Assembly (NCBI GenBank): GCA_963575745.1
Contig: CAUYUJ010014205.1
Location: 874,174-938,173, forward strand
Origin: Prorocentrum cordatum
Lineage: Eukaryota; Sar; Dinophyceae; Prorocentrales; Prorocentraceae
Length of the DNA stretch: 64,000 nt
Reading direction: 5' to 3'
Positions 1 to 64,000 of this stretch are shown here, one piece after another (within the stretch, counting starts at the first letter, position 1; each line of letters begins with the position of its first letter). Below the pieces are notes generated by a model. It saw only the letters and a program-made list of their open reading frames with translations. It was not told the origin of the DNA and made no database searches. A program made the translations under genes and the position numbers.

Positions 1-607
1 CCACCAGCCCTCGGGAGCGGCCGACGGACCCGCCCTCGTCGGGCCGACAGGCCCCTGCCCAGATGAGCAGATGCCTTCACGAAGGAGGTCCGACCTCCAT
101 CCGGGGAGCCTTCGTCCCTCCAGGGTGCTCCAGAAGTGGAGGCTCCCGCTCCTCTGGCAGGGACGCCCGCCCCCTCCCCACGGAAACGGCTCCTGATCCC
201 CGCTCGCTCTCTGAGAGCCCCAGGGCCCCGAGACGGCCGCCCGGGAGGCGGGGCAGATGGCGAAGGGCCTCCCCAGAGATCCGATGTCTTGATTTTGTCG
301 GTACCGGGCCCCCCAGGATGCCCGACCCCTTTCCTTGGGGCGGGCTTTTCACCCTGTGTCGTCGAACGGTCCCGGGGGCCCGGGGGGCGGGAGGGCCCAT
401 CAAACCCCGAAACCTGCGAGACCTCGGTCTCGATGGACGTCTGGGTGTGGCGCGGTTCTTCCGAGCCGCCAGAAGTCTGCGGCCCCTCCCAGCATCCCGA
501 GGGCAGCGGCCCTGCAGCCCCAGGGATGCCTCGGGGCTGGGGCGCGCGGCGGGGCCCGCGGCGGACTGCACTGCGCCCGCCGGCGTGGGCAGCCTCCGCG
601 CGCGAGG
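1..607. other. GC-rich DNA, no gene recognised
   Basis: Long overlapping open frames exist on both strands, but they are Pro/Arg/Gly-rich and reflect high GC with few stop codons. No domain, motif or splice pattern was recognised. Confidence 0.6.
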
Positions 608-684
608 CAGGGAGGGCGGAGCCCTCGAGAGGGGGCCTCCCCGACCCCCCCCGGCGACCCGCCCAGGCATCGCGCCGGAGGTTT
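608..684. repeat. Dispersed GC repeat, copy 1
   Basis: The block beginning CAGGGAGGGCGGAG and ending GCGCCGGAGGTTT recurs at 2271-2342 with small changes. It is a direct repeat about 1.66 kb apart, with no coding sense. Confidence 0.75.
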
Positions 685-939
685 GAGAGAGCGCGCCCGT
701 GGAACATTCTCACAGGGTGAAGGGCTCCCCCTAGCTACCCCGCCCCCGCCCTGACCCCCTGGCCCAAAGGCCCCTCCTTTTTGTCCGCCCCTCGGAAGCT
801 ACTCCCCCCTTCCCTCCATTCCTCCCCCCCTTTCCACGAGGGGGGGGGCTAAGCTCCCCCCCATTTGAACCCCCAGTGCCGGAAAAGCCCCCCCCGCCTT
901 TGGCCAAAGAGAAAGGGAACTTCGAAGCCCTCTCCCCCT

Positions 940-1390
940 ATTGGCTAAAGGAAGGGGCGCCGAAATCAAAGGGGCGCCGAAGAACCAAAGAGCGCCGAAA
1001 ACCAAACGAGCCTCGAAAACAAAAGGAGCGCCGAAAACAAAAAGGGCACCGAAAACCAAGAGGGCGCCGAAAACCAAAGGGGCGCCAGAACCCAAGAGGG
1101 CGCCGGAAACCGACGATGCGGCGAAAACTACAGGGTGCGCAGAAAACCAAAATGGGCGCCGAAAACCATAGGAGCGCGGAAAACCACAGGAGCTCCAAGC
1201 GCCGAAAACCAAAAGAGCGCCGAAAACTAAAAAGGCGCCGAAAACCAAACGGGCGCCGAAAACCAAGAGGGCGCCGAAAGCCAAACGGGCGCTGGAGCCT
1301 GAGAGGGCGCCGAAAACTAAAGAGGCGCCGAAAACCGCAAGTGCGCCGGAAACCGGAAAGGAGCGCCGAAAACCAAAGGAGAAACGTAGG
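940..1390. repeat. GGCGCCGAAAACCAAA minisatellite
   Basis: About 25 units of 17-19 bp built on GGGCGCCGAAAACCAAA. Both strands stay open: plus frames give Lys/Arg/Pro-rich peptides, and minus frames give Phe/Gly/Ala/Val-rich peptides. Unit length changes the frame repeatedly, so this is not treated as a gene. Confidence 0.85.
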
Positions 1391-1974
1391 CCAACTCGAC
1401 GATCGGCGCACAACCACGGTGTCGAGCGCGCGGAGCGCGCGGGCGGTGAAACTTGCGGTGAAGCGGGCGCGCGCGCGCGGGCGGAGAAAAGTAGGCTTTC
1501 CCCGGGCCCCGAAAAGAAGGAGAGGGGCAGTAGCTTTCAAGCCCCCCTCTTTAGTCAGGGACCTCCCAGCTACAAAATCCAAACAGAAGGAGGTTGGGGT
1601 AGCTCCGAAAAGAGGAGAAGCAGGGGAGGTACAGTCGGATCCAAGCCAGAAGAAGAACATGAGACCCTCCGTCGGCCAAAACAAACAGAACATCCAAGGA
1701 TATCCTCCTCATGATGCGCAACAACATCCAACACACACGAAGAACACTTGGGTACCGTCCCCGCACCGACATCGATCTTATACCTCGGTCCGACTGTAAC
1801 TGTCAAGCCCGCCACCCTCCTTTAGCTGGGGCCCCTCCATTGAAAATTGTCCACAAAAGGGAGGGAGGGGGGGAGCTTCGGAAGCCCCCCGTCTTTTCCA
1901 AGGAAGGGGGAGGGGTAGCTTGAAGCTGGGGCCCCCCTTTTAGGAAACAGTGTTCCACGGGGGCGCTCTTTCGG
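1391..1974. other. Unassigned spacer
   Basis: GC-rich, with purine-rich patches (near 1855-1920). No recognisable gene or RNA was seen. Confidence 0.5.
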
Positions 1975-2448
1975 AGGTTTCTGGCCGTTGTCTTCGGGGG
2001 GCAACTTCTGGGCACCGGCGCCGTGCAAAGAACGACTCAGAATGAAAGGACGGTCCCGGGGATGGGGTCGGGAGGAAGGGCTCGGGAGGGAGGGTGGACG
2101 GCCTCTGTGGCTCAACGCTCGGGAGCGTTCTTTTTTAGCACAGCGAGCACAGCAAAGGGGAGAGCATCGGACATCGGACTGCAGTCGAGGTGCCGCGGGG
2201 GCAGTGCAGGTGCGCGCCAAGGCGCCGCTCTGACTGACTGACACCGTGAACGAACGAAAAAAGGTGAAAGCAGGGAGGGAGGGCGGAGTCCTCGAGGGAG
2301 GATCTCCCCTGGCGACCCGAGCAGGAAATGCGCCAGAGGTTTCTGGCCGTTGACTTTGGTGCCCAGGCGCCGCTTGCTTCCGGGCACCGGCGCCGTCAAA
2401 GAACGAGATCAAGGTGGAAGACCGGTCCCGGGCAAGGGGTCGAACGAG
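1975..2448. repeat. Tandem duplication around GGTTTCTGGCCGTTG
   Basis: The segment 1975-2075 (GGTTTCTGGCCGTTG through the GGGCACCGGCGCCGT core to a GGTCCCGGG box) is repeated at 2339-2447. The intervening 2271-2342 carries the second copy of the 608-684 repeat. Together this is a local segmental duplication of non-coding DNA. Confidence 0.7.
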
Positions 2449-3086
2449 GTTTTTGACATGCTTCAAGTGCTTGTTGTTGGTGGTATCTTGTCTTCCTGAC
2501 TTTTTCCTGGCCGGTGACATTTCTCGTTGACCCGGTTCCACTCCCGCCGAGCTTCCGCCGGCGGATCCGCCGCTCGTTCGATTTCCGTGGGCTTCCGCGG
2601 GCCTTCCGCTGGCTTCCGCCGAGGGCGGCAGGCCAACCTTTTTCAATTCCTCGCAGGCGAGGTCCCTTTGTGGAATGCTCTGCCCAGGCACCCACACCGA
2701 CCCTGGCCAGGCCCCTCATGTGGCCCACGACCAGTGCAGGCGCCCTCTGGGCCTAGCCACGAAGGCGTATATATCCTGATCCTCCCATGAAAACCCTTGC
2801 CAGGAGGATCGATGTACGGTGTTCAATGGCGTCCTGGCAGCTACGTGGATGGAGGGCAGAGCAAAGAACAAAGAAGAAAGGAGACCCCGCAAGGCGTGGG
2901 AGAGAAACTACAAACACTGGACAATGCCCGCTTTCCCTAGGAGTGCGCCAGACACTGGTCCAGGAGAGGGGTGTGGAGGGAGAGGGAGGCAGGAGGGGGA
3001 CGAAGGGAGGCATGGGGGGGGAGGCAGGGAGGCAGGAGGCAGGGGGAAGAGAAGCACGATGCTGTAGGCTGTAGAGCTCAAGCTGT
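2449..3086. other. Unassigned region
   Basis: No domain was recognised on either strand. A G/A-rich patch at 2960-3050 (GGGAGG repeats) creates open frames with low-complexity products. On the minus strand this would lie downstream of the leader-tagged fragment at 3134-3356 and may be part of the same retroposed transcript, but nothing marks its 3' end. Confidence 0.4.
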
Positions 3087-3133
3087 TCATGCTCCTGCGC
3101 ACCGCCAACCAAACTCAGCCGGTGGCTGCGAGC

Positions 3134-3334
3134 CTACGACGCACTCCTCCGGTCTGCGCTGGCCGAGGCCCCTCCAGAGTGCGCCGCGAGTGGGCGAAGA
3201 GCTTTCGCAGCAACGTGCGAAACATGAGAACAGGCGTCCCCCGTAAGAGACAGAACAGATACCAGACCGATGCAAATGAAATGGAAACGCGAAATAAGTG
3301 AAGCTGCTATAGAGCCCAAACAAGTAAAACCCAT
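3134..3334 (-). pseudogene. 66-codon ORF directly behind a relict spliced leader
   Basis: The ATG (first residues MGFTCLGSIAAS) begins immediately after the relict leader at 3335-3356, the position expected for a trans-spliced mRNA. The first 35 residues include a hydrophobic stretch (FHFICIGLVSVLSL) that could be a signal peptide or membrane anchor. The frame stops after 66 codons and the protein is not recognised. Seen: the leader-like sequence and adjacent ATG. Inferred: this is the 5' end of a retroposed mRNA, possibly truncated or decayed. It could equally be a chance ORF. Confidence 0.3.
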
Positions 3335-3356
3335 CTTGCGCCATAATGGCTACAGG
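3335..3356 (-). other. Relict dinoflagellate spliced leader (single)
   Basis: The plus strand reads CTTGCGCCATAATGGCTAC then AGG, the reverse complement of the dinoflagellate leader with 18 of 22 positions matching. It reads on the minus strand into 3334 and below. It abuts a GGA microsatellite at 3358. Such relics are the known signature of reverse-transcribed, trans-spliced mRNA returned to the genome. Confidence 0.65.
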
Positions 3357-3720
3357 TCAGGAGGAGGAGGAGGAGGAGGAGATGGAGGAGGAGGGGGGAG
3401 GAGAATACCCCTTCAGGCGCGGCAAATATCGGGAAATAGAGGGGGGAGGGGGAGAAGGAGGAAGAGGAGGACGACGACGAGGATGAGGATGAGGATGAGA
3501 ATGAGAATGATAATGAGGATGAGGATGAGGATGATGATGCTGCTGCTGCTGATGATGATGATGAGGATGAGGATGATGATGATGCTGATGATGATGATGC
3601 TGATGATGATGATGATCCTGATGATCCTGATGATGATGATGCTGATGATGCTGATGATGATGATGAGGAGGAGGAGGAGGAGGAGGAGGAGGAGGAGGAA
3701 AATGAGAAGGAGAAGGAGTA
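3357..3720. repeat. GGA and GAT/GAG microsatellites
   Basis: GGA tract at 3358-3400, a short GC spacer with GGAGG runs, then mixed GAT/GAG/GCT triplets at 3475-3718. The plus strand is purine-rich here, opposite to almost all other microsatellites in the window. Long poly-Ser, poly-Asp or poly-Met frames are artefacts of the triplets. Confidence 0.95.
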
Positions 3721-4140
3721 ATGCGCCGCCGCTGTGCAGCCGTCGCTGCCGCCGCAGCCGTCGCCGCCGGCCGTCGGCCGCGGCCCCAGATACCGACGGT
3801 GCAATGGTTTCAGCGCGCGGCCTCAGAAGTCTCAACCACTCCCCTGGGCTTCGGGGAACAGATGTGCGTGGTCCCGGGGCACGACAGCGGGCCCCAGGAG
3901 CAGACATCACGGACAACTGCGGAACAGAAGCAGGTCACGAGTCCGTGCGCGCGGCCCGCTGGCGGCCAGCGGCGGCCGGCGGCGGACGCGCGGGAGGAGG
4001 TGCGGCAGGAGGCGCGGCATGAGGCGCGGCGAGGGCGCGCCCTGGGGGCCGGTCCAGCGTCCGCGGCTGCCGCGGCGGGCGGCTCCTGGGCCGGTCATGG
4101 GCGCCAGGCGCCTCGCGCGCAGCGGCGGCCTCCTCGCGCG
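3721..4140. other. GC-rich spacer between microsatellites
   Basis: No domain recognised. It lies between a GAT/GAG tract and a GTC tract. Ala/Arg-rich frames extend through it on both strands without homology I can name. Confidence 0.5.
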
Positions 4141-4141
4141 G

Positions 4142-4142
<1 letters not shown>

Positions 4143-4209
<67 letters not shown>

Positions 4210-4680
4210 CTCGTCGTCGTCGGCGGCGGCGGCGGCGGCAGCGGCGGCGGCGACGTCGTCGTCGTCGTCGTCGTCGTCGTCTTCGTCGTCGGCGTCGGCG
4301 TCGGCGTCGGCGTTGGCGTCGGCGTCGGCGTCGGCATCGTCGTCGTCCTCCTTTTCCTCCTCATCCTTCGCCTCCTCGTCCTCCTCGTCATGTTCCTTTC
4401 CTTTCCTTTCCTTTCCTTTCCTTTCCTTTCCTTTCCTTTCCTTTCCTTTCCTCTTCCTCCTCGTTTTCGTCCGCTTCCTCCTCGCACTCGTCCTCCTCAT
4501 CGTCCTCGTCATCGTCATCGTCCCCATCCTCCTCCTGATCCTCCGAATCGTCGCCCTCCTCCTGCAACAGAAATGGATCCAGGGCCGAATATGAAAATCT
4601 CGTCGGATGTCTGGGGATTGAAGATCGCGAATCGAGGGTTGTTGTTTGGTTGCGCCTTTTGGGTGGCCCTCCCAAAACTC
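4143..4680. repeat. GTC, TTTCC and TCC/TCG microsatellites
   Basis: GTC tract at about 4144-4207, GGC/GTC mixtures to 4375, twelve units of a CCTTT pentamer at 4393-4452, and mixed TCC/TCG to about 4560. A short non-repetitive island covers 4561-4680. All frames through it are low complexity. Confidence 0.95.
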
Positions 4681-5104
4681 CTCCTGCTGTTCCTCCTCCT
4701 CCTCGTCGTCGTCGTCCTCCTCCTCCTCCTCCTCGTCCTCCTCCTCCTCCTCCTCCTCCTCCTCCTCCTCAGGCAGAGGCGGCGGGGCGTCGGTTTCGGC
4801 GACTGTGGCGACGTCGGCGCGGGCGTCGCCGGTGTCTTCGTCGGCGGCGTAGGCGTCTCAAGCTTCCTTGCGCGTGGAGGATCGATGATCGATCCTCTCT
4901 GGCGTGCGGGGCTCTCTTCGGGCATCCAGAGGCATCGGGAGGCCTCGGTAGGGCGGGGACGTCGGCTTGATCCTGCTCATCATCATTATTCTTCTTTTCC
5001 TTCTCCTCCTGTTCCCCCTGTTCCTCGTCGTCGTCGTCTTCGTCGTCGTCCTCCTCTTCCTCCTCTTCCTCCTCCTCCCACTCCTCCTTTTCCTCCTCCT
5101 GGGC
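4681..5104. repeat. TCC/TCG microsatellite at the 3' end of LINE-1
   Basis: TCC/TCG triplets at 4680-4770 and 4985-5100 flank a short GC-rich island (4771-4984). The second tract ends at the 3' border of LINE-1. The same TCC/TCG mixture resumes at its 5' border (11746). Confidence 0.9.
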
Positions 5105-5162
5105 TGCTGGGTTACTCAGTGGGCAATGTACCGTACAAACGCAGCACACTGCGGGCAACAAA

Positions 5163-5699
5163 TTACACCGTCCTCCTCACCGCACGCAGTTCACGGCCCG
5201 AGGGTGGGTGTGCGATTGACTTGGTTAAAGAGAGCTCGGTCCCTGACAGGAGCCTCCTCTTGAGCTTCCTGTTTTCGGACGAACCCCTCCCGTCGCAAGG
5301 TCCTCTAAGCGTTGGGTCCGCTTTGCATGTAGTGAACGCACCACAACTGGTGCAATGCACCACAGGGAGCCCTGAGTTCTCGATCCACGCGACGTGAAGG
5401 TTGTGGTGGTTCCTGGGGCCCTTCAAAAAACTTTCCAGCGACAGATCCAGACCAACACACTCGGAACTGAACGCCAATTTGGGCCCCACGAAACGGAAAC
5501 ACAAGTTGCATTTTCGCTTGCCGTCATGCCAGACAGGAATGTGGGGGTTGCAGTGCTTGGGGGGACGGCTCCGAGGACCAGCACGAAAACGACCCAACTC
5601 CCCCAACTCACCGAAACTAGGCCATTCCTTCAGCACTTCCCCAACACCGTGAATTCGGGACAGGTAGCTCTTGGTTGTGAACATGATCCAAACATTCAT
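5163..5699 (-). pseudogene. LINE-1 C-terminal zinc-motif segment
   Basis: Open for 178 codons to a stop at 5163. Residues 116-119 form C-x2-C in the context HCTSCGAF, followed by C125 and C135. An upstream C-x2-C (CNLC) lies at residues 64-67. LINE-3 has the same kind of tail, FCRTCGAY, near 21110-21160, after its RNase H. The role is probably nucleic-acid binding by the retrotransposon polyprotein (inference). The frame differs from the RNase H frame upstream, so at least one frameshift separates them. Confidence 0.7.
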
Positions 5700-5750
5700 A
5701 GCACTATGGTGAACTGAGCAGCTTGGCCTGCGTACTGGTCGGCAAGACGG

Positions 5751-6161
5751 TCACCCCATACAGAGAAGCTTGAGCTCTTCAGTGGGCAACTCATTTTCTT
5801 TCTGGTGTCCTTTAACTGTCACGAAAGAAAGGAAGCATCCAGGATTGAACCTGGCGGCCCCCCTCCAACTCTGTGCCTGGACGTTGGCCCCTGGCAAAGC
5901 CCAAGAGAAAGAGGCCGGCGCCTTCAACACTGTAGCATAATCGACATAGAGGCACCCAAACGCAAAATTATCTTGACGGCGCACACATGCTAGAAGGGCC
6001 GCTCCATGCTCAGCGGCCCCACTGCTCTGAATCATGACTCGCGGCAGCGGGCTCCGAAGCCTTCGGGTGGGATCTCCTGTCTCCCCCACCTTGACCACGC
6101 TGACGCCAGCGCGGGAGAGGTGGATAAGGCGCGGGCAAAGAACACAGCCATCAATGAACAC
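5751..6161 (-). pseudogene. LINE-1 RNase H domain
   Basis: A 136-codon open segment. RNase H catalytic positions are visible: D4 in FIDG, E51 in AAEHGAAL, D74 in LYVDYATV, and H119 in VKGHQ. The spacing fits type I RNase H as found in LINEs, which removes the RNA strand during reverse transcription. It lies downstream of the reverse transcriptase in transcription order and upstream of the zinc-motif tail. The segment is intact over the catalytic core but not joined in frame to its neighbours. Confidence 0.75.
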
Positions 6162-6439
6162 TTGCGCGCCTGGAGGGAGCCCGAAAGGGGGGACCTGTAG
6201 TCCGTCAGGTCGAAAGACAGCAACTTACCCATCGCTTGCGGGAGGCTCGGCGCTGGTGTCGAGACGAGCCAGCCACCCTCTACTGCGCGGCATGGAGGTC
6301 CATCCTCGAGTGTAGCTCCGATCAGTTCGGGGGGAAAGGCGTCTCCCCTGACAGCCGAGGCTCGGGGGCAGCTACACTTCCATACTCTGTGCCAAAGGGT
6401 GTCTTCCCCTCCGCAGTGGCCACGGCGAGCTGAAACATC

Positions 6440-7180
6440 TTATGACCATTGCTTGAGCACGCTCCCGTGGGATCTCGCAGAAAAACTAGCGAGATTTAAC
6501 CTTCCCGAGTTGGCTGGGCTCAACCTTCCGAGACGCGAGCAGCTGGCGCGTGAGTTCCAACCACAATCCATCGGCCTCGATGTCACCCGTGTTGCGCGGG
6601 GGTTCGTTGCAAATCGCTCGCGCGTGCTCTTGCACGCACATGTCTTTGAATTGCTCAGAAAACTTCGCGGCAACGAGCAGCGGCGAGACTTCAGTTGGAT
6701 TCAGGGCAGAACGGGAACGGCCGATCAGGACCCCAGGCCCCTGCATGGTTCAGCGGACTTCTTCGAACCAGAGACGAGCGTCAGACATGGGTCTGTGGGT
6801 CCTGAAAAACCAGGACTCGCCCTTGGAATCTGAAATTTGCCCCAAAGCCGCATCGTGGGCTCTGGAGAGAGTGACGGGTGTTAGGGCGCCGTGGTGCGGA
6901 GCTTCAGCAGGGCTAACTGGGGTCGCCATCCACCGCTCTGCAGCCATCCTGCCAACTGTCTTTGCCACGATCTCTATTGGGTCTGAGACGCTGCTGAGAC
7001 TCCACGCCAAATCTAACTTTGCACCTCTGACCGCAACACCAGCATCGACCTGCCCGCGCGCGCCAATGCCTGATCTGGCGGGGGAAAAAATGTGTGGACC
7101 TCAGACCCGTAGGTGAAGGTGGGCTTGAGGCCAATGTGAAACAGCCTGTTATAATGTTCAGCGTTCACCTTCGTTCGTGC
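6440..7180 (-). pseudogene. LINE-1 reverse-transcriptase connection region
   Basis: The minus frame around 7158-7099 reads RLFHIGLKPTFTYGSEV, a pattern typical of the post-thumb region of dinoflagellate LINE proteins. The open frame 7010-6750 continues with DPIEIVAKTVGRMAAERW, also typical of this region. Further open frames at 6746-6486 cannot be assigned. Frames change between these blocks, so the segment is broken. Confidence 0.6.
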
Positions 7181-8060
7181 CACGTGGGCTCGGTTGTCTT
7201 AATGCACGAACGCGTTCATGCCGCTTTCGTTTAGCTCCAGGTTAAGTTTGCGTCCCCTTTCCAAGGTGGTCAATACCGAGGTTAGAAGCAGCGCCAGTAG
7301 GGGGCCAAGGTCATCCGAGACCCCCCAGAGCCTGGCAAGCACCTTGGAGGAGGTGCCCACGCGAGGCAGCTAGGCCACGGGGAGCTTGAGGTCCTGGGTC
7401 AGATCGTTGTGGACTGCAAATGCTAACTCCTTGAGGCCGCTGGCAACTTCGGACGTCTGATCGCCCAGCTGCATCGACGCGAGGTCGTCGACGAAGAGGG
7501 GAAGTTGCCGTGCTGCACATATCTTTAGCACACCTGTCCACTCCAGGCTTTAGGGCAGCCTTAGCCACGTAGGTGGCCAGCATGGAACTCGCGACGATCC
7601 CCCGCCAGGGGCAGAGCGGCCGGCCCACGTGGCCGCCCAGCAGCAGGTGCCCAGGCCACTTGTAGGTCGACAGGCCGAAAAGATGAGATGGCCTGGGTAA
7701 TTCTTGACAAAGCTGCCCTGCTCTGGGTAGCAGATCGCAGGAGACATGTCCGTGGACATGTTTGACAACCCAGAAGACTTCCAACCAGAAGCCGCTGAAA
7801 AACCTGCTAGCTCTGGGACAGCGCCGCGCCTCCAGACGGCATCAGCAGGGATCTTTTGGGCGCTGTGGAGGAGTGCCCATCGAGGCCACGCCGGGGCCCC
7901 CATTCCTTGGTCGCACCCTTCTGCAATTTACCAATGACACGGATGAACCCAGGACTGTGACCGACAGGGCGCTTAGCTTCTGTCACGGCTTCGGAGCAAG
8001 AAGGACGACGAGGCTACCTATCTGAGCTGGCGCCCTGCAAGTGATCTGCATGAGCTGAAT
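7181..8060 (-). pseudogene. LINE-1 reverse transcriptase core
   Basis: Three motifs are readable in order. A fingers-like segment LVVLLAPKP then a stop lies near 8035-7990. RGIVASSMLATYV lies near 7604-7565 and corresponds to the R-G-x-x-x-G/S motif before the active site. The catalytic box FVDDLAS is at 7495-7475. The FVDD aspartates are intact, but the motifs are in different frames and one stop follows the fingers motif. The enzyme would copy element RNA by target-primed reverse transcription. It is now inactive. Confidence 0.75.
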
Positions 8061-9022
8061 CATCGCGGGCATGAAGTTCAGCGTGGCGCCTGACAGGAGG
8101 GATCAGTGCTTCGGGTGCCATCCGCGTGGCGCGCGCGTGGCGATCTTGAAACTCATGGACTGCTCGCGGACCCAATCCGCTCTCGGCCTAGCTCCAACAA
8201 GAAGACCTGCAGGCGCGTCTACAATCGGGCACCGGATGAAACTGGAAGCCCCCCCAAGCTTCGGCCCAAACCCCCCGTTGATGCTGGGCTCTCTGGACCA
8301 GGGAGATGTCACGAAGAACCTAGGAGATCTGGTCGTCCGCGAGGTGGCCGTTGGGCCCTGGGGAGACATGCCTTCGAGGTACTTGCGGGCTCTCTTGGGG
8401 CCGCGACTGTCAATGGCTTCTTGGCAACGTTTTGTTCCCAACCTTTACGGTCCAGCTGTTTCTCATATCTATGGGTGCTATGTTTGATGAGGGTGGCGAA
8501 CTCAACTAAATCGCCCAAGATGCCCGAAGCGCCCGCGGGGCCCCCGTGGCCCTCAAAGCCGGGGCGCCAAAAGTCGAGGCCAAGCCTCCGCGCTCTCCTG
8601 AGGGGCCCACATGCGCGGTTAATAAAAACAAGCTGGCTGGCTAGGGTGTGGAGGTCGAGGCGGGCGTTGGTTCCGCCCCCCCCTGTCGATGATCGAGCGC
8701 GCCTCGCGCAACCCCCCCGCCGCGCCCCGCCGCCCTGGGAAGTCGGGGGTGGCAGGGGGCCCTCGTCGTCAGCACTTTGCCTGCAGGTTTGGACTCCCGC
8801 CCCGCGATGTCCAGCGGCCACTGCGCGCGGCCCCGACCCCGCGGCGGACTCGATCTCGCCCTGGGCCTGGTCATTCCGCGCCGAAAAATGATGAAGTAAC
8901 TGAACTGCTTCGCCTTGACTAGGTCCTGTCAGCGCGACGCGCTCTGCGTCTGTTCCACCGATGCCGTCGAGGCGATCGAGCGTCGAGCAGTAACCAGGCG
9001 GGGCAGGGGGCGGGCCGATCAT
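8061..9022 (-). pseudogene. LINE-1 segment between endonuclease and reverse transcriptase
   Basis: A 237-codon open frame (9022-8309) and an overlapping one (8441-8103) cover the stretch between the endonuclease and fingers motifs. The sequence is Arg/Gly/Pro-rich in its first half and more ordinary after ILGDLVEFATLIKHS. No named domain was recognised. Position alone makes it the linker of the polyprotein. Confidence 0.5.
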
Positions 9023-9050
9023 CGGGGCAGACGGGGCACTCTGGCGCGGC

Positions 9051-9760
9051 TTAGGGATGAGGACCGTTCGGCCCGAGCTTGCAGCCGAACGATATCCGAA
9101 CAGGTCTATGGGGCTTGAGGTCGGTCGAAATGTCGGTGGTCGCGTCGCTCATCGCTTCCAGGCCTCTGCGCGCGATGAAAAAGTTGATCGCGGTCTCCAC
9201 TGGCTCGTCGTCAACTAGGCTGACGCAAGTGGGGGCATTGACAGGGGCGCGAACGGCTCCTCTTGGCAGCTGCAATGGGAAGCCCCTGGAGACAGCGGCG
9301 GGGGAGACGCCGGCGTCGGATCCCATGATGCACGGGAAGCCTCTGGAGGCAACCTCTCGGCATAACCTGTTCATGATCTCGATGTTCCTAGGGGGCGTTC
9401 CCTCAGAGTCGTGGAAATATCCAGAGCGCGCCGCCCAGGGCCTCGCGGGTTTGTGCTGGGCGAAACAACCCGATAAACGACCGGGGGCAACTTCGGGAAG
9501 TTGCTTCGATCCTCGAGGCGGCCCTCAGCAAGAACCGCGGCGCCTCCAGAAGCCCCGCCACTCTCGAGCGCGATCGCGAAAGTCAAAAACACGCCGACCT
9601 TGCCCTCGAAGCTGATTCTGTATCCCCCAGTATTTGGATGGGGGCGATCCTACGTTCCTGGACGGGCGCAGCGTCCGAGTCCTGGGCATGGGCAGGGTTT
9701 GGGGGGTCTTCCTGCCAATGGCCCAACAATTGACGTTGCATGTTGCAGCTGGGGAAAGAT
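9051..9760 (-). pseudogene. LINE-1 endonuclease domain (exonuclease-endonuclease-phosphatase fold)
   Basis: Motifs of the LINE apurinic-type endonuclease occur in order but in shifting frames. These are NVNCWAIG near 9745-9720 (start of the domain), APVQERRI near 9670 (the Q-E-x-R box with the catalytic Glu), GGASGGAAVL near 9560, MGSDAG (residue 20 of the 9374 frame, the G-D-x-N position), APVNAPTC, and KPHRPV (residues 88-92, the S-D-H-x-P-V box). The enzyme nicks the target DNA. At least two frameshifts lie inside the domain, so it is not functional. Confidence 0.75.
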
Positions 9761-10660
9761 GCGCGGGCGCGCCATCTCTCGCTCTGGCCTCGGGCATTGG
9801 CTTGCTCGGGCGGAGCCTGGGGCGGGGGGGGGCGAAGCAATCGCCCATGTTGATGCGCTCTCAGGAGATGGGCGCACCCCCCCAAGAGCCGATCTCGCAG
9901 GGCAGTCCGCGTGGCCTGAACAGTGGCGAGGGTGATGGCGCTATAATCGAGCAACGCATGTTCCCGACCTTGCAATGGCCATGTGGGGTCTTCAGGTGGC
10001 AACTGTATGTCCCCGATCAGAACCGCTGAGCTCTGACGGCAGGTACTCTGATCAAATGGAGCCTCGTTTCGACAAGGAGCCCTGGCCTGCGTGCAATCTG
10101 CAGGTCCAGGCCCGAGCTCGATTGCGCGGTCCATCCAGCAGTGGCCGTTTCCGTCGGTGCCACTCTGAATGGTCAGGTCCTGGGTAGAATCGGCCTGCAG
10201 GTTTTTCGCACCTACGAGCTCAAAGTGGAAGCCCGCAGCGCCGGCAAAGTCCAGGTCGCCCCGATGGAAACTGGCCTGCTCGTGGCACTGGTAACTGTCG
10301 AGATAGTTGTGGTGGCTGGGGTTGGTAGTGTCGCCGAATGCTGCCGGGTGCTCCAACTGGTGCTAAACGCTCTGCTTACCACCAGTAGCGTCAGACAGGC
10401 TGCCTTTTTTTTGTTTCCAACTCCATTCGGTGTCGATGTCTTGGCGGCGTCTTTTGTTTTCTGGTACATCCCGCTGAACTTTTCACTGGTATACTTGGCT
10501 GCTGCGGTGCCTCTTGCCGCGCAGGCACGCAGGTGGAGCTTGCGGCGGCAGCCCCAGGGGCTGCGGGAGGTCCCGCATGAGGAGCATCACGGGCAGGGCG
10601 AAGAGGCTGGTCAGCAGCAGCATGCTGGGGAGGGGCGCCTTCGGAAGACCCCTGCCCAGG
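9761..10660 (-). pseudogene. LINE-1 segment between ORF1-like protein and endonuclease
   Basis: Open frames cover most of this stretch (10842-10483, 10469-10212, 10356-9583). One contains a hydrophobic patch (SMLLLTSLFALPVMLLM near 10600). No domain was recognised, and frames change several times. Confidence 0.4.
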
Positions 10661-11644
10661 TTAAGCAGGTTGTTCATATTCGTCTCCACGGCGCCTCTCC
10701 TTGAGGGCAGCGGAAGCGTCGCTGTAGCTGTTTTGGACCAAACTGAGAAGCTCTGCCGTCCGCCTGTCAACTTCTTGCTTGTCTTCCGTCGATATTTCCG
10801 CTCCATCGAGGCCTTGCAGGCCGAAGAGGCCGTTGCCGTCAAATTCGAAGCCCTTGCCTGCCAGCGCGTCCTCCAAGCTGATTTCGGGGGTCATGCCGTC
10901 TAAGGTAGGTTCAGGAATGACTTCCTCGGCGAGGCCACGGACTGCGGCGGCGCTCGCGTTCTGGCACTGCTCGTAGTTGCGGAGGCAGACGGCCGCAGAC
11001 TCTTGCGTTTGAGCGAGTTGTTCCTCAAGGGCTGCAGCTCGGGCGACTGCTTTGTCCACCTGGTACTTGGCATGGTCCATCGCATCTTTGGCAGCGCCTG
11101 TGGTGGGGAGCGGTGCGCGGGCAGAGAGGCGCTCGAGCTCGCGGATGGGGCCTTCGTGCCTCCTCGCGCCCTCGGTGCCCCCATGGAGTAACATGTCGGC
11201 GTGAATCTCTCGCAACAATGGGAGTTGGTGGATATTGTGCGTAGTGGCGCCACATGTCGGAGGGCCGCGCGGGTTGAACCATCCACGCCGCTGCATTTGA
11301 TGGCCCACAGGACGGACATCATAACTGCCAGGGATGAGAACACCCGAGGAAGACTTGAGCTTCTGCTTGTCACCCCAAACGCCTGACGATGTCGGGGTTC
11401 CATCTTGGGTTTGGACGTCTCTGCGCGGTCCTTTGCAATGCTTGCACCATTGCTGCCGTTGCTCGTTTTTTTGTAGCACCCCACCACATGCGGTGAATTT
11501 CCACTTGGTTCTTTCGCCATGCGAATCATTGGCCCATGTGGACCAGGCATCCCAAGAAATAAAATTGCGCCCCGTCGGCGGACGGCGCACACCTGAAAGT
11601 GTTGGTCGCACGAGATGCTGCTCCGGCAGGAGCTCACGGAACAT
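10661..11644 (-). CDS. LINE-1 ORF1-like protein (Cys cluster plus coiled coil)
   Basis: This is the longest uninterrupted frame of LINE-1, 327 codons, beginning about 80 bp after the relict leader. Residues 48-70 hold W-x4-C-G-x13-C-x2-C, a pattern I associate with the N-terminal zinc motif of dinoflagellate LINE ORF1-like proteins. Residues from about 165 to 250 are Ala/Glu/Gln/Lys-rich with heptad character (a predicted coiled coil), as in nucleic-acid-binding ORF1 proteins. The start is the first ATG in frame. The end at 10661 may be a frameshift rather than the original stop. This is a mobile-element protein, not a host gene. Confidence 0.6.
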   Translation of the reverse strand: MFRELLPEQHLVRPTLSGVRRPPTGRNFISWDAWSTWANDSHGERTKWKFTACGGVLQKNEQRQQWCKHCKGPRRDVQTQDGTPTSSGVWGDKQKLKSSSGVLIPGSYDVRPVGHQMQRRGWFNPRGPPTCGATTHNIHQLPLLREIHADMLLHGGTEGARRHEGPIRELERLSARAPLPTTGAAKDAMDHAKYQVDKAVARAAALEEQLAQTQESAAVCLRNYEQCQNASAAAVRGLAEEVIPEPTLDGMTPEISLEDALAGKGFEFDGNGLFGLQGLDGAEISTEDKQEVDRRTAELLSLVQNSYSDASAALKERRRGDEYEQPA

Positions 11645-11723
11645 TTGCTAATCGGCGCTGTGGCCCTGAACCCGGGCTGCGAAGCCCTCGGCCCCTTAGA
11701 ACCCGATCGAACTCCAAAGGAGT

Positions 11724-11745
11724 CTGGAATCAAAATGGCTACGGT
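11724..11745 (-). other. Relict dinoflagellate spliced leader at the LINE-1 5' end
   Basis: The plus strand reads CTGGAATCAAAATGGCTAC then GGT. It matches the reverse complement of the 22-nt dinoflagellate leader at 19 of 22 positions, including 15 consecutive bases. It points into the ORF1-like frame of LINE-1, and a TCC/TCG microsatellite starts at the next base. Confidence 0.8.
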
Positions 11746-11885
11746 CTCCTCCTCGTCCTCCTCCTCGTCGTCGTCCTCCTCCTCCTCCTCCTCCTCCTTC
11801 TCCTCCTCCCCCTGACGCTGACGCTGAGGCTGAAATCAAAAATGATCACGGGCCTCCTGCTCCTGCTCCTGCTCCTCCTCTTTCA
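11746..11885. repeat. TCC/TCG microsatellite at the 5' border of LINE-1
   Basis: TCC with interspersed TCG triplets to about 11816, a short GACGCTGAG spacer, then CTCCTG/CTCCTC to 11880. It has the same composition as the tract at 4985-5100 on the other side of LINE-1. Confidence 0.9.
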
Positions 11886-11989
11886 TTCCTTTTCCTTATA
11901 AGCAACATCTCCCCGTCACACACCGAAGCGGATCGGGAGGGCGGGCCGGACGTTTCGCCTTAAACTTCCTCGCTGCGTATGATCCTGAC

Positions 11990-13085
11990 GCTGAGACGGT
12001 GCAACTGTTTCATAAATTGAAAGCGGGCCGTTTTCAACATGTGGCTCTCACCTGTAGCGACGCGCACACTCGTCTTACAGATTCGCAAGCGCTTCGCGGA
12101 TGGACGGCGGGTCGTTTTCAAAATGGGGCTCTCGCGATAGCGCCGCGAACATTCGTTTTACACGTTCGCAAGAGCTTCACACATAGAGGGAGGGGAGGGG
12201 CGTTTTTTTTCCTCCTCAGAATGTGACTCTCGCGTTAGCGCCGCGAACATTTGTCTTTAAAGGTTTACAGAAGCTCACAGATAGAAGGCGGGCTGCTTCC
12301 AAAATGTGGCACTCGCCTTAGCTCCGCACGCATTCGTCTTTCAAGTTGGCAGCCGTTTCGCTGATGGAGGGCGGGTTGTTGTCAAAGTTTGGTTCTCGCC
12401 TTAGCGCCCCGCGCATTCGTCTTGAAAAATTGCAGGAGCGTCGCGGATGGAGGGCGGGCCGTTTCCAAAATGTGTCAGCGCCGCGCACATTCGTTGTAAC
12501 ACCCTGCGTGTGCTTCACGGGTGGAGGGCGGGCCGTTTTCAAAATGTGGTTCTCGCATTAGCGCCGTGCGCACTCGTCTCAAACATCTGCAAGAGTTTCA
12601 CACATGGAGGGCGGGCCGCTTTCAAAGTGTGGCTCTCGCCTTAGCTCCGCGCGCATTCGTCTTTACAGTTTGCAGTCGTTTCACTGATGGAACGGGCTGT
12701 TCTGAAAGTTTGGCTCTCGCCTCAGCGCCGCGCGCACTCGTCTTAGAAATTTGCAAGAGTTTCACGGATGGCGGGCGGGGAATTTCCAAAATGTGGCTCT
12801 CGCGCTAGCGCCGCGCACATTCGTCTTAAAAGCTGGAACGTGCTTCACGGATAGAGGGCGGGTCGTTCTCAATATGTGGTTATCGCTTTAGACCCGCGCA
12901 CGTTCGTCTTTTAAGTTTGTAATCGTTTCACTGATGGAGGACGGGCCGTTCTCACAGTTTGGCTCTCGCCCTAGCGCCGCGCGCATTCGTCTTAAAAGTT
13001 TGCAGGAGCTTCGCGGATTGAGGGCGGGTCGTTTTCAAATGTGGCTCTCGCATCAGCGCCGCGCGCATCCGTTTTAAAAGTGTGC
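11990..13085. repeat. About 85-bp satellite (13 copies)
   Basis: Monomers carry GGGCGGGCCGTTTTC, AAAATGTGGCTCTCGC, TAGCGCCGCGCGCATTCGTC and a TTTGCAAGAGCTTCACGGATG box, about 83-88 bp apart. Monomers are 80-90% alike by eye. Open frames of 60-95 codons result from the repeat and are not called. One isolated copy lies at 16960-17046. Confidence 0.9.
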
Positions 13086-14280
13086 AGGAGTCCCACCAGT
13101 CCTCGGGGCGTAGGTGGTCTAAGGAAGCTCCTCTTCCAACCCCTCTCTTCCCGTTCGGGGAGGGGTTTACCCCTTCCTCTCCCCCTCCCCTGGACCTGGA
13201 TGGAGCGCCCCGCGAGCGGTCAGAGCATCCAAGATGGCCCAGGACGGCCCCAAGAGGGCCTCAGAAAGCCCAACTGACTTCCGAGCCGGCCCAACATGGC
13301 TCAATATGGCTTCCAAGATGCTCCAAGAAACCTCAAGACCGCTCCAAAACGGCTCCAAGTGGTCACGGGGCCTTCCCCTGAGGGCGCCAAGTTGCCAAAA
13401 TCCTTCAAACCCCTAAAAGAAATCAATGAGTTTCGCTCTCTCGCCTTTTCGTGTTCGATGGTCTTCCGAGGCCTCAAGATGGCTCTAAGATGGCCCAAGA
13501 GGGCCCCAGGGCGTAATCCCACCAGCCCTCTGGGCGTCGATGGTTTAAAGAGTTTCCTCTTCCACCCCTCCTTCTTCCCCTTCGGGGAGGGGTCTACCCC
13601 TCCCCCTACCCCCTCCCCATGGACCCGGACGGGGGGTTCCGCGAGGTGTCGGAGCGTCCAAGATGGCCCAAGACGGCTCCAAGAGGGCCTCAGAGAGCTC
13701 AAGATAGCGTCGAAGATGGCTCAACATAGCGCGAGATGCCTCGATATAGCTCCGAAGATGCTCCAAGACGATGGCCCAACAGGGCCCCAAGGGACCAACC
13801 GAGCCCCAAGACGGCCCCAAGAGCGCCCAAGAGCGCTCCAAGAACGCTCCAAGATGGGTCCATGAGGCGATATTTGGGGGCTCCTGAGGGGGGGCGTAAT
13901 TAAGGAACCCCCCTTCGTTGACCGATATCCTCCAATATGGCCGCAAGAGCGCCAGTAAAACCTCCAAGAGCGCCCCAAGAAGGGACCAACCGAGCCCCAA
14001 GACGGCCCCAAGAGCGCCCAAGAGCGCTCCAAGAACGCTCCAAGATGGGTCCAGGAGGCGATTTTGGGGGCTCCTGAGGGGGGGTTGTAATTAAGGGCCC
14101 CCCCTTCGTTGACCGATATCCTCCAAGATGGCTCCAAGAGCAAGAGCGCCCCGACAGGGCCCACCCGCAGGCGCCCAGACGGGCCCAAGAGGCGTTCAAG
14201 ACGACCAAGAGGCCACCAATAATCGCCCAAGAGATACCCCAAGAGGCTTCGAGAGGCATCCAAGAGACCTCTGGCCCTTG
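13086..14280. repeat. Composite GGCC-type repeat with duplicated cassettes
   Basis: A 180-bp cassette starting CCCACCAGTCCTCGGGGCGT (13088-13270) is duplicated at 13517-13700. A 150-bp cassette containing GACCGATATCCTCCAA is duplicated at 13790-13942 and 13982-14135. Between them lie short CCAAGATGGCCC and AAGAGCGCCC units like those at 45-50 kb. No gene is present. Confidence 0.85.
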
Positions 14281-14465
14281 TGCTTGCCCTCCTCCTTCTC
14301 CTGTTCCTCCTTCCTGCTCCTACTCCTTCTCTTCCTCCTCCTCCTCCTCCTCCTCCTCCGCCTCCTCCTCATCCTATTCATCATCCTTCTTCCCACTCCC
14401 TCATCCATCCATCCATCCATCCATCCATCCACCTCCTCCTTCTCCTCCTCACTCCTTTGCACGGT
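14281..14465. repeat. TCC and ATCC microsatellites
   Basis: TCC-rich tract at 14286-14395, an ATCC tetranucleotide run at 14401-14431, then TCC to about 14460. Confidence 0.95.
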
Positions 14466-15207
14466 TCGGCCGTCCTCCTCTTTGCTGCCGCACTTCCCTG
14501 CTCAACTCAACTCGCCTGGACATCGTTTCTGGATGGGCTGGTGGGGATACTTTTTTTTGGTCGAGGCCACGAGCGAAGAGCACACGCGGCGAAAGCAAAT
14601 GTCTGGGGCAACGAACAAGGCTGATTAGCTACAAGACGCGCCGCTAGCCGGCCAGCCCACTCACCAAGCAGCCGCGGGGCTGCGCGGGAAGCTGACGGCT
14701 GGGGACATCCTGGGAAGCTCGGGCACGTGCAGTCTGACAAAATGTAGAGAAATTCGGTGCATGCCGTGAGGCATAACCCACACAGGCGACATGACGTGCA
14801 CAGGTGCCGACGTGTCCTTCATACTGGGTGGGGGCAGGCGCGAAGACCGATGGGCGAGTCGCCAGTGGGGCGCCAGGCCCAAGCCGTCCCAACGACATGT
14901 GCTGGCTGGGGGAGCTGAGCTGCCGAGGAACGACGCAATCCTGCCAGAAGAGGGGGATGAGTCCAGGGTGCTGTTGCGACTGCAGAAGGCTAAACCACTC
15001 TGGCGCGATCACAGTACCCAGAAGGCCATCACTCAGTGCCCGAGGTAGGCCCGGACGACCGTGGGCCGGCCCCGTCACCAACGGCACAGCGCCGACGCCA
15101 GATGGACTGTGGGAGAAAGCCAGGCAGGCGTGGTGAGCATCGCCAGCGAGGCAGGGGGATCCAGGGGGGTGCTGCACTGGGGGCACGGCAGCTGCCGCCT
15201 GATGCAC
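14466..15207. other. Unassigned region
   Basis: A 191-codon minus frame (15219-14644) runs through it, but the product is Pro/Ala/Ser-rich without a domain I recognise. The motif GGATGGGCTGGTGGGGATAC at 14531-14550 recurs near 16923, so at least part is dispersed repeat. Confidence 0.45.
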
Positions 15208-16088
15208 GCCGAAGGCCACCGTGGGACGGCCTTCTCCTCCGAGTCCGCCATTCCCCGCAAGGGACCAGGGGCTCCGTCGAATCCGTCAATCAACGCGAGC
15301 GTCCAGGGCCGCAGCTAACTGCCGCTGAGGGAGAGGTAAAGTTACCGCTGTCGGCGGAGGTACTGGGCGGCCGTACCTGCGAAGGCTGAACTACACGAGC
15401 TGGCTGTACCTCCAGGGGCCGTGTGTGGCGTGTGGCCAAGCTAGTGGGAAAACCATTGCTAGCTGGGTGGGGCGACCTGGGTGAAGCTGCGCTGTCGCAG
15501 CCGCGTGGAGCCGGAGGCCACCGTGGGCCGACCTTGTCCGCCGCGTCCGCCCTTCCCCGCGGAAGTCCAGGGTCGCCGTCAATACATCACCACGTGGGCC
15601 TCCAGGGTCGCAGCTAACCGCCGCTGAAAGTGAGGAAATGTACCACGGACAGCGGGGGTCCAGGGCGGCCCTGGGGAGAGGGGGCGAAGCCACCGATGCC
15701 AGTCGGCACGCCTGGCGAAGCCCCGTCAGTAGAAGGCCCGGAGGGAAGGGGTGAGGGAGACGCGACCGACCACGGGGGAGACGCGATCACGGCCTCGGTG
15801 GCCCCCTCGGGGGGTCACCGAGGGGGCGCCCGGTGAGGGAAGCGCAAGGAAGCATGCTCCGAAGGCCAAGGGCGGGGGACACCCGCCTGGCCTGAGAGGG
15901 ACCCGAGTGGAGAGACGAGGAAGACGCACCTCAACGCCCCTCGAACGGGCCCCAGGTCTGCCTGTCCAAGTGACCCGGCCGCCATTCTCGAGAATCCTCC
16001 AGGGTCGCAGCTAACCGCCGCACAAGTGCAAATAGTAACGAATAATAGGTTCCTCCAGGGTCGCAGCTAACCGCTGCTGATGTTCGGG
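15208..16088. repeat. About 300-bp tandem repeat with CAGGGTCGCAGCTAACCGCC box
   Basis: The block 15208-15330 (GAAGGCCACCGTGGG through a CAGCTAACTGCCGCTGA end) is repeated at 15508-15635. The terminal box recurs alone near 16000-16022 and 16053-16078. The GC-rich sequence between has no recognised gene. Confidence 0.8.
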
Positions 16089-16390
16089 CGCCTGCGGTGT
16101 GACAAAACTGATGGTGGGGATACGCGAAGCGTCTAGAATTGAAGTTACCCCCTTCTTTGATCGATCTCTTCCAAGATGGCCCCAAAAGCGTTCCCAAGGC
16201 TCCCAAGAGCGCTTCAATAAGGCCCTAAAAAGCGCCCGGGAGACCCCAAGAGGCGCCCAAGAGGCCTCCAAAGGCTCCCAAGAGACTCCTAAGAGGCCCC
16301 CAAAGGCTCCCCGAGGCACCAAAGGCGCTCCAACAGGCCTCCGGGACCGCCAGCAGGCCCCCAAGACGCCCCAATAAGCCCCCAAGCTCG
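16089..16390. repeat. GGCCCCAAGA-type satellite fragment
   Basis: After a GTGGGGATACGCGAAGCG box, the sequence consists of AAGAGGCCCC, AAGATGGCCCC and AAGGCTCCC units, like the larger arrays at 45-50 kb. Confidence 0.8.
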
Positions 16391-16676
16391 CCATTGTCCT
16401 CCTACCCCTCCTCCTCCTCCTCCTCCTCCTCCTTCTCCTCCTCCTGCTCCTGCTGCTCCTGCTCCTGATCCTCTTCCTTCTCCTCGTCCTCGTCCTCCTC
16501 CTCCTCCTCCGCCTCCTCCTCGTCCGCCTATGTTTCCCCCTCCTCCTCCTCCTCCTCCTCCTCTTCTTCCTCTTATTCTTATCAGTATTATTTTTCCTTA
16601 TTATGTTTCTTCTTCTTCATATTCCTACTGTTATTCTTATTGTTATTTTTCTTTGTCCTCCTCCTCCTCCGCCTCC

Positions 16677-16711
<35 letters not shown>

Positions 16712-16740
16712 CTCCTCATCCCTTTCCTTTCCCGTATCCC
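16391..16740. repeat. TCC-rich microsatellite tract
   Basis: CTCCTC triplets with a short AT-richer interruption (16570-16655, TTATT/TTCTTC). Frames are Ser/Pro/Leu homopolymers. Confidence 0.95.
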
Positions 16741-16914
16741 CCTCGTCCTTTTTCCCCGCCTTTGCTCATTCGGCAGGTCTGCGAAGGCGCATGCGGTTCG
16801 CTCCTGGGTCTGCGCAGGCTGATCCAAGACTTCAGTTCGACGGCTTTCCCGACTTTTGATCCACTGCATGCTCCTCCGCTTGCCTGATCAAGGCATCTCG
16901 CCTGGGCTTGGGCA

Positions 16915-17046
16915 TCGTTTGTGGATGGGCTGGCGGGGATACGCGAAGCGCCAATACTTTCACGATGGGGAACGGGCCATTTCGAAAATGTGGCTCTCGC
17001 CTTAGCGTCGCGCGCAATCGTATTAGGAGTTTACAGCAGTTTCAAG
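16915..17046. repeat. Solo copy of the 85-bp satellite next to a dispersed box
   Basis: GTGGATGGGCTGGCGGGGAT (compare 14530) is followed by one monomer of the 11990-13085 satellite (GAACGGGCCATTTCG, AAAATGTGGCTCTCGC, TAGCGTCGCGCGCAATCGT). The rest of that array is 4 kb away. Confidence 0.75.
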
Positions 17047-17065
17047 GGTTCTCATCGCTTACGTT

Positions 17066-17255
17066 CCAGAAATCGCGTTTTGGCACGATGTAAGACTGTC
17101 ACGTTTCAGCGGTCACGTTGGTTCACGAAGTTGGGATCCCAGGAAAAGAATTCTGGCATGATTCAGGATCGTCAGGGCGCAGCAGTAAGGTTGATTCGTG
17201 GCGCTGGAGTCCCAGGAATGATGTTTTGGCACGGTTCAGGATTTTCAAACGATTG
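17066..17255. repeat. Short about 74-bp tandem repeat
   Basis: Three partial units share CCCAGGAA, a TTTTGGCACG or TTCTGGCATG box, and TTCAGGAT. The units at 17136 and 17210 are 74 bp apart. Confidence 0.6.
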
Positions 17256-17333
17256 TCGTCCAACGGGGCACTCCCCAAAGTAAAAGTCAGTCCTTGTATG
17301 GGGCCTGTGAAGACGGAGTTCGAGGGAGGATTC

Positions 17334-18556
17334 AAATATTGGAGAGAGCGTGATCCACCGCCGCTTTACTGTGGAAAATTGCCAACCTTTTCCTCCGGAA
17401 CCCGGGGGTCGCCCCCCCCCCCCCCCTCCGAAAATCCCCCCCCCCCTGCTGGAACCCCTCCCCCCCCCCCCTCCCTCCCCTCCCCCTGGCAAAACCCCCC
17501 CCCTCCCCTAACCCTCCCACCCCCTCCCGCTCGAAAACCGGGGGGGTTCACTACCGGTTCGAACCCTTCCCCCCCCCCCCCCCTCCGGATCCGGAAAACC
17601 GGGGGGGGTCACTACCGGTTCGAACCCCCCCCCCCCCCCCCCCCCCTACTCACCGCCAGCAAACGACTCCCGGTCCCCACCACCGTCCGCATCACATCCC
17701 CCACTGGTGTTCCCAGCACCACTGTCCTCACCACCGCTGTCCCCACTGGTTCCACCACCGCCCCTACTGTCCCCACCAGTGGCCCCACCACTGTCGCACT
17801 GTCCCCGCTGTCCCCAGAACTGTTCCCACCACGGTTCCACTCTCCCCACTGTCTCCACGGCCCCAACCACTGCCCGACTATCCCCACTGTCCCCACTGTC
17901 CCACTGACTCCTCCGCTGTCCCACTGAGCTGTCCCACTGTTCCCACCACTGTCCCCACTGTCCCCACCACTGTCCCCACTGTACCTCTGTCCCATTGTCC
18001 CACCGCCGTCCTCGCCACCGCCTTCACCACTGTCCCCACCACCATTGTACCCTCCACTGTCCCACTGTTTCCACCTCATTCCCATTGTCCCCACACCACT
18101 GTCCCCACCACCACCGTCACCACCACTGTCCACTGTCCCCCCCTGTTCCCACCATTGTCCCCACCACTGTCCCCACCACTACCGTCCCCACCACTGTCCC
18201 ACTGTCCCACTGTCCCCACCACTGTCCCGCTATCCCCTCACCACTGTCCCCACCAACACCGTCCCCACCACTGTCCGCACCCCCACTCGGTTTTCGAGGG
18301 GGGGGGGGTTCGAACCGGTAGTGACCCCCCCCGGTTTTCCGGATCCGGAGGGGGGGGGGGGGGGGGGAGGGGGTTCGAACCGGTAGTGACCCCCCCCCCT
18401 TTTCATGATGAGCAGGGGGGGGGGGGGGGGGGAGGGGTTCGAACCGGTAGTGACCCCCCCCTTTTTCGGAGGGGGGGGGGGGAGGGGTTCGAACCGGTAG
18501 TGACCCCCCCCGGTTTTCCGCCAGCAGCGGTAGAACACGCTCTTTCAAATATTGCA
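17334..18556. repeat. Foldback (inverted-repeat) structure with C-run and G-run arms
   Basis: The left arm (17334-17640) contains C runs and GTCACTACCGGTTCGAACCC. The right arm (18290-18556) contains its reverse complement GGGTTCGAACCGGTAGTGAC with G runs, four copies. The outermost 30 bp are also inverted (GAGAGCGTGATCCACCGCCG near 17343 against CAGCGGTAGAACACGCTCTT near 18525). The centre (17650-18285) is a CCACTGTCCC minisatellite. Pro/Thr/Val and Gly frames inside it are repeat translations. Confidence 0.85.
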
Positions 18557-18589
18557 ACATATTGCAACATAGTTGGTGGGTCTCGGGTT

Positions 18590-18680
18590 TACACCGGTCC
18601 TCCCTCCTCCTCCTCCTCCTCCTCCTCCTCTCCTCCTCCTCCTCCTCCTCCTCCTCCTCCTCCTCCTCCTCCTCTCCTTT
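18590..18680. repeat. TCC microsatellite
   Basis: Nearly pure TCC triplets at 18599-18675. Confidence 0.95.
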
Positions 18681-19370
18681 CCTTCTCGTTGCGCCAATTG
18701 CCAGCCGCGGGCGTGGCGGACCCGTGCCCTGAGCTCTGTCCCTGCCAGCAGACGCGCCGCTCTGTGCACCGCTGTGGCTGGCTCGATCCGCCCCCGCCTC
18801 GCGCAAAGCCGCAACGTCTTCGCGGCAGCCTGCGGTGCTGCGGATCCGCCAGGTTGTGGCCCTGTGCAACGCTACGGCGAGCTCGGCCCCCCAGCGAGGT
18901 CACAGGGCGCTGCAGATCGCCTCGGCCCTGTCCTTCTCAACCAGCTGCGCTTGGTCGCGCGCCATCTGGCGGAGGTGGCGCAAAGCGGCCTTGCCGCAAG
19001 GCCAAAAGGAGCACAAGCCAGGGCAGCGGCCCTCTGGGTACCGATGCCTCTTGTCGGCTTCTGCTGCGACTGCCACGGCGCCGTCATGGCTGGCAGCCGC
19101 AACCAGGCTCGCCTTGTCTTCCAGCATGGCGTACTAGACTGTCATATCGATGAACAACCGCGGACTGCCGATACGTTGTGTTTCTATATCAAAGATGGCT
19201 TCCTCTCTTTGGGGGGCTCTATGCTGGCCGCAACCGCCGCAAGGGCCTGCGGGCTGCTGGTGACCCGTGCCCAGCGCGTCGCGGCAGCGCCACGTCCACC
19301 GGTCCCAGTTGGGGAAAGGGACTTGCAGGGCCGCGTCGTAGCCGCACTCGTTGTGAATGCCTGCTGCTCC
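18681..19370. other. Unassigned GC-rich region between TCC tracts
   Basis: This is one of the few non-repetitive islands. The minus strand has a 75-codon frame (19127-18900) with ordinary composition, starting MLEDKASLVAAASHDG and ending in a stop. The plus strand has a longer frame that runs on into microsatellite. Neither was recognised. It may hold an exon or a degraded element. Confidence 0.4.
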
Positions 19371-20325
19371 GTCTCCTCCTCCTCCTCCTCCTCGTCCTCC
19401 CCCTCATCATCATGACCATTCACCCACATCCTTCTTTCTCCTCCTCCTCCTTCTCCTCCTCCTCCTCATCATCATCCAAATTTTCCTCCTCCTCCTCTTC
19501 CTCCTCCTCTTCGTCCTCCTCCTCCTCCCTCCTCCTCCTCCTCCTCCTCCCCCCTCCCCCTGCTTTTCCTCCTCCTCCTTCTCCTCCTCCTCTCTTCCGC
19601 CGCCTCCTCCAGCTCCTCTCCTCCTCCTCCTCCTCCTCCTCCTCCTCCTCCTCCTCCTCCCTCCTACTCCTCCCCCTCCCCCTCCTCCTCCTCCTCCTCC
19701 TCTTCTTCCTCCTCCTCCTCCTCCTGCTCCACCTCCTCCTCCTGACCCTACTCATGTTCTTTCTCCCTCTTCCTCCTTTCACTTGATTTCCTCATTTTTC
19801 TGCAGCTCGTCCTCGCCGGCCTCCTCCTTCCTCTTCCCCCCCATCCTTTTGCTCCGCCGTCTTCCTCCTCCCTCTTCCACAATCCTCAATTTCCTCCTAC
19901 TCATCTTCCGCCGCCTCTCCCCCATTCCTCCCTATCCCTTTTCTTCATGGTCTTTATCCCTCTCCACCTCCTCCTCATCCTCCTCCTCCACCGCCTCCTT
20001 TCCCATCTCTCCCCGTCCCTTCTCTTCATGTTCCTTGTCCTTCTCCATCTCGACCTCATCGTCCTCCTTCTCTTCCTCCCAATTTTCCTCCTCCGCCTGA
20101 TCCACCTCCTCGTCCTCATCCTTCTGTCGTCCACCTCTGTCCTTGCTATCTCCTCCTCCTCGTCCTCGTCCTCCTCCTCCTCCTCGTCCTCCTCATTTTC
20201 CTCCTCCTCTTCCTCCTCCTCATCCTCCTCCTCCTCATTCTTCTCCTCCTGCTCCTCCTCCTCCTCGTTCTCCTCCTCCTCCTCCTCCTCTTCTCCTCCT
20301 TCTCCTCCTTCTCCTCCTCCTCATC
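19371..20325. repeat. Long TCC-rich microsatellite
   Basis: About 950 bp of TCC triplets with TTC, TCG and CCC variants and short interruptions near 19790-19880. The plus strand is pyrimidine throughout. Confidence 0.95.
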
Positions 20326-20690
<365 letters not shown>

Positions 20691-20880
20691 CCCCGTCCTC
20701 GTGTCTCTACATCCCTCATCCGCCTCCCTCATTTCTCATCCGTCGTTCTCCTCCTCTTTTTCTCTGCTCTTGCTCCTTTTCCGCGCCCTCCTCGCCCTGA
20801 GTCTTCTCCTCTCCTCCAACTCCCTCTTCTTTTTCTTCTTCTTCTTCCTCCTCCTCCTTTGGTTCCTCTGGTTCCTTAAA
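20691..20880. repeat. TCC/TTC tract at the 3' border of LINE-3
   Basis: A degenerate pyrimidine tract ending in TTCTTCTTCTTCCTCC and CTTTGGTTCCTCTGGTTCC. On the minus strand this gives LINE-3 a GGAACCAGAGGAACC then GGA-repeat 3' tail. Confidence 0.75.
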
Positions 20881-21005
20881 AAAGGGCACGCGGCTCCGCC
20901 ATCCTACCTTTCCCCTGACGAGGGATCAGCATTCAGGCTGAAACCCAGGGCCCGCCAGGAAAAAACAAAACAAAAAGGCCTGGCGCGGGCCTGGACACCT
21001 GGAGT

Positions 21006-21872
21006 TCAAAAACGCGCGGCCCTGGACACGGGGAAAGGGAAACCCCAGAAACCATCCGAGCGGGGTGGAGCCTGTCCAAGGCCCGGCGCGCCAATCTGGC
21101 CGCATCTCTGCCTTTCCTGGCCTCGTCGCCTTCCGTAGGCCCCGCAGGTCCTGCAAAAAACGATGGCGTCCTCTCCCGTCCCGTGGGGCTGCCCTCCAAG
21201 CCCGCCCCCACCGCCCCGACACGCCCAAAGCCTATGGGACGGGTGGGACTGGGCAACTAACCTGGGAAGCCCTGGGCACGGTTTCGAAGCTGGCCTGGCC
21301 CTAGACGCCCTCCGAACGCCGCAGACCTCGCACCCCCAGGCTCGTCCGAGCCGCCGGAACCGATGGCCCGCATCGGGCCTCGCCAGGACCAGGCAGGGAA
21401 GGCTTCGGGTCCGCGGGCCAGGGAGTTTCTCCCGATCGGGCCTGGCTAAGGCGGCGTGCCTTCTTAGCGCTCCACCGCGATGGCAGCACCAAAGTCGGGC
21501 CGAAGCGACTGTCTCATTCCAGCCCCGCTCCAGCTCGCGCAGCACCGCCTGGCCAAGGTGCAACTTCGCACCTTGGCGCGTCCTCCTGTCCGCCTCCACC
21601 TTGCCAGCGTAGGCCTGGAAGCTGGCGCCGCACCTGCTGGCCTCCGCCCATCTCGCGCAGGCCCCCACCCACCTGGGGCTGATGAGCTCGGACCCGAGCT
21701 CCTCCTTCATGGCGAACGCGCCTCGCCACAGGTCCGCGCACTTGTGCCTGGCCCCGCAGCAGTGATCTGTCGTCCACGAATCCCTTGCAGTCCGAGTAGA
21801 CCACCGCAGGTTCTGGCCCAACCTCCTGCAGCAGCATGCGCAGCGCGTGCAGCTCCGCGTGCCCGATCTCAT
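21006..21872 (-). pseudogene. LINE-3 end of RNase H and C-terminal zinc motif
   Basis: A 288-codon frame, shifted relative to the RNase H frame upstream. Its first third reads KCADLWRGAFAMKEEL and then QAYAGKVEADRRTRQGAKLH, the usual end of LINE RNase H including the A-D-x4-Q-G-A pattern. After a GC-rich spacer it ends with SHRLWAC and FCRTCGAY, with cysteines near residues 239 and 242. This is the same C-terminal motif as LINE-1. Confidence 0.7.
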
Positions 21873-22647
21873 GGATCCATCCTGGCGCGCAGCCCAACAT
21901 CCCTCCGAAGACCTGCCCGACGTCGTCCACCCGCACTCCTGCCCAGCCCGTCCTCGCGAGCCTGGCCTCTGTCGGGCACATTGCGGACCCGTCGATGCAG
22001 ATCACTCCTAAGTAGTCGCTGCGCGCCGCTCCTGCTCTGTGGCATAGCTCCTCCTCGCTGGGCTTCGGTGCCCTGTCCAGGCCCAGGCTCGGCATTCCTC
22101 GCGCCATCCCCGGGTCGTTCTCGCAGGCAGCCCCGCCCGCTTCAGCGACGCTTTGGCAGCCCAGCTCCTCCGCCCAGGTCTGGGTGGCCGGGCAGGCGAA
22201 GAGGCGGTGGAACGCCGTGCCAATCTCGTGCCCGCACCATCGGCAAGGCGGGCTCGTCGCCGCACGTTCGTCGCACAAGTCGCTCTGCGTCGCCAACCCT
22301 CCTGCAACGCCGGCCTCCAGTATCGCGACCTCTTCGAACCTTCCTTCCCGCCGCATCTCGGCCAGCGCCAAGCGGAAAGGCGCGATGTCGGGCGCCTTGC
22401 CTTCCAGCTGCTCGAATCCTGGGTGCTTAGCCACCTCCCTCACCAGGTAGCGGCGCACCGCTGTCTCGATCGGGCTGGACACCGCGCGGGGGCTCAGCAC
22501 CCGCAGCTCAATGGCGCAGCCTCGGTCGCCCCCCCGCTGGCCCCGCGCGAGCTGCCGCCGGCCGATCCGCTTCAGCGCGGGGGCCACCGCTCCCGCAGGG
22601 CCTGTGGCCTCTCCCCCACGCGTCCGTCTTTGCCTCGAGGCCTTCAT
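21514..22647 (-). pseudogene. LINE-3 zinc motif and RNase H core
   Basis: Open for 377 codons. A zinc motif C135-x2-C138-x8-H147-x4-C152 (CRWCGHEIGTAFHRLFAC) precedes RNase H with D219 in ICIDGS, E265 in GHAELHAL and D286 in VYSDCKGF. Spacing and order are those of LINE polyproteins. After residue 293 (FVDD) the RNase H fold continues in another frame (21872-21006), so a frameshift breaks it. The 5' part (residues 60-130) is the post-reverse-transcriptase connector. Confidence 0.8.
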
Positions 22648-22669
22648 GAACGCCGCCTCTAGCCTCTGC

Positions 22670-24480
22670 TGAAGGAAGACTGCCTTCGGCCGCGCTCGGA
22701 TGGAAAGCTCGCGGGCCGCGCGGGCTGGGCGGCGCCCCCGAGCCTTGCCCCCCCGCGGCGCGAACAGCGGCGCGCGCGACTTTTGCCGATCTCTTCCGTC
22801 GAGGCTCTGCCATTCACCGCTCTGGCCCGCCGGGGGGCCTGGGGCGGCGCCCCTCAGGCCCTCGCCCCGCGGGGGATTGGCGCCAGCCCCCCGCCCTGAA
22901 GACGTTGGACAGCTTCCTGGCCCTCGCCTTCTTCAGGGGCATGCAGCGGCTGGCTCGCTGCTTCGAGCGGGCAATGCTCTTGCGCAGGGCCGCCCATGGC
23001 GCTCTCCTGTCCATCGCGAAATCCACGCCGAGGTTCTCGGTGGCCTCTGCGCGTCGGAACTGCCACTTCTTCGGCCCCCGCTCCACCCCGCGCGCAACAT
23101 CGCCCTCGGAGCCTAGGATCAGCCCCTTGGCCGCCGAGATCACGAAGCCGATGTCCTCCAAGGCTTGACAGGACATTCGCGTGGCCCCCGCCAGCACACG
23201 CGCTCCGCCTGGGCTCTCTCGGCGCGGGCCGCGAGGGCGATGTCGCCCACGACCGCGTAGGTCTTGGCCGCCTGGCGCGCTCTGAGCAACGCATCCAGGA
23301 GCTGGACCGGGACCCGGCGCCACTCCCAGGAGCGTCGCGGCGAAGGAGCAGCCCGCCAGCAGGGAGAGGTCCACGTGGAGAGCCTCCGTCTTCCATCTGT
23401 CCGAGAAAGCCTTCGCCCCCCGCCGTGCAATCTCACGCGTAGCTGGGCCCTTCTCAGCGGGAAGCCCCCCCTGACGGCTGCGCGCGCCAGCCCTCGGTGG
23501 GCGACCCTCTCGCAGGCCTTGCTCGGGTCGAGAAGGGAGGGGGTGGAGACCGGTCCCAGCGCTCGGGGGTGGTCCGCGTCAAAGCTCTGGAGCCAGACCG
23601 AGCCCTCGCGAGACGTGCCTGCCCCGCGCGGCTTGTCAATGGTCATCCCACACTTCGTCGCCACCTGGTGCCTCGTCTTCCCCGGCAGCCTGACTTGCGA
23701 AGCAATTGAGCCGATCGGCCTCCTACCCCCGTCGGGCTTGGCTAGGAAGAAAATTAATACCTCCGTGATCTGTCGCGAGAAGGCCGCCCCCACCTCGATG
23801 AGGCGCAGCAGCGAGCTGAGGGCCGGGGGGCCGCGCTCGGACCGCCAGCTGCAGTGGTGCGGATTGATGCTGTCGATGCCCACCGCTGCAGCTCTCTTGA
23901 AGTCTCGCCGCGTCCAAGATCTCCCGCGGCGTCGGCGGCCTCGGGGCCGCTTCCAGCTGCTCCTCAAGCAAGATCTCCTCGATGTTGAAGCTCGCCTCCC
24001 CATGGCGCCACGCCTGCAGGTACTCCCGCGCGGGCGCCCTCAGGGCCTCCGCCGCTCCAGCGGGCTGACCGCCCCCGGCCGCGTCGGCCGTCCAGCCCCG
24101 CGGGGCACGACAGAAGCCGCGTGCTGCCCTTCTTCCGTTTCGCACCGCTGCTCGCGCCGAACCTCGCCAGGTCTCGGTCCGAGCCTGGGTTGCCCTCGCG
24201 TCGGAGGTTCGGGCCGCTCGGCGCGCGTGGCCCCCCGGGGCGCGCCGCTCGTGGAAGGTGAGCTGCCCCGCCGTCTCAGCTTTAAGGCCAGGTCCTTCTG
24301 CCTGTTGGCAGTCTGCCTCGGCTCGAGCCCGATGTCGCCCGCCAGGTCTTGTCGGGCCAGCCCCCCTAGCATGGCCCGCAGCGCTGCCGGCGTCGCCAGC
24401 TCCTTCGGGGCGAGGCGCAGCTGTCGGAACCTCCTCCGACTTCCAAGCATCTACAAAATGGCGATGCCGATTCTCCTCCA
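22670..24480 (-). pseudogene. LINE-3 reverse transcriptase
   Basis: Frame 24003-23140 carries GIDSINPHHCSW, then LAKPDGGRRPIGSIASQVRL (fingers), then LLDPSKACERVAHRGL (motif A, first catalytic Asp), then TYAVVGDIAL at the Y-x-D-D position. Here the first Asp of the pair is replaced by Gly. A shifted frame (23374-22814) gives LAGCSFAATLLG before the active site, and ALEDIGFVISAAKG and ENLGVDFAMDRR (thumb) after it. The enzyme is dead by both active-site change and frameshift. Upstream, 24481-24004 has typical linker text (NIEEILLEEQLEAAP). Confidence 0.8.
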
Positions 24481-25814
24481 CGTCTGGGCCTGCGGGCAGC
24501 CTCTAGCGCAAGACCAGCGCTCGTCAACGCTGACCTCCTGCTGCGCGAACTTTGGGGCCACTCCTCTTCCAGCGTGGCGGGCTCGCCCCTCATCCGACCA
24601 GTCGAACCGGCCAGCCAGGGCCAGCCAGGTCCTCCTCCACAAGCGCCGTGAACCTCCCGTTGAGCTTGTCCAGCGTGGCCGCCGACTCGTCCAGCTCCTC
24701 GCCGCGCTGCCTGCGGCGCTGCGACGGCGCGTCTGTGCCTCGCGCCGCCTCCGACGACTCCCGGACATTCCACCGCCGCCTGGGGCGGTTGCGCGGCTGC
24801 CGCTGGCATGGGGAAAGGGCGCCAGGTTGCTCGGCGAGCTGCCCCCCACCCCGCCCCAGCCAACGCGCCGCCGCCCCTGGCTGCCGAGGGCCCCGCCCGC
24901 GCCGCCCCTTCCAGCGGCGGCGGGCGCCTCGGCTGTCTCGTCGTCCAAGCCGTCGACGGATGATGCCCCGTCGCAGGTGCCGTCCCGCTTGCTGTCTTGG
25001 CGGAGAGCGTCGGCGTTCTTCGCCGCGCCCCCATGTGGGTCGTTGACAGCGTCCGCCCAGCTCTCGGCGAGGTTCGCCCTGACTCCTCGCAACGACTCCT
25101 CGTCGACGCCAACCTGTGCATGGCCAGCTCTGCCTGTCGAGCGCCCGAAGTGCCCCCCTCTCTGGGGGCTTCCCCAGGGCTCTGCCCAGCTCTGCGTGGC
25201 GACTGCGTGCCTGAGGTGTCCCCTCTCGTGGGGCCTTCCTCAGGACTTAGCGTTATGACTCGATGGCGCCCTCCTCGGCCCTCCTCTGCGTCGTGCTCGA
25301 AGAAACTCGCTTCAGCCCGACGCAGACTCGGCTCCGACCCATGTGCGCTGTGGTGGTAGCCCCTTGCTCTCCACTGCGACACGGGCATCGCCCCCTCTGG
25401 CCGGGCCTTCGCCAATCCCGCCAGCACGTGGACCGCGCAAGTGACCGCGTAGAGCTTTTCCGCGTAGAAGAAGTGGAGGCGCGGCCCCCCTTCGCCTGGC
25501 CGCGCAGCAGGACGGCCAACAGGAGGCTCCGACATGACGACTTGCGGGCCAAGGTGGGGCCTCGGCGCAGGCGCCTGCCGCCGCGATGAGCCGTCGGTCC
25601 AACCTGCCATCTGGGGGGCATGCGTCGAACCATGCCGAGGAGTGTTACATTCGGCTGCAACCGAGCGGTCAGCAGATGAGATCGCGCTTGCGCCGCCCAG
25701 TCCGAGCGGTGCGCGACGAGTGAACACCTGATTCCTCGAACTCGAATTGAAGCTGAAACTGCTGCGTGCTCCGGGTTTCGCGGGATCATCCTTGCGCCGA
25801 GGACCGCTGTACAT
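24481..25814 (-). pseudogene. LINE-3 upstream coding remnant
   Basis: A 482-codon frame (25814-24366) and alternatives overlap here. Most is Arg/Ala/Pro-rich. The stretch LHFFYAEKLYAVTCAVHVLA has ordinary composition. No endonuclease motif could be read. It is assigned to LINE-3 only by orientation and continuity. Confidence 0.4.
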
Positions 25815-25830
25815 GTGCCTGTCAAGTTTG

Positions 25831-26540
25831 ACGACACGGAACTGTGGCGGATAGTGGCTCTCTGAACTGTGGCACGCATCTCGCGGCCCTGGACTTGTTC
25901 GGCGACGGCAACGGCAAACCTGAGTCTACGCATCCAACTCTTCGGCGTCGGCACTGCCGCGTGCCCCTTGGCTGTTGACTGTTGGCGCATTGAAACTCCA
26001 GGCGGCCGCCTTCGGCCCGTTCGCGGGGCCGCGACAGTCTGTCCACCGCAAGCGCTGTTAATGGCGGCGGTGATGCTGAGAAGGCTTCCTCGCCGTGTGC
26101 GATTGGCTGGTGGCAGAGGATCAACCAGGCCTCGTGGTGGAGGCGGGTGCCGTGGCAATCTGGAACCGTCACCACGTACATCGTGTGACGCGGTAAGTGT
26201 AAATCCGAATTGTATGTTTTACCTGCGTTACAAGAAATGGGGGTGTAGCTTTTTTCATGCCGCATGCATGACCGCTCATTTTAGTTTATCATGGCCCTTA
26301 CATGCTGTCATGTTGCAATATTGTTGCCCTCAAACGCGATGAGCACGACGTGGTGAGCACAGTGCTACGCGCGCGGGCGATGGCAAGCGCAGTGGCAGAA
26401 TGCCTTGCGTCCCCGCCCGTTGATTCTTGGGTTCGTAATGGCGTTCGTGGCGGTTCGAGGGTGGGATCGGGATAGCAACACCATGATCTGACTTAGTCTG
26501 TCAAAGCCTCACTTTTCCTCTCTCCTCCTCCTCCCCACCT
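25831..26540. other. Unassigned region
   Basis: Moderate GC, with an AT-richer part at 26190-26340. No domain or repeat was recognised. Confidence 0.5.
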
Positions 26541-26596
<56 letters not shown>

Positions 26597-26804
26597 CCAT
26601 CACCATCATCATCATCATCATCATTACCATCATCACCATCATCACCATCATCAGTATCACCACCACAACCATTAGCATCATCATCATCATCAACATCATC
26701 ATCATCAGCAGCAGCATCGTCATCAGCACCATCATCATCTTCATCACCAGCATCGTCATCATCAGCATCACCATCACCATCACAATCACCATCACCATCA
26801 TCAC

Positions 26805-26848
<44 letters not shown>

Positions 26849-27031
26849 CTGCTCTTTCTTCTCCTCCTCCTCCTCCCACCCCCACCTGCCTCCCTCCCTA
26901 CTCCTCCCTCCTTGCCTCCATCCTTCCCTTCCTCCTCCCCCGCCTCCTCCACCGCCTGGGCCCCTACCTCCTCATCCTCCTCCTCCTGATCCTCGTCCCC
27001 TGTGTCCTACTCAGGGGACCTTATCCACATC
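26541..27031. repeat. ATC microsatellite followed by block B, copy 1
   Basis: ATC/CAC triplets at 26545-26848 are followed by a pyrimidine block (26849-27031) beginning CCCTGCTCTTTC and ending CTTATCCACATC. The same block follows an ATC run again at 29411-29605. Confidence 0.85.
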
Positions 27032-27300
27032 TGGACGTTCAGACCGTTAATCATCACCCCAAGTGGGTGACTCTTGAGAAAGTGAAGGCGGTCCACGGCA
27101 CTTCACCCCACTGTAGCTTTCGTAGCTCACTGCTGACCCGGGGGGGACCAGGTGCAAGAGAGCCCCTCGGATGCTGACGCCATCTGGCGCCTGCGGTGGT
27201 CTTCACTACGGCATGGCTGTTGGAGCTTGGTGCCCCTCCCCATGCTGTAACCCCCACAACGAGTGCAATAGATCATTGGCAGGCTGCTCCCGTCAATTCC
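27032..27300. repeat. Block A, copy 1 (265-bp duplicated segment)
   Basis: Runs from TGGACGTTCAGACCGTTAAT to GCAGGCTGCTCCCGTCAAT and is more than 90% identical by eye to 29050-29312. Both copies are followed directly by TCC/ATC microsatellite. No coding function was recognised. Confidence 0.9.
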
Positions 27301-27690
27301 TCCTGCTCCTCCTTCTCCTTCTCCTCCTCCTCCTCCTCACCATCATCATCACCATCACCGTCACCATCAACACCATCATCATCACAGTCATCATCATCAC
27401 CACCATGACCATCATCACCAGCATCACCAACAGCAACGTCACCATCACCATCATCATCATCATCACCACCATCATCATCATCATCATCATCATCACCACC
27501 ATCATCATCACCACCACCGGCCTTCTTCTACGTCCCTTCTCCTCCTTCCATGCCTCCTCCCTGCAGCTCCTTGCACCCCCTCGTCATCTTCCTACCAGTT
27601 CCCCCTCCTCCTCCTTCTCCTCCTCGTCCTCGTCCTCGTCGTCCTCGTCGTCCTCTTCCTCCTCCTCCTCTGTCCTCCTCCTGGGCACGG
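27301..27690. repeat. TCC and ATC microsatellites
   Basis: TCC at 27300-27340, ATC/ACC at 27341-27520, and TCC/TCG at 27600-27680. Confidence 0.95.
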
Positions 27691-28083
27691 CACTGGGGCG
27701 GACAGGAACTGTCCACCACAGGCAGAGCAGTGAAAGGTGGAACACTTCCTTTTGATCGGGCCACTTTCGCCACTGCATGCTCGACAAGAGCTGCAACTCA
27801 GCCCAAGGAGAAGGCGACCGCTGCAGCTAGATCAAAAGCAGTATCTAAGAGAACAGAAAAATACAGGAGTATCCTGAGCCAGGGGGGGCAGGCTGTAGCC
27901 TGAGACAGCCTGCACTCGAACCCCAAGCTTGAATTCTCCTCTCCCGAGGCGATCGAAGATCAACTTACGATCCTTCCGCAACGGTAAAGGTTTGCACTCG
28001 CCTGCCAGTGACACCACCACGCGAATGGAGGCAGACGAGGCGCAGCAAAATACAACCTGCTGACCGACTTTCACAGCTCCCAC
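27691..28083 (-). pseudogene. Unrecognised Cys-rich coding remnant
   Basis: The minus frame 28083-27832 has ordinary composition (VKVGQQVVFCCASSAS, then RKDRKLIFDRLGRGEFKLG). After one stop the same frame continues near 27795-27690 as GLSCSSCRACSG, then KRKCSTFHCSACGG. These are paired C-x2-C motifs suggestive of a zinc-binding segment. No family was identified. It could be a degraded retrotransposon ORF or an exon pair of a host gene. Confidence 0.35.
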
Positions 28084-28109
28084 CCTGTGAGGCTTGGACC
28101 CTGCAGCCC

Positions 28110-28612
28110 GAAGGGAGACCTGTTCATTCTCCTTCTCACCCTCCTCTTCCTCCTCCTCCTCCCCCTTCTCCTCGTCCTCCTCCTCCTCCTCCTGCTTTCT
28201 CTTCCTGTTCTTCCTTATCCACGTCCTTCATCCCACCCCACCTCGTCTTCATCTCCCTCCTCATTCCTCCTTGTCCTTGCCCTCGTGTGCGTTATCCATG
28301 TCCGTCCCATCCGCATTCTCTTCATCGGTGTCGCCGTCCTCCTCCTCCTCCTCCTCCGCCTGCTCCTTCTCGCTCCTCATCACTCCCCCCTCCTCCTCAT
28401 CCTCCTCGGCCACCTTCGTCTTCCTCTTCCTCGCCCTCTTTCTTCCTCCTCCGCCGTCGTCCTCCATCCCTCCTCTCTCCCCCCTCGTCTTCTACTGTAC
28501 ATCTCGTCTCCTCCTCGTCGCTATCCCCCTCCTCCTTACTCTTCCTCCTCATCCTCATCCTTCTCCTCCTCCTCCTCCTCCTCCTCCTCCTCCTCCTCCT
28601 CCTCCTGGTAGC
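28110..28612. repeat. TCC-rich microsatellite tract
   Basis: Pyrimidine triplets on the plus strand with a short ordinary interruption near 28290-28320. The purest run is at 28563-28607. Confidence 0.9.
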
Positions 28613-29049
28613 ACTGGTAGCACTGGAAAGCGCGGCCGTGCGAGCACAGCAAACACGCACCTGACAAGCATGTGACCCAGCCCCGAAAATTTACCCCCCA
28701 GAGGAACCCACACATCAGAACAATTCACGGGGGCTGGGTTCACATCAAACACGCTCTCCTCGGGACGCTCCGGTTGCAGCTGCACGCGTGGCGTGCGGTT
28801 GGCGCGCCGACTCCGTGACATTTGCCAGGTCCCTCGCACTAGCTCGCAGAAAATGTTCCGACGACATATCCGGAGCACCGGCGCGCAGACAATACCCCGA
28901 CAAAGTATGAAGAGTATCGTTTCGCAGGTCCCCTGGGATAGGAAGGGGGTCTGTAACGGGACGCAGAAACCAACGCACCTCCTCATCCCCTCCCTCCTCT
29001 GTCCGCCCCACTCCCTGCGATCTATCACCCTAGATGGGGGCTGGGCGTA
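28613..29049. other. Unassigned island
   Basis: Non-repetitive. The minus frame 29028-28555 gives ordinary-looking residues (for example ESVFDVNPAPVNCSDVWVPL near 28755-28695), but no family was recognised. It may contain an exon. Confidence 0.35.
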
Positions 29050-29312
29050 ACGGTCTGGACGTTTAGACCGTTAATCATCACCCCAAGTGGGTGACTCTTG
29101 AGAAAGTGAAGGCGGTCCAAGGCACTTCACCCCGCTGTAGACTTCGTAGCTAACTGATGACCCGGGGGGGACCAGGTGCAAGAGAGCCCCTGGCTTGCCG
29201 ACGCCTGCGGTGGTCTTCACTGTGGCATGGCTGTTGGAGCTTGGTGCCCCTCCCCATGCTGTAACCCCACAGCGAGTGCAATAGATCATCGGCAGGCTGC
29301 TCCCGTCAATGC
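29050..29312. repeat. Block A, copy 2
   Basis: Second copy of the 27032-27300 segment, about 2.0 kb downstream in the same orientation and again followed by TCC/ATC microsatellite. Confidence 0.9.
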
Positions 29313-29335
29313 TTCCTCCTCCTCATCATCATCTT

Positions 29336-29411
<76 letters not shown>

Positions 29412-30350
29412 CTGCTCTTTCTCCTCCTCCTTCTCCTCCTCCTCCTCCTCCCACCCCCCCTGCCTCCCTCCCTCCTCCTCCCTCCTTCCCTCCCTCCTTC
29501 CCTTCATTCTCCCCCGCCTCCTCCACCTCCGCCTGGTCCTCTACCTCCTCATCCTCCTGATCCTCGTCCCCCGTGTCCTACTCAGCGCCACTCATCCACA
29601 TCCTTCGTCCTCCCTTCCTCTTCCTCTGCCTCCATCCTACGCTTCCCTCCGTGCCCTTGGACGCCCTCCTTCTCCACCTCCTCCCCCCTCCACCTCCACC
29701 TCCTCCTCCTCATCTTCTTCTTCTTTCCTTATCCACTCTCCCCCTCTATGTTTTCCTCCACTTGTCTCCACGTACTTGTTCTTCCTCCTCGCCCTCGTCC
29801 TCCTCCTCCTCCTCCGCCTCCTCCCCCTCATTCCCCCCACCTCCTCATCTCTCAGCCTCATCTTCATTTGCCGCCGCCTCCTCATCCTTTCCCCCTATAC
29901 ACACCTCCCCTCCAACCTCTCATCCTCCTCCACCTTCTACTTCTCATCCTTCCTCTTCCTCCCCACTCCGCCTCTTCCTTCACCTCCCCGCCTCCTCCCG
30001 CATCAGTGCCCCTCCTCCTTATCCACATCATCTTAATCCTCCCCAACATCACGTAATCATGTACTCAGCACGCCCACCAGCATCACCATCATCAGCAGCA
30101 GCAGCAGCCGCACCTTTGCCATCATTACCACCAAACTCAGTACCATCATCATGAGCATCATCGTCATCGTCATTGTCACTAGCATTCCTCCTCATCATCT
30201 AAAGTCCCACCCCCGCTCCGGTTCCTCTTCCGTATCCTCCACCGACATCCTCATGCCTCGTCCTCCTCTGCATCCCCCACGTCCTCCCCATCAACCTCCT
30301 CGTCTTCCTCCTCTTTCTCATACTACCGCTGCTACTTCCCAGGCTCCCAG
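29313..30350. repeat. ATC run, block B copy 2, long TCC/CCT tract
   Basis: Nearly perfect ATC at 29333-29410, block B (29411-29605), then degenerate TCC/CCT/CCA pyrimidine sequence to about 30340 with an ATC/CAG patch at 30060-30180. Confidence 0.9.
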
Positions 30351-30530
30351 GCGGGTCCGACGTTCGAGCTATATGTACACTACCAGTCAGCGTGCCACTC
30401 CGAACCCTGCCTCTTAACAGGCCTTATCGTGATCGACCGGGGATACCTATCATTGTAGGCAATGGTCCAGCCTGCACGCATCAAGCCAGGGCTCCAATGT
30501 GTGCCCCGAGGGGGCGAGGGGGGGGGGAGT
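30351..30530. other. Short non-repetitive island
   Basis: No gene recognised. Lies between pyrimidine tracts. Confidence 0.5.
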
Positions 30531-30537
30531 GCGCCTC

Positions 30538-30569
<32 letters not shown>

Positions 30570-30744
30570 TCCCTCCTCCTCCGTCCAGCCGCCCTTCCCC
30601 TCCCCTCTTCTGCCTCCTCCTCCTCCTTCTCCTCCTTCTCACAATGACCATCATCAGCATCAGCATCATCACCACCATCACCATCACCATCACCACCACC
30701 ACGACCACGACCACCACCACCACAACCACTACCACCACCACTAC

Positions 30745-30830
<86 letters not shown>

Positions 30831-30863
30831 GTATCATCATCATCATCAGCATCATCATCATCG

Positions 30864-30901
<38 letters not shown>

Positions 30902-31410
30902 TTCATCTTCATCTTCATCTTCATCTTCAGCAGCAGCATCATCACCATCATCATCAGCAGCAGCATCACCACCATCATCAGCATTGGCAGCATCAGCATC
31001 AGCACCATCTGCGACAATGTCAGCAGCACCATCATCATGATGCTCATTCTCCTCCTCCTCATCATCAGCATCATCACCAACATCGTCGTCATCTTTATCA
31101 TCATTACCACCACCCGTATCATCGCCATCATCACACCAACAAAACATCATCCGTCAGCGTCAGCACACTCACCATCAGCACTACCATCATAGTCATCATC
31201 ATCAACAACAACATCAACATCAGGATCAGCACGATCATCGTCCTCGTCACCACCATCATTATCATCATCATCATCATCATCATCACAAGCATCATCGTCA
31301 CCATCAGCACGATCATACTAATCGCAGTTATCATCGCATCGTCATCATCATCACCGTTGTCATCAGCAGCAGCACACCATCGTCAGTATCAGCATCGTCA
31401 TCAGCATCAA

Positions 31411-31449
<39 letters not shown>

Positions 31450-31583
31450 AAGCATCATGATCTTCATCGTCATCAGCATCATCATCGTCATCATCATCGT
31501 CGTCGCCATCGCCATCGTTATCGTCGTCATCATCAGCATCACCATCATCACCACCATCATCACCATCATGATCATCACCACTG

Positions 31584-31614
<31 letters not shown>

Positions 31615-31810
31615 CATCATCAACATCATCAGCATCATCATCCTCACCATCGCCATCGCTCCTGTTCCCTCCACCCTCCTTCTCATGCCGCCTCCACTCC
31701 CTTCCTCATCCTCCCTTCCGCCTCCGCCTCCACCTTGTCGTACTCCTCCTACTCCTCCTCCTCCTCGTCCTCATCTTCCTCCTCCTCCTCCTCCTCCTCC
31801 TTCTCCTTCC
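30531..31810. repeat. TCC then 1-kb ATC/CAG/CAC microsatellite
   Basis: TCC at 30538-30640, ATC/ACC/AGC triplets at 30645-31660 including a near-perfect run at about 30747-30830, then TCC to about 31806. Long His, Ile and Met frames are translations of the triplets. Confidence 0.95.
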
Positions 31811-32053
31811 TTGGTGGTCAAACTAATGAACTGGAATATGGAAGGTGAGGTAAACGTAATGGCGAATAAGAGGATGCTTACGCAGACCAGTACATATGCG
31901 AACCCCATCCTCCCTCCTCCAACTTCTGCTGCTCTCCAACTCCTCTTCTTTCGCCTCCGGGAGCAGGCCACTGCCAAGAAGAAGCCAGCCGATCGGCAGT
32001 CCATCAGGTGTCAGCAAAGCCAACCATCATATCGGGCCGTTCCACAAGTGCGC
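31811..32053. other. 3' flank of the membrane-protein exon
   Basis: Non-repetitive. The microsatellite ends at 31806. On the minus strand this would be 3' untranslated sequence of the 32054-32569 gene. No polyadenylation signal was identified. Confidence 0.4.
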
Positions 32054-32569
32054 CTATACGTCTTCCAGAGGCTTTTCTTCCAGAGGCCTTCCACAGCAGC
32101 TGTTCCCAGTCCTCTTCAATCCGAAGACTACGCTGGACATCAGCAGGGCTGAAGCGCCTGCGGCCATCGCAAAGGCAGCCAATATTCCATTGAAGAAGAA
32201 GTCACCGCTGCCTTCTGACCAGCACCCGAATCCCTGATACGCGAGCGGGCTCGGCGACCACGGTAGTCTCTCTCGAATGCCAAGATCCCGCTCTGTGAAA
32301 TTTATAAGCACGAACTGCTCCTGAGCCCGTGCACCCTCCTCGTCCACAAAATCGTCACAAATGCCGGTTGTGGGAAAATCACACATCCGCGGAAGCCACA
32401 GCTTTGCTGCTGTCCACGGCAGCTGCGCAGTCGCGTTCACCCAGACGCCCGTCTGATTCTCTGGCTCGAAGCCTAGGCTTGTTGCTGTCAGATCCCGGCA
32501 CGCGAATGTCAAGTGAAGGTAGATACCCAGTCCAAGCAATAAAAGCAAGCTGGACCCAATCAGCCAAAC
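32054..32569 (-). CDS. Terminal exon of a two-pass membrane protein (partial)
   Basis: Best host-gene candidate. A run of C then AG (32579-32570 on the minus strand) looks like a splice acceptor, and the exon opens in phase at 32569. The product starts VWLIGSSLLLLLGLGIYL (membrane segment 1), followed by about 100 residues with N-glycosylation sequons NQT, NAT and NFT and several Cys. A second membrane segment (FNGILAAFAMAAGASALLMS) and a short Lys/Arg/Cys tail (LKRTGNSCCGRP) end at a stop at 32054. The glycosylated loop between two membrane spans recalls the C-terminal half of tetraspanin-like proteins, but no CCG loop motif is present, so the family is open. The 5' exons were not found. Confidence 0.5.
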   Translation of the reverse strand, partial: VWLIGSSLLLLLGLGIYLHLTFACRDLTATSLGFEPENQTGVWVNATAQLPWTAAKLWLPRMCDFPTTGICDDFVDEEGARAQEQFVLINFTERDLGIRERLPWSPSPLAYQGFGCWSEGSGDFFFNGILAAFAMAAGASALLMSSVVFGLKRTGNSCCGRPLEEKPLEDV

Positions 32570-32850
32570 CTGGGGGGGGGCGACGCATTAACACCACCTC
32601 CACCACCAATACCACGGGTCCATTCAATCGAGGGAGGCCGACCCACGATGCTGGTGCGGGTTGTAATCGAGGGAGGCCGTGCCCTGAAGCACGAGTTGGA
32701 GTGTCCTCAGGCCCCATTGAATTCAGCACATATTCTGCCAGGGGCCCACAGCCTGGAGTTCCGTGCGCTCTCGGGCGCTACTGGGCGCTCCCAGGAGGTC
32801 CCCGCGTGACCCTTCAATAGGCCCAGAGCGCGTTGTTCGGGGCGGGCGTG
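32570..32850. other. Possible intron and unassigned DNA upstream of the membrane-protein exon
   Basis: On the minus strand this precedes the putative acceptor. It contains two copies of AATCGAGGGAGGCCG (near 32627 and 32667). No upstream exon was recognised. Confidence 0.35.
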
Positions 32851-33324
32851 TCCAAGATGGTTTCAGATGGCCCCCGGGGACCGTCCTGGAGCTCTAATGG
32901 GCGCCTCTCGGGCCGTCAGGCCCTGGAGGGCGGCCCAAAAGGCCAAAATCGTCAAAATGCTGTTTTCTTGTATTGCTTTCGCATTGCCGCCTCTTCGGTC
33001 TTCAGAGCGTCCAATATAGCCCAAGAGACGCCCCAAGATCGCACCAGAACAGCCCGAGAGCCCCCAAGAGGGGCCCGAGAGGCCCCGAAGACGGGCCTAA
33101 AATGCGGAACGCGAGCTGACAATTTGAGCCATCTGCCAAGATGTCTCCAATATCCCCCCACCCCTGAGGTGGCCCAAATCAGGCCCCAAGACGCCCCCAA
33201 AACACTCCGAAATACTACCAAAACAGCCTCCAAGAGGCATCCGGGAGGCTTCCCAAGAGAGCCCCACAGGCATCCAGGAGGCCTCCGACCTGCAACCCAG
33301 GCATGGTGGCGTTTTGGGCCGAAG
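32851..33324. repeat. GGCC-type satellite fragment
   Basis: Units of CCAAGATGG, CCCAAGAGGCCC and AAGACGCCC, with one copy of the unit-junction segment (GGCCAAAATCGTC through TCTTCGGTCTTC, 32950-33005) that marks the higher-order unit at 45-50 kb. Confidence 0.75.
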
Positions 33325-33410
33325 GCCTCTAGATCCGTCGCCACCTGTCGATTCATCGCAGGGGTGCCTGGCGTGCAAAACTATTTCGGTGTTGGTTTTG
33401 GTTCTTTTCC
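33325..33410 (+). repeat. Dispersed element, first piece of an interrupted copy
   Basis: GATCCGTCGCC, CTGTCGATTCATCGCAGGGG, TGCCTGGCGTGC and TTGGTTTTGGTTCTTTTCC align with the intact copy at 46470-46552. The alignment stops at about 33410, where the cassette left module begins. Confidence 0.75.
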
Positions 33411-33470
33411 AAACCATCCTCTGGTGTTGGGTCCTCGTTTTGAAGAGACAGCGCCCCGCGTCCCACCTCC
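33411..33470 (+). repeat. Left module of satellite cassette 1
   Basis: Contains ACCATCCTCTGGTGTTGGG, then GTCCTCGTTTTGAAGAGACA and GCGCCCCGCG. The same module starts the cassettes at 57873 and 59188, each time followed by TCC triplets. Confidence 0.85.
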
Positions 33471-33591
33471 TCCTCTCCTCCTCCCCCTCCTCCCCTCCCA
33501 TCACCATCACCATCACCATCACCATCACCATCACCATCACCATCACCATCACCACCATCACCATCACCATCAGCATCAGCATCAGCATCAG

Positions 33592-33635
<44 letters not shown>

Positions 33636-33828
33636 CCATCACCATCACCATCACCATCACCATCACCATCACCCTCACCCTCACCATCACCATCACCAGC
33701 ATCAGCATCAGCATCAGCATCAGCATCAGCATCAGCACCAGCACCAGCACCAGCACCAGCACCAGCATCAGCATCAGCATCAGCATCAGCATAAGCATCA
33801 TCAGCATCATCAGCATCAGCATCATCAG

Positions 33829-33901
<73 letters not shown>

Positions 33902-33965
33902 TCCCCCTTCCCCGCACCATCGTCACCATCATCACCATCACCCATCATCCATCAGCATCATCATC
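33471..33965. repeat. TCC, CATCAC, CAGCAT and ATC microsatellites of cassette 1
   Basis: Short TCC, then CATCAC hexamers, ATC, CATCAC, CAGCAT/CAGCAC hexamers, and a near-pure ATC run at 33830-33900. The His-rich frame is an artefact. Confidence 0.97.
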
Positions 33966-36900
33966 TGCAGCATCATCCTCATCCACACGTTTCGTGGCCC
34001 GCACAATTCGCATGCGTCCTCCCCGCCCACCGCAGGCCCATTTTGGCACACCCCTCACACGCTTCCTGGCCCGATAAGAGCCCCGCCGAAGGTCCCTGTG
34101 GCACAGTTCGCATGCGTCCTCCCCGCCCACCGCAGGCCCATTTTGGCACACCCCTCACACGTTTCGTGGCCCCATAGGAGCTCCGCCGAAGGTCCCAGTG
34201 GCACAATTCGCATGCGTCCTCCCCGCCCACCGCAAGCCCCTTTTGGCACACACCTCACACGCTTCGTGGCCCCATCGGAGCTCCGCCGAAGGTCCCTGTG
34301 GCACAATTCGCATGCGTCCCCCCCGCCCACCGCAGGTCCAATTTTGACACACCCCTCACACGTTGTGTGACCCCATATGAGCTCCGCCGAAGGTCCCAGT
34401 GGTACAATTCGCATGCGTCCTCCCCGCCCACCGCAAGCCCATTTCAGCACACCCCTCACAAGTATCGTGGCCCCATCGGAGCTCCGCCGAAGGTCCCTGT
34501 GGCACAATTCGCATGCGTCCCCCCCGCCCACCGCAGGTCCAATTTTGACACACCCCTCACACGCTTCGTGGCCCCATAGGAGCTCCGCCGAAGGTCCCAG
34601 TGGCACAATACGCATGCGTCCTCCCCGCCCACCGCAAGCCCCTTTTGGCACACCCCTTACACGCTTCGTGGCCCCATCGGAGCTCCGCCGAAGGTCCCTG
34701 TGGCACAATTCGCATGCGTCCCCCCCGCCCACCGCAGGTCCAATTTTGACACACCCCTCACACGTTGTGTGACCCCATAGGAGCTCCGCCGAAGGTCCCA
34801 GTGGTACAATTCGCATGCGTCCTCCCCACCCACCGCAAGCCCATTTCAGCACACCCCTCACAAGTATCGCCCCATAGGAGCTCCGCCGAAGGTCCCTGTG
34901 GCACAAATCGCATGCGTTCCCCCCCCCGGCTCACCGCGAGCCCATTTTGGCACATCCCTCAAAGTTTTCGTGGCCCCATAGGAGCTCCGCCGAAGGTCAC
35001 AGTGGCACAGTTCGCATGCGTCCTCCCCGCCCACCGCAGGCACATTTTGGAACACCCCACACGTTTCGTGGCCGCGTCGGAGCTCCGCCGAAGGTCCCAG
35101 TGGCACAATTCGCATGCGTCCTCCCCGCCCACCGCATGCACATTTTGGCACACCCATCGCACGCTTCGTGGCCGCATAGGAGCTCCGCCGGAGGTCTCAA
35201 TGGCACAATTCGCACGCGTCCTCCCCGCCCACCGCAGGCCCATTTTTGGCACACCCCTTACACGCTTCGTGGCCCCACAGGAGCTCCGCCGAAGGTCCGT
35301 GTGGCACAGTTCGCATACGTCCCCCCGCCCACCGCAGGCCCATTTTGGCACACCCCTCAAACGCTTCGTGGCCCCATCGGAGCTCCGCCGAAAATCTCAA
35401 TGGCACAGTTCGCATGCGTCCTCCCCGCCCACCGCAGGCCCATGTTGGCACACCCCTCACGCGCTTCGTGGCCCCATAGGAGCTCCGCCGAAGATCCCAA
35501 TTGTACAATTCGCATGCGTCCTCCCCGCCCACCGCAAGCCCATTTTGGCACACCCCTCACACGTTTCGTGTCCACCCCGCCCACCGCAGGCCCATTTTGG
35601 CACACCCCTGGCACGCTTCGTGGCCCCATAGGAGCTCCGCCGAAGGTCGCAGTGGCACAATTCGCATGCGTCTTCCCCGCCCACGGCAGGCCCTTCTTTG
35701 GCACACCCCTTACACGTTTCGTGGCCTCATAGGGTCTCCGCCGAGGGTCCCTGTTGGACAATTCGCATGCGTCCTCCCCGCCCACCGCAATCCCATTTTG
35801 GCACACCCCTGGCACGCTTCGTGGCCCCATAGGGGCTCCGCCGAAGGTCTCAGTGGCACAATTCGCACGCGCCCCCCCCCGTCCACCGCAGGCTCATTTT
35901 GGCACACCCCTCACGCGCTTCGTGGCCCCATAAGAGCTCCGCAAAAGGTCCCAGTGGCACGATTCGCACGTGTCCTCCCCGCCCACCGCAAGCCCATTTT
36001 GGCACACCCATCACACGTTTCGTGGCCCCATAGGAGCTCCGCCGAAGGTCCCAGTGGCACAGTTCGCATGCGTGCTTCCCGTCCACCGCAGGCATGTTGG
36101 CACACCCCTCATGCTTCGTGGCCCCATAAGAGCTCCGCCGAAGGTCCCAGTCGCACAGTTCGCATGCGCCCTCCCCGCCCACCGCAGGCTCATTTTGGCA
36201 CACCCCTGGCACGCTTCGTGGCCCCATAGGAGCTCCGCCGAAGGTCTCAGTGGCACACTTCGCATGCGTCCCCCCCCCCCCCACCCGCCCACCGCAGGCC
36301 CATTTTGGCACGCCTCACACGCTTCGTGGCCCCATAGGAGCTCCGCCGAAGGTCTGGCACAATTCGCATGCGTCCTCCCCGCCCACCGCACGCCCAGTTT
36401 GGCACACCCCTCACACGGTTCGTGGCCCCATAGGAGCCCCGCCGAAGGTCCCAGTGGCACAGTTCGCATGCGTGCTTCCCGTCCACCGCAGGCAGAGTTG
36501 GCACACCCCTCATGTTTCGTGGCCCCATAGGAGCTCCGCCGAAGGTCCCTGTGGCACAGTTCGCATGCGTCCTCCCCGCCCACCGCAAGCCCATTTTAGC
36601 ACCCCCCCACACGCTTCGTGGCCCCATAGGAGCTCCGCCGAAGGTCCCAGTGGCACAGTTCGCATGCGTCCTCCCCGCCCACCGCAAGCTCATTTTGGCA
36701 CACCCCTCACCCGGTTCGTGGCCCCATAGGAGCTCCGCCGAAGGTCCCAGTGGCACAGTTCGCATGCGCCCCCCCCGCCCACTGCAGGCGCATTTTGGCA
36801 CGCCCCTCACACGCTTCGTGGCCCGATAGGAGCTCCGCCGAAGATCTCAATTGGACAATTCGCATGCGTCCTCCCCGCCCACCGCAAGCCCATTTCAGCA

Positions 36901-37458
36901 CACCCCTTACACGTTTCGTGGCCCCATAGGAGCCCAGCCGGAGGTCCCAGTGGCACAATTCACATGCGTCCTCGTCGCCCACCGCAGGCCTATTTTGGCG
37001 CACCCTTCCCACGCTTCGTGGCCCCATAGGAGCTCCGCCGAAGGTCCCAGTGGCGCAGTTCGCATGCGCCCTCCCCGCCCACCGCAAGCCCATTTTGGCA
37101 CGCCCCTCACACGCTTCCTGGCCCGATAGGAGCTCCGCCGAAGGTCCCAGTGGTACAATTCGCATGCGTCCTCTCCGCCCACCGCAAACCCAATTTGGCA
37201 CACCCCTCGCACGCTTCGTGGCCCCATAGGAGCTCCGCCGGTCACAGTGGCGCAGTTCGCATGCGTCCTCCACCGCAAGCCCATTTGAGCACACCACTCA
37301 CACGCTTCGTGGCCCCATAGGAGCTCCGCCGAAGGTCCCAGTGGCACAGTTCGCAGGCATACCCCTCACACGTTCCGTGGCCCCATAAGAGCTCCGCCGA
37401 AGGTCCCAGTGGCACAGTTCGCATGCGCCCCCCCCGCCCACCGCAGGCCCCATTTTGA

Positions 37459-37481
37459 CACACACACACACACACACACAC
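37459..37481. repeat. AC microsatellite inside a satellite monomer
   Basis: AC dinucleotides replace the CACACC of the TTTTGGCACACC box of one monomer. Confidence 0.95.
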
Positions 37482-37888
37482 CTCACACGTTGTGTGACCC
37501 TATAGGAGCTCCGCCGAAGATCCCAATTGTACAATTCGCATGCGTCCTCCCCGCCCACCGCAAGCCCATTTTGGCACGCCCCTCACACGCGTCGTGGCCC
37601 CACAGGAGCTCCGCCGAAGGTCTCAGCGGCACAGTTCGCATGCGCCCCCCCCCCCCCCACCCCTCATCGCGAGCACATTTTGGCACGCCCCTCAGACGCT
37701 TCGTGGCCCCATAAGAGCTCCGCCGAAGGTCACAGTGGCACAGTTCGCATGCGTCCCCCCCGCCCACCGCAGGCACATTTTGGAACACCCCACACGCTTC
37801 GTGGCCCCATCGGAGCTCAGCCGAAGGCCCCAGCCGAAGGTCCCAGTCGCACAGTTCGCATGCGCCCCCCCCGCCGCAGGCCCATTTT

Positions 37889-38247
<359 letters not shown>

Positions 38248-40113
38248 TACGCTTCGTGGCCCCATAGGAGCTCCGCCGAAGGTCCCAGTGGCGCAATTCG
38301 CATGCGCCCCCCCCCCCCCCCCCCCCACCACCACCACCACCACCACCACCGCAAGCCCATTTTGGCATACCCCTCACGCGCTTCGTGGCCCCGTCGGAGC
38401 TCCGCCGAAGGTCTGGCACAATTCGCATGCGTCCTCCCCGCCAGCCGTAAGGCAATTTTGGCACACCCCTCACACGGTTCGTGGCCCCGCATGCGTCCTC
38501 CCCGCCCACCGCAAGCTCATTTTGGCACGCCCCTCACACGTTTCGTGGCCCCAAAGGAGCTCCGCCGAAGGTCCCAGTGGCACAGTTCGCACGCGTCCTC
38601 CCCGCCCACCGCAAGCCCATTTTGCCCCCCCCCCCCCCCCCAACGCTTCGTGGTCCCGTAGGAGCTCCGCCGAAAGGTCCCAGTGGCACAATTCGCATGC
38701 GTCCCTCCCCGCCAACCGCAAGCTCATTTTGGCACACCCCTCGCACGTTTCGTGGCCCATATGAGCTCCGCCGAAGGTCCCAGTGGCAGAGTTCGCATGC
38801 GTCCTCCCCGCCCACCGCAGGCGCATTTTGGCACGCCCCTCACACGCTTCGTGGCCACACAGGAGCTCCGCCGAAGGCCCCATGCACATTTTGACACTCC
38901 CCTTACACGTTTCGTGGCCCCATAGGAGCTCCGCCGAAGGTCCCAGTGGCACAGTTCGCATGCGTCCCCCCCGCCCACCGCAGGCTCATTTTGGCGCACC
39001 CTTCTCACGTTTCGTGGCCCCATAGTAGGAGCTCCGCCGAAGGTCCCAGTGGCGCAGTTCGCATGCGTCCTCCCCGCCCACCGCAAGCCCATTTTGGCAC
39101 ACCCCTCACAGGTTTCCTGGCCCGATAGGAGCTCCGCCGAAGGTCCCAGTGGTGCAATTTGCATGCGTCCTCCCCGCCCACCGCAAGCTCATCTGGCACA
39201 GCCCACACACGCTACGTGGCCCCATAGGAGCTCCGCTGGCCCCAGTGGCGCAGTTCGCTTGCGTCCTCCCCGCCCACCGCAAGCCCATTTGAGCACGCCC
39301 TCACAAGTATCGTGGCCCCATAGGAGCTCCGCCGAAGGTCCCAGTGGCACAGTTCGCATGCGTCCTCCCCGCCCACCGCAAGCCCATTTTGGCACACCCC
39401 TCACACGTTTCGTGGCCCCACAGGAGCTCCGCCGAAGGTCCCAGTGGCACAGTTCGCATGCGTCCTCTCCGCCCACCGGATGCCCATTTTGGCACGCTGC
39501 TCGCGCGTTTCGTGGCCCCATAGGAGCTCCGCCGGAGGTCCCACTGGCGCGGTTCGCATGCGCCCCCGCCACCCATGTCGGCACACCCCTCACACGCTTC
39601 GTGGCCCCATAAGAGCTCCGCCGAAGGTTCCAGTGGCACAAGTCGCATACGTCCCCGCCACTCATGTAGGCACACCCCTCGCACGTTTGGTGGCCCCATA
39701 AGAGCTCCGCCGAAGGTCCCAGTGGCAAAGTTCGCATGCGTCCCCGCCGCTCATTTCGACACACCTCTCACACGCTTCGTGGCCCGATAGGAGCTCCGCC
39801 GAAGGCCCCAGTAGCACAGTTCGCATGCGTCCGGGCCGCTCATTTCGGCACACCCCTTCACGCGCTTCGTAGCCCCATAGGAGCTCCGCCGAAGGTCCCA
39901 GTGGCACAGTTCGCATGCGCTCCCGCCACACATTTCGGCACACCCCTCTCGCGCGTCGTGGTCCCATAGGAGCACCGCCGAAGGTCCCAGTGGCACAGTT
40001 CGCATGCGTCCCCGCCGCTCATTTCGGCACACCCCTCACGTTTCGTAGCCCCATAGGAGCTCCGCCGAAGGTCCAGTGGCACAGTTCGCATGCGTCCGCG
40101 CCACTCATTTTGG

Positions 40114-40129
40114 CACACACACACACACC
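40114..40129. repeat. Small AC expansion inside a satellite monomer
   Basis: Third AC expansion at the same TTTTGGCACAC position of the monomer. Confidence 0.9.
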
Positions 40130-40606
40130 ACGCGCTTCGTGGCCTCATAGGAGCTCCGCCGAAGGTCCCAGTGGCACAGTTCGCATGCGCCCCCGCCACC
40201 CATGTCGGCACACCCCTCACACGTTTCGTTGCCCCATAGGAGCTCCGCCGAAGGTCCCAGTGACACAGTCCGCGTGCGCCCCCGCCATTTCGTTGCCCCA
40301 TAGGAGCTCCGCCGAAGGTCCCAGTGACACAGTCCGCGTGCGCCCCCGCCATTCATTTCGGCACACCCCTCGCACGCTTCGTGGCCTCATAGGGAACTCC
40401 ACCGAAGATCCCCGTGGCGCAGTCCGCAGGCGCTCCCCTCATCCAGCGCAGCGCTTCGTGGCTCCATATGGGGCCCCACCGAAGGTCCCCGTGGCGCAGT
40501 CCGCATTGTGTTGTTCGTTTTCGCTCGCGTCGTGTACCGCGCCACTCAATTCGGCACACCCCTAGCACGGTTCGTTGCCTCATAGGGATCGCCACCGAAA
40601 AAATGA

Positions 40607-40663
40607 ATCACAATTGCGGTGCCCACACCTGCACATGGTGGGGTCCTTCGTCGGGCTAATTTC
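40607..40663 (+). repeat. Right module of satellite cassette 1
   Basis: After the last monomer fragment the sequence reads CACAATTGCGG, GCACATGGTGGGGTCCTTCG and TCGGGCTAATTTC. The same module ends the third array at 60895-60951. Confidence 0.8.
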
Positions 40664-40703
40664 TGAAAGAAAAACTCCCCCTGGGGCCTCGGCCTGCCCC
40701 GCC
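40664..40703 (+). repeat. Dispersed element, second piece of the interrupted copy
   Basis: GAAAGAAAAACTCCCCCTGG then GGCCTCGGCCTGCCCCGCC aligns with 46549-46590 (AAAAGAACTCCCCCTGGGGC) and continues where the 33325-33410 piece stops. Its last 12 bases recur at 44949-44960. Confidence 0.75.
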
Positions 40704-40784
40704 AGAAGGCTGGGCGGCTGGAAGGCTGGGGCGCATCTCCCGGAGGAGGCCCTGGGGGCGGGCGCGCCTGAGGCCCGCTCAGCA

Positions 40785-41277
40785 CTAATACCAGTCGACG
40801 CAGTCGCTCTCGAAGCTGGACCAGGCGCCCCGGTCAGCAGCGAGCCCCGTCCAGCTACGACGATGTCCCACTGTTTTGCAGAAGCGCCGTAAAGTGTCCT
40901 CCCACTTCATGCGCCTGCCGCGCGACGGGCGCGTCAGCCCCCCCTAGCCGGAAGTTCTCGTGCCCCGCGCCCATTCAGAATCTCTCCAAAAAGTAGCTCT
41001 CCGCATCCGTGATCTCGCACTCATTCTCCATGCGTGCCCTGCCCGTGACCACTTCCGTCGAGCGTGCGCCTTCATCCACTGTCGAACTCCCACATAGTGC
41101 GCTTTCGTCCACGCCCTCTTGGTTGTTCTGGATATCCACGCGTGCAATTGCTCGTCTGGCCTGTGTTGAAAATCGCCCATGTAACGCAGCATCTTGTTCT
41201 GAGCAGACTGCAAGACGCGTGGCTCTGCAGCCCGAGGCGCCCACGAATTCGAACAAGACATCAAACAGAGACATCAA
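40785..41277 (-). pseudogene. LINE-2 C-terminal region
   Basis: Frame 41264-40944 reads LQSAQNKMLRYMGDF, then AWISRTTKRAWTKAH, then RRKWSRAGHAWRM. In another frame to the stop at 40785 it reads RMKWEDTLRRFC, then SWTGLAADRGAWSSF. These are standard C-terminal blocks of LINEs lacking RNase H (W-x-D, then W-x2-L-A-x-D-R-x2-W). A frameshift near 40944 separates the two halves. Confidence 0.75.
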
Positions 41278-41300
41278 ACAAAGAGATCAAACAGTCGAAA

Positions 41301-42470
41301 CTAGCGGGAAATCGACACCTCCTTGTTCAGCAGCAGCCGCTTCATGTCCCAGAACTTACGCCATCCCACAGAGATCCGGCGCTGCATTCCTTTGTTGGCC
41401 ACGTCGTCCAGGGGCGCCACCGCGCCGAGCACTTCCAAAGGGTTCCCTGCCGCCAGCGCGTGCAATGAGAAGCCGGGGTCTATCTCCGCGCCCCCGCGCC
41501 GCACCTCCTGCGAACTACTGGCCTGCGCCTTGCATTTTGCGGGATGTAGGTTGGATCCTCGCTTCCGCAACGCGCCTTTGAATGATAGCACAGTGCGCTT
41601 CAGTGACAGCCGTGATCGCGCAACCAACGCCGCGTCGTCGGCGAGCGCCACGTGCGTGAGACGCCGTCCTCTGAGCTCCTGTCCCACCGCGGTGCCGTAC
41701 CCTCTGCGTTGCCAGACGCGGTTGGCTTCCTTCAGGACTTGCACCACAATCAAGTTGAAGAGCACTGGTGACAGAGGGTCCCTTTGACGGACTCCGCGTT
41801 GCACGTGAAGCCGCCTACTCTCCACGCCTGGGAACGCTTGCACGTAGGCCGACGAGTCTCTGCACAACTCCCTTCACAGACAACACCAACTCCAATATCA
41901 GAGTCCATCATTGCATCAAACAACTGGGCGTGGTGCACTCGATCGAATGCTTTCTCGACGTCCAACGTTGCCAGCCACAGCTCTTCTCCCCATTCTGCTG
42001 ACTTTTCAACTATCATCTTCAATGCATGCACTGCGTCATCACATCCCCTTCCCCTACGAAAGCAGCATTGCTCCTCTTCCTGCTTGTTCTCCACTTTGTC
42101 CCGGATGCAGTTGTAGAGAACAGCGCTGCAAAGCTTTGTCATCACTGGGACGATGAATATCGGCCTGAATTGTTTCAGCAAGTGCCTCTCCCCTTTCTTG
42201 AAAATGACGGACAAACGAGCAACTTTCCATTCGCTCGGCGGTTCCATTCTGCCTTTCAAACTGTCGGTGAAAAACACGCAATGATGTGTATCAAACCGTC
42301 ATGTTCGGTACCTAGCATATCGGATACCAGACCGTCGCCACCTCCTGTTCTCCGATTTTTCATACGCCGGAGGGCCGCCGTGAGTTCCTCTGTCGCGACC
42401 TCCGGTGCGTCATCTGGCATGCAGGCCTCGTCGTTTGCACCCGTCGTTTCCCATTATTGGTGCAGGTCCT
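41301..42470 (-). pseudogene. LINE-2 reverse transcriptase
   Basis: Near 42400 the sequence reads EVATEELTAALRRMKN and GGGDGLVSDML. Frame 42277-41750 gives WKVARLSVIFKKGE (fingers), QFRPIFIVPVMTKL, and LATLDVEKAFDRVHH with the motif A Asp at residue 106. A second frame (41867-41301) gives RGVRQRDPLSPVLFNLI (motif B) and HVALADDAALVA (motif C, residues 75-78, both Asp present), then HPAKCK. Catalytic residues survive, but frameshifts near 42280 and 41850 prevent one product. Confidence 0.85.
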
Positions 42471-42919
42471 CGTGGAATGGAGCGAAGGCCTCTGCAATGC
42501 CCCCGCTGTCGGAGACGACGACTCCGGCCATGTTCTGCACCTCGGCGACGTTGTCCACTCCTGAATGTCTCTGCTGAACTCGTTGCAGGCTCCGTACGCC
42601 GCGCCCTTGCTCAGCGACATCGCGCACTTCCCGGCCTTGTCGCTGACGACGTTGCGCCCGGAGCCTTTTCCATAGAGGTTTGCGAAAGTCCTTCCGAGAT
42701 TTTGCGTCCTGCTCTTCCCGTCTCGGTATAGACAAATCGGAAACCTCTTGATTGTGCTTCAGTTTCTCCCTCTTTTCCCCAGCGCCCCCCCGTCGAGCTG
42801 CTTCAAACACCGTCGCAGTAACGCCTCATAAATCGCGGTGCTCCATCAAGAGCCCATCGGTCAACAGAGCGTGGTAATGTGATAGCAAGTTCTGCTCGTC
42901 AAGCTCCGCCTTCCATCCC
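42471..42919 (-). pseudogene. LINE-2 linker between endonuclease and reverse transcriptase
   Basis: The frame 42810-42454 is basic (KRLRAQRRQRQG) and ends with SDSGGIAEAFAPFHEDL, the usual lead-in to the LINE reverse transcriptase. No separate domain is present. Confidence 0.6.
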
Positions 42920-43781
42920 TTAGGGGCCCTTTTGTTTTCGGGCATTCGGCTTTACGCGTGCATTAATTTTCATACTTCCGACAACGGCTCTGTGATCCGA
43001 TTTGCCTTCCAAGCCATGCCAAGCAGACGCCGTCGCGACGCAGTCCTGCTTCAACAGGTCCACGAAGATGTAGTCGATGCGCCGTTTCTCCCTGGTGCTG
43101 TATAGACGATTGGGTCCACGAATGATCCAAACGATGTGCAAATAAACTGGCAGTCGCAATTCGCTTTTCTCCGCGTAGCCAATGCGCCAAGATGCGGCCG
43201 CGATCATTTCTTCGACCGCGCCCGTACTTCCCGATGACTCGCCAGTCGTCTGCGGGCACTCTCTGGCCCAGGACGGCGTTCGCATCCACCCTAAGAACAC
43301 AAGCGCGCTTCTGTTTGCGAGCTTGCTGCAGAATAAGCCCCACGCGGTGCGCGCCCGCATCGAAGTCAATACCTGGCGCCCCACTGTGGCACAAGTGCGC
43401 CGAAGCAAAACGAAAAGAAATTGGGCTGCAACAGAAGTCCAAGTAAACCGAATTTGGGCTTGCATGCGCAAAGATGTGTCTCGGCCCTCCGACTCACCCA
43501 TCTCCTGTGCAATACTATACCGACGCTGCACTTCATTGTAGCAGGACGCCGGCGAACAGCACCACACATGGCCAGACTGAAGAAACTTTTCTGTGCTGCT
43601 TCTGGCGAAAAGGCCCCTCCAGGTAGAATAAAACATCTAACCGCGTCCCATGAACCGTATCCATATCCAACATATCGGCAACATCTTGAATCCTGCCCTC
43701 CTCCGTCCCGTTCGCGTTCCAGCTAAGGACGACAAACTCGCCCCCTCCATCCTTCTCGATGCTTTGCGCACCCTGCGACAA
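42920..43781 (-). pseudogene. LINE-2 endonuclease domain
   Basis: The start at 43781 gives FVVLSWNANGTEEGRI (W-N-x-N-G at residues 21-25), the N-terminal signature of the LINE apurinic-type endonuclease. Frame 43442-42963 gives LRVDANAVLGQRVP (D-x-N position). Frame 43636-42920 gives RRIDYIFVDLL and GKSDHRAVVGSM (S-D-H catalytic box). Three frames are needed, so at least two frameshifts are present. The enzyme would nick target DNA for target-primed reverse transcription. Confidence 0.85.
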
Positions 43782-43859
43782 AATCCGGAGACTAAGCCAA
43801 AACAGGACTTGCTGGCTTCACCACTCCTATGCTTCGCAAAATCGTGAAAAGAACATCCC

Positions 43860-44528
43860 CGCCGACTCCACTATACCTTCCTCTTCCTCCTCCCTGGGGC
43901 CTCTGCGGTCCCTATTCCCTGCCGTAGAGCTGGTCGAACTTCTCCTGGTACGCCGCTGCGTCCCTAACGAGCTTCATGCAACCGTCGCTCCACACAGCTG
44001 CACGCTTTTCCTTCCACCATACAATGTCCTTCCTACAGTTCGTGTCGATATCCTTATTGACGGAGTCGCCGTCCCCCCCGTTCATCTCGATGATGGTCCT
44101 CGGTGCCTTCCTCACTGCTTTCTCCCTTGTCGCCTCCTCCGATTTCTGGTCATAATATTTGGAGTCTACGTTGCAATCGATCCGTTTGTCCTGGAACCCG
44201 TGCTACTGTCGGGCGGCGGGCTTACCAAGGTAGTCTCACATGGCGTCCACCGGGTTGAAACGAGCTCCACCCCTTTCCGCAAACTTCCCGCCGTACGCAA
44301 AAAACTGCATCAAGCTCTGCCTGCGCGTCCTTCAGCACGCCCTCGAGGAAAATGATGCTATCCTTAGCCCTGGTGTATTCGGGAAACGTGCCGAAAGAGA
44401 GCGTGCGACTCTTTTCTTCCTCCTTCCCCGTGCTTCTCCTGCCGTTCTGCCCCCCGTTCGGCATAGGCGTCGGCGTCGCAGCCCCTTTCACGATATCCGT
44501 CACCATCTTAGGCAAGTCCTCCTTCATG
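43860..44528 (-). pseudogene. LINE-2 ORF1-like protein, downstream part
   Basis: Frames 44602-44222 (EQAVEAVKGEMSSMKEDL, then KDSIIFLEGVLKDAQAEL) and 44115-43912 (RKDIVWWKEKRAAVW) continue the ORF1-like region after frameshifts. Helical, charged, with no catalytic motif. Confidence 0.55.
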
Positions 44529-44837
44529 CTACTCATCTCTCCCTTGACTGCCTCGACCGCCTGCTCGGCCATGGACGCGGTTGTACTTGGCCTGCTTGGC
44601 AATGTCCTTAGCCTCCTCCACCTCCTTCATGGTATTCCTCATGTCCTTCCTCATGCCCGTCATCATGCTCATCATCTGCTTCAGCATCTGTTTCGCACTC
44701 AGTTCGTCATTTTCTTCCTCCATGCCCTCACCCTCTGTCTCATCTTTCTCTTCCTCTTCCTCTTCTACTTTTTGCTTCTTGTCCTTCGGCGTCGAACCTG
44801 TCTTCGAGTCCGCTTTCGTCTTCCCAGATTTGTCCAT
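44529..44837 (-). CDS. LINE-2 ORF1-like protein, N-terminal part
   Basis: I place the start at the ATG at 44837 (MDKSGKTKADSKTG), about 60 bp after the last relict leader, rather than at 44897, which lies inside the leader repeats. A basic N-terminus is followed by an acidic Glu/Asp block and by QMLKQMMSMMTGMRKDMRN, a Met/Lys-rich helix with coiled-coil heptads. This resembles the nucleic-acid chaperone type of ORF1 in general make-up only. The reading frame continues after a frameshift near 44580. It is a mobile-element protein. Confidence 0.6.
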   Translation of the reverse strand: MDKSGKTKADSKTGSTPKDKKQKVEEEEEEKDETEGEGMEEENDELSAKQMLKQMMSMMTGMRKDMRNTMKEVEEAKDIAKQAKYNRVHGRAGGRGSQGRDE

Positions 44838-44893
44838 AATGACGGCCACCGTCCGGAGCGAGAACAAATAGAGAGTAATATGCCTTGGAACGG

Positions 44894-44946
44894 CCAAGCC
44901 AGATGGTTACTTGAGCCACAATGGTTACTTGAGCTAAAATGGTTAC
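44894..44946 (-). other. Three tandem relict spliced leaders at the LINE-2 5' end
   Basis: On the plus strand: CCAAGCCAGATGGTTAC (44894-44910), TTGAGCCACAATGGTTAC (44911-44928) and TTGAGCTAAAATGGTTAC (44929-44946). On the minus strand each is GTAACCATTTTAGCTCAA-like. The two complete 18-nt units match 16 of 18 bases of the dinoflagellate leader GTAGCCATTTTGGCTCAA; the third is more eroded. All share the same A in GTAACC. Confidence 0.8.
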
Positions 44947-44948
44947 TT

Positions 44949-45004
44949 GGCCCGTCCCGCTGGGGTCCCGGAGAGAGGTGGTTGCCGACGGTTTTCCTGC
45001 CCCA
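44949..45004 (+). repeat. Dispersed element, third piece of the interrupted copy
   Basis: GGCCCGTCCCGCTGGGGTCC, then CGGAGAGAGG and TTGCC, aligns with 46579-46608 of the intact copy. It continues from the 40664-40703 piece across LINE-2. Confidence 0.7.
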
Positions 45005-46290
45005 GACGGCCCCAAGACGGCCCAAGATCGCTTCCAAGATGGCCTCCAAGACGGCTAAGAATGCCCCAAAATGCCTTCATGACGGCCCAAGATGCACCCA
45101 AGACGGCCTAAGATAGCCTCAAGATGGCCCACGACGGCCCAAGAGCCCCGTAAAAGGTCTCCAAGACAGCCCAAGAGGCCTCCAAGAGGTCCTCCAGGAA
45201 GGCCCGAAGAGGCCAAAATCATGAATAGTCCTTTGTTTTTCGGAGGATTTGGGCAGTTTCGCCTTCTCGGTCTTCCGACGGCCCAGGAGGCCCCCAAGAT
45301 CGCACCAGGATCGCCCAAGATGTCTCCAAGATGGCCTCATGACGGCCCAAGAGGCCCCGAAGATGCCCCCAAGAGTGCCCCAAGAGGCCTCCAAGACGCC
45401 CAAGATGGCCTCCAAGACGGCTGAGATGGCACCAAAATGCCTCCAAGACGGCCCGAGATGCATCCAAGACGGCCTGAGATGGCCTCCAGATGGCCTAAGA
45501 CGGCCCAAGAGGCATCGAAGAGGTCCTCCAGGAGGGCCCGAAGAGGCCAACAGCTTAGATTTTCCAATAGGTTTTTGAATGATTTTGGCATTTGCTTCTT
45601 TTCGGCATTCCGACGGCTCAAGACTGCCCAAGAAGCCCCCGAGATCACCCACGACGCCTCCAAGATGGCCCCATGACGGCCCAAGAGGTCTCCAAGACGG
45701 CCAACATGGCCTCTCAGACGGCTAAGATGGCCCCATGATGTCTCCAAGACGGCCCAAGATGGCCTAAGATGGCCTCAAGATGGCCCAAGACGGCCCAAGA
45801 GGCCCCCAAGAGGCCTCCAATACAGCCCGAAAGGCGTCCAGGAGGTCTTTCAGGAGGGCACGAAGAGGCCACAATCATTGACTTTCCCCTAGGGTTTTGA
45901 CAGATTTTGGCATTTGCTTCTTCTCGGCATTCCGACGGCTCAAGGCGGCGCAAGAGGCCTCCAAGATCGCCCAAGAGGCCTCCAAGATGGCCCCCTGACG
46001 GCCCCAAAGGCCCCAAGACGGTCTTCCAGACGGCCCCAAGAGGCCTCCAAGACGCCCAAGAGGCCTCCAAGACGCCCAAGATGGCCTCTAAGAACCCCTG
46101 GTATGCCCCAAGAGGGCCCCAAGACGACCCAGACAGGCCACCAAGACGGCTTCCCACGGCGTCAGACAAGCCAAGAGGCCCCCAAGAAGCCCCCAAAGGC
46201 CCCCAAAAACCCTCCAAGAGGCCCCCAGGAAGCTCCCAGGAGGCCCCAAGAGTGCCCCACGAAGCGCCCAAGATGCCTCCTCCTCCTCTT
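45005..46290 (+). repeat. GGCC satellite with about 330-bp higher-order unit
   Basis: Short units (CCAAGATGGCC, AAGACGGCCC, AAGAGGCCTCC) are organised between junction segments that run GGCCCGAAGAGGCC, then a T-rich stretch (GATTTTGGCATTTGCTTC), then TTCCGACGGC. Junctions lie near 45208, 45535 and 45862, that is every 327 bp. Confidence 0.9.
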
Positions 46291-46334
46291 TTTGTTCCTC
46301 ATCATCCCCCTCCTCCTCTTCTTGCTCCCTCACG

Positions 46335-46605
46335 CGTTCCCCGAAGTCTTTCCAAACCGACTCGGGGAACAACTGGCCCGATAGCTTGGCCAAGCTCTGG
46401 CCCAGCTGTCAGCCACAGAGGCGCTTCCAAAGGGGCAGGGGGCGGCGGTGATTCGCCGTAGGCGTCCTTGATCCGCCGCCCTCTGTCGATTCATCGCAAG
46501 GGTGCCTGGCGCGCTGAATCCTCTCGGTTTTTGTTTTGGTTCTTTTTCCAAAAAAGAACTCCCCCTGGGGCTTCGGCCCGTCCCGCCCGGGTCCCGGGAG
46601 GATTG
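46335..46605 (+). repeat. Dispersed element, intact copy 1 (about 270 bp)
   Basis: Begins GTTCCCCGAAGTCTTTCC with an inverted CTCGGGGAAC, then GGGGCAGGGGGCGGCGGTGA, CTGTCGATTCATCGCAAGGG, TTTTGGTTCTTTTTCC, and AACTCCCCCTGGGGCTTCGG, ending GTCCCGGGAGG. No ORF is conserved between copies. Confidence 0.85.
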
Positions 46606-47062
46606 CCACAGAGCTCAATTCCCCCAAAAATCCTCCAAGATGGCTCAAGATGGCCTCCAAGATGGCCATGTTTGCCCAAGATGGCCTCCAAGATGGCCTC
46701 CAGGTTCGCCCAAGATGGTCCAAGACGGCCTCCAAGACGGCCCAAGAGAGTCCAAGACGGCCAAAGACGGCCCAAGAGGCCCCCCAGAGGCCTCCAAGAC
46801 GGCCCAAGAGGCCTCCAAGAGGTCCTCCAGGAGGGCCCGAAGATGCCAAAATCCGCCGGCCCCCTTGTGGGGCCACCAGGCTGCGAGGCACGGGTTCGCA
46901 GTTTCCAGTACCAGTTGTAGCTTGTAGTTTCCAGTGTTACAGTTCTGCTTCTTGCTGGTTGCTGTAACTAGTTGATTGACCGCGCGAGGGGGGGAGGCCC
47001 AAACGGGATTTTTAGCACCCCCTGGGCGCGTTGTCTGAATTGCTGGGGGGGCTCGAAGTCGA
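46606..47062 (+). repeat. GGCC satellite block and unique spacer
   Basis: CCAAGATGGCCTCC and AAGACGGCCC units to about 46855, then a non-repetitive spacer (46860-47062) with several TTTCCAGT/TTGTAG words and no gene recognised. Confidence 0.75.
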
Positions 47063-47735
47063 CACCCCTCACGCAGATCCGCGGGGTCAGGGTCCAAAAA
47101 CACATGGGATTTGCCACATTTCTGAAATTCGGTGCCACCCCTCACGCAGATCCGCGGGGTCAGGGTCCAAAAACACAGGGATTTGCCACATTTCTGAAAT
47201 TCGGTGCCACCCCTCACGCAGATCCGCGGGGTCAGGGTCCAAAAACACAGGGGATTTGCCACATTTCTGAAATTCGGTGCCACCCCTCACGCAGATCCGC
47301 GGGGTCAGGGTCCAAAAACACAGGGGATTTGCCACATTTCTGAAATTCGGTGCCACCCCTCACGCAGATCCGCGGGGTCAGGGTCCAAAAACACAAGGGA
47401 TTTGCCACATTTCTGAAATTCGGTGCCACCCCTCACGCAGATCCGCGGGGTCAGGGTCCAAAAACACAGGGATTTGCCACATTTCTGAAATTCGGTGCCA
47501 CCCCTCACGCAGATCCGCGGGGTCAGGGTCCAAAAACACATGGGATTTGCCACATTTCTGAAATTCGGTGCCACCCCTCACGCAGATCCGCGGGGTCAGG
47601 GTCCAAAAACACAGGGATTTGCCACATTTCTGAAATTCGGTGCCACCCCTCACGCAGATCCGCGGGGTCAGGGTCCAAAAACACATGGGATTTGCCACAT
47701 TTCTGAAATTCGGTGCCACCCCTCACGCACATCCA
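47063..47735 (+). repeat. 72-73-bp satellite, nine copies plus a partial
   Basis: Monomers start at 47063, 47136, 47208, 47281, 47354, 47427, 47499, 47572, 47644 and 47717 (partial). Boxes are CACCCCTCACGCAGATCCGC, GGGGTCAGGGTCC and TTTGCCACATTTCTGAAATT. Identity is above 95%, the most homogeneous array in the window. The only variation is the length and one base of the ACACAGGGG segment. Confidence 0.98.
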
Positions 47736-47999
47736 TCGCAAGGCGTGGTAACCCAAACTGCGAGTACTCCCTCGGCCCTTTAATCCCAAGGTGTGGTAAC
47801 CAAGCTCGTAAACCATACACGTCTTACCAATCGCCCTGTGTGGTAACCCCTCTTGTGATCAGTTGGTTTTGCCGATTGCGAATCGGCCTCGCATGAAGTT
47901 CCGATACTGCTGCACGACAGCGCCAAAGCCTCATGACTTAGCTCTTCCATGGCCCATTCTCCGAGAGAGGGGGCCGGCGGCAGGGGGCGAAGCCCTTAC
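47736..47999. other. Spacer with three GGTGTGGTAACC boxes
   Basis: GCGTGGTAACC, GTGTGGTAACC and GTGTGGTAACC at 47744, 47793 and 47839. No gene recognised. Confidence 0.6.
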
Positions 48000-49015
48000 G
48001 GATCATTGATTTTCCTTAGGTGTTGGAAGGATTTTGGCATTCGCACCTTCTCGGTTAAGACGGCCCAAGAGGCCCCCAAGATCGCCACCACAGCGCCCAA
48101 GAGGCCTCCAAGATGGCCTCAGGACTGCCCAAGAGGCCCCCAAGACGGCCTCAAGAGGGCACAAAGACGACCCAAGAGGCCTCCAAGACGCCCAAGATGG
48201 CCTCTAAGACGGCCCTGGAGCACCCCAAGAGGGCCCCAAGTCGGCCTAGGAAGGCCCCCTAAACGGCTTCCGACGGCGTCAGACGGGCCAGGAGCACACC
48301 AAGATGGCCGAAGTTGGCTCGAAGCTGGCCCAAGAGGCCTCCAAGAAGGCCTCCAGGAAGGCAAGAAAAGGCCACAAACACTGATTTTCCATAGGTTTTT
48401 CAAGGATTTGACGTTTGCTTCGTTTCTGCCTTCCGACGGCCCGATACGGCCCAAGAGGCCCCAAAGATCGCCCACAGATCGCCCAAGAGGCCTCCAAGAT
48501 GGCCCCAAGAGGCCCCCAAGACGGCCCCAAGAGGCCCCCAAGACGGCCAAATAAGCTTTTAAGACGCCCAAGATGGCCTCCAAGACGGCCCTGGAGCAGC
48601 ATTCCACAAGGGCCCCAAGTCGGCTCAGAGAGGCCGCCCAAATGGCTTCCGACGGCGTCGGGCGGGCCAGGAGCCCACCAAGACGGCCGAAGATGGCACT
48701 CAGATGGCCCAAGAAGGCCCAAGAGGCCGTCAAGAGGGCCTCCAGGAAGGCCCGAAAAGGCCAAAAGTATTGATTTCCCATGAGTTTTTGTAGGATTGTG
48801 ATATTTTGCATTTTTTCGGCCTTCGGACGGCCCAAGTGCCTCCAAAGATCGCCCAAGAGGCCCAAGACGGCCCCAAGAGGCCCCCAAGACAGCCCAAGAG
48901 GCCTCCACGACGCTCAAGATGGCGAACAAGATGGCCCAAGAGCCATCCAAGACGCCCTCCAAGAAGGCCCGAAAGGGTCAAAATGGCTTCCAGGCAGCCA
49001 AGATGACCTTCAAGA
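48000..49015 (+). repeat. GGCC satellite, higher-order unit about 370 bp
   Basis: Same short units and junction segments as at 45 kb. Junctions lie near 48000, 48360 and 48740. Confidence 0.9.
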
Positions 49016-49024
49016 TGCCCACGT

Positions 49025-49290
49025 GTTCCCCAAAGGCTTTCCAAACCGATTCGGGGAACACATGGTCCGATAGCTTGGCAGGTCTGGCCTCAACGCTAGG
49101 GCCACATATGCGCTTCCAAAGGGGCAGGGGGCGGCGGTGATTCGCTGTAGGCGTCTTCGATCCGCCGCCCCCTGTTGGCTTGCCACAGGGGTGTCTGGCG
49201 TGCTGAATCATTTCTCTGTTGGTTGCGGTTTTTTCCAAAAGAACTCACCCTGGGGCTTCGGTCGATCCCGCCGGCCACCCGGAAGGGCGC
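49025..49290 (+). repeat. Dispersed element, intact copy 2
   Basis: Aligns along its length with 46335-46605 (GTTCCCCAAAGGCTTTCC start, GGGGCAGGGGGCGGCGGTGA, AACTCACCCTGGGGCTTCGG, ending at CCGGCC), with about 80-85% identity by eye. Confidence 0.85.
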
Positions 49291-49319
49291 GCAGAGATGC
49301 ATAAAAGGTGGTTGCAAAG

Positions 49320-50035
49320 GGTTGCTCGGCTCCAGACGGCTCCAAGGTGGCCTCCAAGATGGCCAAGATGGTCCAATAGTGCCTCCAAGTTCGCCCAAGA
49401 TGGTCCAAGATGGCCTCGAAGACGGCCCAAGAGAGTCTAGGATGCCTCCAAGTTCGCACAAGAAACACCTAAGACGGCCCAAGACGGCCCCAGAGGCCTC
49501 CAAGACGGCTTGAGAGGCCTCGAAGAGGTCCTCCAGGGTCCTCAAAGACGGCCCGATTAGGTCAAAATCGTTGATTATCCGTGGGTTTTCGAAGGATTTG
49601 GGCTTTTGCTCATTTCGGATTCCGACGGCCCAAGACTGCCCAAGAGGCCATCAAGATCGCCCCACGAGCGCCCAAGAGGCCCCAAGACGGCCCAAGAGGC
49701 CTCAATGAATCCGCAAATGGCCTCCGAGACTGCCAAGATGGCCTCCAAGACGGCCGAGATGGTCTCCAAGACGGCCATCATGGCCCCAAGATGTACCCAA
49801 GACGGCCCAATATGGCCTCAAGATGGCCTAAGACTGCCCAGAAGGCCCGCAAGAGGCCTCCAAGACGTCCTCCAGGAAGGCCCGACAAGGGGCCAACATC
49901 ATTGAGTTTCCTATGGTTTTTGAAGGGGTTTGGCTTTTGCTCCTTTTCAGCTTTCCGACGGCCCAGGCGGCCCCCAACATCGACCCAAGAGCGCCCAAGA
50001 GGTCTTCCGAGACCGGTGCGGGAGTTCCGACGGAG
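49320..50035 (+). repeat. GGCC satellite
   Basis: Junction segments near 49550 and 49880. It ends where the AAGGTT satellite begins. Confidence 0.85.
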
Positions 50036-52850
50036 CCCCCTTGAGACCTTCCTGAGTAAGATTTTAGGAAGGTTGTTTGCAAGGTTTTCCCGGGGGGGGG
50101 GGAATGGGAAAAGGTTTCAGGAAGGCGTTTCCAAAAACATTAGAAAAACCGTTTGAAAACAAAAAAACGCGCAATAACCTTGCAACAAAAAAAACCTTTC
50201 ACAACCTCCCTAAAATCTTCCTAACACCTTCCAAGATTTAGCGAAACCGCCCGATACATTCCAAAAGCCATCCAAAACCTTCCAAAACAACCTTCCAAGA
50301 AACCTTCCCAAAAAACTTCCAAAACACACTGTCCAAAAACCTCCCAAAAACCTTCCAAAACAATCTTCCAATAAACATTCAAAAAAACAGTCGTAAAACC
50401 TTCCTCAGCAAGGTTCCAGGAGGGGTTGGCCCAAAAACCTTCCGAAAACCTTCCTCAGGAAGGTTTTAGGATGGTTCTTGTTGGGGGGTCCCAGGAACCC
50501 CGGGACCTTCCTGAGGAAGGTTTCAAGCATGTTTTGTTTGAAGGTTCCAGGAATCCTGGAACCTTCCTGAGGGAGGTTTTAGGCAAGTGTCAGGAAGTTC
50601 TGTCTTCTCGAAAACCTTTGAAACACCTTCCAGAAACCTTCCGCTAACCTTCCAAAGGCCCCCAAAAAAAACCTTCCAAAAAAAAAAAAAACATTCCAAC
50701 ACAACCTTCCCAAAACCTTCCTGAAACCTTCCAGCATTTAGCGAAACCGCCCAATACATTCCAAACACCTTCCAAGAACCTCCCAAGACACCTTCCAAAA
50801 ACCTTCCCGCAAACCTTCAAAACAACCATCCTAAAACCTTCCAAACAACTTTCAAAACGAAAAATAACTTCCCGAAACCATCAAAACAAAAACCTTCCAA
50901 AAACCTCCCGCAGGAAGGTTCCAGGAGGGGTTGCCCCGACAAAGATTCCAAAAACCTTCCTGAGGAAGGTTCTAGGAAGGCTATCTGGAAGGTTCCAGGA
51001 ATCCCGGAACCCCCCCGAGGAAGGTTTTAGAACGTTTTTTTTCGGGGGGGAGGTTCCAGGATTCCTGAGACCTTCCAGAACCTTCCCAAAAAGCTTAAAA
51101 AAACGCTCCAAAAACCTTCCAACAAACCTTCCAAACAACCTTCCTAAAACCTTCCTTAGGGGAAGGTTCCAGGAGGGGTTGGCCCAAACAAATTTCAGAA
51201 ACCTTCCTGAGGAAGGTTTTAGGAAGGTTTTTTTGTTTGCGAAAGGTTTCAGGAATCCCGGAACCTTCCTGAGGATGGTTTTAAGCATGTTTTGCTTGAT
51301 GGTTCCAGGAATCCTGGAACCTTCCGGAAGAAGGTTTTAGGAAAGTTGCAGGAAGGTTTCTTCCAGAAGCCTTTCAGAAAACGCTGCAACCACCTTCTAA
51401 AAACCTTCCAGTATCTAGCAAAACCGCCCAGTGCATTCGGAAAGCCTTCCAAACACCATCCAAACAACGTGCCGAACACCTTCCAACAACCTTCCAACAC
51501 AACCATCCAACACACCTTCCAACAACCTTGCAACACAACATTTTGTTTTATAATATCTGTATCTATAGAACCTTCCAACAACCTTAAAGCAAAAACTTCC
51601 AAACCAACCTTCCAAAGACCTTCCTAAAACCTTCCCTCATGGAGGTTCCAGGAGGGGTTGGCCCAGAAACCTTTCCAAAACCTTCCTGGGGACTGTTTCT
51701 AGGAAGGTTAGTTGGAAGGTCCCAGGAATCCTGGAACCTTCATGAGGAAGGGCTTAGGAAGGTTATTTGGGAGGTTCCAGGAATCCTGGAACCTTCCTGA
51801 GGAAAGTTTTAGGAAGGTTTCAGGAAGGTTTGTCCAACAAGCCTTCCAACAACCATTCAGCAGAACCTGCAACGAACCCTCCAAACACCTCCCAAAAACC
51901 TTTCAGAACACCTTGCAACAACCTTATAACAACCGTCCTAAAACCTTCCAGTATTTAGCGAAACCGCCCAATACATCCCCAAAACATTCCAAACGCCTTC
52001 CCGAACCACCTTCCGAAAACCTTTCAAACACCCTCCAACATATTCAAACAACACCTCTCGAAAACCTTCCCGAAACCTTTCGAACTAACCATCCAAAAAC
52101 CTTCCCAAAAGCCATCCAAAACAACCATCCAACAACCTTCCTATAACCTTCCTCAGGAAGGTTCCAGGAGGGGCTGGCCCAAAAACCTATCAAACACCTT
52201 CCTGAGGAAGATGTAAGAAGGTTATTTGGAAGGTTCCAAGAATCCCGGAACTTCCCCGAGGAAGGTTTTAGGACGTTTTTTTTGGGGGGGGGGAAGGTTC
52301 CAGGAATCCTGGAACCTCCCCGAGGAGGGTTTTAGGGAGGTTTCAGGAAGGTTGTCCAACAACCTTCCAAAAACCTTCCAAGCACCTTCCGAATAACTTG
52401 CCCAAAACCTTCCAAAAACCGGCCAACAAACCTTCCAAAAACCGATCCGCACACCTTCCAACAAAAAAACTTGCCAAAAGCCGTTCTAAAACCTTCCTGA
52501 GGAGTGCTTCGGGCAGGAATTTGGAAGGTTCCAGGAATCCTGGGGCCTTCCCCAGAAGGTTTTAGGACGGTTTTTTTTTTTTTTGGGGGGGGGGGTCCCA
52601 GGGATCCTGGAACCTTCTTGAGGAAGGTTCCATGAAGGTTTTAGAACGATGTTCCAAAAACCTTCTCAAACACCTTCCAGAAACCTTCCAATCACCTTCC
52701 TAAACCCTTCCTAAAACCTTCCAGCATTTAGCGGAACCGCACAATAAATGTCAAAAAAAAACACAGAAACTTTCCAAAACACCTTCCAACCTCTTTCCAA
52801 AAACCTTCCAACGAACCTTTCCAAAAACCCTCCCGAAAACCTATTGCACA
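50036..52850. repeat. AAGGTT/AACCTTCC hairpin satellite
   Basis: Degenerate repeat of AACCTTCCAAAAACC and GGAAGGTTCCAGG units. Two palindromic boxes recur: GGTTCCAGGAATCCTGGAAC and CCTTCCTGAGGAAGG. A conserved TTTAGCGAAACCGCCCAATA box appears near 50236, 50734, 51413, 51952 and 52729. The region is AT-richer than its surroundings. Poly-T/G runs (52570-52590) mark some units. No gene. Confidence 0.9.
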
Positions 52851-52854
52851 GGCT

Positions 52855-53195
52855 CTTGCTAGGAATCCATCTGCAGTGGGTTTCAATAAGAATCCATGTG
52901 TACAGGCTCTCAATCGGAATCCTTTGGTGGAGGCTCTCAAAGGGAATCCTTTTGCAGAGGATCTCAATGGGCATCCTTTCGTACTGGTTTCCAATGGGAA
53001 TACTTCTCTAGAGGCTTTCAGTGGGAAGCCTTTTGTAGGGGCTGTCAGTAGGAATCCTTTCGCATTGGATTTCAATAGGAATCCATGCGTAGAGGCTCTC
53101 AATCGGAATCCTTTTGTCGAGGCTCTCACTAGGAATTCTTTTGCACGGGCTCTCAATAGGAAACAATTTGCATTGGGCTTCAATAGGGTTGAGTA
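52855..53195 (+). repeat. 27-bp repeat, plus orientation, block 1
   Basis: Units like AATCCTTTTGTAGAGGCTCT then CAATAGG, mostly 27 bp. Because 27 is a multiple of three, all frames stay open (for example a nonapeptide NRNPFVEAL-type repeat on plus). Confidence 0.9.
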
Positions 53196-53560
53196 CTGGA
53201 AATTGTCTCGGACACGGAGGTGGAGACGGAGACAATCAAGTGCAGGGCGGCGCGTGCTGCAAAGAAGACGAGCCGGCGGGCGGGCGGCGGGCGGGCGACA
53301 GCCGGCGGGCGGGCGGCGGGCGGGCGGGCGGGGACGGTAACAGACTCCTTAATGATTTTCTCCTGCAGCGGGAACCCGTTGAATATTGGGCGTTGTCTTG
53401 GAGACGGAGGCGGTTGATTGCAGGGCGTTGCCTTGGAGACGGAGGCAGTTGATTACAGGGTGGCGCGTGCTATGATGGAGGCGGGCGGGCGGGCGGGCGG
53501 GCGAGCGGGCGGGCGGCGGGCGGGCGGGCGGGCGGGGATTCTAATAGACTCCTGAATGAT
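53196..53560. repeat. About 115-200-bp unit with GGGC tracts, block 1
   Basis: The unit contains GCGTTGTCTTGGAGACGGAG, CAGTTGATTACAGG, GGCGGGCGGGCGG runs, TAATAGACTCCTTAATGA and TTTTCTCCTGCAGCGGGA. Two copies are here, with more at 55100-55262 and 56041-56865. Confidence 0.85.
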
Positions 53561-53684
53561 TTGTCCCTACCTGGGCTCTGCCTAGAAGGGTTCTTGCTCT
53601 CTTTGCTTAAAGGGCCGGGCAGTGCTAACCGCCCCGGGCGGTTCCCCCAGCCCCCACCCCGCGGTTCCCTCAGTCCCCTGGGAG
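53561..53684. other. Spacer with a GGGCGGTT palindrome
   Basis: Contains AACCGCCCCGGGCGGTT (about 53628-53644), a near-perfect palindrome. No gene. Confidence 0.6.
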
Positions 53685-55075
53685 CTTTAGCCTTAGCTTT
53701 AGCTTTAGCTTAGCTTTAGCTTTAGCTCTAGCTCTAGCTTCGCTTTAGCTTAGCTTTAGCTTAGTGTCAGCTTAGCTTTAGCTTAGCTTTAGCTGAGCTG
53801 TAGCTTAGCTTCAGCTTAGTGTTAGCTTAGCTTCAGCTTAGCTTTAGCTTAGCTTCAGCTTAGCTTTAGCTTAGCTTTAGTTTAGTGTTAGCTTAGCCTT
53901 AGCTTAGCTTTAGCTCGGCTTTAGCTTAGCTTTAGCTTAGCTCTAGCTTAGCTTCAGCTTAGTGTTAGCTTAGCTTTAGCTTAGCTTTAGCTTAGCTCTA
54001 GTTTAGCTTCAGCTTAGTGTTAGCTTAGCTTCAGCTTAGTGTTAGCTTAGCTTCAGTTTAGCTTTAGCTTAGCTTTAGCTTAGCTTCAGCTTAGCTTCAG
54101 CTTAGCTTTAGCTTAGTTTCAGCTTAGCTTCAGCTTAGCTTTAGCTTAGCTTTAGCTTAGCTCTAGCTTAGCTTTAGCTTAGCTTTAGTTTAGCTTTAGC
54201 TGAGCTTTAGCTCAGCTTTAGCTTAGCTTTAGCTTAACTTTAGCTTAGCTTTAGCTTCGCCTTAGCTTAGCTTTAGCTTAGCTTTCGCTTAGCGTCAGCT
54301 TGGTTTTAGCTGAGCTTCAGCTGAGCTTTAGCTTAGCTTTAACTTTAGCTTTAGCTTAGCTTTAGCTTAACGTTAGCTTAGCTTTAGCTTAGCTTCAGCT
54401 TAGCTTTAGCTTAGCTTTAGCTTAGTGTTAGCTTAGCCTTAGCTTAGCTTTAGCTCAGCTTTAGGTTAGCTTTAGGTTAGCTTTAGCTTAGCTTCAGTTT
54501 AGTGTTTGCTTAGCTTTAGCTTAGCTTTAGCTTAGCTCTAGTTTAGCTTCAGCTTAGTGTTAGCTTAGCTTCAGCTTAGTGTTAGCTTAGCTTCAGCTTA
54601 GCTTTAGCTTAGCTTTAGCTTAGCTTCAGCTTAGCTTCAGCTTAGCTTTAGCTTAGCTTCAGCTTAGCTTCAGTTTAGCTTTAGCTTAGCTTTAGCTTAG
54701 CTCTAGCTTAGCTTTAGCTTAGCTTTAGTTTAGCTTTAGCTGAGCTTTAGCTCAGCTTTAGCTTAGCGTTAGCCTAACTTTAGCTTAGCTCTAGCTTCGC
54801 CTTAGCCTAGCTTTGGCTTAGCTTTCGCTTAGCGTCAGCTTGGTTTTAGCTGAGCTTTAGCTTAGCTTTAGCTTAGCTTTAACTTTAGCTTTAGCTTAGC
54901 TTTAGCTTAACGTTAGCTTAGCTTTAGCTTAGCTTCAGCTTAGCTTTAGCTTAGCTTTAGCTTAGTGTTAGCTTAGCCTTAGCTTAGCTTTAGCTTAGCT
55001 TTAGCTTAGCTTCAGTTTAGCTTTAGCTTAGCTTGAGCTTAGCTTTAGCTTAGCTTTAGCTTAGCTTTACTGTTA
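53685..55075. repeat. TTTAGCTTAGC satellite with about 540-bp higher-order repeat
   Basis: About 125 units of an 11-bp TTTAGCTTAGC repeat with TTAGTGTTAGC and TTCAGC variants. Variant order repeats: CTTTCGCTTAGCGTCAGC occurs near 54282 and 54825, and TTAACGTTAGCTTAGC near 54368 and 54907, giving about 540 bp. Both strands are largely stop-rich. Confidence 0.95.
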
Positions 55076-55262
55076 CTACTAATGCTGCTTTCCTAGGGGC
55101 TCCAACTCCTAGGTAGGGTCGCACTGGGATAATCTCTTGCAGCGGGAGCCTGTTGAATACTGGGCGTTGTCTTGAAGACGGAGGCTGTTGACTACAGGAT
55201 CTTGTCTTGAAGACGGAGGCAGTTGAGTACAGGGTGGTGCGCGCTACAAGAAGGCGGGCGGG
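55076..55262. repeat. GGGC-type unit (short form)
   Basis: CTCTTGCAGCGGGAGCCTGT, GCGTTGTCTTGAAGACGGAG twice, then GGCGGGCGGGCGA. Related to 53196-53560. Confidence 0.8.
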
Positions 55263-56040
55263 CGATCCTGCTGCACAGGCTCTCAATAGGAAACCTTTTG
55301 TGTGGGCTCTCACTAAAAATCCTTTTGTATTGGCTTCCGATCGGAATCCTTTTGTGGAGGCTCTCAATGGGAATCCTTTTGTACAGGCTTTCAGTGGGAA
55401 TCCATTAGCATTGGGTTTCAATAGGAATCCATGTGCAGAGGCTTTCAATTTGAATCCTTTTTGTGGAGACACTCAAATGGGAATCATGTTGCACAGGCTC
55501 TCACTAGGAATCCATGTGTATGGGTTTCACTAGGAATCCGTGTGTAGAGGCTCTCAATAGGAATCCTTTGCTCCAAACTGGGAATCCATGTGTACAGTCT
55601 CTCAATGGGAATCCATTTGCATTGGATTTCAATAGGAATCCTTGTGTAGAGGCTTTCAACGAGAATCCTTGTTGTAGAGACTTTCAATCGGGATCCTTTT
55701 GCAAATGCTCTCAATGGGAATCCGTTTGTAAAAGCTGTTAATGGGAATCCGTCCGTAGTGGCTCTCAATGGGACTTTTGTTGTGGAGGCTCTCAAAGGAA
55801 ATCCTGTCGTAGAGGCCCTCAATAGGAATCCTTTTTGCATTGGCTTCCATTAGGAATCCTTCTGCAGAGGCTCTCAATGAGAAACAATAGGGCTCTCAAT
55901 AGGACTTATTTTGTATTGGCTTTCAATGAGAATCCTGGTGTAGAGGCTCTCAATGGGAATCCTTTTGTCGAAGCTCTCAACAGGAATCCTTTCGCATGGG
56001 CTCCCAATAGGGAAAACCATGTGCATTGGACTTCGATCGG
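55263..56040 (+). repeat. 27-bp repeat, plus orientation, block 2
   Basis: About 28 degenerate units (TTTTGTGGAGGCTCTCAATG and variants). Confidence 0.9.
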
Positions 56041-56865
56041 GTAGAATATTGGGCGTTGTCTCGGACGCGGAGGTTGTTGACTACAGGGTGTTGTCGCGTA
56101 GACGGTTGCAGTTGAGTGCAGGGAGGTGCGTGCTACAAGGAAGGCAAGACGGCGGGCGGGCGGCGGGCGGGCGGGAGGCGGCGGGCGGGAGCCGGTGGGC
56201 GGCCGGCGGGCGGGCGGGCGGGGATTCTAATAGACTCCTTAATGATTTTCTCCTGCAGCGGGAGCCTGTTGAATGCTGGGCGTTGTCTTGGAGATGGAGG
56301 CTGTTGACTACGGGGTGCGGTCTTGGAGATGGAGGCAGTTGAGTGCACGGTGGTGCGCGGTGCAAGCAAGGCGGGCGGGCGGGCGGGCGGCGGGCGGGCG
56401 GGCCGGCGGGCGGGCGGGCGGGGATTTGAATACACTCCTTAATGATTTTCTCTTGCAGCGGGAGCCTGTTGAATACTGGGCGTTGTGTTGGAGACGGACT
56501 CTGTTGACTACAGGATGCTGTCTCGGAGACGGAGGCAGTTGATTACAAGGCGGCGCGTGCTACCAAGGCCGCTGACTACAGGGTGTTGTCGTGGAGACGG
56601 AGACGGTTGAGTGCAGGGTGGTGCGTGCTACAGAGAGACCGGGCGGTCGTGCGGGCGGGCGGCGGGCGGGCGGGGATATTAATAGACTCCTTAATTCTTT
56701 TGCAGCGGGAGCCTGCCGAATACTGGACGTTGTTTTGGAGACGGAAGCCGCTGACTGCAGAGCGTTGTCTTGGAGACGGAGGCACTTGAGTGCAAGGTGG
56801 TGGGCGCTACAACATAGGCGGGCGGGCGGGCGGGCGGGCGGGGCGGGCGGGCGGGCGGGAGCCTC
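56041..56865. repeat. GGGC-type unit, four to five copies
   Basis: Units begin near 56041, 56243, 56443, 56560 and 56690. They share GCAGCGGGAGCCTGTTGAAT, a GAGACGGAGGC box and GGGCGGGCGG runs of up to about 40 bp (56820-56858). Confidence 0.9.
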
Positions 56866-56869
56866 TACG

Positions 56870-57485
56870 CAATGATTCATACTGAAAACCTCTACACAAG
56901 GATTCCTATTGAGAGCCTCTACAAAAGGATTCCAACTGAAATCCTCTACAACAGAATTCATATCGAAAGCGTCTACAAAAGGATTCCTTTTGAAAGTCGA
57001 TGCAACAGGATTCCTCTTGGGGACTTCTACAAAAGGATTGTTATTAAAAGCTTCCACATCAGGATTCCGATTAAGAGCCTCTGTAAAAGGATTCCTAATA
57101 CAAAAACCATTTAAAAAAGATTACACTTGGAAGCCCCTACAACAAAAGTCAAAACAACTATAAGAGGATTCCTATTGAACGCCACGGAGAAAAGGATTCT
57201 TGTTGCGATTCTACGCAAGGATTCCCATCGAAAGTATCCGCGCAAGGATTCCGCTTGAAAGCCTTTACACAAGAATTCCCCTTGGGAGCCTCTACAAAAA
57301 AAGATTCCGATTGAAAGCCTTTACACAAGGATTCCCATTGAAAGCCAATGCAAAAAAAGGATTCCGATTGACAGCCGCTACACAAGGATTACTATTGAGA
57401 GCCTCTACAACAGGATTCCGATTTAGAGCCTCTACAAAAGGATTCTCATTGAGAACCTCTTCAGAAAAAAATCCGCATGAAAACC
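56870..57485 (-). repeat. 27-bp repeat, inverted block
   Basis: Units such as AAGGATTCCTATTGAGAGCC then TCTACA are the reverse complement of the repeats at 52855-53195 and 55263-56040. Confidence 0.9.
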
Positions 57486-57582
57486 TCTACAAAAGAATTC
57501 CGAGATTCCTCACGGGCGGGTCGGGCCGAGTCGGGTCGGACCCTAACGGGCGGGTCGGGTCGGGCGGGCGGGACATTGAAGT

Positions 57583-57906
57583 ATGATGCATGTGCGAATG
57601 GATCACGAGATCCGTCACAGGATCAGCATGAATCGGATCGGCGGAGATGCCCTCTCGCCGAACGGCCTCATCGTCGGCGCACTCTGCATCTCTGACAATG
57701 TTGGGCTGAAATACGAAAAAAATCATCCGCATCATGACTATGGCTGGCGCTGTGATTATTCAGCGCAACCCTGCATCATCGGAGGCGGCAGGAACATGCC
57801 GTCTCGCAAGTCCGCGCGAGAGGACACTACGCAGTTGGCTGCAGGTTTTTTCCCAACCAACCTGTGCTGCTCCCAACCAACCTGTGTTGTTGGGTCCTCG
57901 TTTTGA
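57583..57906 (+). CDS. Unrecognised 107-codon ORF
   Basis: Starts MMHVRMDHEIRHRISMNRIG and runs through ordinary sequence, with GGDALSPNGLIVGALC and NHPHHDYGWRCDYSAQP, before entering the cassette left module at 57873, which supplies its last residues and stop. The first 95 residues have balanced composition unlike the surrounding repeats, so this may be an exon or part of a decayed gene interrupted by the cassette. No family was recognised. Confidence 0.25.
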   Translation: MMHVRMDHEIRHRISMNRIGGDALSPNGLIVGALCISDNVGLKYEKNHPHHDYGWRCDYSAQPCIIGGGRNMPSRKSAREDTTQLAAGFFPTNLCCSQPTCVVGSSF

Positions 57907-58020
57907 AGAGACGGTCCCCCGTTCTCCTCCTCCTCCTCCTCCTCCTCCTCCTCCTCTCCTCTCCTCCTCCTCCCACCTCCTCCCTCCTCCCCCTCTTCCC
58001 TGCGTTTCACCCACCCAGTA
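57873..58020 (+). repeat. Left module and TCC tract of cassette 2
   Basis: CCAACCAACCTGTGTTGTTG, then GGTCCTCGTTTTGAAGAGAC, then TCC triplets at 57932-58000. Confidence 0.85.
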
Positions 58021-59185
58021 CAGCGCTTCGTAGCCCCATAAGGGGGCTCCACCGAAGGCCCCAGTGCCACCGTCCACATGCGCCCCCCCCCCACTCAGTA
58101 CAGCGTTTCGTGGCCCCATAGGGAGCTCCACCGAAGGCCCCAGTGCCACCGTCCACATGCGTCCCCCCCACTCAGTACAGCGTTTCGTGGCCCCATAGGG
58201 AGCTCCACCGAAGGCCCCAGTGCCACCGTCCACATGCGTCCCCCCCACTCAGTACAGCGTTCGTGGCCCCATAGGGAGCTCCACCGAAGGCCCCAGTGCC
58301 ACCGTCCACATGCGTCCCCCCCCCCACTCAGTACAGCGCTTCGTGGCCCCATAGGGAGCTCCACCGAAGGCCCCAGTGCCACCGTCCACATGCGTCCCCC
58401 CCCACTCAGTACAGCGCTTCGTGGCCCCATAGGGAGCTCCACCGTGCCACGGGTCCCCCCCAGTGCGCACCGGGAGCTCCACAAGGCCCCAGTGCCACCG
58501 TCCACATGCGTCCCCCCCTCAGTACAGCGCTTCGCGGCCCCAGGAGCTCCACCGAAGGCCCCAATGCCACCGTCCACATGCGTCCCCTCACTCAGTACAG
58601 CGCTTCGTGGCCACATAGGGAGCTCCACCGAAGGCCCCACCGTCCGCATGCGTCCCCCCCACTCAGTACAGCGTTTCGTGGCCCCATAGGGAGCTCCACC
58701 GAAGGCCCCAGTGCCACCGTCCACATGCGTCCCCCCCACTCAGTACAGCGCTTCATGGCCCCATAGGGAGCTCCACCGAAGGCCCCAGTGCCACCGTCCA
58801 CATGCGTCTCCCCCACTCAGTACGGCGCTTCGTGGCCCCATGGGGAGCCCCACCGAAGGTCACAGTGCTACCGTCCACATGCGCCCCCCCCCACTCAGTA
58901 CAGCGTTTCGTGGCCACATAGGGCGCTCCACCGAAGCCCCCAGTGGGACCGTCCGAGTGCGTCCTGAAACACCCAATTTGGCATTTTCACCCACCCATTA
59001 CATCGTTTCGTGGCCCCACAAGGAGCTCCACCGAAGGCCGCCCCTGGGACTGTCCGCGTGCGTCCCTGAAATCTAATTTGGCATTTTCACCCCACCCAAG
59101 ACGGCGTTTCGTGGCCCCATAGAGAGCCCCACCGAAGCCCCCAGTGGGACTGTCCGCATGCGCCCCTGAAACACAATTCAAGTGT
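58021..59185 (+). repeat. Satellite array 2, 75-82-bp monomer (about 14 copies)
   Basis: The monomer holds TTTCGTGGCCCCATAGGGAG, CTCCACCGAAGGCCCCAGTG, CCACCGTCCACATGCGTCC and CCACTCAGTACAGCG. It shares the CGTGGCCCCATAGG to CCGAAGG core with arrays 1 and 3 but has a different tail. The last two units (58990-59180) have another tail, TTTGGCATTTTCACCCACCC. Confidence 0.95.
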
Positions 59186-59187
59186 TT

Positions 59188-59274
59188 CCCAACCATCCTG
59201 TGGTGTTGGGTCCTCGTTTGAAGAGACGGCGCCCCGCGTTCCTCACCTCCTCCTCCTCCCCCCCTCCCTCCTCC

Positions 59275-59317
<43 letters not shown>

Positions 59318-59325
59318 GTCATCAC

Positions 59326-59362
<37 letters not shown>

Positions 59363-59400
59363 TTCATCATCTTCATCACCATCATCATCATCACCACCAC
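59188..59400 (+). repeat. Left module and TCC/ATC tracts of cassette 3
   Basis: CCCAACCATCCTGTGGTGTT, then GGGTCCTCGTTTGAAGAGAC, GGCGCCCCGCG, short TCC, then ATC at 59275-59390. Confidence 0.9.
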
Positions 59401-60894
59401 CGATTTCGGCACACCCCTCACACGTTTCGTGGCCCCATAGGGAGCTCCACCGAAGGCCCCAATGGCAGGGTCCGCATGCCTCCCCACCACCATTTCGGCA
59501 CACCCCTCACACGTTTCGGCCCCATAGGGAGCTCCACCGAAGGCCCCAGTGGCAGGGTCCGCATGCCTCCCACCACCCATTTCGGCACACCCCTCACACG
59601 CTTCGTGGCCCCATAGGGAGCTCCACCGAAGGCCCCAGTGGCTGGGTCAGCATGCCTCCCCACCACCCATTTCGGCACACCCCTCACACGTTCCGTGGCC
59701 CCATAGGGAGCTCCACCGAAGGCCCCAGTGGCAGGGTCCGCATGCATCCCCACCACCCATTTCGGCACACCCCTCACACGCTTCGTGGCCCCATAGGGAG
59801 CTCACCGAAGGCCCCAGTGGCAGGTAAGCAGCTCACACCACCACCCATTTCGGCACACCCCTCACACGTTTCGTGGCCCCATAGGGAGCTCCACCGAAGG
59901 CCCCAGTGGCTGCGTTCGCATGCCTCCCCACCACCATTTCGGCACACCCCTCACACGTTTCGTGGCCCCATAGGGAGCTCCACCGAAGGCCCCAGTGGCA
60001 GGGTCCGCATGCCTCCCACCACCCATTTCGGCACACCCTTTACACGTTTCGTGGCCCCATAGGGAGCTCCACCGAAGGCCCCAGTTGCAGGGTCCGCATG
60101 CCTCCCCACCACCCATTTCGGCACACCCTCACATATTCGTTGGACCCCATAAGGTGACTCACCGAAATCCCCAGTGGCAGGGTCCGCCCATGCCTCCCCA
60201 CCACCCATTTCGGCACACCCCTCACACGTTTCGTGGCCCCATAGGGAGCTCCACCGAAGGCCCCAGTGGCAGGTTCCGCATGCCTCCCCACCACCCATTT
60301 CGGCACACCCCTCACACGTTTCGTGGCCCCATAGGGAGCTCCACCGAAGGCCGCAGTGGCAGGGTCCGCATGCCTCCCCACCACCCATTTCGGCACACCC
60401 CTCACACGTTTCGTGGCCCCATAGGGAGCTCCACCGAAGGCCCCAGTGGCAGGGTCCGCATGCCTCCCCACCACCCATTTCGGCACATCCCTCGCACGTT
60501 TCGTGGCCCCATGGGGATTTCCATGGAAGGCCCCAGTGACTGGGTCCGCATGCGCCCCCACACCCATTTCGGCACACCCCTCACACGTTTCGTGGCACCA
60601 TAGGGAGCTCCACCGAAGGCCCCAGTGGCTGCGTTCGCATGCCGACCCCACACCAATTTCGGCACACCCCTCACACGTTTCGTGGCCCCACAGGGAGCTC
60701 CACCGAAGGCCCCAGTGGCTGCGTTCGCATGCCACCCCCACACCAACTTCGGTGCACCCCTCACACGTTTCGTGGCCCCATAAGGAGCTCCACCGAAGGC
60801 CCTAGTGGCAACGTTCGCATGCCGCCCCCACACCCATTTCGGCACACCCCTCAAACGGTTCGTGGCCCCATAGGGAGATCCACCGAAGACGGTA
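59401..60894 (+). repeat. Satellite array 3, about 90-bp monomer (17 copies)
   Basis: The monomer holds ATTTCGGCACACCCCTCACA, CGTTTCGTGGCCCCATAGGG, AGCTCCACCGAAGGCCCCAG, TGGCAGGGTCCGCATGCC and TCCCCACCACCC. It starts near 59427 and repeats every 89-90 bp to 60858. One degenerate unit is near 60125. Confidence 0.97.
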
Positions 60895-60951
60895 CTCACA
60901 CCAGCATTACTCACAACTGCATATGGTTGGGTCCTTCGCCAGGCTAATTTC
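60895..60951 (+). repeat. Right module of cassette 3
   Basis: TACTCACAACTGCATATGGT, then TGGGTCCTTCGCCAGGCTAA, then TTTC, matching 40607-40663. Confidence 0.8.
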
Positions 60952-61500
60952 ACACCACCCACTACTGCGTTTCGTGACCAGAGCTCCACCGAGACCCCCA
61001 GTGGGACCGTTCGCATGCGTCTCGGAAACCCACTTTTGTATTTTCACCCACCTAATACAACGCTTCGTGGCCCCATAGGGAGCCCCACCGAAGGTCCCAA
61101 TGCTGCCGTCCGCATGCGTTCCCCACGCCGAGTGCAGCCTTCCGTGGCCCCGCAGGGAACCCCGCCGAAGGTCCCAGTGCTACCGTTCGCATGCGTCCCC
61201 CACACCCAGTACAGCGCTTCGTGGCCCCATAGGAAGCCCTACCGAAAGTCCCAGTGCTACAGTCCGCATGCGCCCCCCCCCACCCAGTACAACGCTTCGT
61301 GGCCCCATAGGAAGCCCCACCGAAAGTCCCAGTGCTACTGTCTGCATGCGTCCCCCCCCCGCCCCTGTACAGCGCTTCGTGGCCCCATAGAGAGCCCCGC
61401 CAAACCCCCTGGGACTGTCCGCATGCGTCCCGGAAATCAAATTTGGCATTTTCACCCCACCCAGTACGGCGCTTCGTGGCCCCATGGAGAGCCCTACCGA
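60952..61500 (+). repeat. Divergent satellite monomers before the gap
   Basis: Five to six units of about 75-90 bp with CGCTTCGTGGCCCCATAGGA, AGCCCCACCGAAAGTCCC and CACCCAGTACAACG. Closest to array 2. Confidence 0.9.
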
Positions 61501-61600
61501 NNNNNNNNNNNNNNNNNNNNNNNNNNNNNNNNNNNNNNNNNNNNNNNNNNNNNNNNNNNNNNNNNNNNNNNNNNNNNNNNNNNNNNNNNNNNNNNNNNNN
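61501..61600. other. Assembly gap (100 N)
   Basis: Exactly 100 N, the conventional unknown-size gap. The left side ends inside a satellite monomer and the right side starts in GGA microsatellite, so the true length is unknown. Confidence 0.99.
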
Positions 61601-61660
61601 GGAGGGGAGGAGGAGAGGAGAGGTGGAGGAGGAGGAGGAGGAGGAGGAGGAGGAGGGCAG
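61601..61660. repeat. GGA microsatellite
   Basis: GGA/GAG triplets next to the gap and next to the 3' end of LINE-4. Confidence 0.95.
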
Positions 61661-62842
61661 GAAGCTCGGCGAGCAGGTGCGTGCGATGCCACTCTAGGCC
61701 TGTGGACGATGCAATGCTGCGATGCGCGCGGCCGCGATCGCGGCGTCATGAATGGGCGGGCCGCTGTCGATCCGCCGTTCTACAATATGGAATAGCTGCA
61801 TGGCCAACGCCACCGCGCGCACAAGTCATGCGAGCGCGCCCACGATGCTCGGGCGGCTGGCCGAGCCCTAGGAAGACAATTCCAACATCCAACTCACTCG
61901 GCTCCGCAGGGGCGGCGACCGCGCTGCGGAGCTTCTCGCAGTGCATGTAGTGCGCTGGGTCGTCCTTGCCGTTGCAGCCGAAGATGCGCGACCGCGGCGC
62001 GATGACGTGCATCCTGCCCGAGGTGGTCCAGCGGCCGCCAGCTCCTCGGCGGCCGTCGCACGGCGGGCCGCCTCGACGAGGGCTGGCGGGACAGGGGCGG
62101 GCAACTTGTCGAGCTCGGGGCGCGGGTGCGGGAGGGTGCGGAACTGGCCCATCACGAGGCCGTAGTTCTGGGCGATGGCACGCTTGGTGGCCCACCAGGT
62201 CGGTGACCACGCGCCCCGAAGCACACGAACCAGCGGGAGGTGCTCCACCGCCGTCTCGTGCAATGCGCCCAGCACAGGGACCCAGCCGCGCACAGCGCGG
62301 GTCGCCGCACGGAAGATCGTGGCGACAGAGTACGGGAACACGCCCACCGGCGCAGGAGAGCCGCGCCACGCGCTCATGGCGTGAATATCCGCCGTGAGCA
62401 TGGACGAGGGCGGGAAGCGCAGGAGGCGGTGGAGCAGCGTGAACTCGACCCGCCAGATCTCGGGAATGAGGAAAAAGAGCTGTGCCAGGTAGGAGAGGCA
62501 AGGGGGCGCATTCACGTTGTACGCGAGGGCAGCAAGGCTGGTCGCCATGCCCGCGCGGCTCAACTCCGCTGCCCGCGACCACCACTTCGCAACCGCTTCC
62601 TTCCAGACGCCCTGCTCCGAGATGCCTGGTCCAATGCGCGTGCCCAAGTACTTGGCGGAAGAGTCGATGCGGAAGCCCCTCCAGCTCGGGACCAGCTCGG
62701 CGAAGTACCCCTTGGTCTCTTTGATCAGACTGGGAGAGACCTCCGCCCAGAGCGGAACCAGCACACACTTGTGGATCGCCAGCTGCAGGTTGAAGGCGAA
62801 CTCGATGTCGTCGAAGGACGAGGCGATGGACGGTGGGATCCG
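61661..62842 (-). mobile_element. LINE-4: 5'-truncated non-LTR retrotransposon
   Basis: Minus-strand 3' fragment of a LINE. It starts abruptly at about 62842 inside the thumb of the reverse transcriptase, where AAGGTT satellite adjoins it, and ends near the GGA tract at 61660. It contains the post-thumb region and a zinc motif (see 61868-62840). 5' truncation is the usual outcome of incomplete target-primed reverse transcription. No relict leader is present, as expected for a truncated copy. Confidence 0.8.
61868..62840 (-). pseudogene. LINE-4 reverse transcriptase C-terminal part and zinc motif
   Basis: Open without a start from about 62840: SSFDDIEFAFNLQLAIHKC, then VLVPLWAEVSPSLIKETKG, then SSAKYLGTRIGPGISEQG (thumb, K-Y-L-G motif), then about 230 residues of connection domain (LAALAYNVNAPPCLSYLAQL). 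A frameshift near 62090-62030 moves the zinc motif into another frame: IFGCNGKDDPAHYMHCEKL near 61990-61930 (C-x7-H-x2-H-C; the first Cys of the usual pair is replaced). No RNase H was seen before the end. The sequence is otherwise well preserved, suggesting a younger insertion than LINE-1 or LINE-3. Confidence 0.8.
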
Positions 62843-63165
62843 AAAGTTGTTTCGGAAGGTTTTGTGGAAGGTGTTTGGAAGGCTTCTTGGAAGGTTGTTC
62901 GGAAGGTTTTTGGAATGTATTGGGCGGTTTCGCTAAATGCTGGAAAGTTTTAGGACGGTTTTTGGTAGGTTGTTGGAAGGTTACCTGAACGGGTGTTGGA
63001 CGGTGTTTGGAATGTTGTTGGAAGGTGTTGGAAGGTTGTTTGGCAAAACCTTCCTGGAACCTTCCTGAAACCTTCCTCGGGAAGGTTCCAGGATCCCTGC
63101 TTCCAACAAACCTTCCTAAAACCTTCCTCCGGAAGGTTCCTGGAGGGGTTGGCCGAACTGCCGCA
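62843..63165. repeat. AAGGTT hairpin satellite, inverted relative to 50-52.8 kb
   Basis: GGAAGGTTTTTGGAATG and TTGGGCGGTTTCGCTAAATG (reverse complement of the conserved box at 50-52.8 kb) are followed by the other orientation, AACCTTCCTGAAACCTTCC. Confidence 0.85.
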
Positions 63166-63169
63166 CCCA

Positions 63170-63865
63170 ACTGTCCAAGATGGCCCAAAAGGCCCCCAAG
63201 AGGGCCCCAAGAAGGCCCAAGAGGTCCCCGAGACGCCCAATATGGCCTCCAAGACGGACAAGGTGCCCTCTAAGATGCCTCCAAGACGCCCAAGGTGGCC
63301 GTCAAGACGGCTAAGATGGTCCGGAGATGCGCCCAAGACGGCCCAAGATGGCCTCAAGATGGCCCAAGACGGCCCTATAGGCCCGCCAGAGGCTTCCAAG
63401 ACGGCCCAAGACCCCTCCAAGACGTCGTCCAGGAAGACCCGAAGGGGCCACAATCATTAAGTTTCCTATGGTTTTTGAAAGGGTTTGACGTTTGCTCCTT
63501 TTCAGCTTTCCGACGGCCCAAGACGGCCCAAGCGGCCCCCAACATCGACCCAAGAGCGCCCAAAAGGCCGTCCAAAATGCCACCACGACAACCCAAAAGG
63601 CCCCCAAGAAGGCCCCAACAAGGCCCCAACACTGCCCAAGAGGCCCCCAAGACGCCCAAGATGGCCTCCAAGACTGCCAATAAGGCCTCCAAGACAGCGA
63701 AGATGGCCCCGACATGCACCCAAGACGGCCCCAGATCTGCTGAAGATGGCCTTCGACTGCCCAAAAAGCCAGCCAGAGGCCTCCAAGGCGGCCGAAGACC
63801 CCTCCAAGTCGGCCTCCAGGAGGCCCGAAAGCTCGGAAATCGCCTGGTCGGATAGCTCGCCCGAC
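63170..63865 (+). repeat. GGCC satellite
   Basis: Same short units as 45-50 kb, with a junction segment near 63440-63530 (CATTAAGTTTCCTATGGT, GACGTTTGCTCCTTTTCAGC, TTTCCGACGG). Confidence 0.9.
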
Positions 63866-64000
63866 TCGGTGTTCCCCTAAGGCTTTCGAAGCCCACTCGG
63901 GGAACGCGTGGCCCGATAGCTTGGGCACATTCAAACCCAACGCTCGGCCACGCAAGCGCTTCCCAAAAGGCAGGGGGCAGCGGTGATTCGCCGTGGGCGT
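63866..64000 (+). repeat. Dispersed element copy 3, cut by the window edge
   Basis: GTTCCCCTAAGGCTTTCG, ACTCGGGGAACGCGTGGCCC, GATAGCTTGG, GCAGGGGGCAGCGGTGATTC. Matches the first half of 46335-46605. Confidence 0.8.

Follow-up and report, generated by a model that had tools for sequence, protein, structure and literature searches.

Pieces of the dinoflagellate spliced leader stand at the 5' ends of several retrotransposon families in the Prorocentrum cordatum genome. Making or copying the RNA of these elements may thus involve the addition of a leader. The window analyzed is a stretch of 64,000 nucleotides (GC 59.4%) carrying a LINE, here LINE-2, that begins in three leader-like units. Leader-like arrays lie at insertion boundaries in several families, with canonical relics in one confirmed LINE, and the arrays point to LINE RNAs of this genome having probably been trans-spliced, repeatedly in one lineage. 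Relict leaders are a familiar feature of dinoflagellate retrogenes, and PMC6050394 favours copia-type LTR elements as the source of the reverse transcriptase that makes them. If the reading offered here is true, LINEs with their own 5' leaders become natural candidates for that enzyme, the expression of LINEs in genomes with few recognisable promoters is explained, and a direct test is available in leader junctions on LINE transcripts and in new insertions.

A leader-like array at the 5' end of a LINE insertion

Read directly on the minus strand from 44948 to 44894, the window contains AAG followed by three head-to-tail units, with the following features in and around them:

44946..44948, minus strand: AAG adjoining the target duplication; either the 3' end of another leader unit or target sequence
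44928..44945, minus strand: unit 1, leader-like, TAACCATTTTAGCTCAAG, 18 nt; matches the leader's last 18 nt at 16 of 18 positions
44910..44927, minus strand: unit 2, leader-like, TAACCATTGTGGCTCAAG, 18 nt; matches the leader's last 18 nt at 16 of 18 positions
44894..44909, minus strand: unit 3, leader-like, TAACCATCTGGCTTGG, 16 nt, nearest the element body; a weaker match that needs an indel
44835..44837, minus strand: ATG of the ORF1-like frame (MDKSGKTKADSKTGSTPKDKKQK...), 57 bp downstream of the array
40703..44948, minus strand: LINE-2 insertion, frames broken, with ORF1-like frame, endonuclease (SDHRAV near 43000) and reverse transcriptase (LADDAALV near 41645)
44949..44960, minus strand: target duplication, 5' copy GCGGGACGGGCC, 10 of 12 identical to the 3' copy
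40691..40702, minus strand: target duplication, 3' copy GCGGGGCAGGCC, 10 of 12 identical to the 5' copy
44949..46471, minus strand: dispersed repeat hosting LINE-2, aligned over ~1.5 kb to sister copies; resumes behind the LINE at 40690

When the window was shuffled 100 times (first-order), the top leader match was 15/18, in 4 of the shuffles, and 16/18 was never reached. The three units of the original prediction, two of them at 16/18, stand as described. Lone sites at 3335-3355 and 11724-11744 of the window each match the leader at 18 of 21 positions, as against 17 of 21 for the LINE-2 units over the same length; leader-like relics are thus not confined to the LINE. The canonical form known from DinoRL retrogenes, a 15-nt CCATTTTGGCTCAAG cut at the leader's TAG, is absent from the window array, whose units measure 18, 18 and 16 nt and read TAACC.

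LINE-2 is a degraded APE-type non-LTR retrotransposon (LINE), as its reverse transcriptase, endonuclease, target duplication and empty site show. In Pfam searches RVT_1 was found in two sister copies (2.3e-12 in L048, 8.3e-8 in L047) and Exo_endo_phos in a third (1.2e-5 in L046, above the cut-off), while a piece of the endonuclease region from L047 gave no Pfam family. Of the solved relatives of the reverse transcriptase, R2 proteins come nearest (4.8e-8) and L1 ORF2 scores much worse (0.045). As regards long terminal repeats, a general blastn comparison of LINE-2 with the window returned the self-match only.

The host repeat runs unbroken through the insertion point in seven of the eight sister copies examined and passes there into GAAGCCCCAGGGGGAG-like sequence, found in the window on the far side of the LINE; the eighth copy, L007, aligned to a different end. 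The target duplication and the empty sister sites together place the array inside the insert, right at the end of it, except for the doubtful AAG at 44946-44948, which may be target rather than insert (empty site GGCC-GAAG). The earlier placement of the array at the 5' end of LINE-2, against a target duplication and shortly ahead of the ORF1-like ATG, is therefore upheld by the 12-bp duplication, the empty sites and the position of the ATG. The possibility raised with it, that the units might extend outward as satellite, was also examined: the 5' flank is a different dispersed repeat into which the array does not continue.

Five copies of the LINE-2 5' end were found, a number that is a lower bound, and they carry three (window), three (L048), two (L047), one (L049) and no (L046) leader-like units. 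A counterpart of unit 3 is present in all five, in L046, which is cut within the last unit, as its 3' part only. At least one leader-like unit is thus found in four of five copies, and the unrelated 5' ends that would have spoken against the original prediction were not seen. In the copies beyond the window a unit is usually 17 nt long (TAACCATCTGGCTCAAG), and the 5' ends of the copies fall at or near the CAAG|TAACC joint. A candidate target duplication of 10 bp, lying in low-complexity sequence, was seen for L047, and a search for one at L048, L046 and L049 gave none.

Leader-like ends in other LINEs

A search for the tandem pattern yielded two more elements. One (L064/L068) has an ORF1 like that of LINE-2 and a reverse transcriptase region that reads differently. 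The other (L065/L067) is a LINE whose aligned reverse transcriptase blocks are only 33-40% identical to those of LINE-2; L067 and LINE-2 nonetheless both have leader-like ends. In L067 a perfect 14-bp target duplication (TCGCGGCTTATCAC) bounds an insert that opens partway through a leader, at TTGGCTCAAG|TAACC, and contains an exact CCATTTTGGCTCAAG deeper inside; the order is TTGGCTCAAG, TAACCATCGGGCTCAAG, TAACCATCTTGGCTCAAG, GAACCATTTTGGCTCAAG, TAAGCC. The most canonical unit is the one nearest the body, the opposite of the expected ageing, and this counts against the explanation preferred below. As a separate observation, the ORF1 blocks of L068 and LINE-2 are 64-80% alike in amino acids among the matches listed, with the reverse transcriptase motif reading FADDLNAF in the former vs LADDAALV in the latter, a pattern that could possibly reflect module exchange between LINEs.

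L108 is a LINE by Pfam (RVT_1 3.2e-32, Exo_endo_phos 4.2e-6), and its array holds two canonical 15-nt relics, at the spacing expected if a new leader were spliced at the TAG of the old one; its candidate target duplication is only 9 nt long and lies 20 nt off the first relic piece. In L074, as in the LINE-2 copies and L108, a reverse transcriptase or endonuclease domain was found by Pfam. L090, a LINE-like member of family A, carries GCTCAAG three times at a 7-nt period behind CATTTTGGCTCAAG. Starts other than TAACC are kept in some arrays of the survey described below: the L099 array starts GTAGCCATCTTGGCTCAAG, L092 has TAGCCATGAGGGCTCAAG, and L103 has CAACC.

Genome-wide survey of the leader junction

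The window's own assembly (4,128,499,153 bases in 21,875 contigs) was searched with GGCTCAAGTAACCAT, which gave 44 matches at 37 places against one match for the reversed control. The 37 places were picked by the TAACCAT word, so that its constancy there follows from the way they were chosen. Fifteen of the 37, from several families, are LINE-like by tblastx to LINE-2, L067, L068, L074, L080 or L087 (L069, L074, L078, L079, L080, L081, L084, L087, L088, L090, L095, L099, L103, L106 and L108; L102 matches weakly), with E-values that come from a small subject set and hence are not genome-wide. Eleven places are unclassified, and most downstream regions of the 37 were read over short lengths.

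The canonical 15-nt junction GGCTCAAG|CCATTTTGGCTCAAG occurs at four of the 37 places (L089, L107, L108, L109). A complete leader (20 or 21 of 21) is present at eight (L071, L075, L086, L098, L101, L105, L107, L109), joined to TAACCAT either directly or via one 15-nt relic. The 15 LINE-like places all lack a complete leader; apart from that of L086, the complete leaders front families in which evidence of a reverse transcriptase is weak (family B) or was not found (L075/L098). Family B (six places) gave RVT_1 at E 0.0016, below the cut-off, and was accordingly not called a LINE family; for L075/L098, a six-frame Pfam search of L113, with X at the read-through positions, gave no match. Family C (four places) has RVT_1 at 3.6e-13 some 4.7 kb behind the array, and the two may or may not belong to one element.

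Some further features of these places were recorded. The contigs of L069 and L095 are identical across 1,489 bases behind the array, which may reflect a recent duplication or an assembly copy, so that the two are perhaps one event. GGA-rich repeats directly precede the family B copies L071, L101, L105, L107 and L109 as well as L104, and CCT-rich repeats directly precede L075 and L098; a microsatellite insertion preference is possible.

Origin of the units and the number of rounds

The leader reads TAGCC, whereas every LINE-2 unit reads TAACC, a shared G-to-A change. Fresh capture of a leader should give the G form, but in the 15-nt junction genome-wide the A form is the commoner (44 matches, reversed control 1, vs 11 for the G form, reversed control 3); most 18-nt units would thus be inherited or duplicated. 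Bases specific to a family recur within its arrays (ATTCT in family A, ATAAT in family D, AT-CT in LINE-2 with AT-CTGG in its sister copies), and their being common to units within a family indicates local duplication. The LINE-2 array is accordingly read as most likely one inherited relic plus local duplication.

It had been proposed from the window that the LINE-2 RNA was trans-spliced and re-copied at least three times. Such a count of three cycles is not supported by the array: its period is 18 nt rather than the canonical 15, the units share the A, and the number of units varies from none to three per copy. The alternative offered in the same prediction, local duplication of a single relic, fits LINE-2 better, given the period, the shared A and the shared family bases. 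A pure 18-nt minisatellite was rejected as a full account, since related elements show 15-nt and 7-nt spacings. The wider proposal, that leader addition belongs to the LINE replication cycle, keeps its ground in the leader sequence at LINE 5' ends genome-wide and in the L108 relics, and loses it as regards repeated rounds in LINE-2.

Proposed mechanism and alternative explanations

The explanation preferred here, held with somewhat better than even confidence, is that this group of LINEs starts in spliced-leader sequence and that trans-splicing, capping, copy-back and re-use of the acceptor form its cycle. Counting against it, besides the order of the units in L067, are the lack of a complete leader at every LINE-like place, the rarity of the G form, and the short target duplication of L108 with its distance from the first relic piece. 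The splicing, the capping, the re-use of the acceptor and the possible dependence on it are all inferred, in the following terms. LINE RNA would start at a promoter of the element itself or be transcribed from a neighbouring unit by read-through, and the host would trans-splice it at the AG ahead of the conserved TAACCAT start. The added leader would cap the RNA and strip foreign 5' sequence, and target-primed reverse transcription would write the leader, entire or in part, into the DNA at the new location. Whatever that location, the leader's terminal AAG could then serve as the splice acceptor of the following round; each new copy would bring its own acceptor, making the end self-renewing. 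Splicing at the terminal AAG would reset the end to one leader, and splicing at the internal TAG would add a 15-nt relic. The 15-nt and 7-nt steps may then have been left by leaders added time and again to LINE RNAs, and the 17-18-nt step may be an inherited relic with its inner acceptor destroyed, new leaders being received at the CAAG joint before TAACCAT. The TAACC units of LINE-2 would be such an old relic, which lost its TAG acceptor by the G-to-A change and was then multiplied locally, and therefore they do not count rounds. A stronger version is put forward tentatively, at rather less than even confidence: that trans-splicing is obligate in the LINE cycle, that the AAG is a portable acceptor by which promoterless copies are excised from read-through RNA and capped, and that LINEs of several families keep the TAG-less TAACCAT in order that the acceptor ahead of it be used and the element's end protected.

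The tandem 5' monomers of mouse L1 act as promoter-like units, and an ancestral leader relic might likewise have become a tandem 5' monomer, multiplied by slippage or recombination, with trans-splicing absent from the present cycle. This is unlikely, although it has more in its favour than the other alternatives: the 18-nt period, the shared A and family-specific bases, the none to three units per LINE-2 copy with 5' ends at varied unit positions, and the predominance of the A form all agree with it. It does not, however, account for the canonical 15-nt relics of L108, L089, L107 and L109, the complete leaders at eight of the 37 places or the 7-nt GCTCAAG repeats of L090, and the three spacings each fall at possible leader splice sites, where a single monomer length would be expected. 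Stutter of the reverse transcriptase would produce extra 18-nt copies in one round, the enzyme stalling at putatively modified cap nucleotides 1-4 and slipping from G4 to G22. The arithmetic is apt, 18 being 22 minus 4 and the unit corresponding exactly to leader positions 5-22, and the L067, LINE-2 and L047 inserts begin at unit junctions or within a unit; nevertheless the copies should then be TAGCC units, yet the A form outnumbers the G form four to one, and 17-nt units also exist, which makes stutter improbable.

The least credible explanation, and a very improbable one, is that the likeness arose by chance or that the LINE simply ends in an ordinary minisatellite. Unit 3 is weak and two lone window sites match the leader as well as the array does, but 16/18 is not attained by shuffling the window, the junction greatly exceeds its reversed control genome-wide, and exact leader copies occur at the same junction. 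The leader also scores 44 on the arrays of the window, L064 and L065 vs at most 33 for 5000 shuffled leaders, a partly circular comparison in that the L064 and L065 arrays were located using LINE-2's own units.

Comparison with known systems

SLACS/CZAR-type LINEs of trypanosomatids insert into spliced-leader RNA genes, and leader sequence has been reported on LINEs of the tunicate Oikopleura. The former are also LINEs tied to the spliced leader, but LINE-2 instead has leader-like sequence inside its own 5' end; nor did it insert in the SLACS/CZAR manner, its target being a dispersed repeat with empty sister sites.

A close likeness is to DinoRL retrogenes (Slamovits and Keeling 2008, as described in parts of PMC12014239, PMC6050394, PMC3229502 and PMC7245778), which likewise carry a genomic 5' leader and tandem relics. 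There, relics of 15 nt are attributed to splicing at the TAG of the older leader, whose end is noted to hold a second AG (PMC3229502, PMC12014239), and truncated CTCAAG relics are reported for retrogenes (PMC12014239); 15-nt CCATTTTGGCTCAAG relics are found here in L089, L107, L108 and L109, and CTCAAG-type relics in L090. DinoRL retrogenes as there described are, however, host genes copied passively, whereas the carriers here encode a reverse transcriptase, and the main unit here is 17-18 nt long with TAACC and without an internal AG. Jaeckisch et al. 2011 (PMC3229502) proposed that two AG acceptors make the leader favour its own presence at gene 5' ends; the portable acceptor suggested above extends that logic, which was set out for host genes, LINEs being unmentioned in the sections consulted.

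In trypanosomatids the Pr77 of L1Tc/ingi (excerpts of PMC8190864 and PMC4035085) is likewise a short conserved 5' module common to different elements, and that of L1Tc includes a ribozyme that frees element RNA from co-transcripts, a comparable job; Pr77 is nevertheless described there as a promoter/ribozyme with unspliced transcripts, whereas the module here is the host leader itself. Endogenous dinoRNAV elements, in the portion of PMC10235124 considered, similarly represent non-host RNA copied with a leader into dinoflagellate DNA, but from an RNA virus fragment and not a retrotransposon. Searches of the open-licence PMC literature found no description of spliced leaders at dinoflagellate LINE 5' ends, which is not a claim that none is in print.

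Other leader-like and LINE-like sequences

The lone site at 11724-11744 (minus strand, CCGTAGCCATTTTGATTCCAG) lies 80 bp ahead of a 327-aa ORF (10661-11644) for which a Pfam search at E 0.01 gave no family; site and ORF are possibly a relic-bearing retrogene. The other lone site, at 3335-3355, is also on the minus strand (CTGTAGCCATTATGGCGCAAG). A 377-aa ORF at 21514-22647 (minus strand) has a weak zf-RVT match (E 0.0075, below the cut-off) and is perhaps the remains of another LINE. Many copies of CCATTTTGGCACACC occur at 33900-39500 (plus strand) in a repeat with long simple-sequence runs, and their likeness to the middle of the leader is probably due to chance.

A scan of the viral_contigs set for the exact 15-nt relic gave 38 matches in 37 stretches, and the tandem pattern gave none. 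Of these stretches 36 were dismissed, as they look like chance words in unrelated contigs. The exception is L009, on a contig filed as viral (22% GC), where two complete copies of CCGTAGCCATTTTGGCTCAAG, 147 bp apart, are followed by GGC; an AT-rich alveolate may be the source, and the copies its genes for spliced-leader RNA.
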